In this document: positions 1-64,000 of the stretch, piece after piece | Layout of the letters: each line of letters starts with the position of its first letter | Position numbering within the stretch: position 1 is the stretch's first letter | DNA from: Kosakonia radicincitans DSM 16656 | Lineage (GTDB): Bacteria > Pseudomonadota > Gammaproteobacteria > Enterobacterales > Enterobacteriaceae | NCBI RefSeq assembly: GCF_000280495.2 | Contig: NZ_CP018016.1 | Span: 4,092,001-4,156,000 of the forward strand | Reading direction: 5' to 3' | Length of the DNA: 64,000 nucleotides | Translations under genes and position numbers: made by a program | The notes under the pieces: model-generated | Databases searched by the model: none | Told to the model about the DNA's origin: nothing | Seen by the model: only the letters and a program-made list of their open reading frames with translations

Positions 1-438
1 GAATTCAACCAGCAACTGGCCGACGTCAAATCACGGATGAAACTGCCGCCGCAGCCGGTTACTGCGCTGGTTTATACCCCCGCCGCGCACAGCGCCAACC
101 TGTGGACCAGCGACTCCGCGCAGGGCAAGTTGATGCAGCAACTGGGCTTCGCCCTTGCGCCGCTACCGGCCAATCTGCAAACCAGCCAGAGCCAGGGTAA
201 ACGCCACGACATCGTGCAACTGGGCGGAGAAAACCTTGCTGCCGGACTGGGCGGTGAAGCGCTGTTCCTGTTCGCCAGCGATCAAAAAGATGCCGACGCG
301 CTGAACGCGAATCCGTTGCTGGCGCATCTGCCTGCGGTACAGAACAAACGCGTTTACGCCCTCGGCGCAGAAACCTTCCGCCTGGACTACTACAGCGCTA
401 CCCGCGTGTTGCAGCGTTTGTCGGCGCTGTTTGGTTAA
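1..438 (+). CDS. fepB: Ferric enterobactin periplasmic binding protein, C-terminal part
   Basis: The open frame runs in from the left edge, so only the last 145 residues are present and the signal peptide and N-terminal lobe are missing. The protein binds ferric enterobactin in the periplasm and passes it to the FepD/FepG permease. The assignment rests on position and orientation: it converges with entS, as in the E. coli enterobactin region, and the C-terminal lobe ([16 protein letters not shown], then a [11 protein letters not shown] helix) looks like a class III metal-siderophore binding protein. The methionine at base 37 is internal and not a start. Confidence 0.9.
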
Positions 439-447
439 TCTGTTTGC

Positions 448-507
448 CGGTCTTATCCGGCCTGCGATCGAGATCCGCTAAACATGTAAGCCCGAAGCAC
501 CATCCGG
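448..507. repeat. REP-like palindromic unit
   Basis: Between the convergent ends of fepB and entS lies GCCGGTCTTATCCGGCCTGC, followed about 40 bases later by CATCCGGC. This is the TTATCCGGCCT signature of enterobacterial REP elements. It may end or protect both transcripts. The match is partial. Confidence 0.5.
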
Positions 508-518
508 CCGTAAGCTTC

Positions 519-1754
519 CTATGCAGTAGGCTGCGTCTGACGAAAACGGCGCAGCTCGCTGAGCGCCACCACCAGCACTAAACCGATCGCCGCCAGTACC
601 AGCCCGCTGATGCTCGCCGATGAGGCGGGCGTCATCATCGATCCCATCGCCCCCAGCAGCGCCGCGCCAATCGCATCGCCCGTCACGTTCTGCGCGGTCC
701 ACAAGCCGTTAATACGCCCGAGCATCGCTTCCGGCGTCTGGGTTTGCAGCAGGGTGTACTGCAACAGCGAACTCACGGCGGTCAGCCAGCCGCATAATGC
801 CAGGAACAGCACACCAAGCGCCCACACCGGCATCAGGCTGAACAGCCCTATCGCAACAAAAGCGCCGACGCTGGTCATCAGCATAATCACGCCAGGCCTT
901 TCGCTGTGCGCCAGCTTGCCGCTGGTCAATGCCCCAATCGCCGCACCAAGCGGCAACGCGGCATACAGCAGGCCGATTTCCGCCGCCGACATGTTCCAGC
1001 TCATCGCCAGCGCCGGATAAAGCACGCGCACCGCGCTGGCCATGGTTAACAGCCCGCCGAGCAGCGCGATACCGCCAATCAACGGGTTACGAAATAAAAA
1101 TTGCAGCGCCGTCAGCAGCGATTTCAGCGGATGCTCGCGCGGCTGCGGCGGTGGCGGCAACGCGGGCAGGCTGAGTAACGGCAACAGGGTGATAAATGTC
1201 CCCGCCGCTGCCAGACCGTAGTTCCACACCACGCCGCCCGAAGCCAGCAGCAGACCGCCGCACATCGGCGAAATCACCGACCCCAGACGCACTGTCAGCA
1301 TGGTGATCGCGCCCGCCTGCATCAGATTTTCCCGCCCGACCAGCGCAGGCGTTGCCGCCAGCAGCGCCGTCACGCCAAGCGCGCCGAAAAAGCCGTCCCA
1401 CAAACCCAGCAGATAGATCGCCGCCAGCGAAGGCTCCGCCAGTTGCGCGTTCAGACACAGGCCGATAAACCCAACGCCGCAGGTCAAACGCGCCAGTAAA
1501 ATCAGTTTCTTACGTTCATAGCGATCCGCCAGCACGCCGCCAAACATCAGGCCAATAAACATGGCCGAACCGGTCAGCGTGACCGATAACCCCACCTGCC
1601 AGCTGGAGTGGGTCATTGCCTGAATCTGCACCGGCACCGCTACGCCAAGCAGGCCCAGCGATAAAATCGAGATAAAACGCGCCAAAAACACTGCGCGAAA
1701 AGCCGGATGCGTGCGCAGCAGGCTAAGGTTCAACAGCCAGGATTGTTGTTTCAT
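519..1754 (-). CDS. entS: Enterobactin exporter, MFS family
   Basis: EntS exports enterobactin across the inner membrane by proton antiport. The product is 411 residues, near the 416 of E. coli EntS. It has twelve hydrophobic segments and the MFS loop motif [12 protein letters not shown] between helices 2 and 3. Stretches such as [15 protein letters not shown] and [23 protein letters not shown] are nearly the same as in E. coli. I chose ATG at 1754, giving MKQQSWLL as in E. coli; a GTG codon just upstream would add one residue. It is divergent from fepD across a Fur-type operator, so iron repression is expected. Confidence 0.96.
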
Positions 1755-1825
1755 CACAGCGCCTTAAATACGTACTTTTTATGTCCATATGCCGGCTTCG
1801 CATGTTAACATATCAAAACAAGATC

Positions 1826-1850
1826 GATAACGATAATTACTATCATTATC
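1826..1850. promoter_or_regulatory. Fur box between entS and fepD
   Basis: GATAATTACTATCATTATC at 1832-1850 matches 16 of 19 positions of the Fur consensus, and an overlapping GATAACGATAATTACTATC begins at 1826. Overlapping sites that bind two Fur dimers are usual in this promoter. It ends 17 bases before the fepD start, so it should control fepDGC and probably entS. Confidence 0.85.
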
Positions 1851-1866
1851 AAATTTGGGACGTCTT

Positions 1867-2871
1867 ATGTCGTGTTCTGCTTTTCCGGCGCGCCCCTTTG
1901 CTCTCGCCGGACTATTGATACTGCTTGTTGTCGCCGCCGCACTCAGCCTGTTTATTGGCGCGAAACCGATGCCCGCCGCCGTGGTGATCGACGCGCTCTC
2001 CGGTGTCTGCCAGAGCGCGGACTGCACCGTAATCCGCGATGCGCGCCTGCCGCGCACGCTGGCGGGTCTGCTGGCCGGTGGCGCACTGGGGCTTGCTGGT
2101 GCGCTAATGCAAACCCTCACCCGTAATCCGCTGGCCGATCCCGGCCTGCTTGGCGTTAACTCCGGCGCCAGTTTCGCCATTGTGCTCGGCGCAGCGCTGC
2201 TCGGTATTTCGTCTCCGGCGGAACAATTACTGCTGGCGTTTTGCGGTGCGCTGGCCGCGTCGCTGCTGGTGGCCTTTACCGGCAGCCAGGGCGGCGGGCA
2301 ACTCAGTCCGGTGCGTCTGACGCTGGCGGGAGTCGCGCTTGGCGCGGTACTGGAAGGGCTCTCCAGCGGGATTGCGCTGCTGAATGCCGATGTCTATGAC
2401 CAGTTGCGATTCTGGCAGGCCGGGTCGCTGGATATCCGCACCCTGCAAACGTTGAAAATTGTGCTCATTCCGGTGCTACTGGCGGCGGCGATCGCGCTGC
2501 TGCTGAGCCGCTCACTCAACAGTTTGAGTCTCGGCAGCGATACCGCCACTGCGCTTGGCAGCAAGGTGGCGCGCACGCAATTACTTGGATTAGTGACCAT
2601 CACCGTGCTGTGCGGCAGCGCGACGGCGGTAGTCGGCCCGATTGCCTTTATCGGCCTGATGATGCCGCACATGGCGCGCTGGCTGGTGGGCGCGGATCAC
2701 CGCTGGTCGTTGCCAGTCACATTGCTTGCGACACCAGCGTTGTTGTTGTTCGCCGATATTATTGGCCGCCTGATTGTGCCCGGTGAGCTGCGCGTATCGG
2801 TAGTCAGCGCCTTTCTCGGTGCGCCTGTGCTGATTGTTCTGGTGCGCCGCGCACGCGGAGGTGGCCTGTGA
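1867..2871 (+). CDS. fepD: Ferric enterobactin ABC permease FepD
   Basis: One of two inner-membrane permeases that form the FepDGC2 importer for ferric enterobactin. The product is 334 residues, the E. coli length, starting MSCSAFPARP at the ATG at 1867. Hallmarks of the FecCD family are visible: ARLPRTLAGLLAGGALGLAGALMQ near residue 60, and VGPIAFIGLMMPHMAR, which includes the loop that contacts the ATPase. An upstream TTG in frame at 1855 lies next to the Fur box and is unlikely to be used. The TGA stop overlaps the fepG GTG start. Confidence 0.97.
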   Translation: MSCSAFPARPFALAGLLILLVVAAALSLFIGAKPMPAAVVIDALSGVCQSADCTVIRDARLPRTLAGLLAGGALGLAGALMQTLTRNPLADPGLLGVNSGASFAIVLGAALLGISSPAEQLLLAFCGALAASLLVAFTGSQGGGQLSPVRLTLAGVALGAVLEGLSSGIALLNADVYDQLRFWQAGSLDIRTLQTLKIVLIPVLLAAAIALLLSRSLNSLSLGSDTATALGSKVARTQLLGLVTITVLCGSATAVVGPIAFIGLMMPHMARWLVGADHRWSLPVTLLATPALLLFADIIGRLIVPGELRVSVVSAFLGAPVLIVLVRRARGGGL

Positions 2872-3860
2872 TTTCGCCGTCCCGTCGTTTAGTCGCCAGT
2901 TGCCTGCTGATGGTGTTTTGTACCGTGCTGATGGCGGTCTGGAGCCTGCGCAGCGGCGCAGTAACGCTGGAATTGCCCCAGGTGATGAACGCACTAACTG
3001 GCGATGCGCCGCGCGCGATTCAACTGGTGGTGATGGAGTGGCGTTTACCGCGCGTGCTGATGGCGCTGCTGGTCGGTGCCGCGCTCGGCGTCAGCGGCGC
3101 GATTTTTCAATCGCTGATGCGCAACCCGTTAGGTAGCCCGGATGTGATGGGCTTTAACACCGGCGCGTGGAGCGGCGTGCTGGTGGCGATGGTGCTGTTT
3201 GGTCAGCATTTAACGGCCATTGCGCTGGCGGCGATGGCGGGCGGTATGCTCACCTCGCTGGTGGTCTGGCTGCTGGCCTGGCGCAACGGCATTGAAACCT
3301 TCCGCCTGATTATTGTCGGCATTGGCGTGCGTGCGATGCTGGTGGCGTTCAATACCTGGCTGCTGCTGCAGGCGTCGCTGGAAACTGCCGTCACCGCCGG
3401 GCTGTGGAATGCTGGCTCATTGAACGGCCTGACCTGGGCGAAAACGCTGCCTTCCGCGCCAATCATTATGCTGATGTTCGTGTGCGCCGCCCTGCTCGTC
3501 CGCCGGATGCGGTTGCTGGAGATGGGTGATGACAGCGCCTGCGCGCTTGGTGTCAGCGTCGAGCGTTCACGCTTGCTGTTAATGCTGGTGGCGGTGGCGC
3601 TGACAGCGTCGGCTACCGCGCTGGCGGGGCCGATTTCATTTATCGCTCTGGTAGCGCCACACATCGCCCGGCGCATCAGCGCCACCGCCCGTTGGGGCTT
3701 AATGCAGTCTGCCCTGTGCGGCGCGTTGCTGTTATTGCTGGCGGATTTTGTCGCCCAGCAAGGGTTTACGCCTTATCAGTTGCCGGTGGGTGTGGTCACC
3801 GTCAGCCTTGGCGGTATCTACCTTATCGCCTTGTTAATTCAGGAGTCCCGCAAGAAATGA
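2868..3860 (+). CDS. fepG: Ferric enterobactin ABC permease FepG
   Basis: The second permease of the ferric enterobactin importer. At 330 residues it has the E. coli length. It starts with GTG inside the fepD stop (GTGA overlap) and ends in an ATGA overlap with fepC, so the three genes are translationally coupled. Family features are WRLPRVLMALLVGAALGVSGAIFQ and AGPISFIALVAPHIARRIS, the EAA-like loop that docks on FepC. The closing LIQESRKK is a short cytoplasmic tail. Confidence 0.97.
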   Translation: MISPSRRLVASCLLMVFCTVLMAVWSLRSGAVTLELPQVMNALTGDAPRAIQLVVMEWRLPRVLMALLVGAALGVSGAIFQSLMRNPLGSPDVMGFNTGAWSGVLVAMVLFGQHLTAIALAAMAGGMLTSLVVWLLAWRNGIETFRLIIVGIGVRAMLVAFNTWLLLQASLETAVTAGLWNAGSLNGLTWAKTLPSAPIIMLMFVCAALLVRRMRLLEMGDDSACALGVSVERSRLLLMLVAVALTASATALAGPISFIALVAPHIARRISATARWGLMQSALCGALLLLLADFVAQQGFTPYQLPVGVVTVSLGGIYLIALLIQESRKK

Positions 3861-4672
3861 CCGATTTATCTTCCCGTTTGCGCGGCGCAGACTTAACGCT
3901 GGGTTATGGCAAAAAAATCATTGCCGAGCAGCTAAGCGTTGCCATTCCCGACGGCCATTTCACCGCCATTATCGGCCCCAACGGCTGCGGTAAATCAACG
4001 CTGCTGCGCACGCTGAGCCGCCTGATGACGCCCGCACAGGGGCATGTTTATCTCGATGGCGAGCAGATCCAGCGCTTCGCCAGCAAAGAGGTGGCGCGGC
4101 GTGTCGGGCTGCTGGCGCAAAACGCCACCACGCCGGGCGATATCACCGTGCAGGAGCTGGTGGCACGCGGTCGCTACCCGCATCAGCCGCTGTTCACCCG
4201 CTGGCGTAAAGAGGATGAAGACGCCGTGGCGCGGGCGATGAAAGCCACCGGCATGGATTCGCTGGCCAGCCAGAGTGTCGATACGCTCTCCGGCGGCCAG
4301 CGGCAACGGGCGTGGATTGCGATGGTGCTGGCGCAGGAGACGGCCATCATGCTGCTCGATGAACCCACCACCTGGCTCGATATCAGCTACCAGATCGATC
4401 TGCTGGAGTTGTTAAGCGCGCTGAACCGCGAACAGGGTTATACGCTGGCGGCGGTGCTGCATGATTTGAATCAGGCCTGCCGCTACGCCACGCATCTGAT
4501 TGCACTGCGCGATGGCAAAATTGTCGCGCAGGGCGCGCCCAAAGAGATTGTCACCGCCGAATTGATAGAAGCGGTCTACGGTCTGCGCTGCATGATCATT
4601 GACGATCCGGTGGCGCATACGCCGCTGGTGGTGCCGCTGGGGCGCAGCGGAATAGAGTCCCGAAAGACTTAG
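3857..4672 (+). CDS. fepC: Ferric enterobactin ABC ATPase FepC
   Basis: ATP-binding subunit of FepDGC, 271 residues as in E. coli, starting MTDLSSRLRG at the ATG that overlaps the fepG stop. Walker A is GPNGCGKST, the signature is LSGGQRQR, and Walker B is IMLLDEPTTWLD; the H-loop histidine is in AVLHDLNQACRYA. An in-frame extension reaching back into fepG is rejected. The gene converges on entF. In E. coli fepE lies in this gap, but here only about 210 bases of repeats and hairpins separate fepC from entF. Confidence 0.97.
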   Translation: MTDLSSRLRGADLTLGYGKKIIAEQLSVAIPDGHFTAIIGPNGCGKSTLLRTLSRLMTPAQGHVYLDGEQIQRFASKEVARRVGLLAQNATTPGDITVQELVARGRYPHQPLFTRWRKEDEDAVARAMKATGMDSLASQSVDTLSGGQRQRAWIAMVLAQETAIMLLDEPTTWLDISYQIDLLELLSALNREQGYTLAAVLHDLNQACRYATHLIALRDGKIVAQGAPKEIVTAELIEAVYGLRCMIIDDPVAHTPLVVPLGRSGIESRKT

Positions 4673-4752
4673 TGCAATCGGCAAGCTGTGCCACATAATC
4701 TCAGCCCGGGGAAAGCGAGTTTCTCCAGAGGATATGTCACTCCAGAGGTATT

Positions 4753-4808
4753 GTTCCGTTCACCTGGTATGCAAGAGTTTCAGAAACGCACTAACACGTG
4801 AACGGAAC
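4753..4808. repeat. 56-bp palindromic repeat, copy A
   Basis: Perfect 11-base inverted ends (GTTCCGTTCAC and GTGAACGGAAC) flank a core with the small palindrome GTTTCAGAAAC. A second copy of exactly 56 bases occurs at 19828-19883 with 43 of 56 positions identical. Equal length and conserved ends and core, with variable bases between, indicate a dispersed intergenic repeat family. The length recalls the E. coli boxC repeats, but that link is not established here. Confidence 0.7.
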
Positions 4809-4818
4809 TACTCCACAA

Positions 4819-4838
4819 ACGCCTTATCCGGCCTGCGA
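4819..4838. repeat. REP-like half unit
   Basis: ACGCCTTATCCGGCCTGCGA has the conserved core of enterobacterial REP sequences. It lies between the convergent genes fepC and entF, a typical REP position. Its partner half is weak or missing. Confidence 0.5.
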
Positions 4839-4850
4839 TGCAAACCTCCT

Positions 4851-4873
4851 GCCCGCTAAACGCGTTAGCGGGC
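4851..4873. terminator. Hairpin between fepC and entF
   Basis: GCCCGCTAA and TTAGCGGGC form a 9-bp stem around a 5-base loop. It sits 12 bases beyond the entF stop, between convergent genes, so it could end transcription from both sides. No long T run follows on either strand, so intrinsic termination is uncertain. Confidence 0.5.
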
Positions 4874-4884
4874 AACAGGCAATA

Positions 4885-7800
4885 TCACTCCCCCAGGATC
4901 TCCCTTAACACCGGCCCGATACGCTCAAACGCCTGCGGCGAAATAATATCAACATGGGCGCAATCCTGGCGATACACCGCCAGTTCCCGCACCCACGGCG
5001 CCCAGGCTTTGTGCGGATCGGTGCCTGCGGGCAGCGTGCGTTCGGCGACAAACAGCGTCGCCTTACCGTCAAATGGCAGGCTGTGCGCAGTGGTCAGCAA
5101 ACGCACCGCATCGGCGTAGTTGCCTTCAATAGTAGAAAACAGCTCGCCGGAGCCTTGCCCCTGTTGGGCGGCAAGAAAGGCCTGCCGTTCACGCTCAATC
5201 TCTGCCAGCACTTGCGGATCCAGCCCGTTGGCCTCTTTCTCCGCCCAGTTTTGCGTCTCCGGCGGCCAGGTGTCGAGCAGACCAAGGAAGGCCACCTCTT
5301 CGCCCCTCGCCCGCAAACGCGCGGCAATGCCCTGCGCCAGCGTGCCGCCAAGCGAGTAACCGAACAGGTGATAAGGCCCGTGCGGCTGCTGCGCCAGCAG
5401 CGTGGCAAGATGTTGCTCGCAGGCTTCATCCAGCGTTGCCGCCTGCTGTAGCGGCCCAGAAGGTCGCGGCGACTGAATGCCGGTTATCGACCAGCGCGGC
5501 GCGAGGTAACGCGCCAGCACGCTGAACTGCCAGGCAAAACCGGAAGCCGGATGGAAGCAGAACAGCGTCGGGCCGTCGCTTTCACGCAGCGGCAGCAGCG
5601 TTTCCATACCGAGGCGCTGCGCCTGCTCCGCCGTCAGGCTCTGCTCCAGCAGCGCGGCGAGTTTCTCCACCGTAGATGCAACCATAATCTGCCCCGGCGT
5701 CACCGGCCTTTGATGCTCGCGGCTGAGCTGTGCCGCCAGACGCATCGCCAGCAGCGAGTGGCCGCCCAGCGCAAAGAAATCGGCCTGCGCATCCTGCACC
5801 TCGCAGCCCAACAGCGCGGCAAACGCCTGCGCCACGCGTGTTTCCATCCCGGTATTCACCGGGCGACCACAGCGTGCCGCCGCCAGTTCCGGTAACGGCA
5901 GCGCTTTGCGATCGAGTTTACCGTTCGCGCTCAGCGGCAAGGCGCTCAGTTGCAGCAGGCGCACCGGCACCATATGCGGCGGCAGTTGCTCACGCAGTTG
6001 ATCCAGCAACGCGGCGGTATCGAGCGGCAAACCGGACGCGGAAACCACATAGCCCACCAGCTGACGCGCATCGCCGCCGCTGGCCGCCGCCTGATTAAAG
6101 ACGCAGGCATGCGCCACCGCCTGCGCCACATCCGCCAAAGCCAGCATCGCCCGGTCAATTTCGCCCAGTTCAATACGCTGGCCGCGAATTTTCAGTTGAT
6201 CGTCGCTGCGCCCCAGATATTCCACCGCGCCATTTTCCAGCCAGCGCGCCACATCGCCGGTACGGTACATACGCTCGCCGGGGGCGAACGGATCGGCAAT
6301 AAAGCGGCTGGCGGTCAGATCCGGACGTCCCAGATAGCCCTGCGCCAGTTGAATACCGGTCAGATAGAGATCGCCCGCCACGCCCGGCGGCACCGGACGC
6401 ATCATGCCGTCGAGAATACGCAGCCCGGTATTCCACACCGGGAAGCCAATCGGCACGCTGTTGCCGCGCACCTGCGCCAGCGCTTCGCCGTGCGCCGGAT
6501 ACCAGCTCACGTCCACCGCCGCTTCCGTCGGGCCATACAGGTTATGCAGCGGCGCGCCGGTCAGGTGTTGCCATTCGCGGCACAATTCTGCCGGCAACGC
6601 TTCGCCGCTACAGAACACCTGTTTAAGCGTTCGACAGCGCTGCTGCGCACTCTCCGGCGTCAGCGAAGCGACAAAAGCCGCCAGCATCGACGGCACGAAA
6701 TGGGTCGTGGTTACGCCATATTCGGCAAAGAAAACCTGTAACGCTTGCGGATCGCGGTGCGCTTCCGGCTCGGCCATCACCAGGCTGGCCCCGGCGATAA
6801 ACGGCCACCAGAATTCCCACACCGAGACGTCAAAACTGCATGGCGTTTTCTGCGCCACCACATCCTGCGCAGTCAGCGGGTACTGTTCCTGCATCCACAG
6901 CAGGCGGTTGACGATGGCGGTCTGGCCGACCATCACCCCTTTCGGTCGCCCGGTGGAGCCGGAGGTAAAAATGATATACGCCGTCTGTTCCGGGCGTGCC
7001 AGATTGAGCGCTTCACTGCCCTGCGCGGCCAGCGGCTGCTGGTAGCAGAAGTGCGCCAGCCCCGGAATATCGCTAAAGCGGGAGAGTTGATCTTCTGCGG
7101 TGATCAACAACCTTGGCTGCGCATCTTCCAGCATCATCCGCAGACGTTCGTCCGGGTAGCCAGTATCCAGCGGCAGCCAGGCGGCGCCCGCTTCGACAAT
7201 GCCGTGCAGCGCCAGCGTCAGGAAGACCGAGCGCGGCAACGCCACCGCTACGCTGTCGCCGGGTTGCACGCCAAGCTGACGCAGATGCTGCGCCAGCGCG
7301 ACAACCTGTTCACGCATTTCGCGGTAACTGAACTGCCAGCGGGCATCGCGCAATGCAGGTGCGTCCGGGGTTTTCGCTGCCTGCATCGCCACTAAATCGC
7401 TTAAGGTTGTGGTCGGCAGCATCATGCCGGTATCGTTAATGTTTGCCAGCTGTTGCGCTTCGTGCCGGGCAAGCAGATCGGCATCGCCGCTGCGCAGCGC
7501 CGGGTTTTCGGCAAACTGCGCCAGTAATTGGCCCAGCCGCGCCACATGGCCGCGCAGTGTGGCTTCATCGTAACGGCTGCGGTTCGCCAACACTTCAACG
7601 GCAAGACCGCCCTCTTCATCCGGGAACAGTGCAATCTCCAGATCGTTGACCGGCCCGGTCGCCAGCGTGTGCGTGATGCCGTGAATGCCATCGACATCCA
7701 GCAAGTAGTCAAACATTTTGACGTTGAATACCGGGCCAAACAGCGGCTCATCGCCGGCGGCGCGGCCCACATCACGGACAATCTGTTCGGCATCGTAACG

Positions 7801-8772
7801 CTGATGACGACGCATCACTTTCAGGCTGCCCGCCAGTTGCGCGGCCAATTCCGCGAGGGTTTGCGCGCCATCGATATGAATGCCCAACGGCAGCACGTTG
7901 AGTACCGGCCCGGTCGCCGTCAGCGCAGCGGAACCCATGCGGCGCATAAAGATAAACCCGGCGGCGTAATCCATCCGCCCGCACAGACGACCGAGCCACA
8001 GCGCCACCAGCGCCAGCCCCAGATCGGCAGGCTGGCTATTCGGCAGCGCGCGAGTTAAACGGCGGAAATCATCAGTATTGAGCGCAACGTTCAGGCGCAG
8101 AATGTCAGTGGTCGCCGCGCGTCCCGGCAGCGGTGTCGGCGAGAGTGAAACCGGCGGTGGCAGTTCGCTGCGCTGTTTCGCCCAGAAAGCGGCATCGCGC
8201 TGCCAGCCGTCGCTGTCGCGATAACGCTGATACTCTTCCACCACTTCCGCAAACGGCGTAAAGGGGGATGATGGCGTTTCGTCTCCGCGTCGCCAGGCGC
8301 TGTAAATGGCGGCAATCTGGCGGGTAATTGCCGGGAAACTGAAGCCATCGACCAGTAAGTGATGATAGCGCTGATACCAGTACCAGCACTGTTCGCCCAC
8401 GCGCAGGAGTTGATGGCAGACCAGCGGTTTACCGCTCTCGACGCGCAGGTTTTGCGCCAGATCGGCGCGCATAATGTTCAGCGCGGCGGTATGCGCATCG
8501 CTGTGGGAGCGTAAATCGGTGATGGCGGGCTGCGCAAACTGTTGCGATTCATCCACCCACTGCCAGACGTCGCCGTTATCTTCCTCAAAGCGCATGCGCA
8601 GCGTATCGGCCTGCGCCATACCGGTGACAATCGCCTGCGCCAGCAGCGCGGCATCGATATCGCCCTTCAGCTCAACATAGTGCGCCACGCTCCAGGCGTT
8701 GGGCAGCGACGAGAGTTTTTCCGCCATCCAGATCCCTGGCTGGGCGGCGACCAGCGGTAAACGTTGCGTCAT
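4885..8772 (-). CDS. entF: Enterobactin non-ribosomal peptide synthetase EntF
   Basis: EntF activates serine, condenses it with dihydroxybenzoate and cyclises three DHB-Ser units to enterobactin. The order over 1295 residues is condensation (HHLLVDG at 137-143), adenylation (IIFTSGSTGRPKG near 600; GELLKIRGQRIE-type core near 860), carrier protein (GGHSL, pantetheinylated Ser 1006) and thioesterase. The thioesterase triad appears intact: Ser 1140 in GYSLGG, Asp near 1167 in GLLDTW, and His 1273 in CAHVDI. Length and positions fit E. coli EntF (1293). EntD, encoded at 12805, would load the carrier domain. The start overlaps the ybdZ stop by four bases. Confidence 0.98.
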   Translation of the reverse strand: MTQRLPLVAAQPGIWMAEKLSSLPNAWSVAHYVELKGDIDAALLAQAIVTGMAQADTLRMRFEEDNGDVWQWVDESQQFAQPAITDLRSHSDAHTAALNIMRADLAQNLRVESGKPLVCHQLLRVGEQCWYWYQRYHHLLVDGFSFPAITRQIAAIYSAWRRGDETPSSPFTPFAEVVEEYQRYRDSDGWQRDAAFWAKQRSELPPPVSLSPTPLPGRAATTDILRLNVALNTDDFRRLTRALPNSQPADLGLALVALWLGRLCGRMDYAAGFIFMRRMGSAALTATGPVLNVLPLGIHIDGAQTLAELAAQLAGSLKVMRRHQRYDAEQIVRDVGRAAGDEPLFGPVFNVKMFDYLLDVDGIHGITHTLATGPVNDLEIALFPDEEGGLAVEVLANRSRYDEATLRGHVARLGQLLAQFAENPALRSGDADLLARHEAQQLANINDTGMMLPTTTLSDLVAMQAAKTPDAPALRDARWQFSYREMREQVVALAQHLRQLGVQPGDSVAVALPRSVFLTLALHGIVEAGAAWLPLDTGYPDERLRMMLEDAQPRLLITAEDQLSRFSDIPGLAHFCYQQPLAAQGSEALNLARPEQTAYIIFTSGSTGRPKGVMVGQTAIVNRLLWMQEQYPLTAQDVVAQKTPCSFDVSVWEFWWPFIAGASLVMAEPEAHRDPQALQVFFAEYGVTTTHFVPSMLAAFVASLTPESAQQRCRTLKQVFCSGEALPAELCREWQHLTGAPLHNLYGPTEAAVDVSWYPAHGEALAQVRGNSVPIGFPVWNTGLRILDGMMRPVPPGVAGDLYLTGIQLAQGYLGRPDLTASRFIADPFAPGERMYRTGDVARWLENGAVEYLGRSDDQLKIRGQRIELGEIDRAMLALADVAQAVAHACVFNQAAASGGDARQLVGYVVSASGLPLDTAALLDQLREQLPPHMVPVRLLQLSALPLSANGKLDRKALPLPELAAARCGRPVNTGMETRVAQAFAALLGCEVQDAQADFFALGGHSLLAMRLAAQLSREHQRPVTPGQIMVASTVEKLAALLEQSLTAEQAQRLGMETLLPLRESDGPTLFCFHPASGFAWQFSVLARYLAPRWSITGIQSPRPSGPLQQAATLDEACEQHLATLLAQQPHGPYHLFGYSLGGTLAQGIAARLRARGEEVAFLGLLDTWPPETQNWAEKEANGLDPQVLAEIERERQAFLAAQQGQGSGELFSTIEGNYADAVRLLTTAHSLPFDGKATLFVAERTLPAGTDPHKAWAPWVRELAVYRQDCAHVDIISPQAFERIGPVLREILGE

Positions 8773-8987
8773 TGGCCGCTCCTTGCAGTCACGTAGTGCG
8801 CCGGGGTTAAGGTCTGCCAGTGAGCGTCAAGCCACCTATTGCAGGCTTCCTGTGGCTGCGGTTCGCACACCACGCGCCAGCCGCCAGGCAACGCGCACTG
8901 TGCAGGCCACAAACTGTATTGCTGCTGGCTGTTTTGCAGAATATAAAACCGCCCTTGCGGATTATCGAAGGGGTTGGTGAACTCCAT
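8769..8987 (-). CDS. ybdZ: MbtH-like protein, EntF partner
   Basis: A 72-residue MbtH-family protein that binds and stimulates the EntF adenylation domain. The family pattern is clear: NPFDNPQGRFYILQN near the N-terminus, QYSLWP, then GGWRVV. It is coupled to entF by a 4-base overlap and follows fes by 27 bases, the standard fes-ybdZ-entF order. The start is ATG at 8987 with an AGGAG-type site just upstream. Confidence 0.95.
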   Translation of the reverse strand: MEFTNPFDNPQGRFYILQNSQQQYSLWPAQCALPGGWRVVCEPQPQEACNRWLDAHWQTLTPAHYVTARSGQ

Positions 8988-9014
8988 AGCAAACTCCTGT
9001 CATAGAAAGGCGCG

Positions 9015-10223
9015 TCAGCGGGCGCGGGTCAAAGGCTGCCAGAGGGTAATCAGCCCGGAAGTCAGCCCGCCGCGCCAGCAAAGCGCATCATGTCCGCCGT
9101 CAACCTGACGCCAGAAAACCGGCTGCTGTATGCGTTGTAACAGGGAAAAAAGCGCCTGATTGGCGCGAAAAATCAGCGGTTCGCGCGCGCCCGCTTCCAG
9201 CACAATGCGCAGGCCGGAGGGGTGCAGTTCACCGCGTTGAAGTTGTTGGATAAGGATGCCGTCCTGCTCTGCGCCGCGATGCGGCCACCAGTAAGAACCA
9301 GACTGGCTCAATACGCAGCCAAAACGCTGCGGCCAGTGCAGCGCGGCATAAAGTGAAGAGAGACCGCCAAAACTCTGCCCGGCCACCACCGTGCGCTCAG
9401 CGCGATTGCTGAACGGCGCCAGCGCCTGCACCTGCGGCAGCAGCTCTTCCTGCACCGCCAGCCAGAAATCGGCATTGCAGGGCAGTTCGCGCGTGCGGTG
9501 CACATTATCAATCACATCGATCAGCACATAGACTGCCGCCGGTAATTGCCCCTCGTTGGTGAGCGCGGCCAGCGCGGGCCAGACCGGCATACTCTGCGCC
9601 CAGAATTGCCCGTCGAGCAGCACCGCCAGCGGGCGTTCGGCCACGTTTTCCTCGCCGGTGGTGTAGATCCACACGCGGCGCGTGTTGTTCAGCCGCTGGC
9701 TGCGCCAGTGCAATAGTTGCGGTTCATTGAAAGGCGTATCGGATGCCTGCCATCCCGGCTGTAGCGGCGCATCAGGCATTTCCAGCGCCGAAACCGGATG
9801 GCCGCGACCGCCGCGCCAGCTTTGCCGGTTAAGCGGATCGGCAATCGCCTGCGCCAGCAGTTTGCGCCAGCCTTCGCGCAGAGCGGCGCGATCCGGCGGA
9901 ATGGCAGCAAACACCGCGGGGGAAAAATCGTCGTGATTTTGCGAAGGCATCAGGCAATAGCTGCCCCGCCAGCCCGCTTCAAGGCGGATCTCACGGTACC
10001 AGACATCAGTACCGGCAATGCGCTCAAGCGATTGCGGCCGGGCATTTTGATGATGATCGGTCACGCCGGTGATATAGAGCCAGACCCGTTGAATGGGGGA
10101 AGTGGCTTCCGTGCCTGCCGGATCCCGCCACCAAAACGTGACGCGGTATTCGCCCGCTTCCTGCACCCATTCCGGCCCCTGTTTTGACTCCCACCAGGCA
10201 TCACTTCCCGTTGTTGACGTCAC
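9015..10223 (-). CDS. fes: Enterochelin esterase
   Basis: Fes hydrolyses ferric enterobactin in the cytoplasm so that iron can be released. I place the start at GTG 10223, preceded by GGGG 8 bases upstream; this gives 402 residues (E. coli about 400). The frame stays open to an ATG at 10310, but that extension would run through the Fur-box region, so it is unlikely. The alpha/beta hydrolase nucleophile is in VVAGQSFGG, and VDGGHDALCWRGG near the end carries the catalytic histidine. QSWRGGRGHPVSALEMP matches the family linker. It is first in the fes-ybdZ-entF operon and divergent from fepA. Confidence 0.95.
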   Translation of the reverse strand: MTSTTGSDAWWESKQGPEWVQEAGEYRVTFWWRDPAGTEATSPIQRVWLYITGVTDHHQNARPQSLERIAGTDVWYREIRLEAGWRGSYCLMPSQNHDDFSPAVFAAIPPDRAALREGWRKLLAQAIADPLNRQSWRGGRGHPVSALEMPDAPLQPGWQASDTPFNEPQLLHWRSQRLNNTRRVWIYTTGEENVAERPLAVLLDGQFWAQSMPVWPALAALTNEGQLPAAVYVLIDVIDNVHRTRELPCNADFWLAVQEELLPQVQALAPFSNRAERTVVAGQSFGGLSSLYAALHWPQRFGCVLSQSGSYWWPHRGAEQDGILIQQLQRGELHPSGLRIVLEAGAREPLIFRANQALFSLLQRIQQPVFWRQVDGGHDALCWRGGLTSGLITLWQPLTRAR

Positions 10224-10277
10224 GTCTATTACCCCAAATATGCTGTGGAAATTTTTGCTTGCACTTCCAAATTTGTT

Positions 10278-10308
10278 GATAATATTATTGATAACAATTT
10301 GCATTTGC
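10278..10308. promoter_or_regulatory. Fur-box region between fes and fepA
   Basis: Consecutive GATAAT/ATTATT/GATAAC hexamers followed by AATTTGCATTTGC resemble the Fur-bound fepA-fes promoter of E. coli. The site is 55 bases upstream of the fes start and about 170 upstream of fepA, so it can serve both directions. The match is to hexamer arrays rather than one clean 19-mer. Confidence 0.7.
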
Positions 10309-10476
10309 AATAGCGTATTAGCGCGCTGTGGGAAGCGCGTCTTTCACTCAATTGGCCACCTTTGTCGATGCTGCTCAGGGCTGAATAGCTCGCTTTGTGC
10401 TGGCTCCATTATGCTGCCTCCTCTCCCCCTGGGAATGGATGAACCGGGGAAGCGGCGATGAAAATCAGGTAAAACA

Positions 10477-12732
10477 ATGAATAACAAAATCAAGACCTTG
10501 ACCTTATTGGTCAATCTGGGAATTTACGGTGCTGCTTTGCCCGCCATGGCGGCAGACAGCAATACCACCAACTCCACCGAGAATGATGACACCATCGTTG
10601 TGACCGCCGCGCAGCAAAATTTGCAGGCGCCGGGCGTTTCCACCATCACCGCTGACGAAATTCGCAAAAACCCGCCAGCGCGCGACGTTTCTGAAATTAT
10701 CCGGACCATGCCGGGCGTTAACTTAACCGGTAACGCCACCAGCGGTCAGCGCGGCAACAACCGCCAGATCGATATTCGCGGTATGGGCCCGGAAAACACC
10801 CTGATTCTGATTGACGGCAAACCGGTTACCAGCCGCAACTCCGTGCGCCTTGGCTGGCGCGGCGAGCGTGACAGCCGTGGCGACACTAACTGGGTGCCGC
10901 CGGAAATGATCGAACGTATCGAAGTGATTCGCGGCCCGGCAGCAGCGCGTTACGGTAACGGCGCAGCCGGCGGCGTGGTGAATATCATCACCAAAAAAGA
11001 TAAAACAAACGAATGGCACGGTGCCTGGAACACCTATTTCAACGCGCCGGAACATAAAGACGAAGGTTCCACCAAACGTACCGACTTCAGCCTGAGCGGC
11101 CCGCTGGGCGGCGATGTCAGCTTCCGCCTGTATGGCAACCTGGCAAAAACCCAGGCCGACGCGTGGGATATCAACCAGGATCACCAGTCTGAACGTACCG
11201 GGATCTATGCCAACACCATGGCCGCCGGTCGTGAAGGTTCGATTAACAAAGATATCAACGGCGTGGTGCGCTGGGATTTTGCACCGTTGCAGTCGCTGGA
11301 GTTCGAAGCCGGTTACAGCCGCCAGGGCAACCTCTACGCGGGCGATACGCAGAACACCAACAACGACAGTAGCACCAATAACTACGTGAAAGAGAACTAC
11401 GGCAAAGAGACGAACCGTCTTTATCGCCAGAACTACTCTGTCACCTGGAATGGCGGCTGGGATAACGGTGTGACCACCAATAACTGGCTCCAGTACGAAC
11501 ACACGCGCAACTCGCGTCTCGGCGAAGGCCTGGCGGGCGGTCTGGAAGGGTTATTCAACACCAATAAGTTCACCGATATCGATCTCTCGGACGTGATGCT
11601 GCATAACGAAGTGAACCTGCCGCTGGATCTGCTGGTCAATCAGACGCTGACGCTGGGAACCGAGTGGAACCAGCAGCGGATGAAAGACATGGCGTCGAAT
11701 AAGCAGGCTTTCCAGGGCGGCCCCATTTCCGGTCTGAGCAGCACCAACCGCAGCCCTTACTCCAGCGCTGATATCTACTCGGTGTTCGCGGAAGACAATA
11801 TGGAGCTGACCGAGAGCACCATGCTGACGCCAGCCCTGCGCTTTGATCATCACACCATTGTCGGCAATAACTGGAGCCCATCGCTGAACCTGTCGCAGGG
11901 TCTGGGCGATGACTTCACGCTGAAAATGGGTATCGCCCGCGCTTACAAAGCGCCGAGCCTCTATCAGACCAACCCGAACTACATCCTCTACAGTCGTGGT
12001 CAGGGTTGCTACGCCAGCGGCACCGGCGTGGGCTGCTACATGATGGGGAACGACGATCTGAAAGCGGAAACCAGCATCAACAAAGAGATTGGCCTGGAAT
12101 TCAAACGTGAAGGCTGGCTGGCCGGTTTGACCTGGTTCCGCAACGATTACCGCAACAAGATTGAAGCCGGTTATTCACCGCTGAGCCAGACCTCGGTCGG
12201 CAGTACCAAAACCGATCTCTATCAATGGGAAAACGTGCCGAAAGCGGTAGTGGAAGGTTTAGAAGGCACCCTGAACGTGCCGGTCAGCGATGCGGTAACG
12301 TGGAGCAACAACTTCACTTACATGCTGCAAAGCAAAAACAAAACCACTGGCGAACGCCTGTCGATCATTCCGGAGTACACGGTAAACTCCACCCTGAGCT
12401 GGCAAATTGTGCAGGATGTTTCTGTTCAGTCGACCTTTACCTGGTACGGCAAACAGGAACCGAAAAAGTATGACTATCAGGGTAACCGCGTGACCGGTTC
12501 CGCTACCAACGAAGTCAGCCCTTACAGCATCGTTGGCCTGAGCGGCACCTGGGATGTGACCAAATACGTTAGCCTGACGGCCGGTATCGATAACCTGTTC
12601 GACAAACGCCACTGGCGCGCGGGTAACGCCCAGAGCACCGGCGGCAGCACTGGCTGGATGTACGGCGCTGGCGCAGAAACCTATAACGAATCGGGCCGCA
12701 CCTGGTATATGAGTGTGAACACCCACTTCTAA
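10477..12732 (+). CDS. fepA: TonB-dependent ferric enterobactin receptor
   Basis: Outer-membrane gated barrel for ferric enterobactin, 751 residues (E. coli 746). A signal peptide ends near AMAADS, followed by a TonB box (DTIVVTA). The plug domain has PGVNLTGNATSGQRGNNRQIDIRGMGPENTLILIDG-type sequence, continuing with GAAGGVVNIITKK. The last residue is Phe after WYMSVNTH, the usual barrel-insertion signal. It is preceded by CAGGTAAAAC and lies opposite fes across the Fur region. A 259-residue reading frame on the other strand is only a shadow. Confidence 0.97.
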   Translation: MNNKIKTLTLLVNLGIYGAALPAMAADSNTTNSTENDDTIVVTAAQQNLQAPGVSTITADEIRKNPPARDVSEIIRTMPGVNLTGNATSGQRGNNRQIDIRGMGPENTLILIDGKPVTSRNSVRLGWRGERDSRGDTNWVPPEMIERIEVIRGPAAARYGNGAAGGVVNIITKKDKTNEWHGAWNTYFNAPEHKDEGSTKRTDFSLSGPLGGDVSFRLYGNLAKTQADAWDINQDHQSERTGIYANTMAAGREGSINKDINGVVRWDFAPLQSLEFEAGYSRQGNLYAGDTQNTNNDSSTNNYVKENYGKETNRLYRQNYSVTWNGGWDNGVTTNNWLQYEHTRNSRLGEGLAGGLEGLFNTNKFTDIDLSDVMLHNEVNLPLDLLVNQTLTLGTEWNQQRMKDMASNKQAFQGGPISGLSSTNRSPYSSADIYSVFAEDNMELTESTMLTPALRFDHHTIVGNNWSPSLNLSQGLGDDFTLKMGIARAYKAPSLYQTNPNYILYSRGQGCYASGTGVGCYMMGNDDLKAETSINKEIGLEFKREGWLAGLTWFRNDYRNKIEAGYSPLSQTSVGSTKTDLYQWENVPKAVVEGLEGTLNVPVSDAVTWSNNFTYMLQSKNKTTGERLSIIPEYTVNSTLSWQIVQDVSVQSTFTWYGKQEPKKYDYQGNRVTGSATNEVSPYSIVGLSGTWDVTKYVSLTAGIDNLFDKRHWRAGNAQSTGGSTGWMYGAGAETYNESGRTWYMSVNTHF

Positions 12733-12741
12733 GTTGCACCC

Positions 12742-12788
12742 GCCCTCTCCCCCAACGGAAGAGCCCCGCTTCCCGGCGGGGAGAGGGC
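12742..12788 (+). terminator. Strong hairpin between fepA and entD
   Basis: GCCCTCTCCCC and GGGGAGAGGGC form a perfect 11-bp stem with a 25-base loop, starting 10 bases after the fepA stop. No T run follows, and the entD start is 16 bases downstream. It probably slows transcription or stabilises fepA mRNA, giving less EntD than FepA. Confidence 0.5.
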
Positions 12789-12804
12789 CGGGCGAGGAAA
12801 CGCC

Positions 12805-13463
12805 ATGCACACCACTCATCACACCGTTTCCCTCGCCGATCACACGCTTCATCTGATCGATTTTCTTCCCGCGACGTTTACTCCCGCCGATCTGCTCTGG
12901 CTGCCGCATCATGAGGCGCTTGCGCACTGCGCGTTAAAGCGCCAGACCGAGCATCTGGCCGGGCGCATCGCCGCGCTGCACGCATTGCAGGAGCATGGTT
13001 TCAGCACGATTCCGGCCCCTGGCGCGGCTGGCGAACCCTGCTGGCCGCAAGGCGTATCGGGTAGCATCAGCCACAGCGGGCAGCGTGCCGTTGCCGTAGT
13101 GGCGTCGCATCCTGTCGGCGTGGATCTTGAAGCGCAGTTCAGCCCGGCGCTGTGCGATGAACTGGCCGCAAGCATTGTTAACGCGCAGGAACATGCGCTG
13201 CTCGCCGCCTGCCCCCTGCCGTTTACGCTGGCGCTCACGCTCGCTTTCAGCGCGAAAGAGAGCCTTTACAAAGCGTTCTCCCCGCAGGCGAAGCCCTTCC
13301 CCGGCTTTGCCAGCGCGCACATCACCGCTATTGATGAACAGCATCTTGAGCTGCGTTTTCTGGCGGAATTTTCCCCACAACTGGTTGATAAAAAAGTAAA
13401 CGTCTACTGGCGAGCCGACCACGAACGGGTAATGACGCTGGCCGTGGGTTTACCGTTCGGATC

Positions 13464-13467
<4 letters not shown>
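12805..13467 (+). CDS. entD: Enterobactin phosphopantetheinyl transferase
   Basis: EntD transfers phosphopantetheine from CoA to the carrier domains of EntF and EntB. The 220-residue product has the Sfp/EntD motifs: SHSGQRAVAVV, HPVGVDLEAQF (magnesium ligands Asp and Glu) and FSAKESLYKAFSP. It is slightly longer than E. coli EntD (206-209). Its place downstream of fepA is conserved. The shared promoter block of the sugar locus begins inside its stop codon, so the enterobactin region ends sharply here. Confidence 0.94.
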
Positions 13468-14526
<1,059 letters not shown>

Positions 14527-14538
14527 CGCGGAGGCGCT

Positions 14539-15147
14539 ATGTGGTTAAAACAATGGGGTAATGCGCTCGCAGGGTGCGTTGCCCTGTTGCTCACGGCCTG
14601 CACCGTGGTGGATCTGGATGAGAACGGCAAGCCGATTATGCCTGCCGATCCGCATGCCAAAGCCAGCTTTGACAACCAGACGCCGCAGCAGATCGCGCAA
14701 CAAACCTGGCAGGAACGCGTGATCAACGCCGCGCACCAACATGCGCTGAGCGCCGACACGCTGGCCGCCCAACAAAAAAACCCGGCCGCCGCGCCGCAGA
14801 GCGTCTTTGTCCGGCTGACAAGCCAGGTCGAACGCATTGATACCAGTAATGAACGCGAACAGCAGATGCTGATTAACGTTAACGGGCAACCGCTGCCGGT
14901 GCAGCTTGGCCCGGTAATACGCGGTAACGCAATTCGCGATGCTACCGGTTTTAAATTTGAAGACTTTACCAACCAGGTCCAGTTTGCGCAGCTTTCCCGC
15001 GCCTATAACCGTGAAGCAGCAAAACATCTGCCAAAAGTTGACGCCAGCTGGGCCGGAAAACCGGTCACCGTACTGATAGCGGTCACGCTCAGCGGCGGCA
15101 AGCTTGATGACGCCGTGGCACTGGAGTTGCAACAGGAGGCACAGTAA
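14539..15147 (+). CDS. DUF2291 lipoprotein of the sugar ABC operon
   Basis: A 202-residue lipoprotein: hydrophobic leader, lipobox LLTAC with Cys 21 as the lipidated residue, then VVDLDENGKPI. This is the DUF2291 family, which recurs in RbsB/A/C-type sugar transporter operons. Its role is unknown; a periplasmic accessory to the importer is an inference. It has GGAGG 5 bases before ATG, and its TAA stop overlaps the ATG of the ATPase gene (TAATG), so the two are coupled. Confidence 0.8.
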   Translation: MWLKQWGNALAGCVALLLTACTVVDLDENGKPIMPADPHAKASFDNQTPQQIAQQTWQERVINAAHQHALSADTLAAQQKNPAAAPQSVFVRLTSQVERIDTSNEREQQMLINVNGQPLPVQLGPVIRGNAIRDATGFKFEDFTNQVQFAQLSRAYNREAAKHLPKVDASWAGKPVTVLIAVTLSGGKLDDAVALELQQEAQ

Positions 15148-16673
15148 TGAGCGATCTACCTGTGGACGACATCATTCTGCGCACGCGCGGCGTGTCGATG
15201 CTGTTTCCCGGCACCGTGGCGCTGGACAACGTCGATTACAACGTCTGGCGCGGCAAAGTAAACGTGATTATCGGCGAGAACGGCGCGGGCAAATCGACGC
15301 TGATGAAAATTCTCGCCGGCGTGCAGCAGCCGAGCGTCGGCACCATCGAACTGAATGGCGAAACGGTGCACTTTTCCGACACCCGCTCCGCCGCCGCACA
15401 CGGTATTGGCATGGTGCACCAGGAGCTGAATCTGTTCGAAAACCTCAACGTCGCGGAGAATATTTTTCTCGGCCGCGAGCTGCAAAAAGGGGTGACGCCG
15501 ATTAACGAAGCGGAGCAGGAAAAACGCACCGCTGAACTGCTCAGGCGCCTCGATCAGCCCATCTCGCCGCGCGAACTGGTTGGCAACTTAAAAGTCGGCC
15601 AGCAGCAACTGGTCGAGATCGCCAAAGCGCTGGCCGAGGATGCCGATATTCTGATCCTCGACGAACCCACTTCGGCGCTGAGTAAAACGGAAGTGGAGAT
15701 CCTGTTCCGCGTGATACGTGAACTCACGCGCCAGGGGGTGTCGATTATCTACATTTCGCACCGGCTGGAAGAGTTAATGGCAATTGGCGATGTCATCACC
15801 ATTCTGCGCGATGGCAAATTTCAGGCCGAAGCGAAGGTCTGCGATATCGATGTGCCGTGGATCGTACGCGAAATGCTCGGCAGCGATCCGGTGAGTAACT
15901 TCCTCTCGCCGGGAAGAACCTTCGGCGCGCCGGTTCTGGAAGCTGAAAACATCACCTGCGTAAACGCCAGCGGCGTCACCACGGTAAATGATGTCAGCTT
16001 TAAAGTGCATGCTGGCGAGATTGTCGGCATCTACGGCCTGATGGGTGCCGGACGTACCGAGCTGTTTGAGTGCATGCTCGGAACCGAACGCAACTATCTC
16101 GGCAAGCTGTGGCTCGACAGCAAACCGGTGCCGCAACGGCTGACGCCCGCGGAGCGCATCCGCATGGGCATGAGCCTGGTACCGGAAGATCGCAAACGCA
16201 CCGGCATCTTTCCCATCTCGTCGGTAGCGAGCAATCTCACCATCGCCAGCCTGTGGCTGCGCTTGCAGCGCGGTTTCACTATCGCCACAAAGGATGAAGA
16301 AGCGGTGGTCACCAGCACCATTGGCAACCTGTCGATTAAAGTCTCCTCGCCGGAGGTGGAGATCCAGGCGCTCAGCGGCGGTAACCAGCAGAAAGTGGTG
16401 ATTGGCCGCTCGCTGCTGACTAACCCGAAAGTGCTGTTTCTCGACGAGCCAACGCGCGGCATTGATGTCGGCGCAAAAGCCGATGTGTTCCGCATGATGG
16501 TACAGCTTTCGCAACAGGGGATCGCGGTGGTCTTTTCCACCTCCGATTTGAAAGAAATCATGGCGGTTTCTGACCGCATTATGGTGATGTCCGGCGGCAA
16601 ACTGACGGCCGATATTGAACGCGCCCGGGCCGAAGAGTCGGCACTGGTAACAGCAAGTGCTCAGGGGTTCTGA
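15147..16673 (+). CDS. Sugar ABC transporter ATPase, RbsA-type double cassette
   Basis: A 508-residue fused two-cassette ATPase of the CUT2 (ribose/galactose) class. Cassette 1 has Walker A GENGAGKST at 43-51 and ILILDEPTSAL. Cassette 2 has the degenerate Walker A GLMGAGRTE, signature LSGGNQQK and VLFLDEPTRGIDVG, the usual asymmetry of RbsA proteins. It powers import through the permease encoded just downstream. Confidence 0.93.
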   Translation: MSDLPVDDIILRTRGVSMLFPGTVALDNVDYNVWRGKVNVIIGENGAGKSTLMKILAGVQQPSVGTIELNGETVHFSDTRSAAAHGIGMVHQELNLFENLNVAENIFLGRELQKGVTPINEAEQEKRTAELLRRLDQPISPRELVGNLKVGQQQLVEIAKALAEDADILILDEPTSALSKTEVEILFRVIRELTRQGVSIIYISHRLEELMAIGDVITILRDGKFQAEAKVCDIDVPWIVREMLGSDPVSNFLSPGRTFGAPVLEAENITCVNASGVTTVNDVSFKVHAGEIVGIYGLMGAGRTELFECMLGTERNYLGKLWLDSKPVPQRLTPAERIRMGMSLVPEDRKRTGIFPISSVASNLTIASLWLRLQRGFTIATKDEEAVVTSTIGNLSIKVSSPEVEIQALSGGNQQKVVIGRSLLTNPKVLFLDEPTRGIDVGAKADVFRMMVQLSQQGIAVVFSTSDLKEIMAVSDRIMVMSGGKLTADIERARAEESALVTASAQGF

Positions 16674-16674
16674 T

Positions 16675-17763
16675 ATGAAAACAACACAATCTATGGCCAT
16701 CGTGCCGCGCGCGGGCGCATCGTTATCACGCGAAAGCATTCTGCTTTTGCTGTTGAAGCTGCGTACCTTTATCGCGCTGTTCCTGATCGTCGGCTTTTTT
16801 ACCGCCACCGTACCGGGTTTTCTCTCCACCGGCAGCCTGCTGATCATGATTAAACATATCGCCATCAACGCCTTTCTGGCGCTGGGCATTACCTTTGTGA
16901 TCATCACCGCCGGAATCGATCTGTCGATTGGCGCGACGCTCGGGCTGTGTGGAATGATCGCTGGCTGGATGATCACCAAAGGCATTGTCCTGCCGATGTT
17001 CGGCATCGCCATTTTCCCCAGCGTGTGGGTGATTGTGCCGCTGGTACTGCTGACTGGCGGGCTTATCGGCGCGGTAAACGGCTGGATCATCACCCGCTAC
17101 AACGTTGCGCCGTTTATCTGCACCCTTGGCACCATGTATGTGCTGCGCGGCGCGGCGATGCTGACCTCCGACGGGCAGACGTTTCCGGGGCTTGCCGGCA
17201 ACCCGCTGCTCGGCAATACCGGGTTTGATGAAATTGGCGCCGGGACGCTGTTCGGCATTCCGTGGGCCATCTGGCTGATGATTGTGCTGGCCGCAGTAAT
17301 TGCTTATATCGCCCGCCGCCTGCCGTTTGGCCGCCATGTCTACGCGATTGGCGATAACGAACGCGCCGCCGAGCTCTCCGGCGTGCGGGTGAAGCAGGTA
17401 AAAATCTGGGTTTACACCCTCTCCGGGCTGTGCGCCGCGCTGGCGGGCATTGTGGTCTCGGCGCAGTTGCTGGCGAGCCACCCGGCTAACGGTACGGCTT
17501 TTGAAATGAATGCCATCGCCGCCGTGGTGCTGGGTGGTACGTCGCTGGCCGGTGGTCGCGGCACCGTGCTCGGTACGCTGATTGGCGCGTTCGTGATCGG
17601 TTTTCTCGCCGACGGGCTGGTGATGATGGGCGTCAGCGAGTTCTGGCAAATGGTGATCAAAGGGATCGTGATTATCGTGGCGGTGATTATCGATCAGATG
17701 CAAAACCGCATGCAGCAGAAAGCGGCAGTGGTCGCGCAGAAGGCGGTGATGGAAGGTAAATAG
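16675..17763 (+). CDS. Sugar ABC transporter permease, RbsC family
   Basis: A 362-residue membrane protein with about ten hydrophobic helices. The CUT2 permease signatures are present: GIDLSIGATLGL, FICTLGTMYVLRG, GDNERAAELSGV and AAVVLGGTSLAGGRGT. The ATG at 16675 follows the ATPase stop by one base and has AGGGG about 8 bases upstream. It is the last gene of the operon, followed by two terminators in tandem. Confidence 0.93.
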   Translation: MKTTQSMAIVPRAGASLSRESILLLLLKLRTFIALFLIVGFFTATVPGFLSTGSLLIMIKHIAINAFLALGITFVIITAGIDLSIGATLGLCGMIAGWMITKGIVLPMFGIAIFPSVWVIVPLVLLTGGLIGAVNGWIITRYNVAPFICTLGTMYVLRGAAMLTSDGQTFPGLAGNPLLGNTGFDEIGAGTLFGIPWAIWLMIVLAAVIAYIARRLPFGRHVYAIGDNERAAELSGVRVKQVKIWVYTLSGLCAALAGIVVSAQLLASHPANGTAFEMNAIAAVVLGGTSLAGGRGTVLGTLIGAFVIGFLADGLVMMGVSEFWQMVIKGIVIIVAVIIDQMQNRMQQKAAVVAQKAVMEGK

Positions 17764-17772
17764 ACCAGCTTG

Positions 17773-17833
17773 CCCGGCTCTGATGCACCGGGTTTTTACC
17801 GCCCGGCTCGCATGATGCGGCCGGGCATTTTTT
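17773..17833 (+). terminator. Two tandem intrinsic terminators
   Basis: The first hairpin pairs CCCGG (17773) with CCGGG followed by TTTTT. The second pairs GCCCGGC (17801) with GCCGGGC followed by ATTTTTTT. They close the sugar importer operon and keep it from running into the chemoreceptor gene, whose stop lies at the second T run. Confidence 0.85.
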
Positions 17834-17835
17834 TA

Positions 17836-19518
17836 TCAGAACGCTTCCCACTCGCTATCCGGCGCTTTGCTGGCGCTGGCTAATGCCGGGCGCAGCACCG
17901 GTTTTCCGGCTTTCGGCGCTTTCGATGCCGGTTTGCTGGCGGCGCTTTGCGCAGCAACATCGCCCGGCAGTTTAAACACCGACACGATTTCGGTCAGTTG
18001 GTAAGCCTGCTGTTCCAGCGAACTGGAGGTGGCGGAAGACTCTTCCACCAGCGCGGCGTTCTGCTGGGTGACGCCATCCATTTGCGAAATCGCCGTGCCG
18101 ACCTGGCCAATCCCTTTACTCTGCTCGCTGGATGCCGACGCGATCTCGCCCATGATGTCCGTCACGCTGGTGACGGAACGCAGGATGTTATCCATCGATT
18201 CGCTGGTCAGCGTCACCTGGTCGTAACCGTTATTGACGTTAACTACGGACTCGTCGATCAGCGTTTTGATCTCTTTCGCCGCACCGGCGCTGCGCTGCGC
18301 CAGGTTACGCACTTCGCTGGCGACGACGGCAAAACCGCGCCCCTGCTCACCGGCGCGCGCGGCTTCCACGGCAGCGTTCAGCGCCAGGATATTGGTCTGG
18401 AAAGCAATACTGTCGATCACGTTGATAATGTCGGTAATTTTCTGCGAACTTTCGGTAATGTTCTTCATGCTGGCGATAACCGCCTGCACCCGTTCTTCAC
18501 CGGTGTTCACCGCTTCCGACGCAGTTTTCGCCAGTTGGCTGGCCTGATTGGCGTTGTCGGCGTTCTGTTTCACCACCGCACTCAACTCCTCCATGCTGGC
18601 GGCGGTTTGCGTCAATGCCGCAGCCTGCTCTTCAGTGCGCGAAGAGAGATCGGTATTCCCGGAGGCGATTTCGCTGGCGCCCTGGTAGATTTCTCCGGCG
18701 CTGTTACGGATCTGCGCGACGGTTTTCACCCAGTTCTCCTGCATCGTTGCCAGATATGGGATCAACTGCCCGACTTCGTTGCGCCCCAGATCTTTCGTCG
18801 GTTTATCCAGGCTCCCGACCGACAGCACCTGCAAATGCTGTTTCACCCACTCCAGCGAACGCCCCAGGCACAGCGCCAGGTAACGTTCCGACAGCACCAG
18901 CATCGCCAGGCCAATGACCATCGCGATAATAATGATGGTGCGCGTCACCGACACCCAACTGGCAATACGCCCATTCGCCGCGGATTTCAGATCGTGAATC
19001 TCCTGGTTATAAGCGACGATTGCCTGCGAAAAACCGCTGCGCAGCGGGCTGAACTGATCTTTCGACAGTTGCGCATAACTCGCGGCGTTGTTCTCCTTGA
19101 TAGCGGCAAACATGGGGGTGATGGCCTGGTTAAACAGCGTCAGCGAGCTGTTGTAGATATTGTCCGTAGCAGTAGTGCTGATATTGGCGTGGTCGGTGAC
19201 TTTAAACTGGTTCAACCCGCCCTGCAGAAAGTCGATATCTTTGCCGATGCGCTCGATGGTTTGTTGGTAGTTTTGGGTATCGTTATTTGCCTGGTAAACG
19301 ATTGCGCGATCCATCAGCAGTTTCACCTGATAGTAACGGTCGCTGGCGTTATTGATAATGTCACCGTTTACCTGCTGAACGTTGGTGAGTTCAACTTCGT
19401 CCGTTAAGCCGCTTAATGCATGCAGAGAGAAAAACGACACGCCGCCCCAGAGCAGAGTAAAAATGATCAGGATCGCAAGCATCACGACCTTGATTTTTAA
19501 ATTTCGAATTATGTGCAT
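17836..19518 (-). CDS. Methyl-accepting chemotaxis protein with CheR/CheB tether
   Basis: A 560-residue transmembrane chemoreceptor. TM1 is near residues 10-30, a periplasmic four-helix-type sensor follows, TM2 is near 192-212, then a HAMP domain and a cytoplasmic signalling hairpin with the invariant tip region ([42 protein letters not shown]). It ends in EWEAF, a variant of the NWETF pentapeptide that recruits CheR and CheB in full-activity receptors such as Tar and Tsr. Lying inside the sugar locus, it may sense the sugar directly or through the RbsB-like protein, as Trg does with ribose; this is inference. Confidence 0.93.
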
Positions 19519-19702
19519 AAAAACCCCGGTAAATTGCTGTGAAGAAAAGGAACAACAGCGATACAGCGCTGCTTAACTCTCCATCGGCGTTACAGCGAAG
19601 TTAATTAAGATTAAAAAGAAGTAAGGCAATAACTTTTATTTAAAACAGCGATAACAATCGCGGCGGGTGGCCCGATGGCGCAGCACCACCGGGCTGACCC
19701 GC

Positions 19703-20131
19703 TTACAGCGATGCATAAGCTATTTTCTGCCACAACTCTCGCAGCGAGGGGGTTGTAGTGAGGAATGCCTGGTGGCGCAGCACGAACCGGGTCTGCGAGT
19801 TTAGCAAAACCGCTGCTATGAGAAAGGGTTCCGTTCACCAGGCGTTCAGTAGTTTCAGAAACATGGCATCACGTGAACGGGACAAGGGGAGCTGCCGCGC
19901 TCCCCTTGCCAATCCCCGCGGCCCCGCGGGAAATCGGTGCTGCGCACTGCGCTCACCTCCCGCGCATCTGCCTGCGGTCGGCTCAACTCGACGTCCTGTC
20001 TCGGTTCGCCTCTGGCCGCCATCCAAGGCGTCCAGACCTTGTCATCTGCGCTTCGGCTCGCCGATTTCAGCGGGGACACAACCCCCTCGCTGTGAGAGTT
20101 GTGGCAGAAAATAGCTTATGCGTTGCTGTAA
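19703..20131. mobile_element. MITE-like element with 54-bp inverted ends
   Basis: Bases 19703-19756 and the reverse complement of 20078-20131 match at 51 of 54 positions, with only one mismatch in the inner 44 (19713-19756 against 20078-20121). The interior has no convincing gene but nested palindromes: the 56-bp repeat copy B (19828-19883), CAAGGGGAGC/GCTCCCCTTG near 19883-19908, and CCGCGG pairs near 19917. Long inverted ends on a 429-bp non-coding unit fit a miniature inverted-repeat element or a structured dispersed repeat. No target duplication is obvious. The gap from 19519 to 19702 holds only the chemoreceptor promoter region. Confidence 0.65.
19828..19883. repeat. 56-bp palindromic repeat, copy B
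   Basis: GTTCCGTTCAC at one end pairs with GTGAACGGGAC at the other, with one mismatch in 11. The core is AGTTTCAGAAAC. It has the same length as copy A at 4753-4808, and 43 of 56 positions are identical. It is nested inside the larger inverted-repeat element. Confidence 0.7.
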
Positions 20132-20135
20132 TTAC

Positions 20136-20158
20136 GTAGGCCCGATAAGCGCAGCGCC
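20136..20158. repeat. REP-like half unit
   Basis: GTAGGCCCGATAAGCGCAGC is close to the common REP arm GTAGGCCTGATAAGCG. It abuts the MITE-like element and lies just past the end of the SorC regulator gene. Confidence 0.55.
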
Positions 20159-20181
20159 AACGGTAATTTTGCCGCCAGGCC

Positions 20182-21135
20182 TTACTCAGCCTGCACCAGG
20201 CTACGAGCCGTCGGGTAATCGGTGATCAACACATCAATATAGTTGCCCTGCAACGCGCCGCGAATGGCGTTGCGTTTTTCGATACCGCCCGCCAGCGCAA
20301 TCACCTGCGGGCACTGGCGGATCTGCGCCAGTTCCATGCCGATCACCGGATCTTCTTCATGGCTCAGCACCGGGTTGCCCGCCGCGTCGTAATAGTGCAG
20401 GCAGATATCGCCCACCGCGCCGCGCTCCGCCAGCAGTTTCAACATGTTTTCGTTGTAGTAGTTACCGGAATTTTTCAGCAGTTGCGACGGCTCCAGCTCA
20501 CCGATACCGACAATCGCCACATCCACTTCGGCAAATTTCGCTACCACGGCGGCAACATCCGGGCTGTTCACCAGCCGCGCCCGCTCATCCACCGAATGCT
20601 CAATACTCTGCGACGGCAGCAGCCACGCCGGACAACCGAGGTGCGCCGCCAGTTGCTGCGTCAGGATCGTCGCCTGCACGTTACCGTTCGGCCCGACGCC
20701 ACCCAACAGCTGAATCACCCCGGCTGCGCGGATACTCTGCGGGTGCATCTCATCCACCATGCAGCGAATGGTGCTGCTCCACGACGAGATCCCAACCAGG
20801 TCTTCCGGGCGCAGACGCGTTTCGACATAGTGCGCCGCCGCGCTGCCGATGGCGTGTTTTATCGCCGCGTTAGCGGGATTTTCCCCGATATCCACGACAA
20901 TCGCCTGCCGTATGCCGTACTGCTGCTCGATCGCCTTCTCCAGCGCGACAAAAATATTGGTCGGCTGCACAACGGTGATTTTCACCAGCCCCTCTTTCTG
21001 GCAGCGCGTCAGCGCGCGCGAAACAAAGGATTGCGAAAGGTGCAGCAGCGTCGCGATCTCAGACTGTTTTTTATTTTCGTTGTAATAAAGCGTGGCGATT
21101 TTCACCAGCAGCCGCTGTTCATCCTGCTTTGACAT
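20182..21135 (-). CDS. SorC-family sugar-responsive regulator
   Basis: A 317-residue regulator. The N-terminal helix-turn-helix is KKQSEIATLLHLSQSFVSRALTRCQ, and the rest is a SorC/DeoR-type sugar-phosphate-binding domain (VVDIGENPANAAIKHAIG, GVGPNG, EDPVIGMELAQI). I place the start at ATG 21135, which has AAGGGGAA upstream; the frame is open another 49 codons into the promoter. It is divergent from the transketolase operon across promoter B, and the same operator occurs before the importer operon, so it probably controls both. The inducer would be a phosphorylated pathway intermediate (inference). Confidence 0.88.
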   Translation of the reverse strand: MSKQDEQRLLVKIATLYYNENKKQSEIATLLHLSQSFVSRALTRCQKEGLVKITVVQPTNIFVALEKAIEQQYGIRQAIVVDIGENPANAAIKHAIGSAAAHYVETRLRPEDLVGISSWSSTIRCMVDEMHPQSIRAAGVIQLLGGVGPNGNVQATILTQQLAAHLGCPAWLLPSQSIEHSVDERARLVNSPDVAAVVAKFAEVDVAIVGIGELEPSQLLKNSGNYYNENMLKLLAERGAVGDICLHYYDAAGNPVLSHEEDPVIGMELAQIRQCPQVIALAGGIEKRNAIRGALQGNYIDVLITDYPTARSLVQAE

Positions 21136-21222
21136 GAGATTCCCCTTTCTCTGATGCCTGATATTTTTATTCATCATTGAATAGATAACAAGCCAGCCCG
21201 ATGCGGCAACCCTCATCCAAAT

Positions 21223-21427
21223 GTGATCCTTTTCTCCTTTCTTCCAAATTTGCCCGATCCGGGCGTAGACAAACCTTAACACAAGGCATATCTTTAATCA
21301 TGAATAATAAATCAGTAGTGAATATATATTCCAAATCAGTCACAACCTGTCGTAAAAACTGACGATAATGCGTTGTCACCTGCTATCCGGAAACCTTTTC
21401 ACGCTCTGATTGAATATTTATTCATGA
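21223..21427 (+). promoter_or_regulatory. Promoter B of sugar locus with repeated operators
   Basis: This 318-base divergent region repeats the promoter A blocks: GTGATCCTTTTCTCCTTT at 21223 (18 of 18 identical), CGTAGACA at 21264, and the operator TGAATAATAAATCA to TGAATATATATTC at 21301-21331 with two mismatches to copy A. A further near-palindrome, TGAATATTTATTCA (21411-21424), lies 30 bases before the transketolase start. Operators on both sides would let one regulator repress the operon and perhaps itself. Confidence 0.7.
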
Positions 21428-21453
21428 CAGATTATACATTCAAGAGGTATGCT

Positions 21454-22284
21454 ATGAATCCGTTTTCACTCTCTGTGGATGAACTTGAAAAAAAAGCCCG
21501 CGCGGTACGTCGTCGCATTATCGTGCTTAACGCCGAAAGCCCGGCTGGCGGGCATACCGGAGCTGATTTATCCCAGGTAGAAGTGCTGACTGCGCTCTAT
21601 TTTCGCATCCTGAACTGCTCACCGCAGACCAAAGAGAGCGATGAGCGGGACATCTACATTCAATCAAAAGGCCACGCGGTCGGCGGTTATTACTGTGTGC
21701 TGGCCGAAGCCGGTTTTATTCCTGTCGACTGGCTTTCTACCTATCAACACGCCGATTCGCACCTGCCCGGCCATCCGGTGAAACACAAAACCCCCGGCAT
21801 TGAACTCAACACCGGCGCGCTCGGTCACGGTTTGCCGGTCGCTGTCGGCATCGCGCTGGCCGCCAAACGCAGCAACAGCGCGCGCCGCGTTTTCGTAGTC
21901 ACTGGCGATGGTGAACTGGCGGAAGGCAGCAACTGGGAGGCCGCGCTGGTGGCGGCGCACTACCAGCTCGACAACCTGATCATTATTAACGACAAAAACA
22001 GCCTGCAACTCGCCGGGCCAACCAAAGAGATCCTCAATACCGATCCGCTGGATGCCAAGTGGCGTGCCTTTGGTATGCAGGTAACGGAATGTCGCGGTAA
22101 CGATATGGCCGATGTGGTGCGCACGCTGGAAGGCTTACGGCCCGCAGGTAAACCGCATGTGGTGATCGCCCACACCACCAAAGGCGCAGGCATCTCCTTT
22201 ATTCAGGGGCGCCCGGAGTGGCATCACCGCGTACCGAAAGGCGACGAAGTTGAACTGGCGCTGGAGGAGTTGAAAGATGAGTAA
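21454..22284 (+). CDS. Transketolase-like subunit A, TPP-binding half
   Basis: The N-terminal half of a split transketolase, 276 residues. It has the thiamin diphosphate motif: GDG at 151-153 and NDKN at 179-182, and the catalytic-site histidines in GGHTGADLS, SKGH and GALGHGLPVA. The start is ATG 21454, with AGAGG 7 bases upstream; the frame is open further back through operator sequence. It overlaps subunit B by 8 bases, which suits a 1:1 complex. In the D-apiose pathway such a pair (AptA/AptB) converts apulose 4-phosphate and glyceraldehyde 3-phosphate to xylulose 5-phosphate and dihydroxyacetone phosphate. That specific role is inferred from the neighbours. Confidence 0.85.
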   Translation: MNPFSLSVDELEKKARAVRRRIIVLNAESPAGGHTGADLSQVEVLTALYFRILNCSPQTKESDERDIYIQSKGHAVGGYYCVLAEAGFIPVDWLSTYQHADSHLPGHPVKHKTPGIELNTGALGHGLPVAVGIALAAKRSNSARRVFVVTGDGELAEGSNWEAALVAAHYQLDNLIIINDKNSLQLAGPTKEILNTDPLDAKWRAFGMQVTECRGNDMADVVRTLEGLRPAGKPHVVIAHTTKGAGISFIQGRPEWHHRVPKGDEVELALEELKDE

Positions 22285-23224
22285 CAGTGAACACCTGGCG
22301 ACGGTGATGGTGAACGCCTTTATCGACGCGGTCGACAACGGTATGGATCTGGTGCCGGTAGTGGCGGATTCCACGTCCACCGCCAAAATCTCGCCGTTTA
22401 TGCAGAAATTCCCCGGCCGCGTGGTGAACGTCGGCATCGCCGAACAGACACTGGTCGGCGCTGCGGCAGGCCTCGCGCTGGGCGGTAAAATCGCTGTCAC
22501 CTGTAACGCCGCGCCATTTTTGATCTCCCGCGCCAACGAGCAGATCAAAGTCGATATTTGCTACAACAACACCAACGTGAAGCTGTTCGGCCTTAACGCC
22601 GGAGCCAGCTACGGCCCGCTGGCCAGCACGCACCACAGTATCGACGATATCTCGGTGCTGCGCGGTTTCGGCAATATCGAAATCTATGCCCCATCCAGCC
22701 CGCTGGAGTGTCGGCAGATCATTGATTACGCCCTCGCCCACGTTGGCCCGGTCTATATCCGTCTTGATGGCAAAGCGCTGCCGGAGCTGCATGACGAAAG
22801 CTACCGCTTCGCACCGGGTAACATCGATGTGCTGCGGAGCGGTGGCGATATCGCGCTGGTGGCGATGGGGTCGACGGTCCATGAAATTGTCGAAGCTGCC
22901 ACACAACTGGCAGCAGAAGGTATTGAGGCCAGTGTTATCAGTGTACCGTCTATTCGTCCCTGCAATATATCCCAGCTACTGGCCGCGCTGAAATCCCACC
23001 GCGCCGTGGTCAGCGTCGAAGAGCACAACATTAACGGCGGCGTCGGCAGCTTGGTGGCTGAAGTGCTGGCCGAAGCCGGATGCGCGCTACCGCTGCGTCG
23101 GCTTGGTATTGCCGACGGGCAATACGCCATCGCCGCCGATCGCGCGGCAACCCGCGCCCGCCATCAAATCGATGCGGCTGGCGTGGTAAAAAATGCCCGC
23201 GAACTGCTGAACGCACGGCAATAA
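22277..23224 (+). CDS. Transketolase-like subunit B, pyrimidine-binding half
   Basis: The C-terminal half of the split transketolase, 315 residues: Pyr domain and C-terminal domain. NVGIAEQTLVGAAAGLAL carries the conserved Glu 56 that activates the cofactor. HHSIDDISVLRGFGNIEIYAPSS and VSVEEHNINGGVGSLVAEVL are typical of transketolase C-halves. It works only with subunit A, translated from the overlapping upstream gene. Confidence 0.86.
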   Translation: MSNSEHLATVMVNAFIDAVDNGMDLVPVVADSTSTAKISPFMQKFPGRVVNVGIAEQTLVGAAAGLALGGKIAVTCNAAPFLISRANEQIKVDICYNNTNVKLFGLNAGASYGPLASTHHSIDDISVLRGFGNIEIYAPSSPLECRQIIDYALAHVGPVYIRLDGKALPELHDESYRFAPGNIDVLRSGGDIALVAMGSTVHEIVEAATQLAAEGIEASVISVPSIRPCNISQLLAALKSHRAVVSVEEHNINGGVGSLVAEVLAEAGCALPLRRLGIADGQYAIAADRAATRARHQIDAAGVVKNARELLNARQ

Positions 23225-23257
23225 CAATAAAAAGAACATCTTACTGGAGAGAGAACA

Positions 23258-24676
23258 ATGTCCCGAATTCCGCAAACACTGACCATGGCAGTGATCATTG
23301 GCAACCGTGGTTTCTTCCCGAGCTATCTGGTCGCCGAAGCCCGCGAGCAGGCCATCGCCCTGTTCAGCCGTCTTGGCATCAACACCATCATGCTTGATGA
23401 AGCGCAAACCGAACTGGGCGGTGTAGAAACCCGCCAGGATGCGAAAATCTGCGCTGAACTGTTCCGCGCTCACCGCGATGAGATCCACGGTGTGGTGGTG
23501 CTGCTGCCCAACTTTGGCGATGAAAAAGCGGTGGCGGAAACCCTGCGCCTTTCCGGGCTGAATGTGCCGGTGCTGGTGCAGGCCGAAGAGGATAATCTGG
23601 ACAAAATGGGGCTGGCGACGCGCCGCGACAGTTTCTGCGGCAAAATCTCCCTGTGTAACAACCTGCGCCAGTACGGCATTCCTTTTACCCTCACCACTCA
23701 GCATGTTTGTGCATTAAGCGGCGAGGTATTTGAAAAAGACCTAAAACGTTTTGAGCAGATTTGCCGGGTGGTCAGCAGCATGCGCGGCGTACGCGTTGGC
23801 GCAATTGGCGCGCGGCCTGCCGGATTCAACACCGTGCGTTACAGCGAAAAACTGCTCGAACGGCTGGGCATTGCAGTAGAAACCCTCGATCTTTCCGAAG
23901 TCTTTACCCGCATCAAAACCCTGCGCGATGACGATATTCGCGTCGATGAAAAACGCCGCCTGCTGCTGGATAACGCCGATGCCAGCGCCATTCCCGCCGA
24001 CAAACTGGTGACGATGGCGAAGCTCTTCGTGGTGATCAGCGAATGGGTGATCGCCAACGATATCGACACCACCGCCATCCAGTGCTGGACCTCGTTGCAG
24101 GAGAATCTCGGCATTAACGTCTGTTCGATCATGAGCGTGATGTCCGGCCAGTTGATGCCGTCGGCCTGCGAAGTGGACGTGATGGGCGCGCTGTCGATGT
24201 ATGCGCTGGCGAGCGCCAATATGAGCCCGGCCTCTATTGCCGACTGGAACAACAACTTTGGCGATGATCGCAACAAATGCGTGCTGTTTCACTGCGGTAA
24301 CTTCGCTTCTGCCAGCCTGGAAAGCCCGCATATGGGCACCGCTGATATCATCGGCACCACCGTCGGCAAAGAGAACACCTGCGGCGCAGTGCATGGCCGC
24401 CTGAAAGCGGGTGCTCTCACCTACTTCCGCTTAAGTACTGACGATCTGAGCGGCGAGATCAAAGCTTATGTCGGTTCCGGGCAGTCGGTCGACGATCCGC
24501 TCGATACCGTCGGCTGCCGCGCGGTGATTCAGGTGCCCAACCTGGAAAACCTGCTGGCGTGGATCTGCCGTAACGGCTTTGAACACCACGTGGCGATGAA
24601 CCATGCGGCCAGCGCGGAGATCCTGCACGAAGCCTTTACCCGTTATCTCGGCGTCGAAACGTATCTCCACCAATAA
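23258..24676 (+). CDS. Fucose/arabinose isomerase family sugar isomerase
   Basis: A 472-residue protein resembling the L-fucose/L-arabinose isomerase superfamily. Its N-terminal domain has a Rossmann-like region (VVVLLPNFGDEKAVAETL); a central VVISEWVIANDIDTTAIQCWTS and VMGALSMYAL segment and a late FHCGNFASASLESPHMGT segment hold the acidic and His residues expected around the metal. It would interconvert an aldose and a ketose as step 1 of the pathway; D-apiose to D-apulose is a reasonable candidate. It follows the transketolase genes by 33 bases with its own GGAGAGAG site. Confidence 0.75.
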   Translation: MSRIPQTLTMAVIIGNRGFFPSYLVAEAREQAIALFSRLGINTIMLDEAQTELGGVETRQDAKICAELFRAHRDEIHGVVVLLPNFGDEKAVAETLRLSGLNVPVLVQAEEDNLDKMGLATRRDSFCGKISLCNNLRQYGIPFTLTTQHVCALSGEVFEKDLKRFEQICRVVSSMRGVRVGAIGARPAGFNTVRYSEKLLERLGIAVETLDLSEVFTRIKTLRDDDIRVDEKRRLLLDNADASAIPADKLVTMAKLFVVISEWVIANDIDTTAIQCWTSLQENLGINVCSIMSVMSGQLMPSACEVDVMGALSMYALASANMSPASIADWNNNFGDDRNKCVLFHCGNFASASLESPHMGTADIIGTTVGKENTCGAVHGRLKAGALTYFRLSTDDLSGEIKAYVGSGQSVDDPLDTVGCRAVIQVPNLENLLAWICRNGFEHHVAMNHAASAEILHEAFTRYLGVETYLHQ

Positions 24677-24695
24677 TGCCGCCGGGAGATACATC

Positions 24696-26201
24696 ATGTC
24701 GCTGAATAAAGAGATCATTATCGCGCTGGACGAAGGCACCACCAACGCGAAAGCCGTGGCGCTGGACGCCCGCGGCGCCGTGGTCGCCAAATGCGCGCGG
24801 CCGCTGAATATCCAGACGCCGCGCGAAGGCTGGGTCGAGCAGTCCGGCGAACTGCTGCTGGAGGCCTCGCTGGCCGTGGTGCGCCAGGTGATTGACGCCG
24901 TCGGCGCACAAAACGTTGCGGCACTGGCGATCAGCAACCAGCGCGAAACCGCCATCGGCTGGTATCGCGCCAGCGGGCAACCGTTAGGCCCGGCGCTAAG
25001 CTGGCAGTGTTCGCGTACCGCCGATTTTTGCCACGCCCTGCGTGAACAGGGGCGCGAAGCGGAGATTAAAGCCGTGACCGGATTACCGGTCGCACCGCTG
25101 TTTTCCGCCTCGAAAATGCGCTGGCTGCTCGATGCCACACCCAACGCCCGCGCGCTGGCGGAGCAAGGCGAGATTTGCCTTGGCACGATCGATAGCTGGC
25201 TGCTGTGGCACTTCACCGGCGGCGCGGCGTTTTGCTGTGATTATTCCAACGCTTCGCGCACCCAGTTGCTGAATCTGCAACGCGGCGAGTGGGATGACAG
25301 CATGCTGGAACTGTTCGGCATTCCGCGCCGGGCGCTGCCCGAAATCCGCCCCTCCAGCGGATTGTTTGGTCACACCCGAGGGCTGGAGGGAATTCCGGAC
25401 GGCATTCCGCTGCTGGCGATGATTGGCGATTCCCATGCCGCGCTGTTCGCCCACGGGCTGGGCGCGGCGGGCTGCGTTAAAGCGACTTACGGCACCGGTT
25501 CTTCGGTAATGGTGCCGGTCGCACCGGCGCAGGGTGACGTGAAATCGCTGGCGACGACCGTCGCCTGGCACGACGGCGAAAAACTGGTTTACGGTCTGGA
25601 AGGCAATATTCCGCACACCGGCGATGCGGTGGCGTGGATGGTCGAAAGCACCGGGCTGAGCGAGCTGCCGGAAGCCGATCTGGCGCAGACGCTCAGCACG
25701 TTGCCCGCGTCGGTGGATTCCACACTTGGCGTCTACTTTGTTCCGGCGCTGACCGGGCTGGGCGCGCCGTGGTGGGATGAGCAGGCGCGCGGTTTGATCC
25801 ACGGTTTAAGCCGGGGCGTTAAGCGCGCGCATCTGATTCGCGCGGCGCTGGAATCCATCACTTATCAGATTGCTGATGTGGTGGTCGCCATGCGCCAGCA
25901 CGGTGATTTCACGCTGAAGGCGCTGATGGTGGACGGTGGGCCGACGAAGAATGACTGGCTAATGCAGTACCAGGCAGATCTGCTCGGCTGCCCGGTAATG
26001 CGCAGCGACGTTGCGGAACTGTCAGCAATCGGCGCGGCGCTGCTGGCGCGCAAAGCGCTGCTGCGCATCGATGGCGAACAGTTGCGCCGCTACCTGCCGG
26101 AACACATCACTTTTCAGCCGGATATGGCGCGTCATGGCCGCTTGCAAAAACGCTGGTTTGACTGGCAAAACGCAGTGCAACTGGCGCGCTCGACGAAGTA
26201 A
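24696..26201 (+). CDS. FGGY-family ketose kinase
   Basis: A 501-residue carbohydrate kinase of the glycerol/xylulose kinase class. IALDEGTTNAKAVALD near residue 8 is the phosphate-1 motif, SNQRETAIGW follows, and YGTGSSVMVPVAP and LMVDGGPTKNDWLMQYQADLLG form the C-terminal nucleotide site. Start ATG 24696 has GGGAG upstream; an in-frame extension into the isomerase gene is rejected. In this operon it probably phosphorylates the ketose made by the isomerase before transketolase cleavage. Confidence 0.87.
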   Translation: MSLNKEIIIALDEGTTNAKAVALDARGAVVAKCARPLNIQTPREGWVEQSGELLLEASLAVVRQVIDAVGAQNVAALAISNQRETAIGWYRASGQPLGPALSWQCSRTADFCHALREQGREAEIKAVTGLPVAPLFSASKMRWLLDATPNARALAEQGEICLGTIDSWLLWHFTGGAAFCCDYSNASRTQLLNLQRGEWDDSMLELFGIPRRALPEIRPSSGLFGHTRGLEGIPDGIPLLAMIGDSHAALFAHGLGAAGCVKATYGTGSSVMVPVAPAQGDVKSLATTVAWHDGEKLVYGLEGNIPHTGDAVAWMVESTGLSELPEADLAQTLSTLPASVDSTLGVYFVPALTGLGAPWWDEQARGLIHGLSRGVKRAHLIRAALESITYQIADVVVAMRQHGDFTLKALMVDGGPTKNDWLMQYQADLLGCPVMRSDVAELSAIGAALLARKALLRIDGEQLRRYLPEHITFQPDMARHGRLQKRWFDWQNAVQLARSTK

Positions 26202-26208
26202 TTCTCTC

Positions 26209-26232
26209 TGCGCGGGGCGCTCGCCCCACGCA
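26209..26232 (+). terminator. Hairpin after the sugar catabolic operon
   Basis: TGCG-GGGCG pairs with CGCCCC-CGCA around a CT loop, 7 bases after the kinase stop, followed by the T-rich CATCTTTCCCC. This is probably the operon terminator. The next 140 bases hold the promoter of the peptide transporter and a TATGC-N7-GCATA dyad at 26263-26279. Confidence 0.6.
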
Positions 26233-26374
26233 TCTTTCCCCTAATGACAAAACAATCTGGCTTATGCGCATGCAGCATATAGAAAGATGAATTTAAACTT
26301 TAAAAAACGCCGGCAGCTGGCCTACCTTAGCGGTACAAAATAATCACATCATATTAACTTTTCAGGGATTTCTT

Positions 26375-27943
26375 ATGACTAAAAAACTGCTGCCTGCTGT
26401 CATATTGGCGCTCCTTTCTGCTGCCAGCTACGCGGCAACACCGCCGGATACGCTGGTCGTCGCTCAGGGTTTAGACGATATTGTCAGCCTTGACCCGGCG
26501 GAAGCGAACGAGCTTTCCAGTATTCAGACCGTGCCGAGCCTGTACCAGCGCCTGGTGCAGCCCGATCGTGAAAACCCGGAAAAAATCACTCCGATTCTGG
26601 CTGAAAGCTGGCAGGCGGACCCAGCGGCAAAAACCCTGACCATCAAACTGAAGAGCGACGCGAAATTTGCCTCCGGTAACCCGCTGCGCCCGGAAGATGT
26701 GATTTTCTCCTATACCCGCGCGGTGACGCTCAACAAATCCCCGGCGTTTATCCTCAACGTGCTGGGCTGGCAGCCGGATAATATTGCCAGCCAGTTGAAG
26801 AAAGTGGATGACCACACCCTGCAACTGCACTGGACGGCGGATGTCAGCCCGGCGGTAGCGCTGAATATTCTCTCCACGCCGATTGCCTCGATCGTCGATG
26901 AGAAGCTGGTCAGCGCCAATGTACAGGGTAATGACTTCGGCAACGCCTGGCTGAAAATGCACTCAGCGGGCAGCGGCGCGTTTAAAATGCGTGTCTACCA
27001 GCCGCACCAGGCCATCGTGCTGGATGCCAACGCCAGCGCGCCTGGCGGCGCGCCGAAGCTTAAAAACATCATCATTAAAAACGTGCCGGATCCGGCTTCC
27101 CGTCGCCTGCTGATCCAGCAGGGCGATGCCGATGTCGCGCGCGATCTGGGCGCCGATCAAATCAGCGCGCTGGCGGATAAGAAAGGCGTGAAAGTGCTGA
27201 GCATTCCGTCTGCCGAGCAGAATTACCTGGTCTTTAACACCGGCAACAGCGCCAACCCGCTGCTGAACAACCCGGCGTTCTGGGAAGCCGCGCGCTGGCT
27301 GGTTGATTACAACGGCATCACTAAAGATCTGCTGAAAGGCCAGTATTTTATTCATCAGAGCTTCCTGCCGGTTGGCCTGCCGGGCGCGCTGGAGGATAAC
27401 CCGTTCACCTTTGATCCGGCGAAAGCCAAAGCGATCCTCGCCAAAGCGGGCATTAAAGACGCGCACTTCACGCTGGATGTCGAAAACAAACCGCCGTTTA
27501 TCACCATTGCCCAGTCAATGCAGGCCAGCTTCGCCCAGGGCGGCGTGAAAGTGGATCTGCTGCCCGCAGCGGGTAGCCAGGTGTACGCTCGCGTGCGGGC
27601 AAAACAGCATCAGGCGGCGATTCGTTTGTGGATCCCGGATTACTTCGACGCCCACTCTAACGCCAGCGCCTTTGCCTGGAACGATGGCAAATCCAGCACC
27701 GTGGCCGGGCTGAACGGCTGGCAGATCCCGCAACTGAATAAAGAGACGCTGGCAGCGGTGGCCGAGCCGGATGCGGCAAAACGCCTCGAACTGTACAAGA
27801 AAATGCAGCAGGAGTTGCAGCACAACTCGCCGTATGTCTTTGTCGATCAGGGCAAAACACAGATCGTGGTGCGCGATAACGTGAAAGGCTACCAGCAGGG
27901 GCTGAATGCGGATATGGTGTGGTACGACCGCGTCACCAAATAA
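26375..27943 (+). CDS. Family 5 extracellular solute-binding protein (Opp/Dpp type)
   Basis: A 522-residue periplasmic protein. The signal peptide MTKKLLPAVILALLSAASYA is followed by ATPPDTLVV. Family 5 features are LDPAEANELSSIQTVPSLYQRL, ILAESWQADPAAKTLTIKLKSDAKFASGNPLRPEDVIFSY-type domain I, and DNPFTFDPAKAKAILAKAG in domain II. The class binds peptides, nickel, glutathione or opines; the ligand cannot be read here. It starts a five-gene operon with two permeases and two ATPases. Confidence 0.88.
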   Translation: MTKKLLPAVILALLSAASYAATPPDTLVVAQGLDDIVSLDPAEANELSSIQTVPSLYQRLVQPDRENPEKITPILAESWQADPAAKTLTIKLKSDAKFASGNPLRPEDVIFSYTRAVTLNKSPAFILNVLGWQPDNIASQLKKVDDHTLQLHWTADVSPAVALNILSTPIASIVDEKLVSANVQGNDFGNAWLKMHSAGSGAFKMRVYQPHQAIVLDANASAPGGAPKLKNIIIKNVPDPASRRLLIQQGDADVARDLGADQISALADKKGVKVLSIPSAEQNYLVFNTGNSANPLLNNPAFWEAARWLVDYNGITKDLLKGQYFIHQSFLPVGLPGALEDNPFTFDPAKAKAILAKAGIKDAHFTLDVENKPPFITIAQSMQASFAQGGVKVDLLPAAGSQVYARVRAKQHQAAIRLWIPDYFDAHSNASAFAWNDGKSSTVAGLNGWQIPQLNKETLAAVAEPDAAKRLELYKKMQQELQHNSPYVFVDQGKTQIVVRDNVKGYQQGLNADMVWYDRVTK

Positions 27944-27952
27944 CGTTTCCTC

Positions 27953-27970
27953 CTCCCGCCCGCGCGGGAG
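27953..27970 (+). terminator. Intra-operon hairpin after the binding-protein gene
   Basis: CTCCCGC and GCGGGAG form a 7-bp stem 9 bases after the stop, followed by GGTTCTTT. Such hairpins commonly raise binding-protein mRNA over permease mRNA. Probably an attenuator rather than a full stop. Confidence 0.5.
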
Positions 27971-27998
27971 GGTTCTTTCGCTGAAGACGAGTTTTTCC

Positions 27999-29048
27999 AT
28001 GTCTGTGGTTTTACCCAACAGGGCAGAGCGGCGCGTAAAACGTCCTCTGCTCGCGCTATTTCAGGGGCTGCTCACGCTGGCCCTGACGCTTTTTGGCCTG
28101 CTGCTGGTGACTTTTTCGCTGTCGGCCTTCTCCCCTGTTGACCGGGTTTTGCAGATTGTCGGCGATCATGCCAGCCAGTCCACTTACGATCAGGTACGTC
28201 ATCAACTGGGGCTGGACCAGCCTCTACCGGTGCAGTTCTGGCACTACCTGGTGAACCTGGCACATGGTGATTTAGGCACTGCCAGCGCCACCGGGCAACC
28301 GGTGTTACAGGATCTGCTCGCCGCATTTCCGGCGACGCTGGAGCTGGCAACGCTGGCGCTGATTGTCGGCAGCGTGCTCGGCGTGATCGCGGGCGTTTTA
28401 TGCGCGCGCTTTAAAGGCTCACCGTGGGATATGGCGGTGCGCACCTTTACGCTACTTGGCAACTCGGTGCCGATTTTCTGGCTGGGTTTGCTGATGCTGG
28501 CGCTGTTTTACGCCCGCCTGCAATGGAGCGCCGGGCCGGGCAGGCTCGATGATATCTACCAGTACACCGTCACGCCGCGCACGGGCTTCGCGCTGATCGA
28601 TACCTGGCTTTCCGGCGACAGCGGCGCGTTTAAAAATGCGCTCAGCCACCTGCTGCTGCCGGTACTGCTGCTGGCCTACTATTCGCTGGCGAGCATTACC
28701 CGCCTTACCCGCTCTGCCTGCCTGAGTGAGATGAACAAAGAGTACATTTTGCTGGCGCGCGCTAAAGGCGCAGGCGAGATGACCATTCTGCTGCGCCATG
28801 TGCTGCCGAATATTCGCGGTACGCTGCTGACGGTGATCGCACTGGCGTACACCAGCATGCTGGAAGGCGCGGTACTCACCGAAACGGTCTTCTCCTGGCC
28901 CGGCATTGGTCGTTATCTCACCACAGCGCTGTTCGCTGGCGACACCACCGCCATCATGGGCGGTACGCTGGTGATTGGCGTCTGCTTTGTGCTGATCAAT
29001 AACCTGACCGACCTGCTGGTACGGTTAACCGACCCGAGGGTGCGCTGA
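27999..29048 (+). CDS. Opp/Dpp-type ABC permease, DppB-like
   Basis: A 349-residue inner-membrane permease. It has a cytoplasmic N-terminus, TM1 near 25-45, a large periplasmic segment, and the family motif REYILLARAKGAGE-like EAA loop (EMNKEYILLARAKGAG), followed by SMLEGAVLTETVFSWPGIGRYL. The start is ATG 27999; an upstream in-frame extension would overlap the preceding gene and cross the hairpin. It ends in GATG overlap with the next permease. Confidence 0.9.
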   Translation: MSVVLPNRAERRVKRPLLALFQGLLTLALTLFGLLLVTFSLSAFSPVDRVLQIVGDHASQSTYDQVRHQLGLDQPLPVQFWHYLVNLAHGDLGTASATGQPVLQDLLAAFPATLELATLALIVGSVLGVIAGVLCARFKGSPWDMAVRTFTLLGNSVPIFWLGLLMLALFYARLQWSAGPGRLDDIYQYTVTPRTGFALIDTWLSGDSGAFKNALSHLLLPVLLLAYYSLASITRLTRSACLSEMNKEYILLARAKGAGEMTILLRHVLPNIRGTLLTVIALAYTSMLEGAVLTETVFSWPGIGRYLTTALFAGDTTAIMGGTLVIGVCFVLINNLTDLLVRLTDPRVR

Positions 29049-29881
29049 TGCCGACGACACTTTTTCTGCACCGTCTGCGCCGCTCGCCCGCCGCATTCAG
29101 CGGGCTGCTGATTGTCGCCGTGCTGCTGCTGATCGCCCTGTTTGCGCCGTGGCTCGCACCGCGCGATCCCAACTGGCAGGACGCCGCCGCGCGCTTGCAG
29201 GCACCGAGCGCACAGCACTGGCTCGGCACCGACAGCTACGGGCGCGATTTGCTCTCGCGGCTGATTTACGGCACCCGCCCGGCGCTCGGCCTGGTGGCGC
29301 TGGTGACCGCCATTACCCTGCCTGTCGGGCTGCTGATCGGTATTGTTTCCGGCTACTACGGCGGCTGGCTGGAGCGCGTGCTGATGCGCTTTACCGACGT
29401 GGTGATGTCGATGCCGCGCCTGATCCTCGCCTTTGCTTTTGTCGCCATGCTTGGCCCTGGGCTGGTGAACGGCGCGCTGGCGCTGGCGCTCACCACCTGG
29501 CCCGCTTACGCCCGCCAGGCGCGCAGCGAGATCCAGCGTTTGCGTCACAGTGATTATCTGGCTGCCGCCGAGATGATGGGCATTCGCGGCTGGCGGCTGC
29601 TGTTTGGCCATATTCTGCCGCTCTGTTTGCCCTCGGCGATTGTGCGCCTCGCGCTCGATCTGGCAGGCATCATTCTGGCTGCCGCCGGGCTGGGTTTCTT
29701 AGGGCTGGGCGCACGCCCGCCGATGGCGGAATGGGGTGCGATGATCGCCGACGGTATGCAGGTGATTTTCGATCAATGGTGGATTGCCGCAGCGCCCGGT
29801 GCGGTGATCTTACTGGCAAGCCTCGCCTTTAACCTGCTGGGCGATGGCCTGCGCGATGTACTGGAGCCGCAACATGACTGA
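29048..29881 (+). CDS. Opp/Dpp-type ABC permease, DppC-like
   Basis: A 277-residue second permease. The typical opening RRSPAAFSGLLIVAVLLLIALFAPWLAP is followed by HWLGTDSYGRDLLSRLIYG, the DppC/OppC signature. The EAA loop is SDYLAAAEMMGIRGWRLLFGHILP, then AAAGLGFLGLGARPPMAEWG. It overlaps both neighbours by a few bases, so the operon is tightly coupled. Confidence 0.92.
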   Translation: MPTTLFLHRLRRSPAAFSGLLIVAVLLLIALFAPWLAPRDPNWQDAAARLQAPSAQHWLGTDSYGRDLLSRLIYGTRPALGLVALVTAITLPVGLLIGIVSGYYGGWLERVLMRFTDVVMSMPRLILAFAFVAMLGPGLVNGALALALTTWPAYARQARSEIQRLRHSDYLAAAEMMGIRGWRLLFGHILPLCLPSAIVRLALDLAGIILAAAGLGFLGLGARPPMAEWGAMIADGMQVIFDQWWIAAAPGAVILLASLAFNLLGDGLRDVLEPQHD

Positions 29882-30710
29882 GACACGCGTCGCGGTAAGC
29901 GGCCTGAATATCGACTACCCCGGCGCGCGGGTGGTGAAAAACCTGAGCTTTACACTTGGCAACGAGCGGCTGGCGCTGGTCGGCGAATCCGGTTCGGGAA
30001 AATCAATGACCGCCCGCGCCCTGATGGGGCTGGTGCGCAAGCCGGGCCACGTCAGCGCCACCACGCTGAATGTGCTGGGACGGGATGTCACCACGCTCAA
30101 CGATCGCGGCTGGCGCGCGCTGCGCGGTAACGACATTGCGATGGTATTGCAGGATCCGCGCTATGCGCTGAACCCGGTGAAAACCGTGCTGGCGCAACTG
30201 GATGAAGCGCTGACGCTCCACCAGCGGCTGAACCGCAAGCAGCGGCTGGAGAAGATCAACGAGGCGCTATGGGCGGTGGAACTTGAACCGACGGTGCTGC
30301 AACGCTACCCCGGCGAACTCTCCGGCGGTATGGGCCAGCGGGTAATGATCGCCATGGCGCTGGTTAACGATCCGCAGGTGCTGATTGCCGATGAACCCAC
30401 TTCCGCGCTGGATGCGCGCCTGCGTAACCAGATCCTTGAACTGCTGGTCGCCCAGTGCGAACAACGGCAAATGGCGCTGCTGCTCATCAGCCACGATCTG
30501 CCGCTGGTGGCGCAGCACTGCCACCGGGTGATGGTGATGTATCAGGGGGAATGCGTGGATACGATGGCGGCGGCCGATCTGCCTGAGGCGCAGCATCCCT
30601 ACACCCGCACATTGTGGACCTGCCGACCCAGCGCAGAAACCTGGGGCCAGATGCTGCCGACGCTGGATCGCAGCCAGTTCTTTACGGAGGCGAATGATGA
30701 GCATCGTTGA
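29874..30710 (+). CDS. Opp/Dpp-type ABC ATPase, DppD-like
   Basis: A 278-residue ATPase with Walker A GESGSGKS, Q-loop in MVLQDPRYALNP, signature LSGGMGQR and Walker B VLIADEPTSALD. The C-terminal YTRTLWTCRPS segment is of the oligopeptide-ATPase tail type, but it is short and lacks the usual four-cysteine iron-sulfur motif of many DppD/OppD tails. Start ATG 29874 overlaps the permease stop. Confidence 0.9.
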   Translation: MTETRVAVSGLNIDYPGARVVKNLSFTLGNERLALVGESGSGKSMTARALMGLVRKPGHVSATTLNVLGRDVTTLNDRGWRALRGNDIAMVLQDPRYALNPVKTVLAQLDEALTLHQRLNRKQRLEKINEALWAVELEPTVLQRYPGELSGGMGQRVMIAMALVNDPQVLIADEPTSALDARLRNQILELLVAQCEQRQMALLLISHDLPLVAQHCHRVMVMYQGECVDTMAAADLPEAQHPYTRTLWTCRPSAETWGQMLPTLDRSQFFTEANDEHR

Positions 30711-31401
30711 TATCGCGCAGTTGCAGGTCACTTTTGCTGAGAAAACAGTGGTGAAAGGCGCCAGTTTGCGCGTGGAAGAAGGTGAAACTTTCAGCCTGAT
30801 TGGCGCGTCCGGCTGCGGGAAATCAACCCTGCTGCGCGTGCTGGCAGGTTTACAGCGCGAATGGCAGGGCCAGCTGTCGCTGTTCGGCCAGCCGGTGAAA
30901 GCCGGAACGCGTTATCAGGGTATGCTGCGGCGCAATGTGCAGATGGTCTTCCAGGATCCTTACGCCTCGCTGCACCCGAACCATACGCTGTGGCGCACGC
31001 TGGCGGAGCCGCTGAAAATTCACGGTGAACCGGAAATTGACCAGCAGGTGGCTACCGCACTGGAGCAGGTCGGGCTTCCGGTTGATGCCGCACGGCGTTA
31101 CCCGCACCAGCTCTCCGGCGGCCAGCGTCAGCGCGTGGCAATCGCCCGCGCACTGTTGCTGCGACCAAAAATTCTGCTGCTGGATGAGCCGACATCGGCG
31201 CTGGATATGTCGGTGCAGGCCGAAATTCTTAACCTGCTTAACCGCCTGAAGCAGCAGCACGGCATGAGCTATCTGCTGGTCAGCCATGATGCCGATGTGA
31301 TTGCCCATATGTCTGACCGGGCAGCATTTATGGCCAATGGCGTGATTGAGCGTTTCTTTGACCGTAGCGCGCTGGTGCGTGGTGAACACCGGATGGGGTA
31401 A
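30697..31401 (+). CDS. Opp/Dpp-type ABC ATPase, DppF-like
   Basis: A 234-residue ATPase with Walker A GASGCGKST, signature LSGGQRQR and Walker B ILLLDEPTSALD. It lacks the longer C-terminal tail of classical DppF. Two consecutive ATG codons occur; the second, 30697, has the better distance (6 bases) from GGAGG. It is the last gene of the operon and overlaps the previous ATPase. Confidence 0.9.
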   Translation: MSIVDIAQLQVTFAEKTVVKGASLRVEEGETFSLIGASGCGKSTLLRVLAGLQREWQGQLSLFGQPVKAGTRYQGMLRRNVQMVFQDPYASLHPNHTLWRTLAEPLKIHGEPEIDQQVATALEQVGLPVDAARRYPHQLSGGQRQRVAIARALLLRPKILLLDEPTSALDMSVQAEILNLLNRLKQQHGMSYLLVSHDADVIAHMSDRAAFMANGVIERFFDRSALVRGEHRMG

Positions 31402-31435
31402 TGCCGCGCACCGGCAGCCACCAGTGCGCGGTGGC

Positions 31436-32143
31436 TTACTGCTGTTCGTGGAAGGTATCAAGTTTCTGTTTTTGTTGCCCCTGCGCGTCAAAGTTATCCG
31501 CGTTCAGCCACGTGGAAATGGCGGCGTCGCGCAGCGGCCACTCGTTGTCCAGCATCGATAAATAGTCGGTATCGCGATTGCGCCCTTTGCGCACCATATG
31601 CTGGCGGAAGCGCCCCTCCCAGGTGAAACCGATGCGTTCTGCCGCGCGGCGCGAGGCGACATTCAGCGAATCACATTTCCACTCCACGCGGCGATAACCG
31701 CAGGCAAAAGCGTGGCGCAGCATCAGCCATATCGCTTCCGTGCCGAGAACGCTGTTTTGCATCTGTGGCGACCAGGTGACATGACCAATCTCTACCGAAC
31801 CGTTGTCGGCGTTGATCGCCAGCCAGGCAATCACGCCGAGCGCATCGCCGCTGGCATTTTCCACCACGGCAAAAGGCGCTACGCTGGTGTCGAGCGTTTT
31901 ACCGACGATCCAGCGCGCCATGCTCTCCAGCCCGTCAGGCCGTTCGCCCGCCAGCCAGGTCCAGCCGCTGTCATCTTCTGCCTGCGCGTAAGCCTGCAAG
32001 AGATCGTGCGTATGCGTTCTGGCGTCGAGCGGTTCGAGCCGACAATATTGGCCCGGCAACACGCTGTGCGGCAGCGGCTGAACACCGTTCCAGTGCGGCA
32101 GCCTGTCGCCGACTGTTTGACCAAAGTGATTGATTTCCGGCAC
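31436..32143 (-). CDS. GNAT acetyltransferase, RimJ/RimL-like
   Basis: A 235-residue GNAT-family acetyltransferase. Visible elements are VLGTEAIWLMLRHAF (acetyl-CoA loop region), CGYRRVEWKCDSLNVASRRAAERIGFTWEGRFRQH, the typical RimJ/RimL motif B, and SMLDNEWP. I chose GTG at 32143 because GGGGAGAG lies just upstream; the frame is open 27 bases more. It converges on the transporter operon. The substrate is unknown: amino or peptide N-termini are usual for the class. Confidence 0.82.
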   Translation of the reverse strand: MPEINHFGQTVGDRLPHWNGVQPLPHSVLPGQYCRLEPLDARTHTHDLLQAYAQAEDDSGWTWLAGERPDGLESMARWIVGKTLDTSVAPFAVVENASGDALGVIAWLAINADNGSVEIGHVTWSPQMQNSVLGTEAIWLMLRHAFACGYRRVEWKCDSLNVASRRAAERIGFTWEGRFRQHMVRKGRNRDTDYLSMLDNEWPLRDAAISTWLNADNFDAQGQQKQKLDTFHEQQ

Positions 32144-32269
32144 GTTTCTCTCCCCGGCAAAAAAGACCAATATAAAAGAGATGTTTTATCAAGTCTGCGC
32201 GCCGGAATATAGTGCTAAAAATTGGGGGGCGTTGTTAAAAAAGCTTTTCAAATCAGAGAAATGAGCAGG

Positions 32270-32297
32270 TCTGGCGTCAGAAAGCTCTGACGCCAGA
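32270..32297 (-). terminator. Perfect 12-bp hairpin after the aminotransferase gene
   Basis: TCTGGCGTCAGA and TCTGACGCCAGA form a perfect 12-bp stem around AAGC, 4 bases past the stop of the minus-strand aminotransferase. No T run follows, so it may protect the 3' end rather than terminate. Confidence 0.5.
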
Positions 32298-32301
32298 GGG
32301 A

Positions 32302-33639
32302 TTATTTCGCGAAATGGCTAAATTGCGCGAGAACACGGTCAAAAATGTCCAGGCCTTTATTCACTTCTTCCGCACTCATGGTGCAAGGCGGCACCACGTG
32401 GATGCGGTTTTCGACGATAAAACTCAAAATACCGGCCTGCGTGAGCGCCGCTTTGATGGATCCCATCTCTGCCGCCGCCAGCGGGGTTTTGCTCTGCCGA
32501 TCGCTGACCAGTTCCATCGCCTGGAACATGCCGCGCCCGCGCACGTTGCCAATCAGCTTATGTTTCGCCGCCAGCGCATCAAGCCCCGGACGCAGCACGC
32601 CGTTACCCACCAGCGCCGCATTCTCCACCACTTTCTCATCTTTCATCGCATCCAGCGTGGCGACAATCGCTGCCATTGCCAGCGGATGGCCGGAGTAAGT
32701 CAGACCGCCCGCGAAGAAGTGGTCGTCAAAGTAGCGTGAAATCGGCTCTGAAATCAGTACGCCGCCTGCGGGCGCATAACCGGCGTTAACGCCTTTCGCG
32801 AAGGTGATCAGATCCGGCACGATGCCATCCTGTTCAAAAGCGAACCAGCTACCGGTGCGGCCAAAACCGGCCATCACTTCATCAAGGATCAGCACAATGC
32901 CAAACTCATCGGCCAGCGCGCGCACGCCCTTCATATACCCTTCCGGCGGCACCAGAATACCGGCCGTTCCCGGTACGGATTCGAGCAGGATCGCGGCGAT
33001 AGATGCCGGCCCTTCAACCTCAATCATGCGGCGCAGGTGCGCCAGCGCACGTGTGCACTCTTCGGCTTCCGTCGTCGCGTTGAATTCGCTGCGATAGAGG
33101 TACGGGTTAAAGAAGTGCACATGCCCGCGTGAATATTCGTTCGGTACGCGCCGCCAGTCGCCGGTGGCGGCAATCGCGCTACCGGTATTGCCGTGATAGG
33201 AGCGGTAGGCGGAGAAAATCTTGTCGCGCCCGGTGTAGAGACGCGCCATACGGATGGCGTTTTCGTTGGCATCCGCCCCAGCGTTGGTAAAGAAGACTTT
33301 ACTGAAACCTTCCGGCGCCAGCGAGACAATGCGTTTGGCCGCTTCGCCGCGCGCCAGGTTGGCCGTCGCCGGTGCGATCGTCACCAGTTCGTCAAGCTGT
33401 GCTTTCATCGCCGCCAGCACGCGCGGATGCTGATAACCAATATTAACGTTCACCAGTTGGCTGCTGAAATCGAGATACGTATTGCCTTCGTAGTCCCACA
33501 ACTCACAGCCTTTCGCCCCGGCAATCACCATCGGGTTAAGGTTGCCCTGCATCGACCATGAATGAAACACATACGACCGGTCCAGTTGACGTACGTCGTC
33601 GTTGGTTATCGCCATCTCGCTCTGAAGTGCCAGTTTCAT
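32302..33639 (-). CDS. Class III aminotransferase, probable beta-alanine aminotransferase
   Basis: A 445-residue PLP enzyme of the omega-amino-acid transaminase class. The cofactor lysine is Lys 282 in TFAKGVNAGYAP, preceded by Asp 253 in LILDEVMAGFGRTG; FFTNAGADANENAIR binds the phosphate. In this cluster the expected job is to convert beta-alanine from uracil (or beta-aminoisobutyrate from thymine) to malonic (or methylmalonic) semialdehyde. The start is ATG 33639 after AGGAGCAGGAT; a second ATG eight codons in is possible. It is divergent from the dehydrogenase that would use its product. Substrate assignment is by context. Confidence 0.85.
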   Translation of the reverse strand: MKLALQSEMAITNDDVRQLDRSYVFHSWSMQGNLNPMVIAGAKGCELWDYEGNTYLDFSSQLVNVNIGYQHPRVLAAMKAQLDELVTIAPATANLARGEAAKRIVSLAPEGFSKVFFTNAGADANENAIRMARLYTGRDKIFSAYRSYHGNTGSAIAATGDWRRVPNEYSRGHVHFFNPYLYRSEFNATTEAEECTRALAHLRRMIEVEGPASIAAILLESVPGTAGILVPPEGYMKGVRALADEFGIVLILDEVMAGFGRTGSWFAFEQDGIVPDLITFAKGVNAGYAPAGGVLISEPISRYFDDHFFAGGLTYSGHPLAMAAIVATLDAMKDEKVVENAALVGNGVLRPGLDALAAKHKLIGNVRGRGMFQAMELVSDRQSKTPLAAAEMGSIKAALTQAGILSFIVENRIHVVPPCTMSAEEVNKGLDIFDRVLAQFSHFAK

Positions 33640-33725
33640 ATCCTGCTCCTCTCATGCCGTTATTGTTGTCCGTATCATGCGGCGCGCGGGCAAACCGCGG
33701 ATAGAGCCAGTCGTGTTAGCAACAT

Positions 33726-34589
<864 letters not shown>

Positions 34590-34641
34590 GTTACCGCCCT
34601 CTTCCTGCGGGGAGGGGGTTAACTGGCGTACAAAATAAAAC

Positions 34642-34676
34642 GCCCCGGCTGATGCCAGGGCCTGGTGTTTTAAGTG
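34642..34676 (+). terminator. Intrinsic terminator after the dehydrogenase gene
   Basis: GCCCCGGC pairs with GCCAGGGC (one mismatch) around TGAT, followed by CTGGTGTTTTAAG. An A-rich run also precedes it (AAAATAAAA), so it may act both ways. Confidence 0.6.
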
Positions 34677-34808
34677 TAGCTAAGTACTGCAAGGTTTTAC
34701 CCCGCCCGGCGCTTATCTCCGGCACTCACATAAGATGTGGCGTTAGCTCTGTAAGGGGTGTAGAGATAATAGTCAATCGGATTAATCCTGGCAATATGTA
34801 ACGCGCAC

Positions 34809-34848
34809 GGCGCGAAAGATGTATGACGTCGATCATTCTTTTCGCGCC
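34809..34848. promoter_or_regulatory. Inverted repeat upstream of the pyrimidine importer
   Basis: GGCGCGAAA and TTTCGCGCC are a perfect 9-bp inverted repeat with a 22-base spacer, about 190 bp upstream of the sigma-54-type promoter. The 509-base gap 34590-35098 otherwise holds the terminator, this repeat, TGCAC half-sites near 34972 and 34997, and the promoter and operator listed next. I see no gene in it. Confidence 0.4.
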
Positions 34849-35034
34849 ACTGGCACGCAGAAATACGACAACTGTCACTAACCACGCGCGCTGCGCCTGT
34901 TTATGCTGCCTTTTCCCACCCCGATCCCCCTCCCTGCCCCATCACAAAGCAAACGCGCCGACATCTGCACTAAATTGATGAGTAAAATTCATTATCGTGC
35001 AGCCAAATGCAGTAAAAATGCGGAAATTAACCCC

Positions 35035-35050
35035 TGGCACAAAAATGGCA
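35035..35050 (+). promoter_or_regulatory. Sigma-54-type promoter of the importer operon
   Basis: TGGCACAAAAATGGCA has the -24 GG and -12 GC exactly 10 bases apart, matching TGGCAC-N5-TTGCA except for one base. It ends 48 bases before the ATPase start. Sigma-54 control is expected for nitrogen scavenging and is mirrored by the preT promoter. Confidence 0.7.
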
Positions 35051-35065
35051 TGGTGAAAAAGAAAC

Positions 35066-35081
35066 CTAACCAGTTAGTCAA
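35066..35081. promoter_or_regulatory. RutR-like operator before the importer operon
   Basis: CTAACCAGTTAGTCAA agrees with the RutR palindrome TTGACCA-N2-TGGTCAA at 11 of 14 defined positions. It lies 15 bases after the sigma-54 box, at or just past the likely transcription start, where a repressor would act. The RutR-like gene at 38986 is in the same cluster. Confidence 0.6.
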
Positions 35082-35098
35082 AAAACAGGGGGAGCAGG

Positions 35099-35938
35099 AT
35101 GAGCCAGGTGATGTTTGCTGAGGAGAGCGCAGTGGTGTCCTTAAAGACCGCCAGCGCCACAGCGCGGCCCGCCATAACCGTCAGTCAGGCCAGCGTTATC
35201 TATCCGGCGGCGGATAAACCCGTACACGCGTTACAGGACATTAATCTGACGATTCGCCAGGGCGAGTTTGTCTCGTTTATCGGGCCATCCGGCTGCGGCA
35301 AAACCACCCTGTTGCGGGTTATTGCCGATCTTGAGCCGATTACCTCCGGCGATGTGCTGGTGAACGATATGTCGCCGTCGGAAGCGCGCCAGGCGGGGGC
35401 TTATGGCTATGTCTTCCAGGCACCGGTGCTGCTGCCGTGGCGCACCGTGATAGCCAATGTCAAATTGCCGTTGCAGATCCAGGGCGTACCGCCAGAACGC
35501 TGCGATGAAATCGCCCGTGAGCAGCTTTCACGCGTTGGCCTGAAGGGTTTTGAGAAAAAATACCCGTGGCAGCTCTCGGGCGGCATGCAACAGCGCGTGT
35601 CTATCGCGCGGGCGCTCGGCTTTGAGCCGAAAATTTTAATGATGGATGAACCCTTCGGCGCGCTCGATGAACTGACCCGCGACAACCTCAATCAGCAGCT
35701 TCAGCAACTGTGGTACAACGAGCAGCGCACGATGGTGTTTGTTACCCACTCCATTGCCGAAGCGGTCTATCTGTCGACCAAAATCGTGGTGATGTCGCCG
35801 CGTCCGGGGCGCATCGTGAAGGTGATCGACTCCCCGCTTCCGGCACAGCGCGATTTGGCGATCCGCAATACGCCCGCGTTCCTCGCACTGGCGCAGGAGG
35901 TGCGCGAAGCGCTGGTGGAGGGACATCATGATCGCTGA
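35099..35938 (+). CDS. Pyrimidine-type ABC importer ATPase (SsuB/ThiZ class)
   Basis: A 279-residue ATPase of the nitrate/sulfonate/taurine class. Walker A is GPSGCGKTT at 62-70, the signature is LSGGMQQR, and Walker B is ILMMDEPFGALDE. About 25 extra N-terminal residues precede the usual domain start. GGGGGAG lies 5 bases before ATG. With its two permeases and the NMT1-like binding protein it probably imports uracil, thymine or a related pyrimidine. Confidence 0.87.
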   Translation: MSQVMFAEESAVVSLKTASATARPAITVSQASVIYPAADKPVHALQDINLTIRQGEFVSFIGPSGCGKTTLLRVIADLEPITSGDVLVNDMSPSEARQAGAYGYVFQAPVLLPWRTVIANVKLPLQIQGVPPERCDEIAREQLSRVGLKGFEKKYPWQLSGGMQQRVSIARALGFEPKILMMDEPFGALDELTRDNLNQQLQQLWYNEQRTMVFVTHSIAEAVYLSTKIVVMSPRPGRIVKVIDSPLPAQRDLAIRNTPAFLALAQEVREALVEGHHDR

Positions 35939-36809
35939 GCGGCGTCTTATTGCGAACGCACTGCCGGTGGGCATGGTGCTGCTGGTCGCGCTGGTGCTGT
36001 GGTATTTGCTGGCGCTGGCGCTGAATGCGCCCGGCGTGATTGACCGCGTACTGGCCCCGCGCGGCGCGTGGAATTATCACGATATGATGCAGGCCGCGCT
36101 GAATGCCAGCCGTCCGCTGCTGCCCGCACCGCACCAGATTGCCATCGATATCTGGAACAGCATCACCCAGTGGCCGCTTACCTCACCGCGCAACCTGCTG
36201 TTGCATACCTGGGTCACCGCCAGCGCAGCGCTGACGGGTTTTGCCATGGGGGTGGTACTCGGCGTGGTGCTGGCGGTGTGCATTGTTCACTCGCGCACAC
36301 TGGATAAAGCGCTACTGCCGTGGATCGTCGCCTCGCAAACCATTCCGGTACTGGCGATAGCGCCCATTGTGCTGATCATTCTGGGCAGCGTCGGCATCAC
36401 CGGCATGCTGCCAAAAGCCACTATCGCCATGTATCTCTGCTTCTTCCCGGTCACCATCGCCACCGTGCAGGGACTGCGCTCGCCGCAAAAAATGGAGATG
36501 GAACTGATGCACACCTGGGCTGCCCGGCGGGTCGATATCTTCTGGACTGTGCGCCTGCCCTCTTCGCTGCCGTATCTGTTTCCGGCGTTTCGCGTGGCGA
36601 TTGCCAGCGGGCTGGTCGGTACGATGGTGGCCGAGTTGCCCACCGGGGCACAGGCCGGGCTGGGCGCGCGGCTGCTGACTGGCTCCTACTATGGCAACAC
36701 CATTCAGATCTGGTCGGCGCTGGTAATGGCCTCGCTGCTTGGGCTGGCGTTAACCGGGCTGGTCACGCTCACGGAACGGCTGGTGATGCGCCAGCGTAAG
36801 GGGGGATGA
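35928..36809 (+). CDS. ABC importer permease 1, SsuC/ThiX class
   Basis: A 293-residue permease with six or so helices. It carries the family loop WAARRVDIFWTVRLPSSLPYLFPAFRVAIASGLVGTMVAELP, which contacts the ATPase and ends at a typical Glu. A periplasmic stretch (residues 30-75) precedes TM2. It overlaps the ATPase gene by 11 bases. Confidence 0.88.
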   Translation: MIAERRLIANALPVGMVLLVALVLWYLLALALNAPGVIDRVLAPRGAWNYHDMMQAALNASRPLLPAPHQIAIDIWNSITQWPLTSPRNLLLHTWVTASAALTGFAMGVVLGVVLAVCIVHSRTLDKALLPWIVASQTIPVLAIAPIVLIILGSVGITGMLPKATIAMYLCFFPVTIATVQGLRSPQKMEMELMHTWAARRVDIFWTVRLPSSLPYLFPAFRVAIASGLVGTMVAELPTGAQAGLGARLLTGSYYGNTIQIWSALVMASLLGLALTGLVTLTERLVMRQRKGG

Positions 36810-37885
36810 TGAAACGCACTGCGATACCCGGCACGTTTTTGCTGGTCGGCGCGCTGCTGTTGTTGATGCTGTCGCTGATCCAGTTGAGTGGGCAAACGCC
36901 GTTATCGGCTCCGCTGTTGCTGGTCAATATCCTGCTGGTGCTGTGCGCGCTGGCAGGGTGCACCACCACCTTCAGCCTTCTGCGCGGCGCTCTGTTCGCC
37001 GTCACTTTGCTGGCGAGCGTACTGTGGCTGGCGTGGCAGCCGATTCACGGTCTGACGCTGGGCGCCGTAGCGCTGCTGGCGATGGTCAGCGTGCAACGTC
37101 TGGCGCGCTCAACGCTTCCGGCAGCCAGCGTCGCGGCGCTGCTCGGCCTGTGGCTACTGTGGTTCTGGCAGATTCTGGTCACCGGTTTTGCCGTTCCGCA
37201 GGTCATTCTGCCCGCGCCGCTGGACATTCTTGCCGCGCTGGTCAACAGCGTTCCGCTGCTGGCGGGCGATGTGCTGCAAACGGTGATCAAATCCGTGCTG
37301 GCAGGTTATCTGCTCGGTAGCGGGCTGGGGATTGGCGTGGCGATTCTTATCGACCGCCTGCCGTTTTTACAACGCGGATTATTGCCGGTAGCCAGCCTTA
37401 CCAGCACCGTACCGCTGGTCGGCGTCGCGCCGATTGCGGTGATGTGGTTTGGCTTTGACTGGCCTTCCAAGGCCGCCGTGGTCATGCTGGTGACCTTCTT
37501 CCCGGCGCTGGTCAGTACGCTGGCCGGGTTAAAAGCCAGCGGCAAGCTGGAGCAGGAACTGATGTATTGCTATGCCGCCACGCCGGGGCAAAGCCTGCGG
37601 GTGCTGCGTCTGCCTGCCGCGATGCCGTTTATTTTCAGCGCTCTGAAAGTGAATGCCACACTGTCGCTTATCACCGCGATTGTGGCGGAATTTTTCGGCT
37701 CGCCAACCGCCGGACTGGGCTTTCGCATCTCCACCGAGTCGGCGCGCATGCATATGCCGGTAGTGTGGTCGGCAATTGTTGTCGCCTCGATCGCCGGTTC
37801 CCTGTTCTACAGCCTGCTGGTTCAGCTCGACCGGCGCGTGAATTTCTGGCACCCCACGCTACGTGGGAGCGCCGCTCAGAAGTAA
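36809..37885 (+). CDS. ABC importer permease 2, SsuC/ThiX class
   Basis: A 358-residue second permease. An unusual N-terminal block of four hydrophobic segments (residues about 8-115) precedes the standard BPD domain (ILPAPLDILAALVNSVP onward), with the loop CYAATPGQSLRVLRLPAAMPFIFSALKVNATLSLITAIVAEFFG. Two ATGs are adjacent; 36809 is better spaced from the G run. A heterodimeric permease pair is less common in this ABC class. Confidence 0.86.
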   Translation: MKRTAIPGTFLLVGALLLLMLSLIQLSGQTPLSAPLLLVNILLVLCALAGCTTTFSLLRGALFAVTLLASVLWLAWQPIHGLTLGAVALLAMVSVQRLARSTLPAASVAALLGLWLLWFWQILVTGFAVPQVILPAPLDILAALVNSVPLLAGDVLQTVIKSVLAGYLLGSGLGIGVAILIDRLPFLQRGLLPVASLTSTVPLVGVAPIAVMWFGFDWPSKAAVVMLVTFFPALVSTLAGLKASGKLEQELMYCYAATPGQSLRVLRLPAAMPFIFSALKVNATLSLITAIVAEFFGSPTAGLGFRISTESARMHMPVVWSAIVVASIAGSLFYSLLVQLDRRVNFWHPTLRGSAAQK

Positions 37886-37930
37886 AACAATTAGCACCTA
37901 TCCAGGTTCACTAACCCGAGGAGTTCTCTA

Positions 37931-38944
37931 ATGATAAAAAGTTTCGCTTTGCGCCGGGGTTTGTTGCTGGCGGCAATGTCTGTACTGGCCTTTCAGGCGG
38001 CCGCCGCCGAGAAAGTCACACTGCAACTGAAGTGGCTGCCGCAATCACAGTTCGCCGGTTATTACGTGGCGCAGCAAAAAGGGTTTTATCAGGATGAAGG
38101 GCTGGATGTCACCATTAAACCCGGCGGCACGGATATCTCCCCGGTGCAGGTGATTGCCGGTAAATCCGCCGATGTCATTGTCGACTGGCTGCCGGATGCG
38201 CTGGCCTCGCGCGAAGCGGGCGTGCCGCTGGTGAATATCGCCCAGGTGTACGATCGTTCCGGGATGATGCTGACCTGTAAAAAATCGAGCGGCATCAAAA
38301 CCCCGGCCGATTTCAAAGGCAAAACCCTTGGCGTCTGGTACGGCGGCAATGAATACCCGTTCTTTAACTGGATGAACAAGCTGGGCCTCAAACCGGGTAA
38401 AGACATCACCATTTTAAAACAGGGCTTTAACGTTGATCCGCTGTTACAGGATCAGGCCGCCTGTATTTCGACCATGAACTACAACGAATACTGGCAGTTG
38501 ATCGACGCCGGGCTGAAGCAGGACGACTTAATCACCTTCCCGTATGAGGATCAGGGCGTTTCTACGCTGGAAGATGGGCTGTATGTCCTCGGTTCCGATC
38601 TGAAAGATCCGGCGTTTGTCAGCAAAATGGCGAAATTCCTCAAAGCGTCGTTTAAAGGCTGGGATTACGCGGTGAAACACCCGGATGAAGCGGCGAAAAT
38701 CGTGGTGGCAGAAGATGCCTCCGGCGCTGCCACGGAAGAGGTGCAGACTCGCCAGATGGAGAACGTGGCGAAGCTTATTACCAACGCCAATACGCCGAAA
38801 ATCGGCTATCTCGATCCGGCCGCGTACCGTCGCACCATCGACGTGTTGCTGCACAGCGGTGGCGATACGCCGGTTATCAAGAAAGATCCGGGCGACAGCG
38901 GTATGACGCACGAAGTCTGGGACGCCGCCGCCAAACTGAAATAA
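37931..38944 (+). CDS. NMT1/THI5-like substrate-binding protein
   Basis: A 337-residue periplasmic protein. The signal peptide ends at QAAAAE. VTLQLKWLPQSQFAGYYVAQQKGFYQDEGLDV is the NMT1/THI5 opening found in binding proteins for pyrimidine-like ligands, and LGVWYGGNEYPFFNWM lies in the cleft. Its place between the importer permeases and the RutR-like gene, inside a pyrimidine catabolic cluster, argues for a pyrimidine ligand. Riboflavin or hydroxymethylpyrimidine are alternatives for the family. Confidence 0.85.
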   Translation: MIKSFALRRGLLLAAMSVLAFQAAAAEKVTLQLKWLPQSQFAGYYVAQQKGFYQDEGLDVTIKPGGTDISPVQVIAGKSADVIVDWLPDALASREAGVPLVNIAQVYDRSGMMLTCKKSSGIKTPADFKGKTLGVWYGGNEYPFFNWMNKLGLKPGKDITILKQGFNVDPLLQDQAACISTMNYNEYWQLIDAGLKQDDLITFPYEDQGVSTLEDGLYVLGSDLKDPAFVSKMAKFLKASFKGWDYAVKHPDEAAKIVVAEDASGAATEEVQTRQMENVAKLITNANTPKIGYLDPAAYRRTIDVLLHSGGDTPVIKKDPGDSGMTHEVWDAAAKLK

Positions 38945-38950
38945 CCCCCG

Positions 38951-38970
38951 CCGCCAGGGAGGGCGGTTTT
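38951..38970 (+). terminator. Terminator between binding protein and RutR-like gene
   Basis: CCGCC-AGGGAG-GGCGG followed by TTTTC, 7 bases after the binding-protein stop. The regulator gene starts 16 bases later, so it may be expressed at a low level by read-through. Confidence 0.65.
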
Positions 38971-38985
38971 CTCACGGAGCACACT

Positions 38986-39633
38986 ATGAATGAGGTTCTT
39001 CTCCACGGCGTGGTGGAGTCACCCGATAAGGGACGCATTCGTCAGGATAACGAAGCCATTATCCTGCCAGCGGCGGAGCGCGTATTTGCCCGCTACGGCT
39101 TTCGCGGCGCGACGATGCAACAGATTGCCGATGCCGCAGGTCTGCCGAAAGCCAATCTGCACTACTACTTCGGCAACAAACACAATCTCTACCTGCGGGT
39201 GCTGGAAAACATTCTCCACGACTGGTTGTCGCCGCTGGAGGGGATCTGCGCCAGCGCCGAGCCGAAAAGCGCGCTGGCGGAGTATGTCGGGCGCAAAATC
39301 CACTTCAGTTTCAGCCGCCCGGAAGCCTCCAAACTCTTTGCCAACGAGATCCTGCAAGGCGCACAGGTTGTGCATCCGTTACTGAAAAGCGAACTGCGAC
39401 AACTGGTGGAAGAGAAAGCGCGCATCCTCGATGGCTGGATTGCCGCCGGTAAAATGCGCACGCTGGATACCACGCACTTCTTCTTTACTGTCTGGTCGAT
39501 GACGCAAACCTATGCCGATTTCGATATCCAGGTGGAAGCCGTCTGCGGCGAAGATGCTCACAGCGACACGATGCAGTCGCGCGCCACGCAGCATGTGCTG
39601 AGCGCCGTCTGGCGCATCTGCGGTCTGGAATAA
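38986..39633 (+). CDS. TetR-family regulator, RutR-like
   Basis: A 215-residue TetR protein. The helix-turn-helix is FRGATMQQIADAAGLPKANLHYYFGNKHNLYL. The C-terminal domain follows RutR closely: PEASKLFANEILQGAQ, LVEEKARILDGWIAAGKM and FFFTVWSMTQTYADF compare with SRLFCMEMLAGAP, LIDEKSALIAGWVKSGKL and MIWASTQHYADFATQVEAV of E. coli RutR. RutR binds uracil and thymine, which release it from DNA. RutR-like operators precede both adjoining operons, so local control by pyrimidines is likely. Confidence 0.88.
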   Translation: MNEVLLHGVVESPDKGRIRQDNEAIILPAAERVFARYGFRGATMQQIADAAGLPKANLHYYFGNKHNLYLRVLENILHDWLSPLEGICASAEPKSALAEYVGRKIHFSFSRPEASKLFANEILQGAQVVHPLLKSELRQLVEEKARILDGWIAAGKMRTLDTTHFFFTVWSMTQTYADFDIQVEAVCGEDAHSDTMQSRATQHVLSAVWRICGLE

Positions 39634-39638
39634 CCTTC

Positions 39639-39688
39639 TTGCTGCTAAATGCAGCAATAATCGGCAAATTTGGTGCGAAATGCACCAA
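39639..39688. promoter_or_regulatory. Pair of matching 19-bp inverted repeats upstream of preT
   Basis: TTGCTGC-TAAAT-GCAGCAA (39639-39657) and TTGGTGC-GAAAT-GCACCAA (39670-39688) are both perfect 7+5+7 palindromes with nearly the same sequence. Their centres are 31 bp apart, three helical turns, and they lie about 90-135 bp upstream of the sigma-54-type promoter, where enhancer proteins bind. A related weaker site occurs at 34997-35015. The half-sites resemble those of NtrC but in inverted order, so the binding protein is unknown. Confidence 0.55.
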
Positions 39689-39772
39689 AATGCGACGATC
39701 ATTTTAGTGCAATCGATCCTGAAGATCCCTGAACCGCTGATTTTGTCTGCCCTGCTGCTGTTGCCGTCAATA

Positions 39773-39788
39773 TGGCACACAAATCGCA
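39773..39788 (+). promoter_or_regulatory. Sigma-54-type promoter of preTA operon
   Basis: TGGCACACAAATCGCA has the -24 GG and -12 GC exactly 10 bases apart. It is followed by TGG, as at 35035. It ends about 50 bases before the preT start. Confidence 0.7.
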
Positions 39789-39805
39789 TGGCTATTTGTG
39801 AAAAC

Positions 39806-39821
39806 TTAACCATCTGGTCAG
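39806..39821. promoter_or_regulatory. RutR-like operator before preT
   Basis: TTAACCATCTGGTCAG agrees with TTGACCA-N2-TGGTCAA at 12 of 14 defined positions. It lies 17 bases after the sigma-54 box, the same arrangement as at 35066, so repression at the start site by the RutR-like protein is likely. Confidence 0.7.
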
Positions 39822-39839
39822 GATTATTCAGGAGGCATG

Positions 39840-41223
39840 ATGAACACACTCGATACGCCGGGGATCTACCCCGGTCGGCTGACGCCCGCGGAGTATGCCC
39901 GTGCGTTCAGCGATTGCGACCCCGCGCTCTCTTCCACACAGGCGGTGCTGGAAGCGGAACGCTGCTACTACTGCTTTGATGCCCCCTGCACCCGCGCCTG
40001 CCCGGCGGAGATCGATGTGCCGAGCTTTATTCAGCGCATCGCGCAGAGTAACGATCGTGGCGCGGCGGAAGTGATCCTGCGGGCCAATATTCTTGGCGGC
40101 ACCTGCTCACGCGTCTGCCCGACCGAAACCCTCTGCGAGCAGGCCTGCGTGCGTAATGCGCAGGATGGCCGTCCGCTGGATATCGCCCGTTTGCAGCGCT
40201 ACGCCACCGATCGCTTTTTCGCCGCTCCCGGCAAACCGCTGTTTACCCGCGCCGCCAGCAGCGGTAAACGCGTGGCGATTGTCGGCGCCGGGCCTGCCGG
40301 GCTGACCGTGGCGCATGCGCTGGCGCTCGCCGGGCATGCGATTGATCTGTTTGATGCCCGCGCGAAAGCTGGTGGTCTGAACGAATACGGTCTGGCCCGT
40401 TACAAAGTGACCGGGGATTTTCCGGCGCTGGAAGTGGAGTGGCTGCTGTCGGTAGGCGGTATCACCCTGCATTGCGGCAAAACGCTGGGCCAGCACTTCA
40501 CGCTGGCGCAACTGCGCGCAGAGTATGACGCGGTATTCCTTGGCACCGGTTTAGCGGGCGTGAATGCGCTCGACAGTGATACGCCAGAGCCGCACGGCGT
40601 GCGCGAAGCCGTCGAGTTTATTGCCGAACTGCGCCAGTGTGCCGATCTCAGCCAGATGCCAGTGGGTCGCAATGTAGTAGTGATTGGCGGCGGAATGACC
40701 GCGGTGGATGCCGCCGTGCAGGCGAAAAAGCTTGGCGCGCGCGAAGTCACCCTGGTTTACCGCCGTGGCGAAAGCCAGATGAAAGCCTCCCTGAAAGAGC
40801 AGCAGTGGGCAAAAGCGTGCGGCGTCACATTGCGCTTTCTCGCCGCGCCGCTGCGCTTTGAGCAGCAGGATAACCGCTTAACCGGCGTCACTTTTTCCCT
40901 CATGCAACAGACCGATGCAGGGCTGACGCCTGGCGGTGAAACCTTCACGCTGGCGGCGGATATGGTGCTGAAAGCGATTGGGCAAACCTACGATCCGCGC
41001 CCGGCGCAGGGCGTGGCATTAAGCGGCGGGCGCATCGCCGTTGACGAGGCAGGACGCACCTCGCTGCCCGGCGTCTGGGCCGGTGGCGACTGCTGCGCAG
41101 GCGGGCTGGATCTCACTGTCGATGCGGTTAAACAGGGCAAAGCCGCCGCCCGCTCCATCCTGCTGGCACTGGCCATTTCACAGGCCGATGCCGCCAATGC
41201 CACCTTTTTCCAGGAGCCGTCTC

Positions 41224-41231
<8 letters not shown>
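39840..41231 (+). CDS. preT: Dihydropyrimidine dehydrogenase subunit, PreT-like
   Basis: Flavin and iron-sulfur subunit that passes electrons from NAD(P)H to PreA, which reduces uracil and thymine. Counting from the first of two adjacent ATGs (39837), cysteines 43, 46, 51, 55 and 90, 94, 100, 104 form the two N-terminal cluster motifs, GAGPAG at 150-155 binds FAD, and VVVIGGGMTAVDAAVQAKKLGA binds the nicotinamide nucleotide. I prefer the second ATG, 39840, because AGGAGG is too close to the first. At about 463 residues it is longer than E. coli PreT (412). It overlaps preA by 8 bases. Confidence 0.93.
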
Positions 41232-44002
<2,771 letters not shown>

Positions 44003-44017
44003 CCTGGGAGAAAAAAG

Positions 44018-45304
44018 ATGAGTGAAACGATCTCCGCGCCGGACGCCGTGGTTGCGACGGGCGACCTGCGTATTAATGGCCAGCGCCTGTGGCAGTCGCT
44101 GATGGATCTGGCGCAAATCGGCGCAACGCCGAAAGGCGGTTGCTGTCGCCTGACGCTCACCGACCTTGATCGCCAGGGGCGCGATTTGGTGGTCGGCTGG
44201 GGCAAAGCGGCCGGGCTGTCGGTGGAAATAGACCAAATCGGCAACGTCTTTATGCGCCGCGCCGGGCGGAATAACAGCCTGCCGCCCATCGTCGCCGGAA
44301 GCCATATCGATACCCAGCCGACCGGCGGCAAATTCGACGGTAACTTTGGCGTGTTATCCGCGCTGGAAGTGATCCGCACGCTCAACGACAACGGCATTGA
44401 AACACAAGCCCCCGTCGAGATGGTGTTCTGGACTAACGAAGAGGGTTCGCGCTTTGTTCCTGTGATGATGGGTTCTGGCGTTTTTGCCGGGATTTTTTCG
44501 CTGGAACACGCCTATGCGGCAACCGATACCGCAGGCAAAACGGTACGCGATGAGCTGTTCAACATTGGCTATGCGGGCGAACATACGCCAGGCCAGCATC
44601 CGATTGGCGCCTATTTTGAAGCGCATATCGAGCAGGGACCGATTCTGGAAGAGCAGGATGTCGCCATCGGCGTGGTGCAGGCGGTGCTGGGGATCCGCTG
44701 GTATGACTGCACGGTGACGGGGATGGAGTCGCACGCTGGCCCAACGCCAATGGCGATGCGCAAAGATGCGCTGCAAGTGGCAACCGGTCTGATGCAGGAA
44801 GTGATCACCATCGCCAACCAGTTTGCCCCGCACGGGCGCGGAACGGTGGGCATGGTGCAGGTGCATCCGAACAGCCGTAACGTGGTGCCGGGCAGCGTCA
44901 CCTTCTCCATCGATTTTCGCAATATGACCGATGCCGAGGTCGATAAGATGGATGCCGCGCTAAAAGCCGTTATCCAGCAAACGGCGCAGAAAACCGGGCT
45001 GGATATCGCTCTGCGCCAGGTGTCGCAGTACCCGGCAGCGCCCTTCCATGCCGATTGCAAAGAGGCTGTACGCCGGGCGGCGCAGCAATTAGGTTATTCT
45101 CATATGGATATTGTTTCCGGCGCCGGACATGACGCCGTATATATGAGCATGCTGGCACCGGCCGGAATGATCTTTATTCCCTGCAAGGACGGCATCAGCC
45201 ATAACGAAATTGAGTATTCGTCGCCAGAACAGGTGAGCGCCGGTGCCAATGTGTTATTGCATGCGATGCTGGAAAAAGCCGGTGTCGTGGCGCGCAATAC
45301 CTGA
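44018..45304 (+). CDS. N-carbamoyl-beta-alanine amidase (M20 carbamoylase)
   Basis: A 428-residue zinc amidase of the hydantoinase/carbamoylase group. Metal ligands His 96 and Asp 108 lie in GSHIDTQPTGGKFDGNFG, and the EE pair 141-142 lies in TNEEGSRF. GMESHAGPTPMAMRKDA marks the dimerisation domain, and SGAGHDA the last metal histidine. It releases carbon dioxide and ammonia to give beta-alanine, step 3. It is the last gene of the preT-preA-hydantoinase-amidase operon and is followed by a strong terminator. Confidence 0.93.
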   Translation: MSETISAPDAVVATGDLRINGQRLWQSLMDLAQIGATPKGGCCRLTLTDLDRQGRDLVVGWGKAAGLSVEIDQIGNVFMRRAGRNNSLPPIVAGSHIDTQPTGGKFDGNFGVLSALEVIRTLNDNGIETQAPVEMVFWTNEEGSRFVPVMMGSGVFAGIFSLEHAYAATDTAGKTVRDELFNIGYAGEHTPGQHPIGAYFEAHIEQGPILEEQDVAIGVVQAVLGIRWYDCTVTGMESHAGPTPMAMRKDALQVATGLMQEVITIANQFAPHGRGTVGMVQVHPNSRNVVPGSVTFSIDFRNMTDAEVDKMDAALKAVIQQTAQKTGLDIALRQVSQYPAAPFHADCKEAVRRAAQQLGYSHMDIVSGAGHDAVYMSMLAPAGMIFIPCKDGISHNEIEYSSPEQVSAGANVLLHAMLEKAGVVARNT

Positions 45305-45317
45305 TGTCCGTGAGGGA

Positions 45318-45352
45318 AATAACCCGATTGTCTGCCGTCGGGTTATTTTCTT
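45318..45352 (+). terminator. Intrinsic terminator of the pyrimidine catabolic operon
   Basis: AATAACCCGA and TCGGGTTATT form a perfect 10-bp stem, followed by TTCTT, 14 bases after the amidase stop. Confidence 0.85.
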
Positions 45353-45586
45353 GCCTCAGTTGCCGATAAATATCGCAATACTGTATGATTCTGCCATTCC
45401 GAATTTGACTTAAATTCCCCGGAAGTTTACAAAAGATACTGCCTTCCCCAGCTCCGACTTGCGTCTTTTCCGTTTTCGTCCAGGCTTCCATTTTACCCTG
45501 CGGAAAAATGGCGGGGGTTGACCAGGTCAAACTCGCGCATTACCGACTTTTAAAAGATTTGCAGGCATCTGTAAGTGGAGTTTCGC

Positions 45587-46822
45587 ATGTTCTCTTTTGT
45601 CGCCCGCCAGGCGATTTTTGATGCAAATATGAACACAGTCGGTTACGAGTTGTTGTTCAGAGACAGTATGACAAACCGGTTTCCCGACGTAACGCCGGAG
45701 TACGCGACTGCTCAAATTATTGTGGAACAATTTCTCGGCGCGCCGCTGGGCCGTCTGAAAGAGTACAGCGCTATTTTCGTCAACTTCCCCTATGAATTGC
45801 TGGTGCAGGGCATGGCGGAAACGTTGCCGAAAGATAGAGTGATTGTGGAAATTCTCGAAACGGCCAAACCGACGCCGCTGCTGCTGCATACAGTAAAACA
45901 GCTCTCTGCGCATGGCTTTCGCATTGCGCTGGACGACTTCGAACTTGGCGATGGCTGGAATGCCTTTCTCCCCTATATCAACATCATTAAATTCGATGTG
46001 CGGATAAACACGCCGGAAGAAATAAGCGGCTATATCAAAGACAAAGGCGCCTTACTAAAAGATACGGTGTTTCTGGCGGAAAAAGTCGAAACGCAGGAAG
46101 AGTATGAGTGTTTTAAAAATATAGGCTGCACGCTGTTTCAGGGCCATTTTTTCAGCAGACCGGTGATCCACTCCGGCAACAAGCTGATTCAAAACCAGGC
46201 CATCACCCTGAAACTGATGAAAGAGGTGAATACCGATTCGCCGGATTTCAGCAAGATCGAGGCGCTATTGAAGCAGGATCTGGCGCTGTCGTTCAAAATC
46301 ATGCGTTATGCGCAAAATATTGTCTTTAACGCCCGCGGCATTAAACATATCCGCAGCCAGTCGTTAAAAGACATTATTTTCTATCTTGGTACCAATGAGT
46401 TGCGCCGCTTCGTGCTGGTCTCCTGCCTGACATCGGTCAATAAAGACGAGACTGATGATATTTATCGCCAGAGCCTGATTCGCGCCAAGTTTTGCGAACT
46501 GGCATCGGCGCACTCGATTAGCCGCCACTCCGCAGACGACGCGTTTATCGTCGGCCTCTTCTCACAGCTCGACAGCATTTTCGAAATGCCGATGGCGGAT
46601 CTGATAAGCCAGATCGATATCTCCGCCAACGTCATGCTGGCGCTGCGGGAAAAAAAAGGCACGTTGTACCCTTACCTGCGCCTGATCGAACTCTACGAAC
46701 AGCACCAGTGGGAAGAGGTCAGCGCCCTTGGTCACCGTCTGGGTTTCAATCGCAGCATGATTGCGGAACTGATTAAAGCGGCAACCAAATGGACCGACGA
46801 TATTCCTTCTGACAGCCTCTGA
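45587..46822 (+). CDS. EAL-HDOD domain protein (YuxH/CdgJ type)
   Basis: A 411-residue protein: EAL domain (about 1-200) and HDOD domain (about 205-400). The EAL motif reads YELLFR (Glu 21), then FVNF, VEIL, LDDFELG, IKFD, AEKVE and FQGHFF. Most metal and substrate positions (E, N, E, DD, K, E, Q) remain, but the DDFGTG loop is DDFELG, so cyclic-di-GMP hydrolysis is uncertain. The HDOD part has FSKIEALLKQDLALSFKIMRYAQ. Start ATG 45587 has GTGGAG 6 bases upstream. Related proteins such as Vibrio CdgJ affect motility. Confidence 0.88.
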   Translation: MFSFVARQAIFDANMNTVGYELLFRDSMTNRFPDVTPEYATAQIIVEQFLGAPLGRLKEYSAIFVNFPYELLVQGMAETLPKDRVIVEILETAKPTPLLLHTVKQLSAHGFRIALDDFELGDGWNAFLPYINIIKFDVRINTPEEISGYIKDKGALLKDTVFLAEKVETQEEYECFKNIGCTLFQGHFFSRPVIHSGNKLIQNQAITLKLMKEVNTDSPDFSKIEALLKQDLALSFKIMRYAQNIVFNARGIKHIRSQSLKDIIFYLGTNELRRFVLVSCLTSVNKDETDDIYRQSLIRAKFCELASAHSISRHSADDAFIVGLFSQLDSIFEMPMADLISQIDISANVMLALREKKGTLYPYLRLIELYEQHQWEEVSALGHRLGFNRSMIAELIKAATKWTDDIPSDSL

Positions 46823-46959
46823 GGCCAGAGCAGTACAGAGACGACAGTTTTTTACACCACGATTTAAGTTTTTCCCTCCGGTGGTCGCCTTTTCAGAGAA
46901 GACGGAAAAGAGGCACTTTGCGCTTTTCATCCTCTTCCCTGAACATCTGGATTGAAACG

Positions 46960-47367
46960 ATGGAAAAACTCACTGTTTATGGCTATCGCCTGGGTAAAAA
47001 TAGCGAAATCGAATTTGTACCTTTTAAAAAAAGCCTTATCCGCTATGGTTCTGCGGAAAGTAATGTCAGTTTACGGCTAACAATGGCTAATTTGCTGACC
47101 TACCTGTTAAGTCATGCAGTTGGCACCGTGGTGGCGGATAAAGCATTACAGATCCAGGTATGGGAAAACCACGGCCTGCGCTGCTCCAGCCAGCGTTTGT
47201 GGCAGGTGATGAATAACCTGAAGCGCAAGCTGGAGCAGTTTGATTTACCGGAAGATTTTATAGTGCGGGTGGCGGGAAAAGGTTACATGATCCCTGATGA
47301 GATGGTGCTTAAACTTTATTGTCGGGAAGGTTTTTTCAAAACGGATGGCGACGCACGGCTTCAATAA
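46960..47367 (+). CDS. Single-domain winged-helix regulator (OmpR/CadC DNA-binding type)
   Basis: A 135-residue protein with only a transcriptional-regulator C-terminal type winged helix: VADKALQIQVWENHGLRCSSQRLWQVMNNLKRKL as the recognition region, then FIVRVAGKGYMIPDE as the wing. It has no receiver or membrane segment. It resembles the product at 58665 (WENHGLR against WERNGLR, RVAGKGYMI against RVSRKGYLI). Start 46960 is the best ATG, though its ribosome binding site is weak. Its last 32 bases overlap the end of the convergent LysR gene. Confidence 0.75.
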   Translation: MEKLTVYGYRLGKNSEIEFVPFKKSLIRYGSAESNVSLRLTMANLLTYLLSHAVGTVVADKALQIQVWENHGLRCSSQRLWQVMNNLKRKLEQFDLPEDFIVRVAGKGYMIPDEMVLKLYCREGFFKTDGDARLQ

Positions 47368-48232
47368 ATAAATGGAAGGCATTACTGTGCTGTTGCCGGT
47401 TCGGGTAATAGAGAAAATAACCGGGGAAAACCGGGCACCACTCCTCTAACACTTGTACCAGCTCGCCGGATGCCAGCGCATCGTTAACAAGATCCTCAGG
47501 CACATAAGCCAGACCAAGCCCGGCACTCGCCGCTTCAACGCACTGCCTCACAGTATTGACAATAAATCGCCCTTTCACTTTAACTTTAATTTCCTGCCCG
47601 GCCCTGGCAAATTCCCAGCAATAAATACCTCCGCTCGTCGAGAGTCGAAAATTAATACACTCATGCTGATGTAAATCATCCGGTGTTACAGGCGCGGAAT
47701 GGCGTGAAAAATAGTCTGCAGAGCCGACCACCTTCATACGAAAATCGGGGCTGATGCGTACCGCAACCATATCTTTTTCAATGAATTCTCCTAACCTGAC
47801 GCCAGCATCAAAACGTTCAGCGACAATATTATTAAAACCATTGTCGATAAAAAGTTCGACATTAATTTTTGGCCAGGCCGCGAGGAATTCTTTTACCTTT
47901 GGCCATAAATAAGCATCCGCAGCATGTTCGCTGGTGGCAATGCGGATATTTCCCACCGGCGAACTGTTATTACTTGCCAGATCGTTGAGCTTTTCATCAA
48001 TTTCCCCCAGACGTGGAACAAGGATATTCAGTAACTGTTCGCCAGCATCCGTTGGCGCGACATTGCGCGTGGTGCGGATCAGCAATTTCACCCCCAGACG
48101 CTCCTCCAGCGTTTTCACCGAATGACTTAATGTCGATTGGGTAACGCCAAGTCTTGCCGCCGCTTTCGTAAAACTGCACTCACGAGCCACTTCAATAAAC
48201 GATAACAGATTGACAATATTCTCTCGTAGCAT
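47336..48232 (-). CDS. LysR-family regulator, paralogue 1
   Basis: A 298-residue LysR regulator. Helix-turn-helix: CSFTKAAARLGVTQSTLSHSVKTLEERLG; the effector domain begins near SPVGNIRIATSEHAAD and is of the CrgA-like type common in enterobacteria. It is very like the neighbour at 48589 (same length, roughly 60 percent over the first 80 residues). No adjacent target operon is evident. Confidence 0.88.
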   Translation of the reverse strand: MLRENIVNLLSFIEVARECSFTKAAARLGVTQSTLSHSVKTLEERLGVKLLIRTTRNVAPTDAGEQLLNILVPRLGEIDEKLNDLASNNSSPVGNIRIATSEHAADAYLWPKVKEFLAAWPKINVELFIDNGFNNIVAERFDAGVRLGEFIEKDMVAVRISPDFRMKVVGSADYFSRHSAPVTPDDLHQHECINFRLSTSGGIYCWEFARAGQEIKVKVKGRFIVNTVRQCVEAASAGLGLAYVPEDLVNDALASGELVQVLEEWCPVFPGYFLYYPNRQQHSNAFHLFIEAVRRHPF

Positions 48233-48588
48233 TGATTTTATGCACTATTCCCAACGTTAATTTTTATGTGCAGAAATCCTTTTCAGGCAACTCCCGGCGT
48301 CAGCATACGCTGATATTTCGACAAGGGATTTAACACTTCAAGCTATTATTCTTACTAATTGAAATATTGCATGCACACCTAACAGAAATGTCATCAGGCT
48401 GTCAGCCTGCTGTTAGAGTTCGTTTTTTTACGTCTATTATTTCGCCGCTGCTTTTATCTATGAATATCGCTCATAAACACAAGCCACATTAATAATAGGT
48501 TTATACTTTTCTCGCCACCGGCCTCTTTCAGATTGATAGGGTGGCGCGGTAAAACGCAGCTCCGCTGGTGCGGCGTCATCGGGCTTAT
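48233..48588. promoter_or_regulatory. Intergenic region between the LysR paralogues
   Basis: No gene is visible in these 356 bases. It holds a perfect dyad TATGA-ATATCGC-TCATA (48459-48475), the T-N11-A form that LysR proteins bind, and small hairpins TCAGC-ATAC-GCTGA near 48303 and CAGGCT-GTC-AGCCTG near 48393. This is probably the promoter of LysR paralogue 1. Confidence 0.4.
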
Positions 48589-49503
<915 letters not shown>

Positions 49504-49757
49504 TTATGTCATTGCGGGTTATGCTACACTCTGCCTGCCATTAAATATATGTTCATAATTCACGAATCGTGCGGCAAAATGGCTCCAATTGCGAAGCAGG
49601 TCACTTGTTTTCATGTTATAGACATCCTCTGAAAACACCTTTAATGAATTTACTTCATAACCTCAAGTAATAATCACCCCTTAATCAGTGCTCATCCAGA
49701 CGGTAATATCACGGTCGTTATGGCAGTAATATCCCCCACAAAACTGACGAGGTTTTT

Positions 49758-50012
49758 ATGCAACGTTTCACTTTTATCATGGCCACCCTGTTTATTTTAG
49801 GCACAACACAACAGGCATTTTCCGCTGAACAAATTAGCGACAGCACAGGTAAACAAAGAATTGGCGTGGTCTCTGTCAGCAATGCGCTGACGCTGGATGA
49901 ACTGGTGAATCAGCTTGCCGAAAAAGCCGATCGGCAGGGTGCGAGCGCTTTTCGGGTATTATCGACGACCGGCAATAATAAGCTACACGGTGATGCCGAA
50001 ATTTATAAATAA
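49758..50012 (+). CDS. DUF1471 (YdgH/BhsA/McbA-like) secreted protein 1
   Basis: An 84-residue protein with signal peptide ending AFSAEQ and one DUF1471 domain: IGVVSVSNALTLDELVNQLAEKADRQGASAFRVLSTTGNN, ending DAEIYK. Members are periplasmic or surface proteins linked to stress and biofilm. GAGG lies 5 bases before ATG. A second copy of the same length is at 52676. Confidence 0.85.
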   Translation: MQRFTFIMATLFILGTTQQAFSAEQISDSTGKQRIGVVSVSNALTLDELVNQLAEKADRQGASAFRVLSTTGNNKLHGDAEIYK

Positions 50013-50115
50013 CGGCACGACAATCCCCACAGCTCATTCACCGAAGACGTCTGGAATTTTAATCAACCGGGATTGTGGTTGACAAAAAATCAAGGTTACT
50101 AAAAAGGATGCTTCA

Positions 50116-50472
50116 GTGGTCAAACTCGAACATATCATTGATGAATTACTCATCTGGATTGACAGCAACATTCATAAGCCGCTGAAAATAGAAGATGTGG
50201 CACAGCGTTCCGGCTATTCAAAGTGGCATCTGCAACGCGTTTTCTATCAGGTGAAGAATACCAACCTGGCGAATTATATTCGCGACAGAAAACTGGAAAT
50301 GGCAGCACGAGATTTAATCCAGAGTGACGAAAGCATACTCTCAATTTCGTGGAAATATGGCTTCGACTCGCAACAGTCGTTCACCCGTAGTTTTGCAAAA
50401 AAATACCGTTTACCACCCTCCCGCTTTCGGCGTTTAAACGGCAAGACAGAAACCTCCCACGCACCAGTTTGA
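50116..50472 (+). CDS. AraC-type regulator of the MarA/SoxS/RamA class
   Basis: A 118-residue protein that is only the double helix-turn-helix: LKIEDVAQRSGYSKWHLQRVFYQ and ESILSISWKYGFDSQQSFTRSFAKKY. This is the MarA/SoxS/Rob/RamA/TetD pattern, whose members activate efflux genes. The start is GTG 50116 with AAGGA 7 bases upstream; the nearby ATG is out of frame. A decayed AcrB-type pump gene follows 33 bases downstream, so it may have controlled that pump. Confidence 0.85.
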   Translation: MVKLEHIIDELLIWIDSNIHKPLKIEDVAQRSGYSKWHLQRVFYQVKNTNLANYIRDRKLEMAARDLIQSDESILSISWKYGFDSQQSFTRSFAKKYRLPPSRFRRLNGKTETSHAPV

Positions 50473-50505
50473 TTCTGCCTGCCCTTTGCTTTCGAGGACT
50501 CTTTG

Positions 50506-50849
50506 ATGTCGATTTTTTCATCAGCCGCCCCATTTTTGCCTGGGTGCCGGCGATTATTGTGATGCCTGCGGGCATCGCATTGGCGTCGGCAACACCGCTG
50601 TCGGTTCGTCGTCAGCGATGTGCGCATGGTTTGATCCCAACAAACTCACCCCGGCGGAAGAGTTCACCAATATTCTGCTGAAAGTGAACCGCGATGGCTC
50701 ACAGGGGGTTGCAGGATGTCGCTCGCATCGAACGCAGTGGTGAAAATCCACGGCAACCCCGTCAGCGCCGGTAATTCAACCGGAGAGTGGCGTGAAGACG
50801 ATGGACACACGCGAAGCCACGATAAGGACGACGAGTCATTTCAAGCCAG
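50506..50849 (+). pseudogene. Remnant of an AcrB-type RND efflux pump gene
   Basis: A GAGGA site (50494-50498) and ATG at 50506 are followed, after a one-base loss near codon 3, by FFISRPIFAWVPAIIVMPAG (AcrB: [20 protein letters not shown]). Later pieces, in order but with deletions, read VGNTAVGSSSAMCAWFDPNKL (AcrB near 172-192), EEFTNILLKVNRDGS (near 239-254), then in another frame LQDVARIERSGEN and HGNPVSAGN. About 3 kb of the expected gene is missing and frames shift at least twice. It has no coding value now. Confidence 0.8.
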
Positions 50850-50879
50850 AGGCCGGAATTTCCGGCCTTTTTTATTTTC
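50850..50879 (+). terminator. Intrinsic terminator after the pump remnant
   Basis: AGGCCGG-AATTT-CCGGCCT followed by TTTTTATTTT. It is the probable original terminator of the lost efflux operon and now ends the AraC-type regulator transcript. Confidence 0.85.
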
Positions 50880-51337
50880 CGCTATTTTAATTTATATTAA
50901 TTATATTTACCCATGCAGCAGCGGCAGATATTTAAAAATCAAATATCCGCTATTAGCGGCAAACCAAAATAGCCACCTGATCAACCCTGCAAATTTAAAA
51001 GCACATATTGCCAATAAAACTCCCGGGGAATACCCCGGGGATATTAAAAAATAAGCAATAGACAACTAAAAAAATGCAATGAGGTTAATAAAACGCTGTT
51101 AACTTACCCCACTTACGGCGCAAAAATATTATCGATATGTGCGATAAAAAATAGTTCAACCGAATCAATGTAAATATTTATCAATCTGTGCTAAAAACAA
51201 TTTACATATTTACAGACACGGATCCCCGGTGATAAACAGTGTGGTACAACCTGAATTAACCATGAATCATTTTCATAAATGGTGGCGGATTCTTGTTGCT
51301 ATTAAAAAACAGTGGCAATTTCTAAGGGTTTATTTAT
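50880..51337. promoter_or_regulatory. AT-rich region upstream of the porin
   Basis: No gene is visible. A hairpin CCCGGGG-AATA-CCCCGGG (51022-51039) is followed on the minus strand by AGTTTTATT, like a terminator for a transcript leaving the porin leftward. Around 51150-51215, TGTAAATATT, TTTACATA and TTTACAGA repeats suggest OmpR-type binding before the porin. Confidence 0.4.
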
Positions 51338-52465
51338 ATGAAAATTTCTCAACTGAGTCTTTTAGTCTCTGCTGCAGTGCTGTGCTCTTCTGTACAGGCT
51401 GCGGAAATCTATAATAAAGACGGTAATAAGTTAGACTTATATGGTTTGATTTCAGCAGAACATTATTTTTCTGATAATAGCGGCTGGAATGGCGACCAGA
51501 CTTATATGCGTCTTGGCTTCCGTGGTGAAACACAAATCAACGACCAACTGACGGGTTACGGCCAGTGGCAGATGCATATCGATGCCAATAAATCCGAAGG
51601 CGATACCAATACACCGCGTACTCGTTATGGTTTTGCTGGTTTAAAATTCGCCAATTATGGCTCACTGGATTACGGTCGTAATAAAGGCGTTTTGTATGAC
51701 TCACTCGGTTATACCGATATGCAGCCTGAGTTCGATGGCATGACCTACGGTTCCGATCAGTTTATGTTCAGCCGTGGTAATGGCATGCTGACTTACCGCA
51801 ATACTGATTTCTTCGGCCTGGTCGATGGTCTGAATTTCTCCCTGCAATATCAGGGTAAAAATGACGGCGCGGGTGAATCTGGAGCCGGTCGTAATGTGCT
51901 GCGCCAGAATGGCGACGGCTACGGTATGTCGCTGGAATATAACATTGGCGCAGGCGTAAGCGTTGTCGGCGCGATGAGTTCTGCCGATCGTACTAATGCA
52001 CAGAATGATACAGCCAATATTTATGGCAGCGGCAAACGCGCAGAAGCCTATTCCGGCGCAATCAAATATGACGCCAATAATATTTATCTGGCAGCCATGT
52101 TTACTCAGGCTTATAACGCTTCACGCTTTGGTAGCTCATCCAGCGATACGCAGACTTTCGGTTATGCTAACGAATCGCAGATTTTTGAAGCCTATGCCAG
52201 CTATCAGTTCGACTTTGGCTTACAGCCGTTCGTTGCGTATAACGCGCTGAAAGGCAAAAAAATCGGCAGCAATACCAGCGGTGTTAGCTACGGTGATGAA
52301 GATATCGAAAAATATGTTGACCTGGGTGCAACTTACTATTTCAACAAAAACTTCAATATGTTCGTCGATTATAAAATTAACCTGATCGATGACGATAAAT
52401 TCACCGATGCGGCTGGCATCAATACCGATGACGTTGTCGCTGTAGGTATGGTTTATCAGTTCTGA
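51338..52465 (+). CDS. OmpC/OmpF-type general porin
   Basis: A 375-residue outer-membrane trimeric porin. The signal peptide ends SSVQA before [15 protein letters not shown], the classical enterobacterial porin opening. [47 protein letters not shown] and PEFDGMTYG (constriction loop 3) follow, and it ends in GMVYQF with the terminal Phe needed for assembly. The exact orthologue (ompC, phoE, ompN or a strain-specific porin) is not resolved. AT-rich codon use at silent sites differs from the sugar and iron genes. Confidence 0.93.
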
Positions 52466-52474
52466 TTATGTACA

Positions 52475-52503
52475 GAGGCGGCGCTCGCCGCCTCTTCTTT
52501 TCC
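52475..52503 (+). terminator. Intrinsic terminator of the porin gene
   Basis: GAGGCGGCG-CT-CGCCGCCTC followed by TTCTTTT, 9 bases after the stop. The stem is perfect. Confidence 0.92.
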
Positions 52504-52675
52504 CCGCTGATTTTGTATTCTTCCCTATGCGTAACCTCTTTTTATTAAAAGAATTGTTGAGTTTTGTTATCTGACAAGTTCGTAATTTTCAGGTCAGAAT
52601 CCTGTCAGCCTCGCCGCGTAAAATAGCAGCTGTAAAGACGATTTATTTACTTCTGTATAGTATGAGGTGGTTAAG

Positions 52676-52930
52676 ATGAAAAAGGTTACAGCAGCGCTTT
52701 TCGCAACGAGTCTGGTTATTTTCTCTACGGCAACCTGGGCAGCAACTCAAGTGACCTCGGCTGCCGGAATGCAGCCGATTGGCAGCGTCTCCGTTTCCGG
52801 TGCCGATACCTTAAGCGACCTGCAACACCAGTTGAATCAGAAAGCAACGCAAGAGGGTGCCAGCAGCTTTAAAATCGTTTCTGCCGGTGGCGATGATAAA
52901 TATTACGGCGTTGCGACGCTGTATAAATAA
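52676..52930 (+). CDS. DUF1471 (YdgH/BhsA/McbA-like) secreted protein 2
   Basis: An 84-residue protein: signal peptide ending WAATQV, then IGSVSVSGADTLSDLQHQLNQKATQEGASSFKIVSAGGDD and the end GVATLYK. Same length and layout as the product at 49758, with the porin, AraC gene and pump remnant between them. ATG 52676 has GAGG 8 bases upstream; an in-frame GTG at 52667 is rejected. Confidence 0.86.
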   Translation: MKKVTAALFATSLVIFSTATWAATQVTSAAGMQPIGSVSVSGADTLSDLQHQLNQKATQEGASSFKIVSAGGDDKYYGVATLYK

Positions 52931-52967
52931 GCCGCAGGCCGGATATCCGGCAACCGGTGAATGAAAA

Positions 52968-52992
52968 AAGGGGGGCCAGCCGTGCCCCCCTT
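52968..52992. terminator. Bidirectional terminator between DUF1471 gene and arsC
   Basis: AAGGGGGG pairs with CCCCCCTT, with A-rich sequence on one side and TCTCTTTT on the other. It separates two convergent genes. Confidence 0.8.
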
Positions 52993-53016
52993 CTCTTTTC
53001 GCATCCTGAAAAGCCG

Positions 53017-53442
53017 TTATACGATTCGCTTGCCTGCGGCATCCACAACCTGCTCGCCATCTTCTTTCGTGAATGCCCCTTTTTGCTGACCGGGCAGAAT
53101 ATCCAGCACCACTTCCGAAGGACGACACAGCCGCGTCCCCAATGGCGTCACCACAATCGGGCGATTAATCAGGATCGGATACTGCAGCATAAAATCGATC
53201 AACTGCGGATCGGTGAATGTCTCCTCCGCCAGCCCCAACTGCTCGTAAGGCGCGACGTTTTTACGCAGCAGCGCCCGCACCGAAATGCCCATATCCGCAA
53301 TCAGCTTATTCAGTTCATCGCGCGACGGCGGCGTCTCAAGATAGAGAATAATGGTCGGCTCTTCGCCGCTGTTGCGGATCATCGCCAGCGTATTGCGTGA
53401 CGTGCCGCATTCCGGGTTGTGATAAATAGTGATGTTGCTCAT
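53017..53442 (-). CDS. arsC: Arsenate reductase (glutaredoxin-dependent)
   Basis: ArsC reduces arsenate to arsenite for export. At 141 residues it has the E. coli length. Cys 12 in YHNPECGTSRNT is the nucleophile, and Arg 60, Arg 94 and Arg 107 fall at the positions known in the R773 enzyme. It is the last gene of arsRBC, 12 bases after arsB. Confidence 0.96.
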   Translation of the reverse strand: MSNITIYHNPECGTSRNTLAMIRNSGEEPTIILYLETPPSRDELNKLIADMGISVRALLRKNVAPYEQLGLAEETFTDPQLIDFMLQYPILINRPIVVTPLGTRLCRPSEVVLDILPGQQKGAFTKEDGEQVVDAAGKRIV

Positions 53443-53454
53443 AGCAGTGTCCCG

Positions 53455-54747
53455 TTACGGATGAATAGAGAGGCGTAGCGCCAGCGCCACCAGCGTGACA
53501 AACAGCACCGGCAGCGTCATGACCACACCGGTACGAAAGTAGTAACCCCAGCTTACGCGTACATTTTTTTGTGCCAGCACATGCAACCACAGCAGCGTCG
53601 CCAGGCTACCAATCGGCGTGATTTTTGGCCCAAGATCGCAGCCAATCACGTTGGCATAAACCATCGCTTCTTTCATTACGCCGGTTGCCGAACTGCCATC
53701 AATGGCCAGCGCGCCCACCAGCACCGTCGGCATATTATTCATCACCGAAGAGAGGAACGCTGTGATGAATCCCGTTCCCAGAGTGGTCGCCCATAATCCT
53801 TTATCGGCCAGCATATTCAGAATGTCGGTGAGATACGCGGTTAATCCGGCGTTGCGCAAGCCATAGACGACGAGGTACATCCCCAACGAAAAAATCACGA
53901 TTTGCCACGGGGCGCCGCGCAGCACTTTACCGGTATTGATGGCATGACCTTTTTTCGCCATCGCCAACAGAATCAGCGCGCCAACTGCCGCAATGGCGCT
54001 GACCGGAATACCCAGCGGCTCCAGCACAAAAAAACCGACCAGCAACAGCAGCAGAACAACCCAACCGGCGCGGAATGTTGCACGATCCTTAATCGCCAGC
54101 GCTGGCTCCCGCAGTTTTTCCATGTCATACACCGGCGGGATATCCCGGCGAAAGAAGAGATGCAGCATGATTAGCGTCGCGATAATCGCCGCGATGTCCA
54201 CCGGTACCATCACCGAGGCATATTCCCTGAACCCGAGCCGGAAGAAGTCGGCCGAGACGATATTGACCAGATTCGAGACAATCAGCGGCAGACTGGCGGT
54301 ATCCGCAATGAACCCCGCCGCCATCACAAAGGCCAGCGTGGCACGTTTGCTGAACCCCAGCGCCAGCAGCATGGCAATAACAATCGGCGTCAGGATCAGC
54401 GCCGCGCCATCGTTGGCGAACAATGCTGCCACCGCAGCACCAAGCAATACAATATAAGTGAACAGGAGCCGACCGCGCCCGTTTCCCCAGCGGGCAACAT
54501 GCAGCGCCGCCCATTCGAAAAAGCCGGATTCATCCAGCAACAGACTGATAATAATGACCGCAATAAAGGTGGCCGTCGCATTCCACACAATATTCCACAC
54601 CACCGGGATATCGCTGAGGTGAATCACCCCGCAGACCATTGCCAGCCCGGCGCCGATCACCGCGCTCCAGCCAATACTCAACCCCTTCGGCTGCCAGATA
54701 ACCAGCACCAGAGTGAACAAAAAAATTGCCCCTGCCAGTAACATCAC
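53455..54747 (-). CDS. arsB: Arsenite efflux permease
   Basis: A 430-residue inner-membrane carrier with about twelve helices that extrudes arsenite and antimonite. The opening [56 protein letters not shown] and [15 protein letters not shown] are typical of ArsB. No arsA or arsD is present, so export is driven by the ion gradient. It is 40 bases downstream of arsR. Confidence 0.96.
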
Positions 54748-54787
54748 TTACTCCATCACATCTGAATTTATGAATATGTTTGAGGCG

Positions 54788-55108
54788 TTAACAGCTGCCG
54801 GACGCGGCGGTTTTTAGCCTTTCGCGCGTCTCTTCGCGCAGGCAGTTCCAGCTGGTATCAATGACGTCAGCGGCCCAGGCCGGAATATGCGGAGAGAGAC
54901 GATAATGAACCCATTTCCCCTCACGCCGGTCGATAACCAGGTTGTATTCACGCAGGATCGCCATATGGCGGGAAATTTTGGGCTGCGATTCTCCCGTCGC
55001 CGCACAGAGATTGCAGACGCAGAGTTCTCCGGATTCGCGGAGCAGCATCACAATTGACAGGCGGGTTTCATCGGAGAGCGTTTTGAAAAGCTGAACCGGA
55101 TGTAGCAT
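54788..55108 (-). CDS. arsR: Arsenite-responsive repressor
   Basis: A 106-residue ArsR/SmtB winged helix. The metalloid site is CVCNLC (Cys 30, 32, 35), and the recognition helix is SQPKISRHMAILREYN. GKWVHYRLSPHIPAWAA is shared with E. coli ArsR. Arsenite binding releases it from the dyad just upstream. Confidence 0.95.
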   Translation of the reverse strand: MLHPVQLFKTLSDETRLSIVMLLRESGELCVCNLCAATGESQPKISRHMAILREYNLVIDRREGKWVHYRLSPHIPAWAADVIDTSWNCLREETRERLKTAASGSC

Positions 55109-55126
55109 GCTGAGTCTCGATGGCGT

Positions 55127-55161
55127 TCATTTACACATATGGTAAATCATATATGTAATGA
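55127..55161. promoter_or_regulatory. Ars operator dyad
   Basis: TACACATATG (55132) and CATATATGTA (55148) are inverted with 9 of 10 matches and a 6-base spacer. TCAT and ATGA extend the symmetry outward. It lies 19 bases upstream of the arsR start, right for an ArsR operator. Confidence 0.7.
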
Positions 55162-55201
55162 TTTAAAGCGGCACATTGAGGTAATGAGTCTGGCGTGGAA
55201 C

Positions 55202-55260
55202 GAAGCGTTTCGCTTCTGAGTAACATCGTCGCGTGGAATACGGCGGGATCTTCCCCGCCG
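55202..55260 (-). terminator. Two hairpins between the ars and copper-type regulatory genes
   Basis: GAAGCG-TTT-CGCTTC (55202-55216) and CGGCGGG-N6-CCCGCCG (55241-55260) lie after the sensor kinase gene, which ends at 55283. Neither has a T run on the minus strand, so termination is plausible but not clear. Confidence 0.35.
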
Positions 55261-55282
55261 CTTCAGCATAAGGTATTTGCCC

Positions 55283-56704
55283 TTAGCGCTTTTCCGCCTC
55301 GCGGCTGGCCGCTTCGCGCTTCAGCGCCAGGGTAAAGCCGAAGGTATTGATCCCGTTTGCGCTGGTGGCAAACACATCGCCCTGATGCATGTTCGCTACC
55401 GCGCGGACAATTGACAGCCCCAGCCCGTGGTGCGTATCGCTGCGGGTGCGGGAGGCATCCACACGATAGAAACGTTCAAACAGCCGCGCAAGGTGGCTTT
55501 GCGCGATCTCCTCGCCGTTATTCGACACCGCGACATGCGCCAGTTCACCGACGTTTTGCAGCCGCACAATGATTGTGCTGTCCTGCGGCGCATGGCGGGC
55601 GCTGTTTTCCAGCAAATTCGCCAGCGAACGATGGAACAGACGGCGGTCAATGGATGCCGTGACATCTCCCTCGACCTGCACCTGGAGATTCTTCTCGGCA
55701 AACGAAGGCTCGACATACTCAAACGTTTTGTAAGCCTCTTCGCGCAGAGAAACCGTGGTGAGCTGGGTGGCGTGTTCGCCCGCCTGGGCATGGGATAAAA
55801 ACAGCATATCGTTGACGATGGAGGTCATGCGCTCCAGCTCTTCGAGGTTGGACTCCAGCAGATCCTGTAACTCTTCTATGGAGCGTTGACGTGACAAGCC
55901 AAGCTGCGTCTGGCCAATCAGGTTGGTTAGCGGAGTACGCAGTTCGTGCGCCACATCGGCATTAAAGCTCTCCAGTTGGCGCCAGGCGATCTCCTGGCGC
56001 TCCAGCGCGCCATTAAACGAGACCGCCAGCGTTTGCAACTCGTCCGGTAAAGTATGCGCCTGCAGACGCTGACCATGATTACCCGGCGCAAGCTGGTGTG
56101 CCTGCTCGCTTAATGTATTCACCGGACGCATACCGAAACGGGCGATCAAATAACCCAGCAGCGCAATCAGGAAGACACCGATACAGCTGACCAGCACCAG
56201 TGCACAGGTAAATTCATACAACGTGCCCATATAAGGCGTGGAATCTATCGCCACCACATAGCGCATCGCCGGGCGTTCGCCGCTCGCCGGGATTTCGCGG
56301 GAGTAGAGGAACAGCAGGCAGGATGCTTCCGTTTCGCCTGGCGCGGTGCTGAACCCGTTTTTCAGCGAAGCCCACTCCACGCCTTTCGGCGGCGGACCGC
56401 CCATATCAAAGCGGGGATCATCGGCCACTAGCCAGTACTTCACGCGCCCGCCCTCATAGGAGGAGAGCGTATTAAATTTGGTGGTCAGGGATTTCCAGCC
56501 GTCGATGGACTGACGGTTTTCCACCCACGGCGCCATCAACGATTCGCGGAATAATAATTCGTTATGCATCTGGCTTTGCAGCGACTCATACAACGAGCTT
56601 CTGAGCACAACGCCAAAGGTGACGACGACAAACACATACGCCACGGCGAACATCAGCGCCATGCGTCCGGCAATCGAGTGTTTACACAAAGAGAGCGCGT
56701 TCAA
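55283..56704 (-). CDS. Heavy-metal sensor histidine kinase, CusS-like
   Basis: A 473-residue membrane kinase. TM1 is near 14-34, a periplasmic sensor covers about 35-165, TM2 is near 166-188, then HAMP, the phospho-acceptor His 253 in FNADVAHELRTPLTN and the ATP domain (LLENSARHAP, THHGLGLSIV). The family is the heavy-metal sensor group CusS/PcoS/SilS. It overlaps the response regulator gene by 4 bases. No cusCFBA or similar efflux genes are in the window, so the metal is not certain. Confidence 0.88.
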   Translation of the reverse strand: MNALSLCKHSIAGRMALMFAVAYVFVVVTFGVVLRSSLYESLQSQMHNELLFRESLMAPWVENRQSIDGWKSLTTKFNTLSSYEGGRVKYWLVADDPRFDMGGPPPKGVEWASLKNGFSTAPGETEASCLLFLYSREIPASGERPAMRYVVAIDSTPYMGTLYEFTCALVLVSCIGVFLIALLGYLIARFGMRPVNTLSEQAHQLAPGNHGQRLQAHTLPDELQTLAVSFNGALERQEIAWRQLESFNADVAHELRTPLTNLIGQTQLGLSRQRSIEELQDLLESNLEELERMTSIVNDMLFLSHAQAGEHATQLTTVSLREEAYKTFEYVEPSFAEKNLQVQVEGDVTASIDRRLFHRSLANLLENSARHAPQDSTIIVRLQNVGELAHVAVSNNGEEIAQSHLARLFERFYRVDASRTRSDTHHGLGLSIVRAVANMHQGDVFATSANGINTFGFTLALKREAASREAEKR

Positions 56705-57393
56705 CTGGCTTTACTCTCCTGGCGGGTTTCCAGCACATACCCCATACCGCGCACCGTATGCAGCAGCTTAACGGGATAAGGATTATCAACTTTGGCGCGC
56801 AGGCGTTTAATCGCCACTTCAACCACGTTGGCATCGCTGTCAAAGTTCATATCCCAGACCTGTTCGGCGATCATCATTTTTGACAAGATTTCGCCCTGAT
56901 GACGCGCCAGCAGGCTCAGCAGCGCGTACTCTTTCGCCGTCAGTTCAAGGCGGTCGCCGCCGCGCGTTACGCGCCGCGCCAGCAGATCGAGGTGCAGATC
57001 GTGGATATGCAACTGAGTGATGTCCGCGCCGTCGCCTGGTCTGCGGCGCAGCAACGCCTGAATGCGCGCCACCAGCTCGATCAGCGAAAAGGGTTTTGGC
57101 AGATAATCATCCGCGCCGTGGCGCAGCCCTTTTACCCGCTCCTCAACCGAGCCGCGCGCCGAGAGCATCAGCACTGGCGTCTGTTTGCAGGCGCGCAGCC
57201 GCTCAAGAATCTGGTAACCGTCCATGCCGGGCAACATGATATCCAGCACAATCGCGTCGTACTCGTATTCCAGCGCCAGGTGCAGCCCTTCGACACCATT
57301 ATCAACGACATCGAGAGTGAAACCCTGTTCGCTCAGCGCACGATTAATATATGACGAGGTCTTTTCCTCGTCTTCGATGAGTAACAGCTTCAA
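56701..57393 (-). CDS. OmpR-family response regulator, CusR-like
   Basis: A 230-residue regulator: receiver with phospho-acceptor Asp 51 (AIVLDIMLPGMDG) and KPF lysine, then a winged helix (LTAKEYALLSLLARHQGEILSK, TVRGMGYVLE). It closely follows the CusR/PcoR/SilR pattern. It is first in the two-gene operon. An 11-bp direct repeat lies about 70 bp upstream. Confidence 0.9.
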   Translation of the reverse strand: MKLLLIEDEEKTSSYINRALSEQGFTLDVVDNGVEGLHLALEYEYDAIVLDIMLPGMDGYQILERLRACKQTPVLMLSARGSVEERVKGLRHGADDYLPKPFSLIELVARIQALLRRRPGDGADITQLHIHDLHLDLLARRVTRGGDRLELTAKEYALLSLLARHQGEILSKMMIAEQVWDMNFDSDANVVEVAIKRLRAKVDNPYPVKLLHTVRGMGYVLETRQESKAS

Positions 57394-57463
57394 AGGGGCG
57401 ACTCCTTCAACGTTCCGGCACCTGCCGCAAACATATTCATAGCCGCAATGTTACCGCTGTTGG

Positions 57464-57485
57464 GCTGACATTTAGCTGACATTTT
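57464..57485. promoter_or_regulatory. 11-bp tandem direct repeat upstream of the response regulator
   Basis: GCTGACATTTA and GCTGACATTTT follow each other without a gap. Direct repeats of one helical turn are the normal binding sites of OmpR-family regulators, so this may be the autoregulatory site of the CusR-like protein. Confidence 0.5.
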
Positions 57486-57555
57486 TTCACCGTTTTAGCG
57501 ACAAAATGCAACCTGATGATTAACCACGTATCGTGGCGTCAATTCTGCGCTAGCG

Positions 57556-57888
57556 CTAGCTTTGATGGTACCGACGCCATACGCCCGGCGGCATATGGTA
57601 TTTACGGGCAAAGGTGCGGGTGAAGGTTTGCTGTGAGTCATAACCATAACGCGTGGAAATGGTGATGATCGAATCTTCCGTCGTCAGCAGCGCCTCGGCA
57701 GCGCTTTCCAGCTTCTTATTACGGATATAAATCCCTAACGGCACCTGCATCACTTCCTGAAAAAGACGCTGTAAATGCCATTTTGAATAACCGGCCCGCG
57801 TGGCGACATCGCGAATTCTGAGCGGACGGTCGAGGTTTTCATCGATCCACTGCTGGATCTCATGTACCACCATCTGTTGCATACCCAT
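57556..57888 (-). CDS. AraC-type regulator of the MarA/SoxS/RamA class, second copy
   Basis: A 110-residue double helix-turn-helix protein: LRIRDVATRAGYSKWHLQRLFQEV and DSIITISTRYGYDSQQTFTRTFARKY. It resembles the product at 50116 but is not its close duplicate. The start is ATG 57888, after AAGGAGG. It lies downstream of nothing on the same strand, and no obvious target is beside it. The 233-base gap to the next gene has only promoter-like AT-rich sequence. Confidence 0.84.
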   Translation of the reverse strand: MGMQQMVVHEIQQWIDENLDRPLRIRDVATRAGYSKWHLQRLFQEVMQVPLGIYIRNKKLESAAEALLTTEDSIITISTRYGYDSQQTFTRTFARKYHMPPGVWRRYHQS

Positions 57889-58121
57889 CGTGAAAGCCTC
57901 CTTCTTAAGGAGCTCTCACCTTAACGCAGGGATACTGACTCAAAAGTGACGCGAAAATGATAATCCTGTCAGTTTTGTTACCCCTGCCGGGTAGCTTTTA
58001 CGTCAGCTATCTTAGCAACACCACCACAGTCGCTGACTTATGCCAGCAACTGGATTGGTTCAATCTTGCTACATCGTCGTAACGCGTATGATTTGATCTT
58101 GAGAGAGCAGATACTGCTTTT

Positions 58122-58574
58122 TTATTTATCCGATTCAAGATAATCAGTCAGGAAAGCCTGGGCATTTCCTTCGGAGGAGTATGCTTTGCTGTAATATATT
58201 GGTATCGCTTTATTTTCGCCCGGCAGATTCAGCTCCCCCCACCCATTACTATTAAAAAACAAGACGGTAAATTTTTTCCCATCAACCAATGTGTAAACAT
58301 ATTTTTTCGTACCCACATCATCCACGTTCATTAAATGAATTTTTTTATTCCATGGATGATCAATATCCGTCATCTGCACAATCATTTTTTTCTCGTCAGG
58401 TTTACCATAACGCAGTGTCCATACAATGGTGCCTTCCGCCCCTTCATAAGCCTTGACCCTTTCAGCCACTTCCGGTCGCACTACCTGATTTACAGTCGCC
58501 GTTCCCTCAGAGTGAACCAATCCTGGCATCGTAATAGCTACAGAGACGGCAATGGATAATAAAATTTTTTTCAT
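58122..58574 (-). CDS. Secreted protein of unknown function
   Basis: A 150-residue protein not recognised. The signal peptide MKKILLSIAVSVAITMPGLV is cut near VHSEG. The mature part is rich in charged and aromatic residues (EGTIVWTLRYGKPDEKKMIVQMTDIDHPW, KKFTVLFFNSNGWGELNLP) and looks like a small beta-rich periplasmic domain. I chose ATG 58574, with GAGG 7 bases upstream, over one 33 bases earlier. It lies downstream of the winged-helix gene on the same strand. Confidence 0.7.
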   Translation of the reverse strand: MKKILLSIAVSVAITMPGLVHSEGTATVNQVVRPEVAERVKAYEGAEGTIVWTLRYGKPDEKKMIVQMTDIDHPWNKKIHLMNVDDVGTKKYVYTLVDGKKFTVLFFNSNGWGELNLPGENKAIPIYYSKAYSSEGNAQAFLTDYLESDK

Positions 58575-58664
58575 CGATAACCTCAAACCTGACATTGTTA
58601 ACATCAACCAAAAACAAATAATGTATTACCACTAAACCTTAACCTTATTTTTATGCAACGAAAA

Positions 58665-59057
58665 TTAGCATTCATTGTCTGCATGATAAAATAAAGTTTG
58701 CACACTACTTGATCTAATCAAATATCCTTTCCGGGAAACCCTCAGGATAAACTCATCACTGACACCTGATTTACTAACGTTATATTTGAGATCATTTATA
58801 ACCTGCCAAACCCGCTGAACTGACGCGCGAAGGCCGTTTCGCTCCCAGACATCACTCATAAGCATGTCATCAGAAACAACGTTGTTAACCCCATGACACA
58901 AAAGGTATTCCAGTAAGTACGACTGGGTTTTTCTCAGAGAAATATATTTCGCCGTTCCATAAAGGCAGATGAGTCTTTTTGTTCTACAGTCATAAATCAC
59001 ACTCTTTTCGATAAGGAAGCCCATGACTGAAAGCGCTTTATTTTCCTCGTCTGGCAT
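58665..59057 (-). CDS. Single-domain winged-helix regulator, second copy
   Basis: A 130-residue protein that is essentially one OmpR/CadC-type winged helix: LLCHGVNNVVSDDMLMSDVWERNGLRASVQRVWQVINDLKY, wing FILRVSRKGYLIRSS. It is a paralogue of the product at 46960, without receiver or membrane part. AT-rich coding and an AT-rich upstream region suggest acquired DNA. Confidence 0.75.
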   Translation of the reverse strand: MPDEENKALSVMGFLIEKSVIYDCRTKRLICLYGTAKYISLRKTQSYLLEYLLCHGVNNVVSDDMLMSDVWERNGLRASVQRVWQVINDLKYNVSKSGVSDEFILRVSRKGYLIRSSSVQTLFYHADNEC

Positions 59058-59717
59058 ACCCCTCCTTAGCGTTTACACAGATGTCTGTACCGCACAATTT
59101 TATTGTCAAAATGACAAAACAACACGCTGTAAGTTATTCGCATAATAAATAACATTTATTTCTTGCATGTAAATATCATTAATATTCACAAGGCAGCAAT
59201 TCCTGGTTAACTGCCGAAAGATAAAAACATGTTTAGTTCATTAAGACAATAACAAACCTTCAGTAATAATAACTAAAAATAATCCACTTTAGCCAGAGGA
59301 TTGAACCAAACAAAAAACCGTCTCCACAGTTAAAAGACAAGTAAAAATTACGCATCATTAACATTCAGACCATTTACCTTATTAAAATAAAAGTATTACC
59401 CCCAATGTTTATAAAATAAAAATATCAATTTCCAGAATTTTTCCGGGGTAAATAACACCTTCATCGAATCTACTGCAAAAAATAACGATATCCGGCCAAT
59501 TGTTCTGATCGCTCGCACTGACTGAAATCACAGAATTGACCGCCGCTGGCGGCATAATCCGCCCATTCACGATGGTTTAATGATTAAGCGATACGCGTGC
59601 TGTCCGTCCGGATTACATCAATGAGAAAGGCAGATCACTATCGGGACATCCTTGTCCCTCGCTCTGCGACACCGTTGTCTGGTTCATGTATCATGGCATC
59701 GCGTTTGTTCAGAAGCG
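59058..59717. other. Non-coding AT-rich region, 660 bases
   Basis: No gene is supported. The first half is very AT-rich and contains the promoter of the winged-helix gene. The second half is of normal composition, with a small hairpin GGGACA-TCCT-TGTCCC (59643-59658) near the end of the chemoreceptor gene. Short frames here are random or shadows. Confidence 0.5.
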
Positions 59718-61328
59718 TCAGGTATTCACCAGCACACCGGAGGCAAGCTGCGCCGAACTTTCCCGCCGGGCATGCTCGGTGCGAAAAACGCTCATCAACG
59801 CCACCAGATTCCGTGACTGATCGCGCAGATGATCGACCGCCGAACTGGAGGCGCCCACCAGCGCGGCATTCTGCTGCGTTACCTGATCGAGCTGGGCAAT
59901 AGCATCATTCACCTGCGCAACGCCCAACTCCTGCTCCTGAGTGGTCATACCGATTTCGTTAATCATTTCCGCGACATGGTGCGACTGCTTAACCAGCTCG
60001 CCGATGGTAGAACCGGCATTGTTGACAAGCGTAGCGCCGTTATCCACACAATCAATACTGGCCTGAATCAGCCCTTTGATCTCTTTCGCCGCCGTGGCGG
60101 AGCGCTGCGCCAGTGAACGCACCTCTCCTGCGACCACGGCAAAGCCTCGCCCATGCTCACCGGCACGTGCCGCTTCCACCGCCGCATTGAGCGCCAGGAT
60201 ATTGGTCTGGAAAGTGATGCCGTCGATAACGGTAATGATCTCGCCGATTTTGCGCGCGCTCTGGCTGATCTCATCCATGGTGCGCACAATGTTGTCGATC
60301 GCTTCCCCGCCTTTGGCGGCAATGTCGCTGGCGGCGGTGGCCTGCTGGTTGGTGACGCGTACCGTGTCGGCATTCTGGCGAATGGTCTGGCCGATTTGCT
60401 CCATTGACGCCGCCGTCTGTTGCAGGCTGGCTGCCTGCTGTTCCGTGCGCTGGCTAAGATCCATACTGCCCGCCGCCACGCCGCTGGCCCCTGCCGAGAT
60501 CGATTCGCTGCTCTCACGAACCTGCGCCACAATGCGATTGAGGCTTTGACGCATCGCCTCCATCCCGGCCAGCAGGCTGTGGCGATCGCCTGCCGCCAGC
60601 GTCACCGGCATTGCCAGATTGCCCTCAGCGATATCGTGTACCACTCGCAACGCATAAGCGGGTTCACCGCCCAGCTGCCGCTTGATAAGCCGCGTGGCAA
60701 ACCAGGCGATCAACACGCCAAACAGCGTTGCCGCTGCGGCCAGCATCAGCAACAGATCGCCAGACGCTCGCGCACTGCCGGTGCTCTCCGCCGCTGCCGC
60801 GGTCGTGCTGGCCTGCTGGCGCTGGATCATCACAGTGATTTCATTAAACAGTTGTGCCTGAACCGGTTGCAGTTTATCCACCGCCATCGACTGGGAGTCG
60901 AGCATCTGGCCATTTTTCGCCATGCTCACCGTCTGGCGCACAACCGCGACGTATTGCGCCTGCGTCTGTTTAAAACGATCCAACATCTGCTGGACATCGC
61001 TGCCCTGAATATTCTGCTGTAACTGTTTAACCAGCGTGTCGATACGCTGGATTGCCGCTTCGGTGACCTTCTCTTCGGCCTCCTGTTTATCGGCGTCATC
61101 CTGAAACACCATAATAAAGGTCGCTTTGGTAGCGTTATTTAACGTGTCCTTTAACTCCTGCATCGCCAGCAGGTTAGTCAGGTGATATTTTTCATAATAT
61201 TCAATGTGTTTGCTGGTGCTAAGTAATTGTGTCCGTCCAAAAATCGCCACCAGGAAACTGATCACAATAATGGCGGCAAAACCGGTGCCTAAAAGCGCAC
61301 CAAGAGAGAAGGGTTTGATGACTCGCAT
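59718..61328 (-). CDS. Methyl-accepting chemotaxis protein without tether
   Basis: A 536-residue chemoreceptor. TM1 is near 12-30, a four-helix-bundle sensor domain covers about 35-190, TM2 is near 193-212, HAMP follows, then the signalling hairpin ([44 protein letters not shown]). It ends in SGVLVNT without the NWETF-type pentapeptide seen in the receptor at 17836, so it would depend on other receptors for efficient methylation. Ligand unknown. Confidence 0.93.
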   Translation of the reverse strand: MRVIKPFSLGALLGTGFAAIIVISFLVAIFGRTQLLSTSKHIEYYEKYHLTNLLAMQELKDTLNNATKATFIMVFQDDADKQEAEEKVTEAAIQRIDTLVKQLQQNIQGSDVQQMLDRFKQTQAQYVAVVRQTVSMAKNGQMLDSQSMAVDKLQPVQAQLFNEITVMIQRQQASTTAAAAESTGSARASGDLLLMLAAAATLFGVLIAWFATRLIKRQLGGEPAYALRVVHDIAEGNLAMPVTLAAGDRHSLLAGMEAMRQSLNRIVAQVRESSESISAGASGVAAGSMDLSQRTEQQAASLQQTAASMEQIGQTIRQNADTVRVTNQQATAASDIAAKGGEAIDNIVRTMDEISQSARKIGEIITVIDGITFQTNILALNAAVEAARAGEHGRGFAVVAGEVRSLAQRSATAAKEIKGLIQASIDCVDNGATLVNNAGSTIGELVKQSHHVAEMINEIGMTTQEQELGVAQVNDAIAQLDQVTQQNAALVGASSSAVDHLRDQSRNLVALMSVFRTEHARRESSAQLASGVLVNT

Positions 61329-61446
61329 AGTATCCCTCGTAGTGTTTCAACGAATTCCACAAGCTGTGTAATGGGTGCGATTTCACTATACGAAGGCTAT
61401 AACCTTACGGAAAATATGAAATTACGATGGGATCGCCGGAGGGCAG

Positions 61447-61467
61447 CAGCGTCTTATCAGACCTACA
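61447..61467. repeat. REP-like half unit
   Basis: GCGTCTTATCAGACCTACAG is one base from the classic REP arm GCGTCTTATCAGGCCTAC. It lies upstream of the chemoreceptor gene. Apart from this, two hairpins and the candidate RNA, the 638-base gap 61329-61966 holds no supported gene. Confidence 0.6.
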
Positions 61468-61708
61468 GGCGGGGTATATTGCCGGTTTAATCGCAGGGCT
61501 GATGTCGCGCTGGCAATAAAAGGCAGAGGTCGAACGGCCCAATAATAAAGGAGAAGCCGGATGCGCCGCCGCTGCCCACAGTGACACGCGGTTCGGGCAT
61601 TTGTTGCTGAAATGCTGGCTCCTTATTACTGATTAACGGTTCACATCGCCCTTGAGGGATTCGCTGCAGTGCCAGGCTGTAAGGCGCAGTGCAGTTAATG
61701 ATGATTTT

Positions 61709-61745
61709 GCCGGCAGTACTGCGATCGCGTACTGACGGCCTTTTT
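61709..61745 (+). terminator. Strong intrinsic terminator without an upstream gene
   Basis: GCCGGCAGTAC pairs with GTACTGACGGC around TGCGATCGC, followed by CTTTTT. No protein gene precedes it on the plus strand for over 2 kb. Upstream, TTGTTG and TATTAC are 17 bases apart (61601-61629), so a short RNA of about 110 bases from near 61636 may end here. Confidence 0.65.
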
Positions 61746-61909
61746 CATGTGGAATAACGATCGATGCAATCGGCTTCACTACTGAACCTTGTCAGCATCA
61801 AGGCCAGCGTTTTCGGAGTACTAAACAGACGGGCAAAACTAAAGCGCTGGTCGATATTATCCATTATGCCCGAAACTGATTGGCTGCATTGGCGGCTAGC
61901 GCCGAAGCA

Positions 61910-61934
61910 GGGAGACATCCTGGCTCCCTTTTTT
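61910..61934 (+). terminator. Hairpin with T run downstream of the YjbE-like gene
   Basis: GGGAG-N9-CTCCC followed by TTTTTT on the plus strand. It faces the end of the minus-strand YjbE-like gene, so its own transcript is unclear. Confidence 0.5.
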
Positions 61935-61966
61935 CTCAGTCAACAACGATGCGGTCTTAATTTACC

Positions 61967-62212
61967 TCAATTCGACGGCGTGGTGGTGGTGGTGGTACTG
62001 GTTGACGTGTTACTGCCGTTGTCACCGCCCATTGCCAGCAATGCCAACCCGGTGACGGCAGCAACGCCCGCGACACCAACCCACGCCGAATTTCCAATGG
62101 CACTGTCTGAAGCGTCACTTCCTGCGGCAGAGCCTTCTGCTACCGGTGCTGCGTGTGCTAATCCAGAAATAATAAAACTAACGACCAAAATAATGCGATG
62201 TAAATGCGTCAT
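61967..62212 (-). CDS. YjbE/GfcA-like threonine-rich secreted protein
   Basis: An 81-residue protein: signal peptide ending AHAAPVAEG, a short Ala/Gly/Ser segment, a hydrophobic stretch WVGVAGVAAVTGLALLAMGG, then GDNGSNTSTSTTTTTTPSN. This layout is that of E. coli YjbE and GfcA, small proteins heading exopolysaccharide operons, but no yjbF, yjbG or yjbH follows. I chose ATG 62212 over one 36 bases earlier. It is divergent from the RcsA-like gene. Confidence 0.7.
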   Translation of the reverse strand: MTHLHRIILVVSFIISGLAHAAPVAEGSAAGSDASDSAIGNSAWVGVAGVAAVTGLALLAMGGDNGSNTSTSTTTTTTPSN

Positions 62213-62516
62213 AAACCAACCCTCATATTTTATTGGGACCTTTCGCACTTTAAATCGCCATCACAAAATAAGATCGCAAATTAAGACATTCCTCGACAAT
62301 ATGGAAACAATTGGGAGATTCCTCAGTTCTATTTAATTATCTAAACGAAGCGGCAACAGCTTGCATAAAACAAAAATAAGAATATCCTCAGTTAACAACT
62401 TTTTAGCAATATGATACAGATCAAACTAGAAAGAGAAGAAGGATCAAAAGCAGAAACCATTTTTTACCCGCCAATGTTTTTACACACAGTTTCATACGAA
62501 CCGGGAGGATGTTAAC
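62213..62516. promoter_or_regulatory. Divergent promoter region with Rcs-box-like sites
   Basis: TAAGAATATCCTCA (62377-62390) agrees with the RcsAB box TAAGAATATTCCTA at 11 of 14 positions. Two more partial sites read TAAGACATTCCTCG (62282-62295) and GGGAGATTCCTCAG (62313-62326). They lie between the YjbE-like and RcsA-like genes. Confidence 0.5.
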
Positions 62517-63083
62517 ATGGGAAGAAATATAGATATCGTATTGTTCAAAATTAATTGCTCTTATACCAAAAAAGGTATAATTCAATTAGTAAAAGAAATC
62601 AGAAATTGCAGTGAAATACACATTGCCATTAACTTTAGTGCGCCTTTTTCCAACCGAGGGATGCTGGTTGTGACTAAAGGTCATTTTTCTCCCTTTACCC
62701 TGGTACATACACCTATAATTGTGATTCCCGATAAAATACAAGTGGATGTTTTATTGGATATTTTAACTGAATTTATAAATGGACGCGTCAGTAGCCATGT
62801 AAAAACCATTCGACTGGGCCGTCGAGAAATCGCAATATTGAAGGGCATGATCTTCGAGAAGAGCGATGATGAAATATCTAACCTACTGAGTATTAACAAA
62901 AAAACCGTCTCATCTCATAAGGATAACATTAAGAAGAAAATATCAGCCAACTCCAGGATTGATATTTTTTACGCCTTCAGTATTTTTCCATTCAAAGATT
63001 GTGGACTGGCCGAAAATGAGGAAGAAATAATGCCATTCCCCCAGCAAAAAACGCCAAATCGTAGAGTGGTGGCCTACGGCTGA
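62517..63083 (+). CDS. LuxR-type regulator, RcsA-like
   Basis: A 188-residue regulator with a C-terminal LuxR helix-turn-helix: LGRREIAILKGMIFEKSDDEISNLLSINKKTVSSHKDNIKKKI. The segment KTVSSHKDNIKKKI matches KTVSSHKGNIKRKI of RcsA, and NCSYTKKGI near the N-terminus recalls LCSYTRLGL. It lacks a phospho-acceptor receiver. Such proteins pair with RcsB to control capsule and surface genes. GGGAGG lies 9 bases before ATG. A 27-residue tail beyond the usual end is unusual. AT-rich. Confidence 0.75.
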   Translation: MGRNIDIVLFKINCSYTKKGIIQLVKEIRNCSEIHIAINFSAPFSNRGMLVVTKGHFSPFTLVHTPIIVIPDKIQVDVLLDILTEFINGRVSSHVKTIRLGRREIAILKGMIFEKSDDEISNLLSINKKTVSSHKDNIKKKISANSRIDIFYAFSIFPFKDCGLAENEEEIMPFPQQKTPNRRVVAYG

Positions 63084-63211
63084 TTATCACTACAGGTTGA
63101 AATAAAAACCTGATGTTCACAACGTAAACCATAATAATTCAGTATTGCGATATATCCTCTGTACCTGTTTACGTTCGAAACAGACAGCGTAAAAATATAA
63201 TAGCAGCAGGA

Positions 63212-63337
63212 CTATCGTCGGTAATATTTTTTGGTGTTGCCGACGTTTCTGGAACGAACCACTTTTAAATGCTTATAGAATGAAAAAATGATTATAACCA
63301 GTAGCACACCAATCACAGTCAGTTCGATGATGATCAT
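63212..63337 (-). CDS. Candidate 41-residue small membrane protein
   Basis: A short frame starts at ATG 63337: MIIIELTVIGVLLVIIIFSF is one transmembrane helix, followed by YKHLKVVRSRNVGNTKKYY and RR, a strongly basic tail. This is the usual build of small inner-membrane proteins. The ribosome binding site is weak (GAG at 10 bases). It is the only gene-like content of the AT-rich gap 63084-63479. Confidence 0.45.
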   Translation of the reverse strand: MIIIELTVIGVLLVIIIFSFYKHLKVVRSRNVGNTKKYYRR

Positions 63338-63479
63338 TTTGTGTACTCGCGTAGAGAGGATGCTTTATTTACTGATGAACAGCGTCACACGTCAATAGCT
63401 GATACCGAAAATAAGACTGGCCTCACCACAAAAATTATTTTGAAAAGACTTATTCATTTAAAAACAAGAGAAAATTACC

Positions 63480-63707
63480 ATGCCTACTAACCTTTGTAGT
63501 ATGACTGCCTTGCGCCACTATTATCTGCGTATTTTACGCCGTTATTCCTCGCTCAATGCGGTCGAAGAAATTTATGAACTCAGGAGCCAAAAGCTAACCG
63601 GAATTGAGCTGGAAGCGCTGATCAGTGCCAGCGATCATCGCCGCGCCGAACTTGTTCACCACTGCCGCTGGCTGAAAGTTCCGGCCAGCGCATGGCGCAA
63701 TGTGTAG
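63480..63707 (+). CDS. Hha/YmoA-family protein
   Basis: A 75-residue protein matching the Hha family: YYLRILRRYSSLNAVEEIYELRSQKLTGIELEALISASDHRRAEL and PASAWRNV align with E. coli Hha ([47 protein letters not shown]). Hha proteins act with H-NS to silence acquired AT-rich DNA, which fits the surrounding sequence. It is divergent from Hha and YmoA proper and has a longer N-terminus. Confidence 0.82.
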   Translation: MPTNLCSMTALRHYYLRILRRYSSLNAVEEIYELRSQKLTGIELEALISASDHRRAELVHHCRWLKVPASAWRNV

Positions 63708-63832
63708 GTTGCTGAGCGTCATTTATTCACCTTGGTTATACGAAAAGAGTCTTGTATCAGTGGTAAATATTCTTTGTCGCCTGCCGATAGCTTAAAAGCC
63801 TTTTGTGACATTGACGTTGAGCAGGACAAAAA

Positions 63833-64000
63833 ATGAAAAGACATCCCCTTTCTTGCAGGGCGCTAAAGACGGCAGGTTATGACCCGAACTCCAGCGTGCT
63901 GGAGCTTGAGCACAGTAATGGCCGCGTTGAGCAGTATCTCGGCGTACCACCGAAGATCTGGCAGGGTTTTTTGATGAGCCAGCAGCAGGAAGCGTACTTC
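63833..64000 (+). CDS. KTSC-domain protein, N-terminal part
   Basis: The frame runs off the right edge after 56 residues. SCRALKTAGYDPNSSVLELEHSNGRVEQYLGVPPKIWQGFLMSQ follows the KTSC pattern (GYD, hydrophobic strand, YLGVPP, then a short helix). The small domain is of unknown function and often sits in accessory DNA. AGGAC lies 5-9 bases before ATG 63833. Confidence 0.65.
   Translation, partial: MKRHPLSCRALKTAGYDPNSSVLELEHSNGRVEQYLGVPPKIWQGFLMSQQQEAYF

Follow-up and report, generated by a model that had tools for sequence, protein, structure and literature searches.

In Escherichia coli, a sigma-54 site was placed at the rut promoter by ChIP (PMC4591121), the same promoter is included in a table of RpoN/NtrC SELEX results (PMC8743547), and a RutR box with release by pyrimidines was described for rut (PMC10891134). 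In Pseudomonas, sites for HutC, CbrB and NtrC share an intergenic region of the hut genes; the likeness to the locus described here consists in the combination of a sigma-54-type activator for the nitrogen or carbon state with a local repressor, which is freed by a pathway metabolite (review, PMC8871633). The principle of two inputs is already known from rut and hut. HutC is a repressor of another family than PydR and RutR. PydR of Pseudomonas putida, a RutR-like TetR protein, is reported to act as a repressor of the gene for dihydropyrimidine dehydrogenase, the work being ascribed to Hidese, 2012; here the likeness, on the P. putida side by description alone, is that a RutR-like TetR gene is linked to dihydropyrimidine dehydrogenase genes. 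RutR regulons of 68 genomes from 13 groups, with a motif that changes between taxa, and also NtrC regulons were treated by Leyn 2016 (PMC5343134), the available part of which mentions no sigma-54, no downstream operator and no pairing of sites. A description of the composite reported below, or of a bacterial URC-type cluster under sigma-54/TetR control, was not found in the open-access papers searched; single sites may be contained in subscription papers or in the database belonging to PMC5343134.

The window, i.e., the whole stretch analysed, comprises 64,000 nucleotides of Kosakonia radicincitans DSM 16656 (contig NZ_CP018016.1, positions 4,092,001 to 4,156,000) and contains an importer operon and a preTA operon (Table 1).

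Table 1. Features of the two pyrimidine operons and their control regions (positions in the window).
Feature	Position	Strand	Remarks
NtrC-type half-site TGCACTA, candidate enhancer	34966..34972	+	69 bp upstream of importer -24 element
Sigma-54 promoter (-24/-12), importer operon	35035..35050	+	TGGCACAAAAATGGCA; conserved in alignment; predicted start near 35061
Predicted PydR-type operator, importer operon	35066..35081	+	CTAACCAGTTAGTCAA; about +6 to +21
Importer ABC ATPase, first gene of importer operon	35099..35938	+	
Two importer permease genes	35928..37885 (35928-36809, 36806-37885)	+	
Binding protein, NMT1/THI5 type	37931..38944	+	Nearest solved structures include formyl-aminopyrimidine-binding protein
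RutR-like TetR repressor gene, PydR type	38986..39633	+	Profile, tree, uracil-contact residues
NtrC-type half-sites GGTGC and TGCACCA, face to face, candidate enhancer	39672..39687	+	TGCACCA 92 bp upstream of preTA -24
Sigma-54 promoter, preTA operon	39773..39788	+	TGGCACACAAATCGCA; conserved in alignment; predicted start near 39799
Predicted PydR-type operator, preTA operon	39806..39821	+	TTAACCATCTGGTCAG; about +8 to +23
preT-like subunit of dihydropyrimidine dehydrogenase	39837..41231	+	
preA subunit of dihydropyrimidine dehydrogenase	41296..42528	+	Above curated cut-off
Dihydropyrimidinase	42554..44002	+	Above curated cut-off
Hydantoinase/carbamoylase-family amidase	44018..45304	+	Beta-ureidopropionase-like by context

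Both promoters contain TGGCAC-N5-T(G/C)GCA with GG and GC 10 bases apart; in the TTGC-like part of the -12 element the second T is replaced by G, C or A. The palindromes follow the end of the 16-mer after 15 (importer) and 17 bases (preTA) and agree with the RutR box consensus, which we take to be TTGACCANNTGGTCAA, at 11 and 12 of 14 positions, respectively. The initial annotation had described these elements on both operons, and the same values were obtained on recount; its placing of a RutR-like gene between the importer operon and preT was likewise correct, and the comparison of both sites in related genomes, which it had proposed, showed that the layout is kept in the family sample and in beta- and gammaproteobacterial relatives. 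With the starts as predicted, the operator of each operon would be situated at about +4 to +25, downstream of the start.

The palindrome by itself is unremarkable: with at most one mismatch it occurs at 114 places in the genome, compared to 154 for a reversed control pattern, and three further places within the window also score 11/14. A genome scan for the palindrome only was discarded as an uninformative test, the reversed-control matches outnumbering the real ones. TGGCAC-N5-TNGCANGG was found at three places in the genome, the third within a coding ORF. The composite of sigma-54 element and palindrome has only two matches in the genome of 6.1 Mb, precisely these promoters, and none in 368 other genomes of the class; thus it is the composite and not the palindrome which carries weight. 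Within the family sample it is present in 20 of 295 genomes, the very ones that have the TetR gene, intact in 19 and broken in 1. For the window and 19 stretches of the family sample, 3 of them without an ATPase orthologue and 2 without preT, the composite lies upstream of the importer ATPase orthologue (17/17) and of preT (18/18); the ATPase promoter of the broken cluster, one of the 17, reads CGGCAC instead. In genome G028, the first T of one of the two promoters is lost. A scan of the window between the aminotransferase and dehydrogenase genes (33640-33821) yielded no sigma-54/operator module. At the level of sequence, the composite is real and far above chance.

With a looser test than the composite scan of genome and family, 80 named loci of relatives were examined; in beta- and gammaproteobacteria the module was found upstream of 34/37 importer operons (it is missing from those of loci L048 and L056), of 17/17 preT genes and of 5/5 URC-type uracil clusters, all five of the latter betaproteobacterial, with 1/38, 0/38, 0/41, 0/15, 0/14 and 0/12 for internal-gene controls. 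By the same looser test, the alphaproteobacteria gave 0/6, 0/18 and 0/3, respectively. A preT gene and a TetR gene were present in one stretch in 36 of the 80 loci (17 beta/gamma, 19 alpha). In 15 of the 18 alphaproteobacterial preT loci a box with at least 11/14 matches was retained without the sigma-54 layout, so that the box belongs to the repressor; that it forms part of the sigma-54 element itself was thereby ruled out. One URC-type locus (L062) has consecutive genes for a GTP-cyclohydrolase-II-like protein, a DUF1688 protein and uracil phosphoribosyltransferase, which presumably correspond to URC1, URC4 and URC6. This trio resembles the URC uracil pathway of yeast (subject of PMC7530994 and PMC2174524), although here it is bacterial and located beside a PydR-type gene, and its function is assigned by domain and similarity only.

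The TetR protein of the window reached 186 bits with the RutR equivalog profile TIGR03613, below the curated cut-off of 368, which is strict, as the rut-linked RutR of this genome (349 bits) also falls below it. In the tree, a branch with a support of 100/100 separates 12 RutR rows, E. coli RutR among them, from the remaining rows, to which the window protein belongs. The regulator of the window is a PydR-type paralogue and not RutR, the genome's own RutR being in a separate clade. The RutR residues in contact with uracil are given as W77, Y97, W167, Q171 and Q179 in PMC10891134; their equivalents in the window protein are W80, Y100, W170, Q174 and Q182, and these five contacts, together with two DNA lysines of RutR, are identical in 39/39 PydR-like rows. 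Of the earlier proposal that pyrimidines release a RutR-like repressor, the uracil pocket is therefore retained, but the protein is a PydR-type paralogue, separate from the genome's own RutR.

The AND logic had further been assigned to a reductive pathway rather than to the Rut pathway of E. coli; the appropriate wording is "as well as", since E. coli rut also has a sigma-54 promoter and a RutR box. The genome of the window itself possesses rutABCDEF together with RutR. A test for RutG remained under the cut-off, as did the E. coli control. Twelve stretches were compared for rut promoters, four of which hold rutA; at 4/4 rutA loci, including E. coli (80 bp) and this genome, the RutR box is upstream, with its start at a distance of 78-80 bp from the -24 TGG. 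An earlier pass had found the layout at only 1/11 RutR loci, a low rate explained by the 4/12 stretches with rutA, which agree among themselves. E. coli rutABCDEFG thus resembles both promoters of the window in its sigma-54 promoter and RutR-type box; however, its box is upstream of -24, whereas the boxes of the window operons are downstream of the predicted start and belong to another pathway and another repressor clade.

Sigma-54 and a PydR-type repressor very probably gate both operons, such that transcription would need nitrogen shortage and a pyrimidine. An upstream activator, most likely NtrC, would drive the sigma-54 promoters, and a PydR-type dimer just downstream of the start would keep each operon shut. 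Uracil or thymine, perhaps also dihydrouracil, would fill the RutR-like pocket and release the repressor; transcription would therefore require both nitrogen shortage and substrate. The closed complex of sigma-54 polymerase usually has a footprint of about -35 to -5. Since the operator is located downstream of it, the step blocked by PydR is probably opening or escape and not the binding of the polymerase, which could wait in place. The AND logic of the initial annotation gains from conservation, from the presence of the module in just those family genomes which carry the TetR gene, and from the intact uracil pocket; the logic as such is what we infer from these.

Chance matches to loose consensus sequences, which the poor result of the palindrome against its reversed control might suggest, are extremely improbable; the absence of the composite from 368/368 other class genomes and the module spacing, which is preserved in relatives with diverged flanks, refute them at the sequence level. 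More could be said for the operators serving canonical RutR, which would then govern the rut pathway as well as the reductive one, with the local TetR protein in another or a supporting role: the box is similar to the RutR box, RutR is encoded in this genome, and a second, RutR-type match is present in 9/20 module-bearing family genomes. This is still very unlikely, as the module tracks the PydR-type gene, and 10 of the 13 module-bearing relatives tested keep it together with PydR and lack a RutR at E <= 1e-20. In genomes with both proteins, RutR may bind these boxes as well.

Sigma-54 by itself does not mean nitrogen control, and the nitrogen reading rests on NtrC-type half-sites. Between 60 and 200 bp upstream of the -24 element, TGCACY was counted against shuffles, after a loose NtrC matrix had given too many matches; it occurs at 20/20 and 22/22 gammaproteobacterial promoters (shuffle means 4.3 and 4.2), although for preT a control region farther upstream also has half-sites in 9/22. 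Full NtrC palindromes in the window are weak, and the glnA promoter of this genome (stretch L174), used as a yardstick, showed no site with the patterns applied. In betaproteobacteria the counts (5/27, 2/9, 0/5) are at background, and a search for enhancer motifs over 40 beta promoters gave nothing clear. Nitrogen limitation, as first proposed from sigma-54, thus depends on half-sites that are present at all gamma promoters counted and not enriched in the beta group. The beta counts and, besides NtrC, about a dozen further hits in the genome with the central region of the NtrC model would allow for another enhancer-binding protein, with a second signal other than nitrogen shortage. This is unlikely, given the gamma promoters, NtrC-type half-sites at the rutA promoter as well, pyrimidine genes with negative values in an NtrC regulon table of B. 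cenocepacia, and the reported impairment of a P. stutzeri ntrC mutant on uracil and thymine; RpoN and NtrC genes are both present in this genome. PydR could also be an activator, or a roadblock to elongation instead of a block to initiation; the operator is within the predicted transcribed leader, and RutR was reported to aid carAB expression (PMC10891134). This appears possible, if rather unlikely: the promoter-operator spacing is confined to a narrow range (mostly 13 to 19 bases), which points to a link with initiation, as any place in the leader would do for a roadblock. Moreover, P. putida PydR has been reported as a repressor.

The downstream geometry of the operator and the service to several pathways look new. 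It would appear somewhat more probable than the contrary that one RutR-like repressor clade of beta- and gammaproteobacteria tied its operator to a place just downstream of sigma-54 starts, and that this unit, as a portable gate, was fitted to three unrelated gene sets (ABC importer, reductive and URC-type). The repressor would then hold pre-bound sigma-54 polymerase closed from downstream, in a layout that differs from the upstream box of rut, so that the same AND logic would have been built twice.

At genes for import and breakdown of pyrimidines, distant bacterial relatives carry this switch at the corresponding position. With the module, the conditions under which bacteria draw nitrogen from pyrimidine bases can be predicted from sequence for two pathways, and bacterial URC-type clusters gain a testable candidate regulator and inducer. 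With the same predicted inputs, the repressor is placed upstream at rut promoters and downstream at those of pyd and URC-type genes; this makes a natural series, suited to the question by what means a TetR repressor keeps a sigma-54 promoter silent when polymerase can occupy it before activation.

In both operons a sigma-54 element is followed by a RutR-type palindrome, as the initial annotation had proposed, and the two sequences bear out this pairing, with intervals of 15 bases (importer operon) and 17 bases (preTA operon). With GG numbered -25/-24, transcription would be expected to start near 35061 and 39799, respectively, in each case 38 bases 5' of the start codon; the palindromes would then occupy about +6 to +21 (importer) and +8 to +23 (preTA). 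The usual spacing in relatives is 13 to 19 bases, in a few 9 or 12, and the commonest values place the box at about +4 to +25. The paired modules are real and very probably functional.

Promoter elements and gene content in and near the modules, with other features of the window
Feature	Position	Sequence or remark
Sigma-54 element, importer operon	35035-35050	TGGCAC-AAAAA-TGGCA
Sigma-54 element, preTA operon	39773-39788	TGGCAC-ACAAA-TCGCA
ABC importer with NMT1/THI5-type binding protein		near modules
RutR-like TetR gene	38986-39633	near modules
preT-like, preA, dihydropyrimidinase, beta-ureidopropionase-like amidase		near modules
Class III aminotransferase and YdfG-like dehydrogenase, divergent	32302-34589	no module seen between them in the window scan
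Highest sigma-54-like score of the window	15116-15131	probably chance; where a coding ORF ends, 16 bases ahead of the start of an ABC ATPase

The divergent aminotransferase and dehydrogenase could handle beta-alanine further.

By itself the palindrome says little: allowing one mismatch, it occurred at 114 places in the genome, and its reversed pattern at 154. The composite is highly informative. The pattern TGGCAY-N5-TNGC, then YTRACCANNNNGTYAR 11 to 25 bases past the GC, was present at two places in the genome of 6.1 Mb, both being the modules of the window, and in none of 368 further genomes from this class. Within the family sample it was found at 38 places in 20 of 295 genomes. A TetR search of this sample yielded one group with at least 59% identity (19 genomes, and genome G028, whose copy is broken) and a second one, RutR, with about 35–45%; the genomes of the first group, G028 included, are identical to the 20 bearing the composite. 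Two modules were present in 18 of these, one in G028 and one in genome G141. Reading frames of G028 (stretch L140) are broken in both the pyd cluster and the rut genes, and its importer promoter reads CGGCAC; sequencing errors are a possible source of these defects, the assembly being rated 49% complete. In G141 (stretch L138), as in stretch L019, the module was found only ahead of the binding-protein gene, and no preT was found in the stretch. G141 has RutA and lacks RutR; thus, a PydR-type protein may serve the Rut pathway there.

A comparison of the two sites in related genomes had been suggested earlier, and the module does recur ahead of importer and preT genes of beta- and gammaproteobacteria. 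From a scan of named genomes the best 80 of 574 loci were kept (57 treated as beta/gamma and 23 as alpha, two of the latter being unplaced Proteobacteria which fall among the alphas in the tree). When a box of at least 10/14 was sought in the interval from 6 to 29 bases downstream of a sigma-54-like element, positive regions in beta/gamma loci were 34 of 37 testable for the importer ATPase, 17/17 for preT and 5/5 for URC1-like genes, versus 0/6, 0/18 and 0/3 in alpha loci; since some species overlap (e.g., L012 and G189), these counts and those of the family sample are not independent. Taken by itself, a box matching at least 11/14 preceded 15 of 18 preT and all three URC1-like genes of the alpha loci. 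Operon-internal gene starts, used as controls for the looser test, gave 1/38, 0/38, 0/41, 0/15, 0/14 and 0/12. Regions upstream of the TetR gene passed in 2 of 55 cases, of which L037 resembles a true module. The importer failures were L048, L056 and L060, the last because its gene start was poorly guessed, since a pattern search shows its module; L029 and L032 passed only with CGGT at -24.

This pattern search of 99 sequences (the window, L013–L091 and L122–L140) gave 87 matches in 61 sequences: 47 before the ATPase, 33 before preT, two before the binding protein (one species, represented twice) and five others, while the reversed control pattern gave none over 1.32 Mb. Two boxes flank the sigma-54 promoter upstream of preT in the Aeromonadaceae stretches L015 and L016; the first ends 2 bases short of the -24 element, the second lies 17 bases past the -12 element. 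In L127–L132, L134–L137 and L139 the promoter is about 160–230 bases before the guessed preT start, versus 64 in the window, which may reflect an extended leader, the presence of a small ORF or a PreT longer than guessed. Of the five other matches, the one on the minus strand of L061 seems fortuitous. The remaining four (L061, L062, L063, L071) stand upstream of a GTP-cyclohydrolase-II-like gene that has DUF1688-like and uracil phosphoribosyltransferase-like genes in its vicinity. Such a URC-type cluster, with a weaker box, is present in L067 as well. Pfam confirmed the domains of these genes in L062 only; the five clusters resemble the URC pathway of yeast. URC-type clusters adjoin a PydR-type gene in these five beta loci, with sigma-54 element and box, and in three alpha loci (L078, L080, L082), with the box and without sigma-54.

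The TetR protein of the window scored 186 bits against the RutR model (cut-off 368), and the rut-linked RutR of the same genome, whose gene adjoins rutA to rutF, scored 349. Following rutF (L173, after 4501) no forward ORF of RutG size was present, and a RutG model search of this genome gave only weaker permease matches, the E. coli control likewise remaining below cut-off. In a tree of 51 rows, whose long branches (L086, for example) are placed with uncertainty, RutR forms one side of a branch with support of 100/100. The beta/gamma PydR-like proteins and those of the five beta URC-type clusters group together (26 rows; 94/98, just below the mark for strong support), and the gamma rows are nested within beta rows, which hints at a transfer from beta to gamma. 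The best structural matches of the AlphaFold model (pLDDT 88.8) were RutR structures, including complexes with uracil and dihydrouracil. The uracil-contact residues and two DNA lysines, as given in PMC10891134, are identical in 39/39 PydR-like and 12/12 RutR rows. RutR (E <= 1e-20) was absent from 10 of 13 module-bearing genomes tested, which have the PydR type only; therefore the operators can persist for PydR alone. RutA (E <= 1e-60) was not found in nine of these ten.

The half-site of NtrC is TGCACY. Once duplicates and loci with insufficient upstream DNA had been set aside, it was present 60 to 200 bp upstream of -24 in 20/20 importer-type and 22/22 preT promoters of gammaproteobacteria (shuffle means 4.3 and 4.2), and in a control region further upstream in 2/20 and 9/22, the latter not low. 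The rutA promoter has TGCACY at -124 and -90 in the own genome, and TGCACY at -124 and TGCAAC at -90 in E. coli. Beta promoters were at background (5/27, 2/9, 0/5), and no other enhancer motif stood out in them. The NtrC regulon table of B. cenocepacia (PMC5491218) contains dihydropyrimidinase (-3.7), a pyrimidine permease (-3.8) and dihydropyrimidine dehydrogenase (-5.1), values which we read as mutant fold changes. According to PMC8443478, an ntrC mutant of P. stutzeri was impaired on uracil and thymine. The published data point to NtrC as the candidate activator.

Earlier work describes sigma-54 together with RutR at rut (PMC8743547, PMC10891134, PMC4591121) and HutC with NtrC at hut (PMC8871633), and PydR is reported as repressor of the P. 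putida dihydropyrimidine dehydrogenase; the principle is therefore ordinary. No description of an operator downstream of the start, of its constant coupling to sigma-54 in beta/gamma relatives, or of such a module on a URC-type pathway was found in the open-access literature searched.

Twelve RutR stretches were compared, four of them with rutA (own genome, E. coli K-12 and two relatives). In all four, 78 to 80 bp separate the -24 TGG from the beginning of the upstream RutR box, which matches at 10 to 12 of 14 positions and adjoins the -90 half-site, a position from which RutR may hinder the activator. The pyd and URC-type modules, in contrast, carry their box downstream of the transcription start. 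Given the general behaviour of sigma-54 polymerase, it could form a closed complex beside a repressor at such a site and wait, and it is this waiting complex which, of all that we infer here, most deserves a test.
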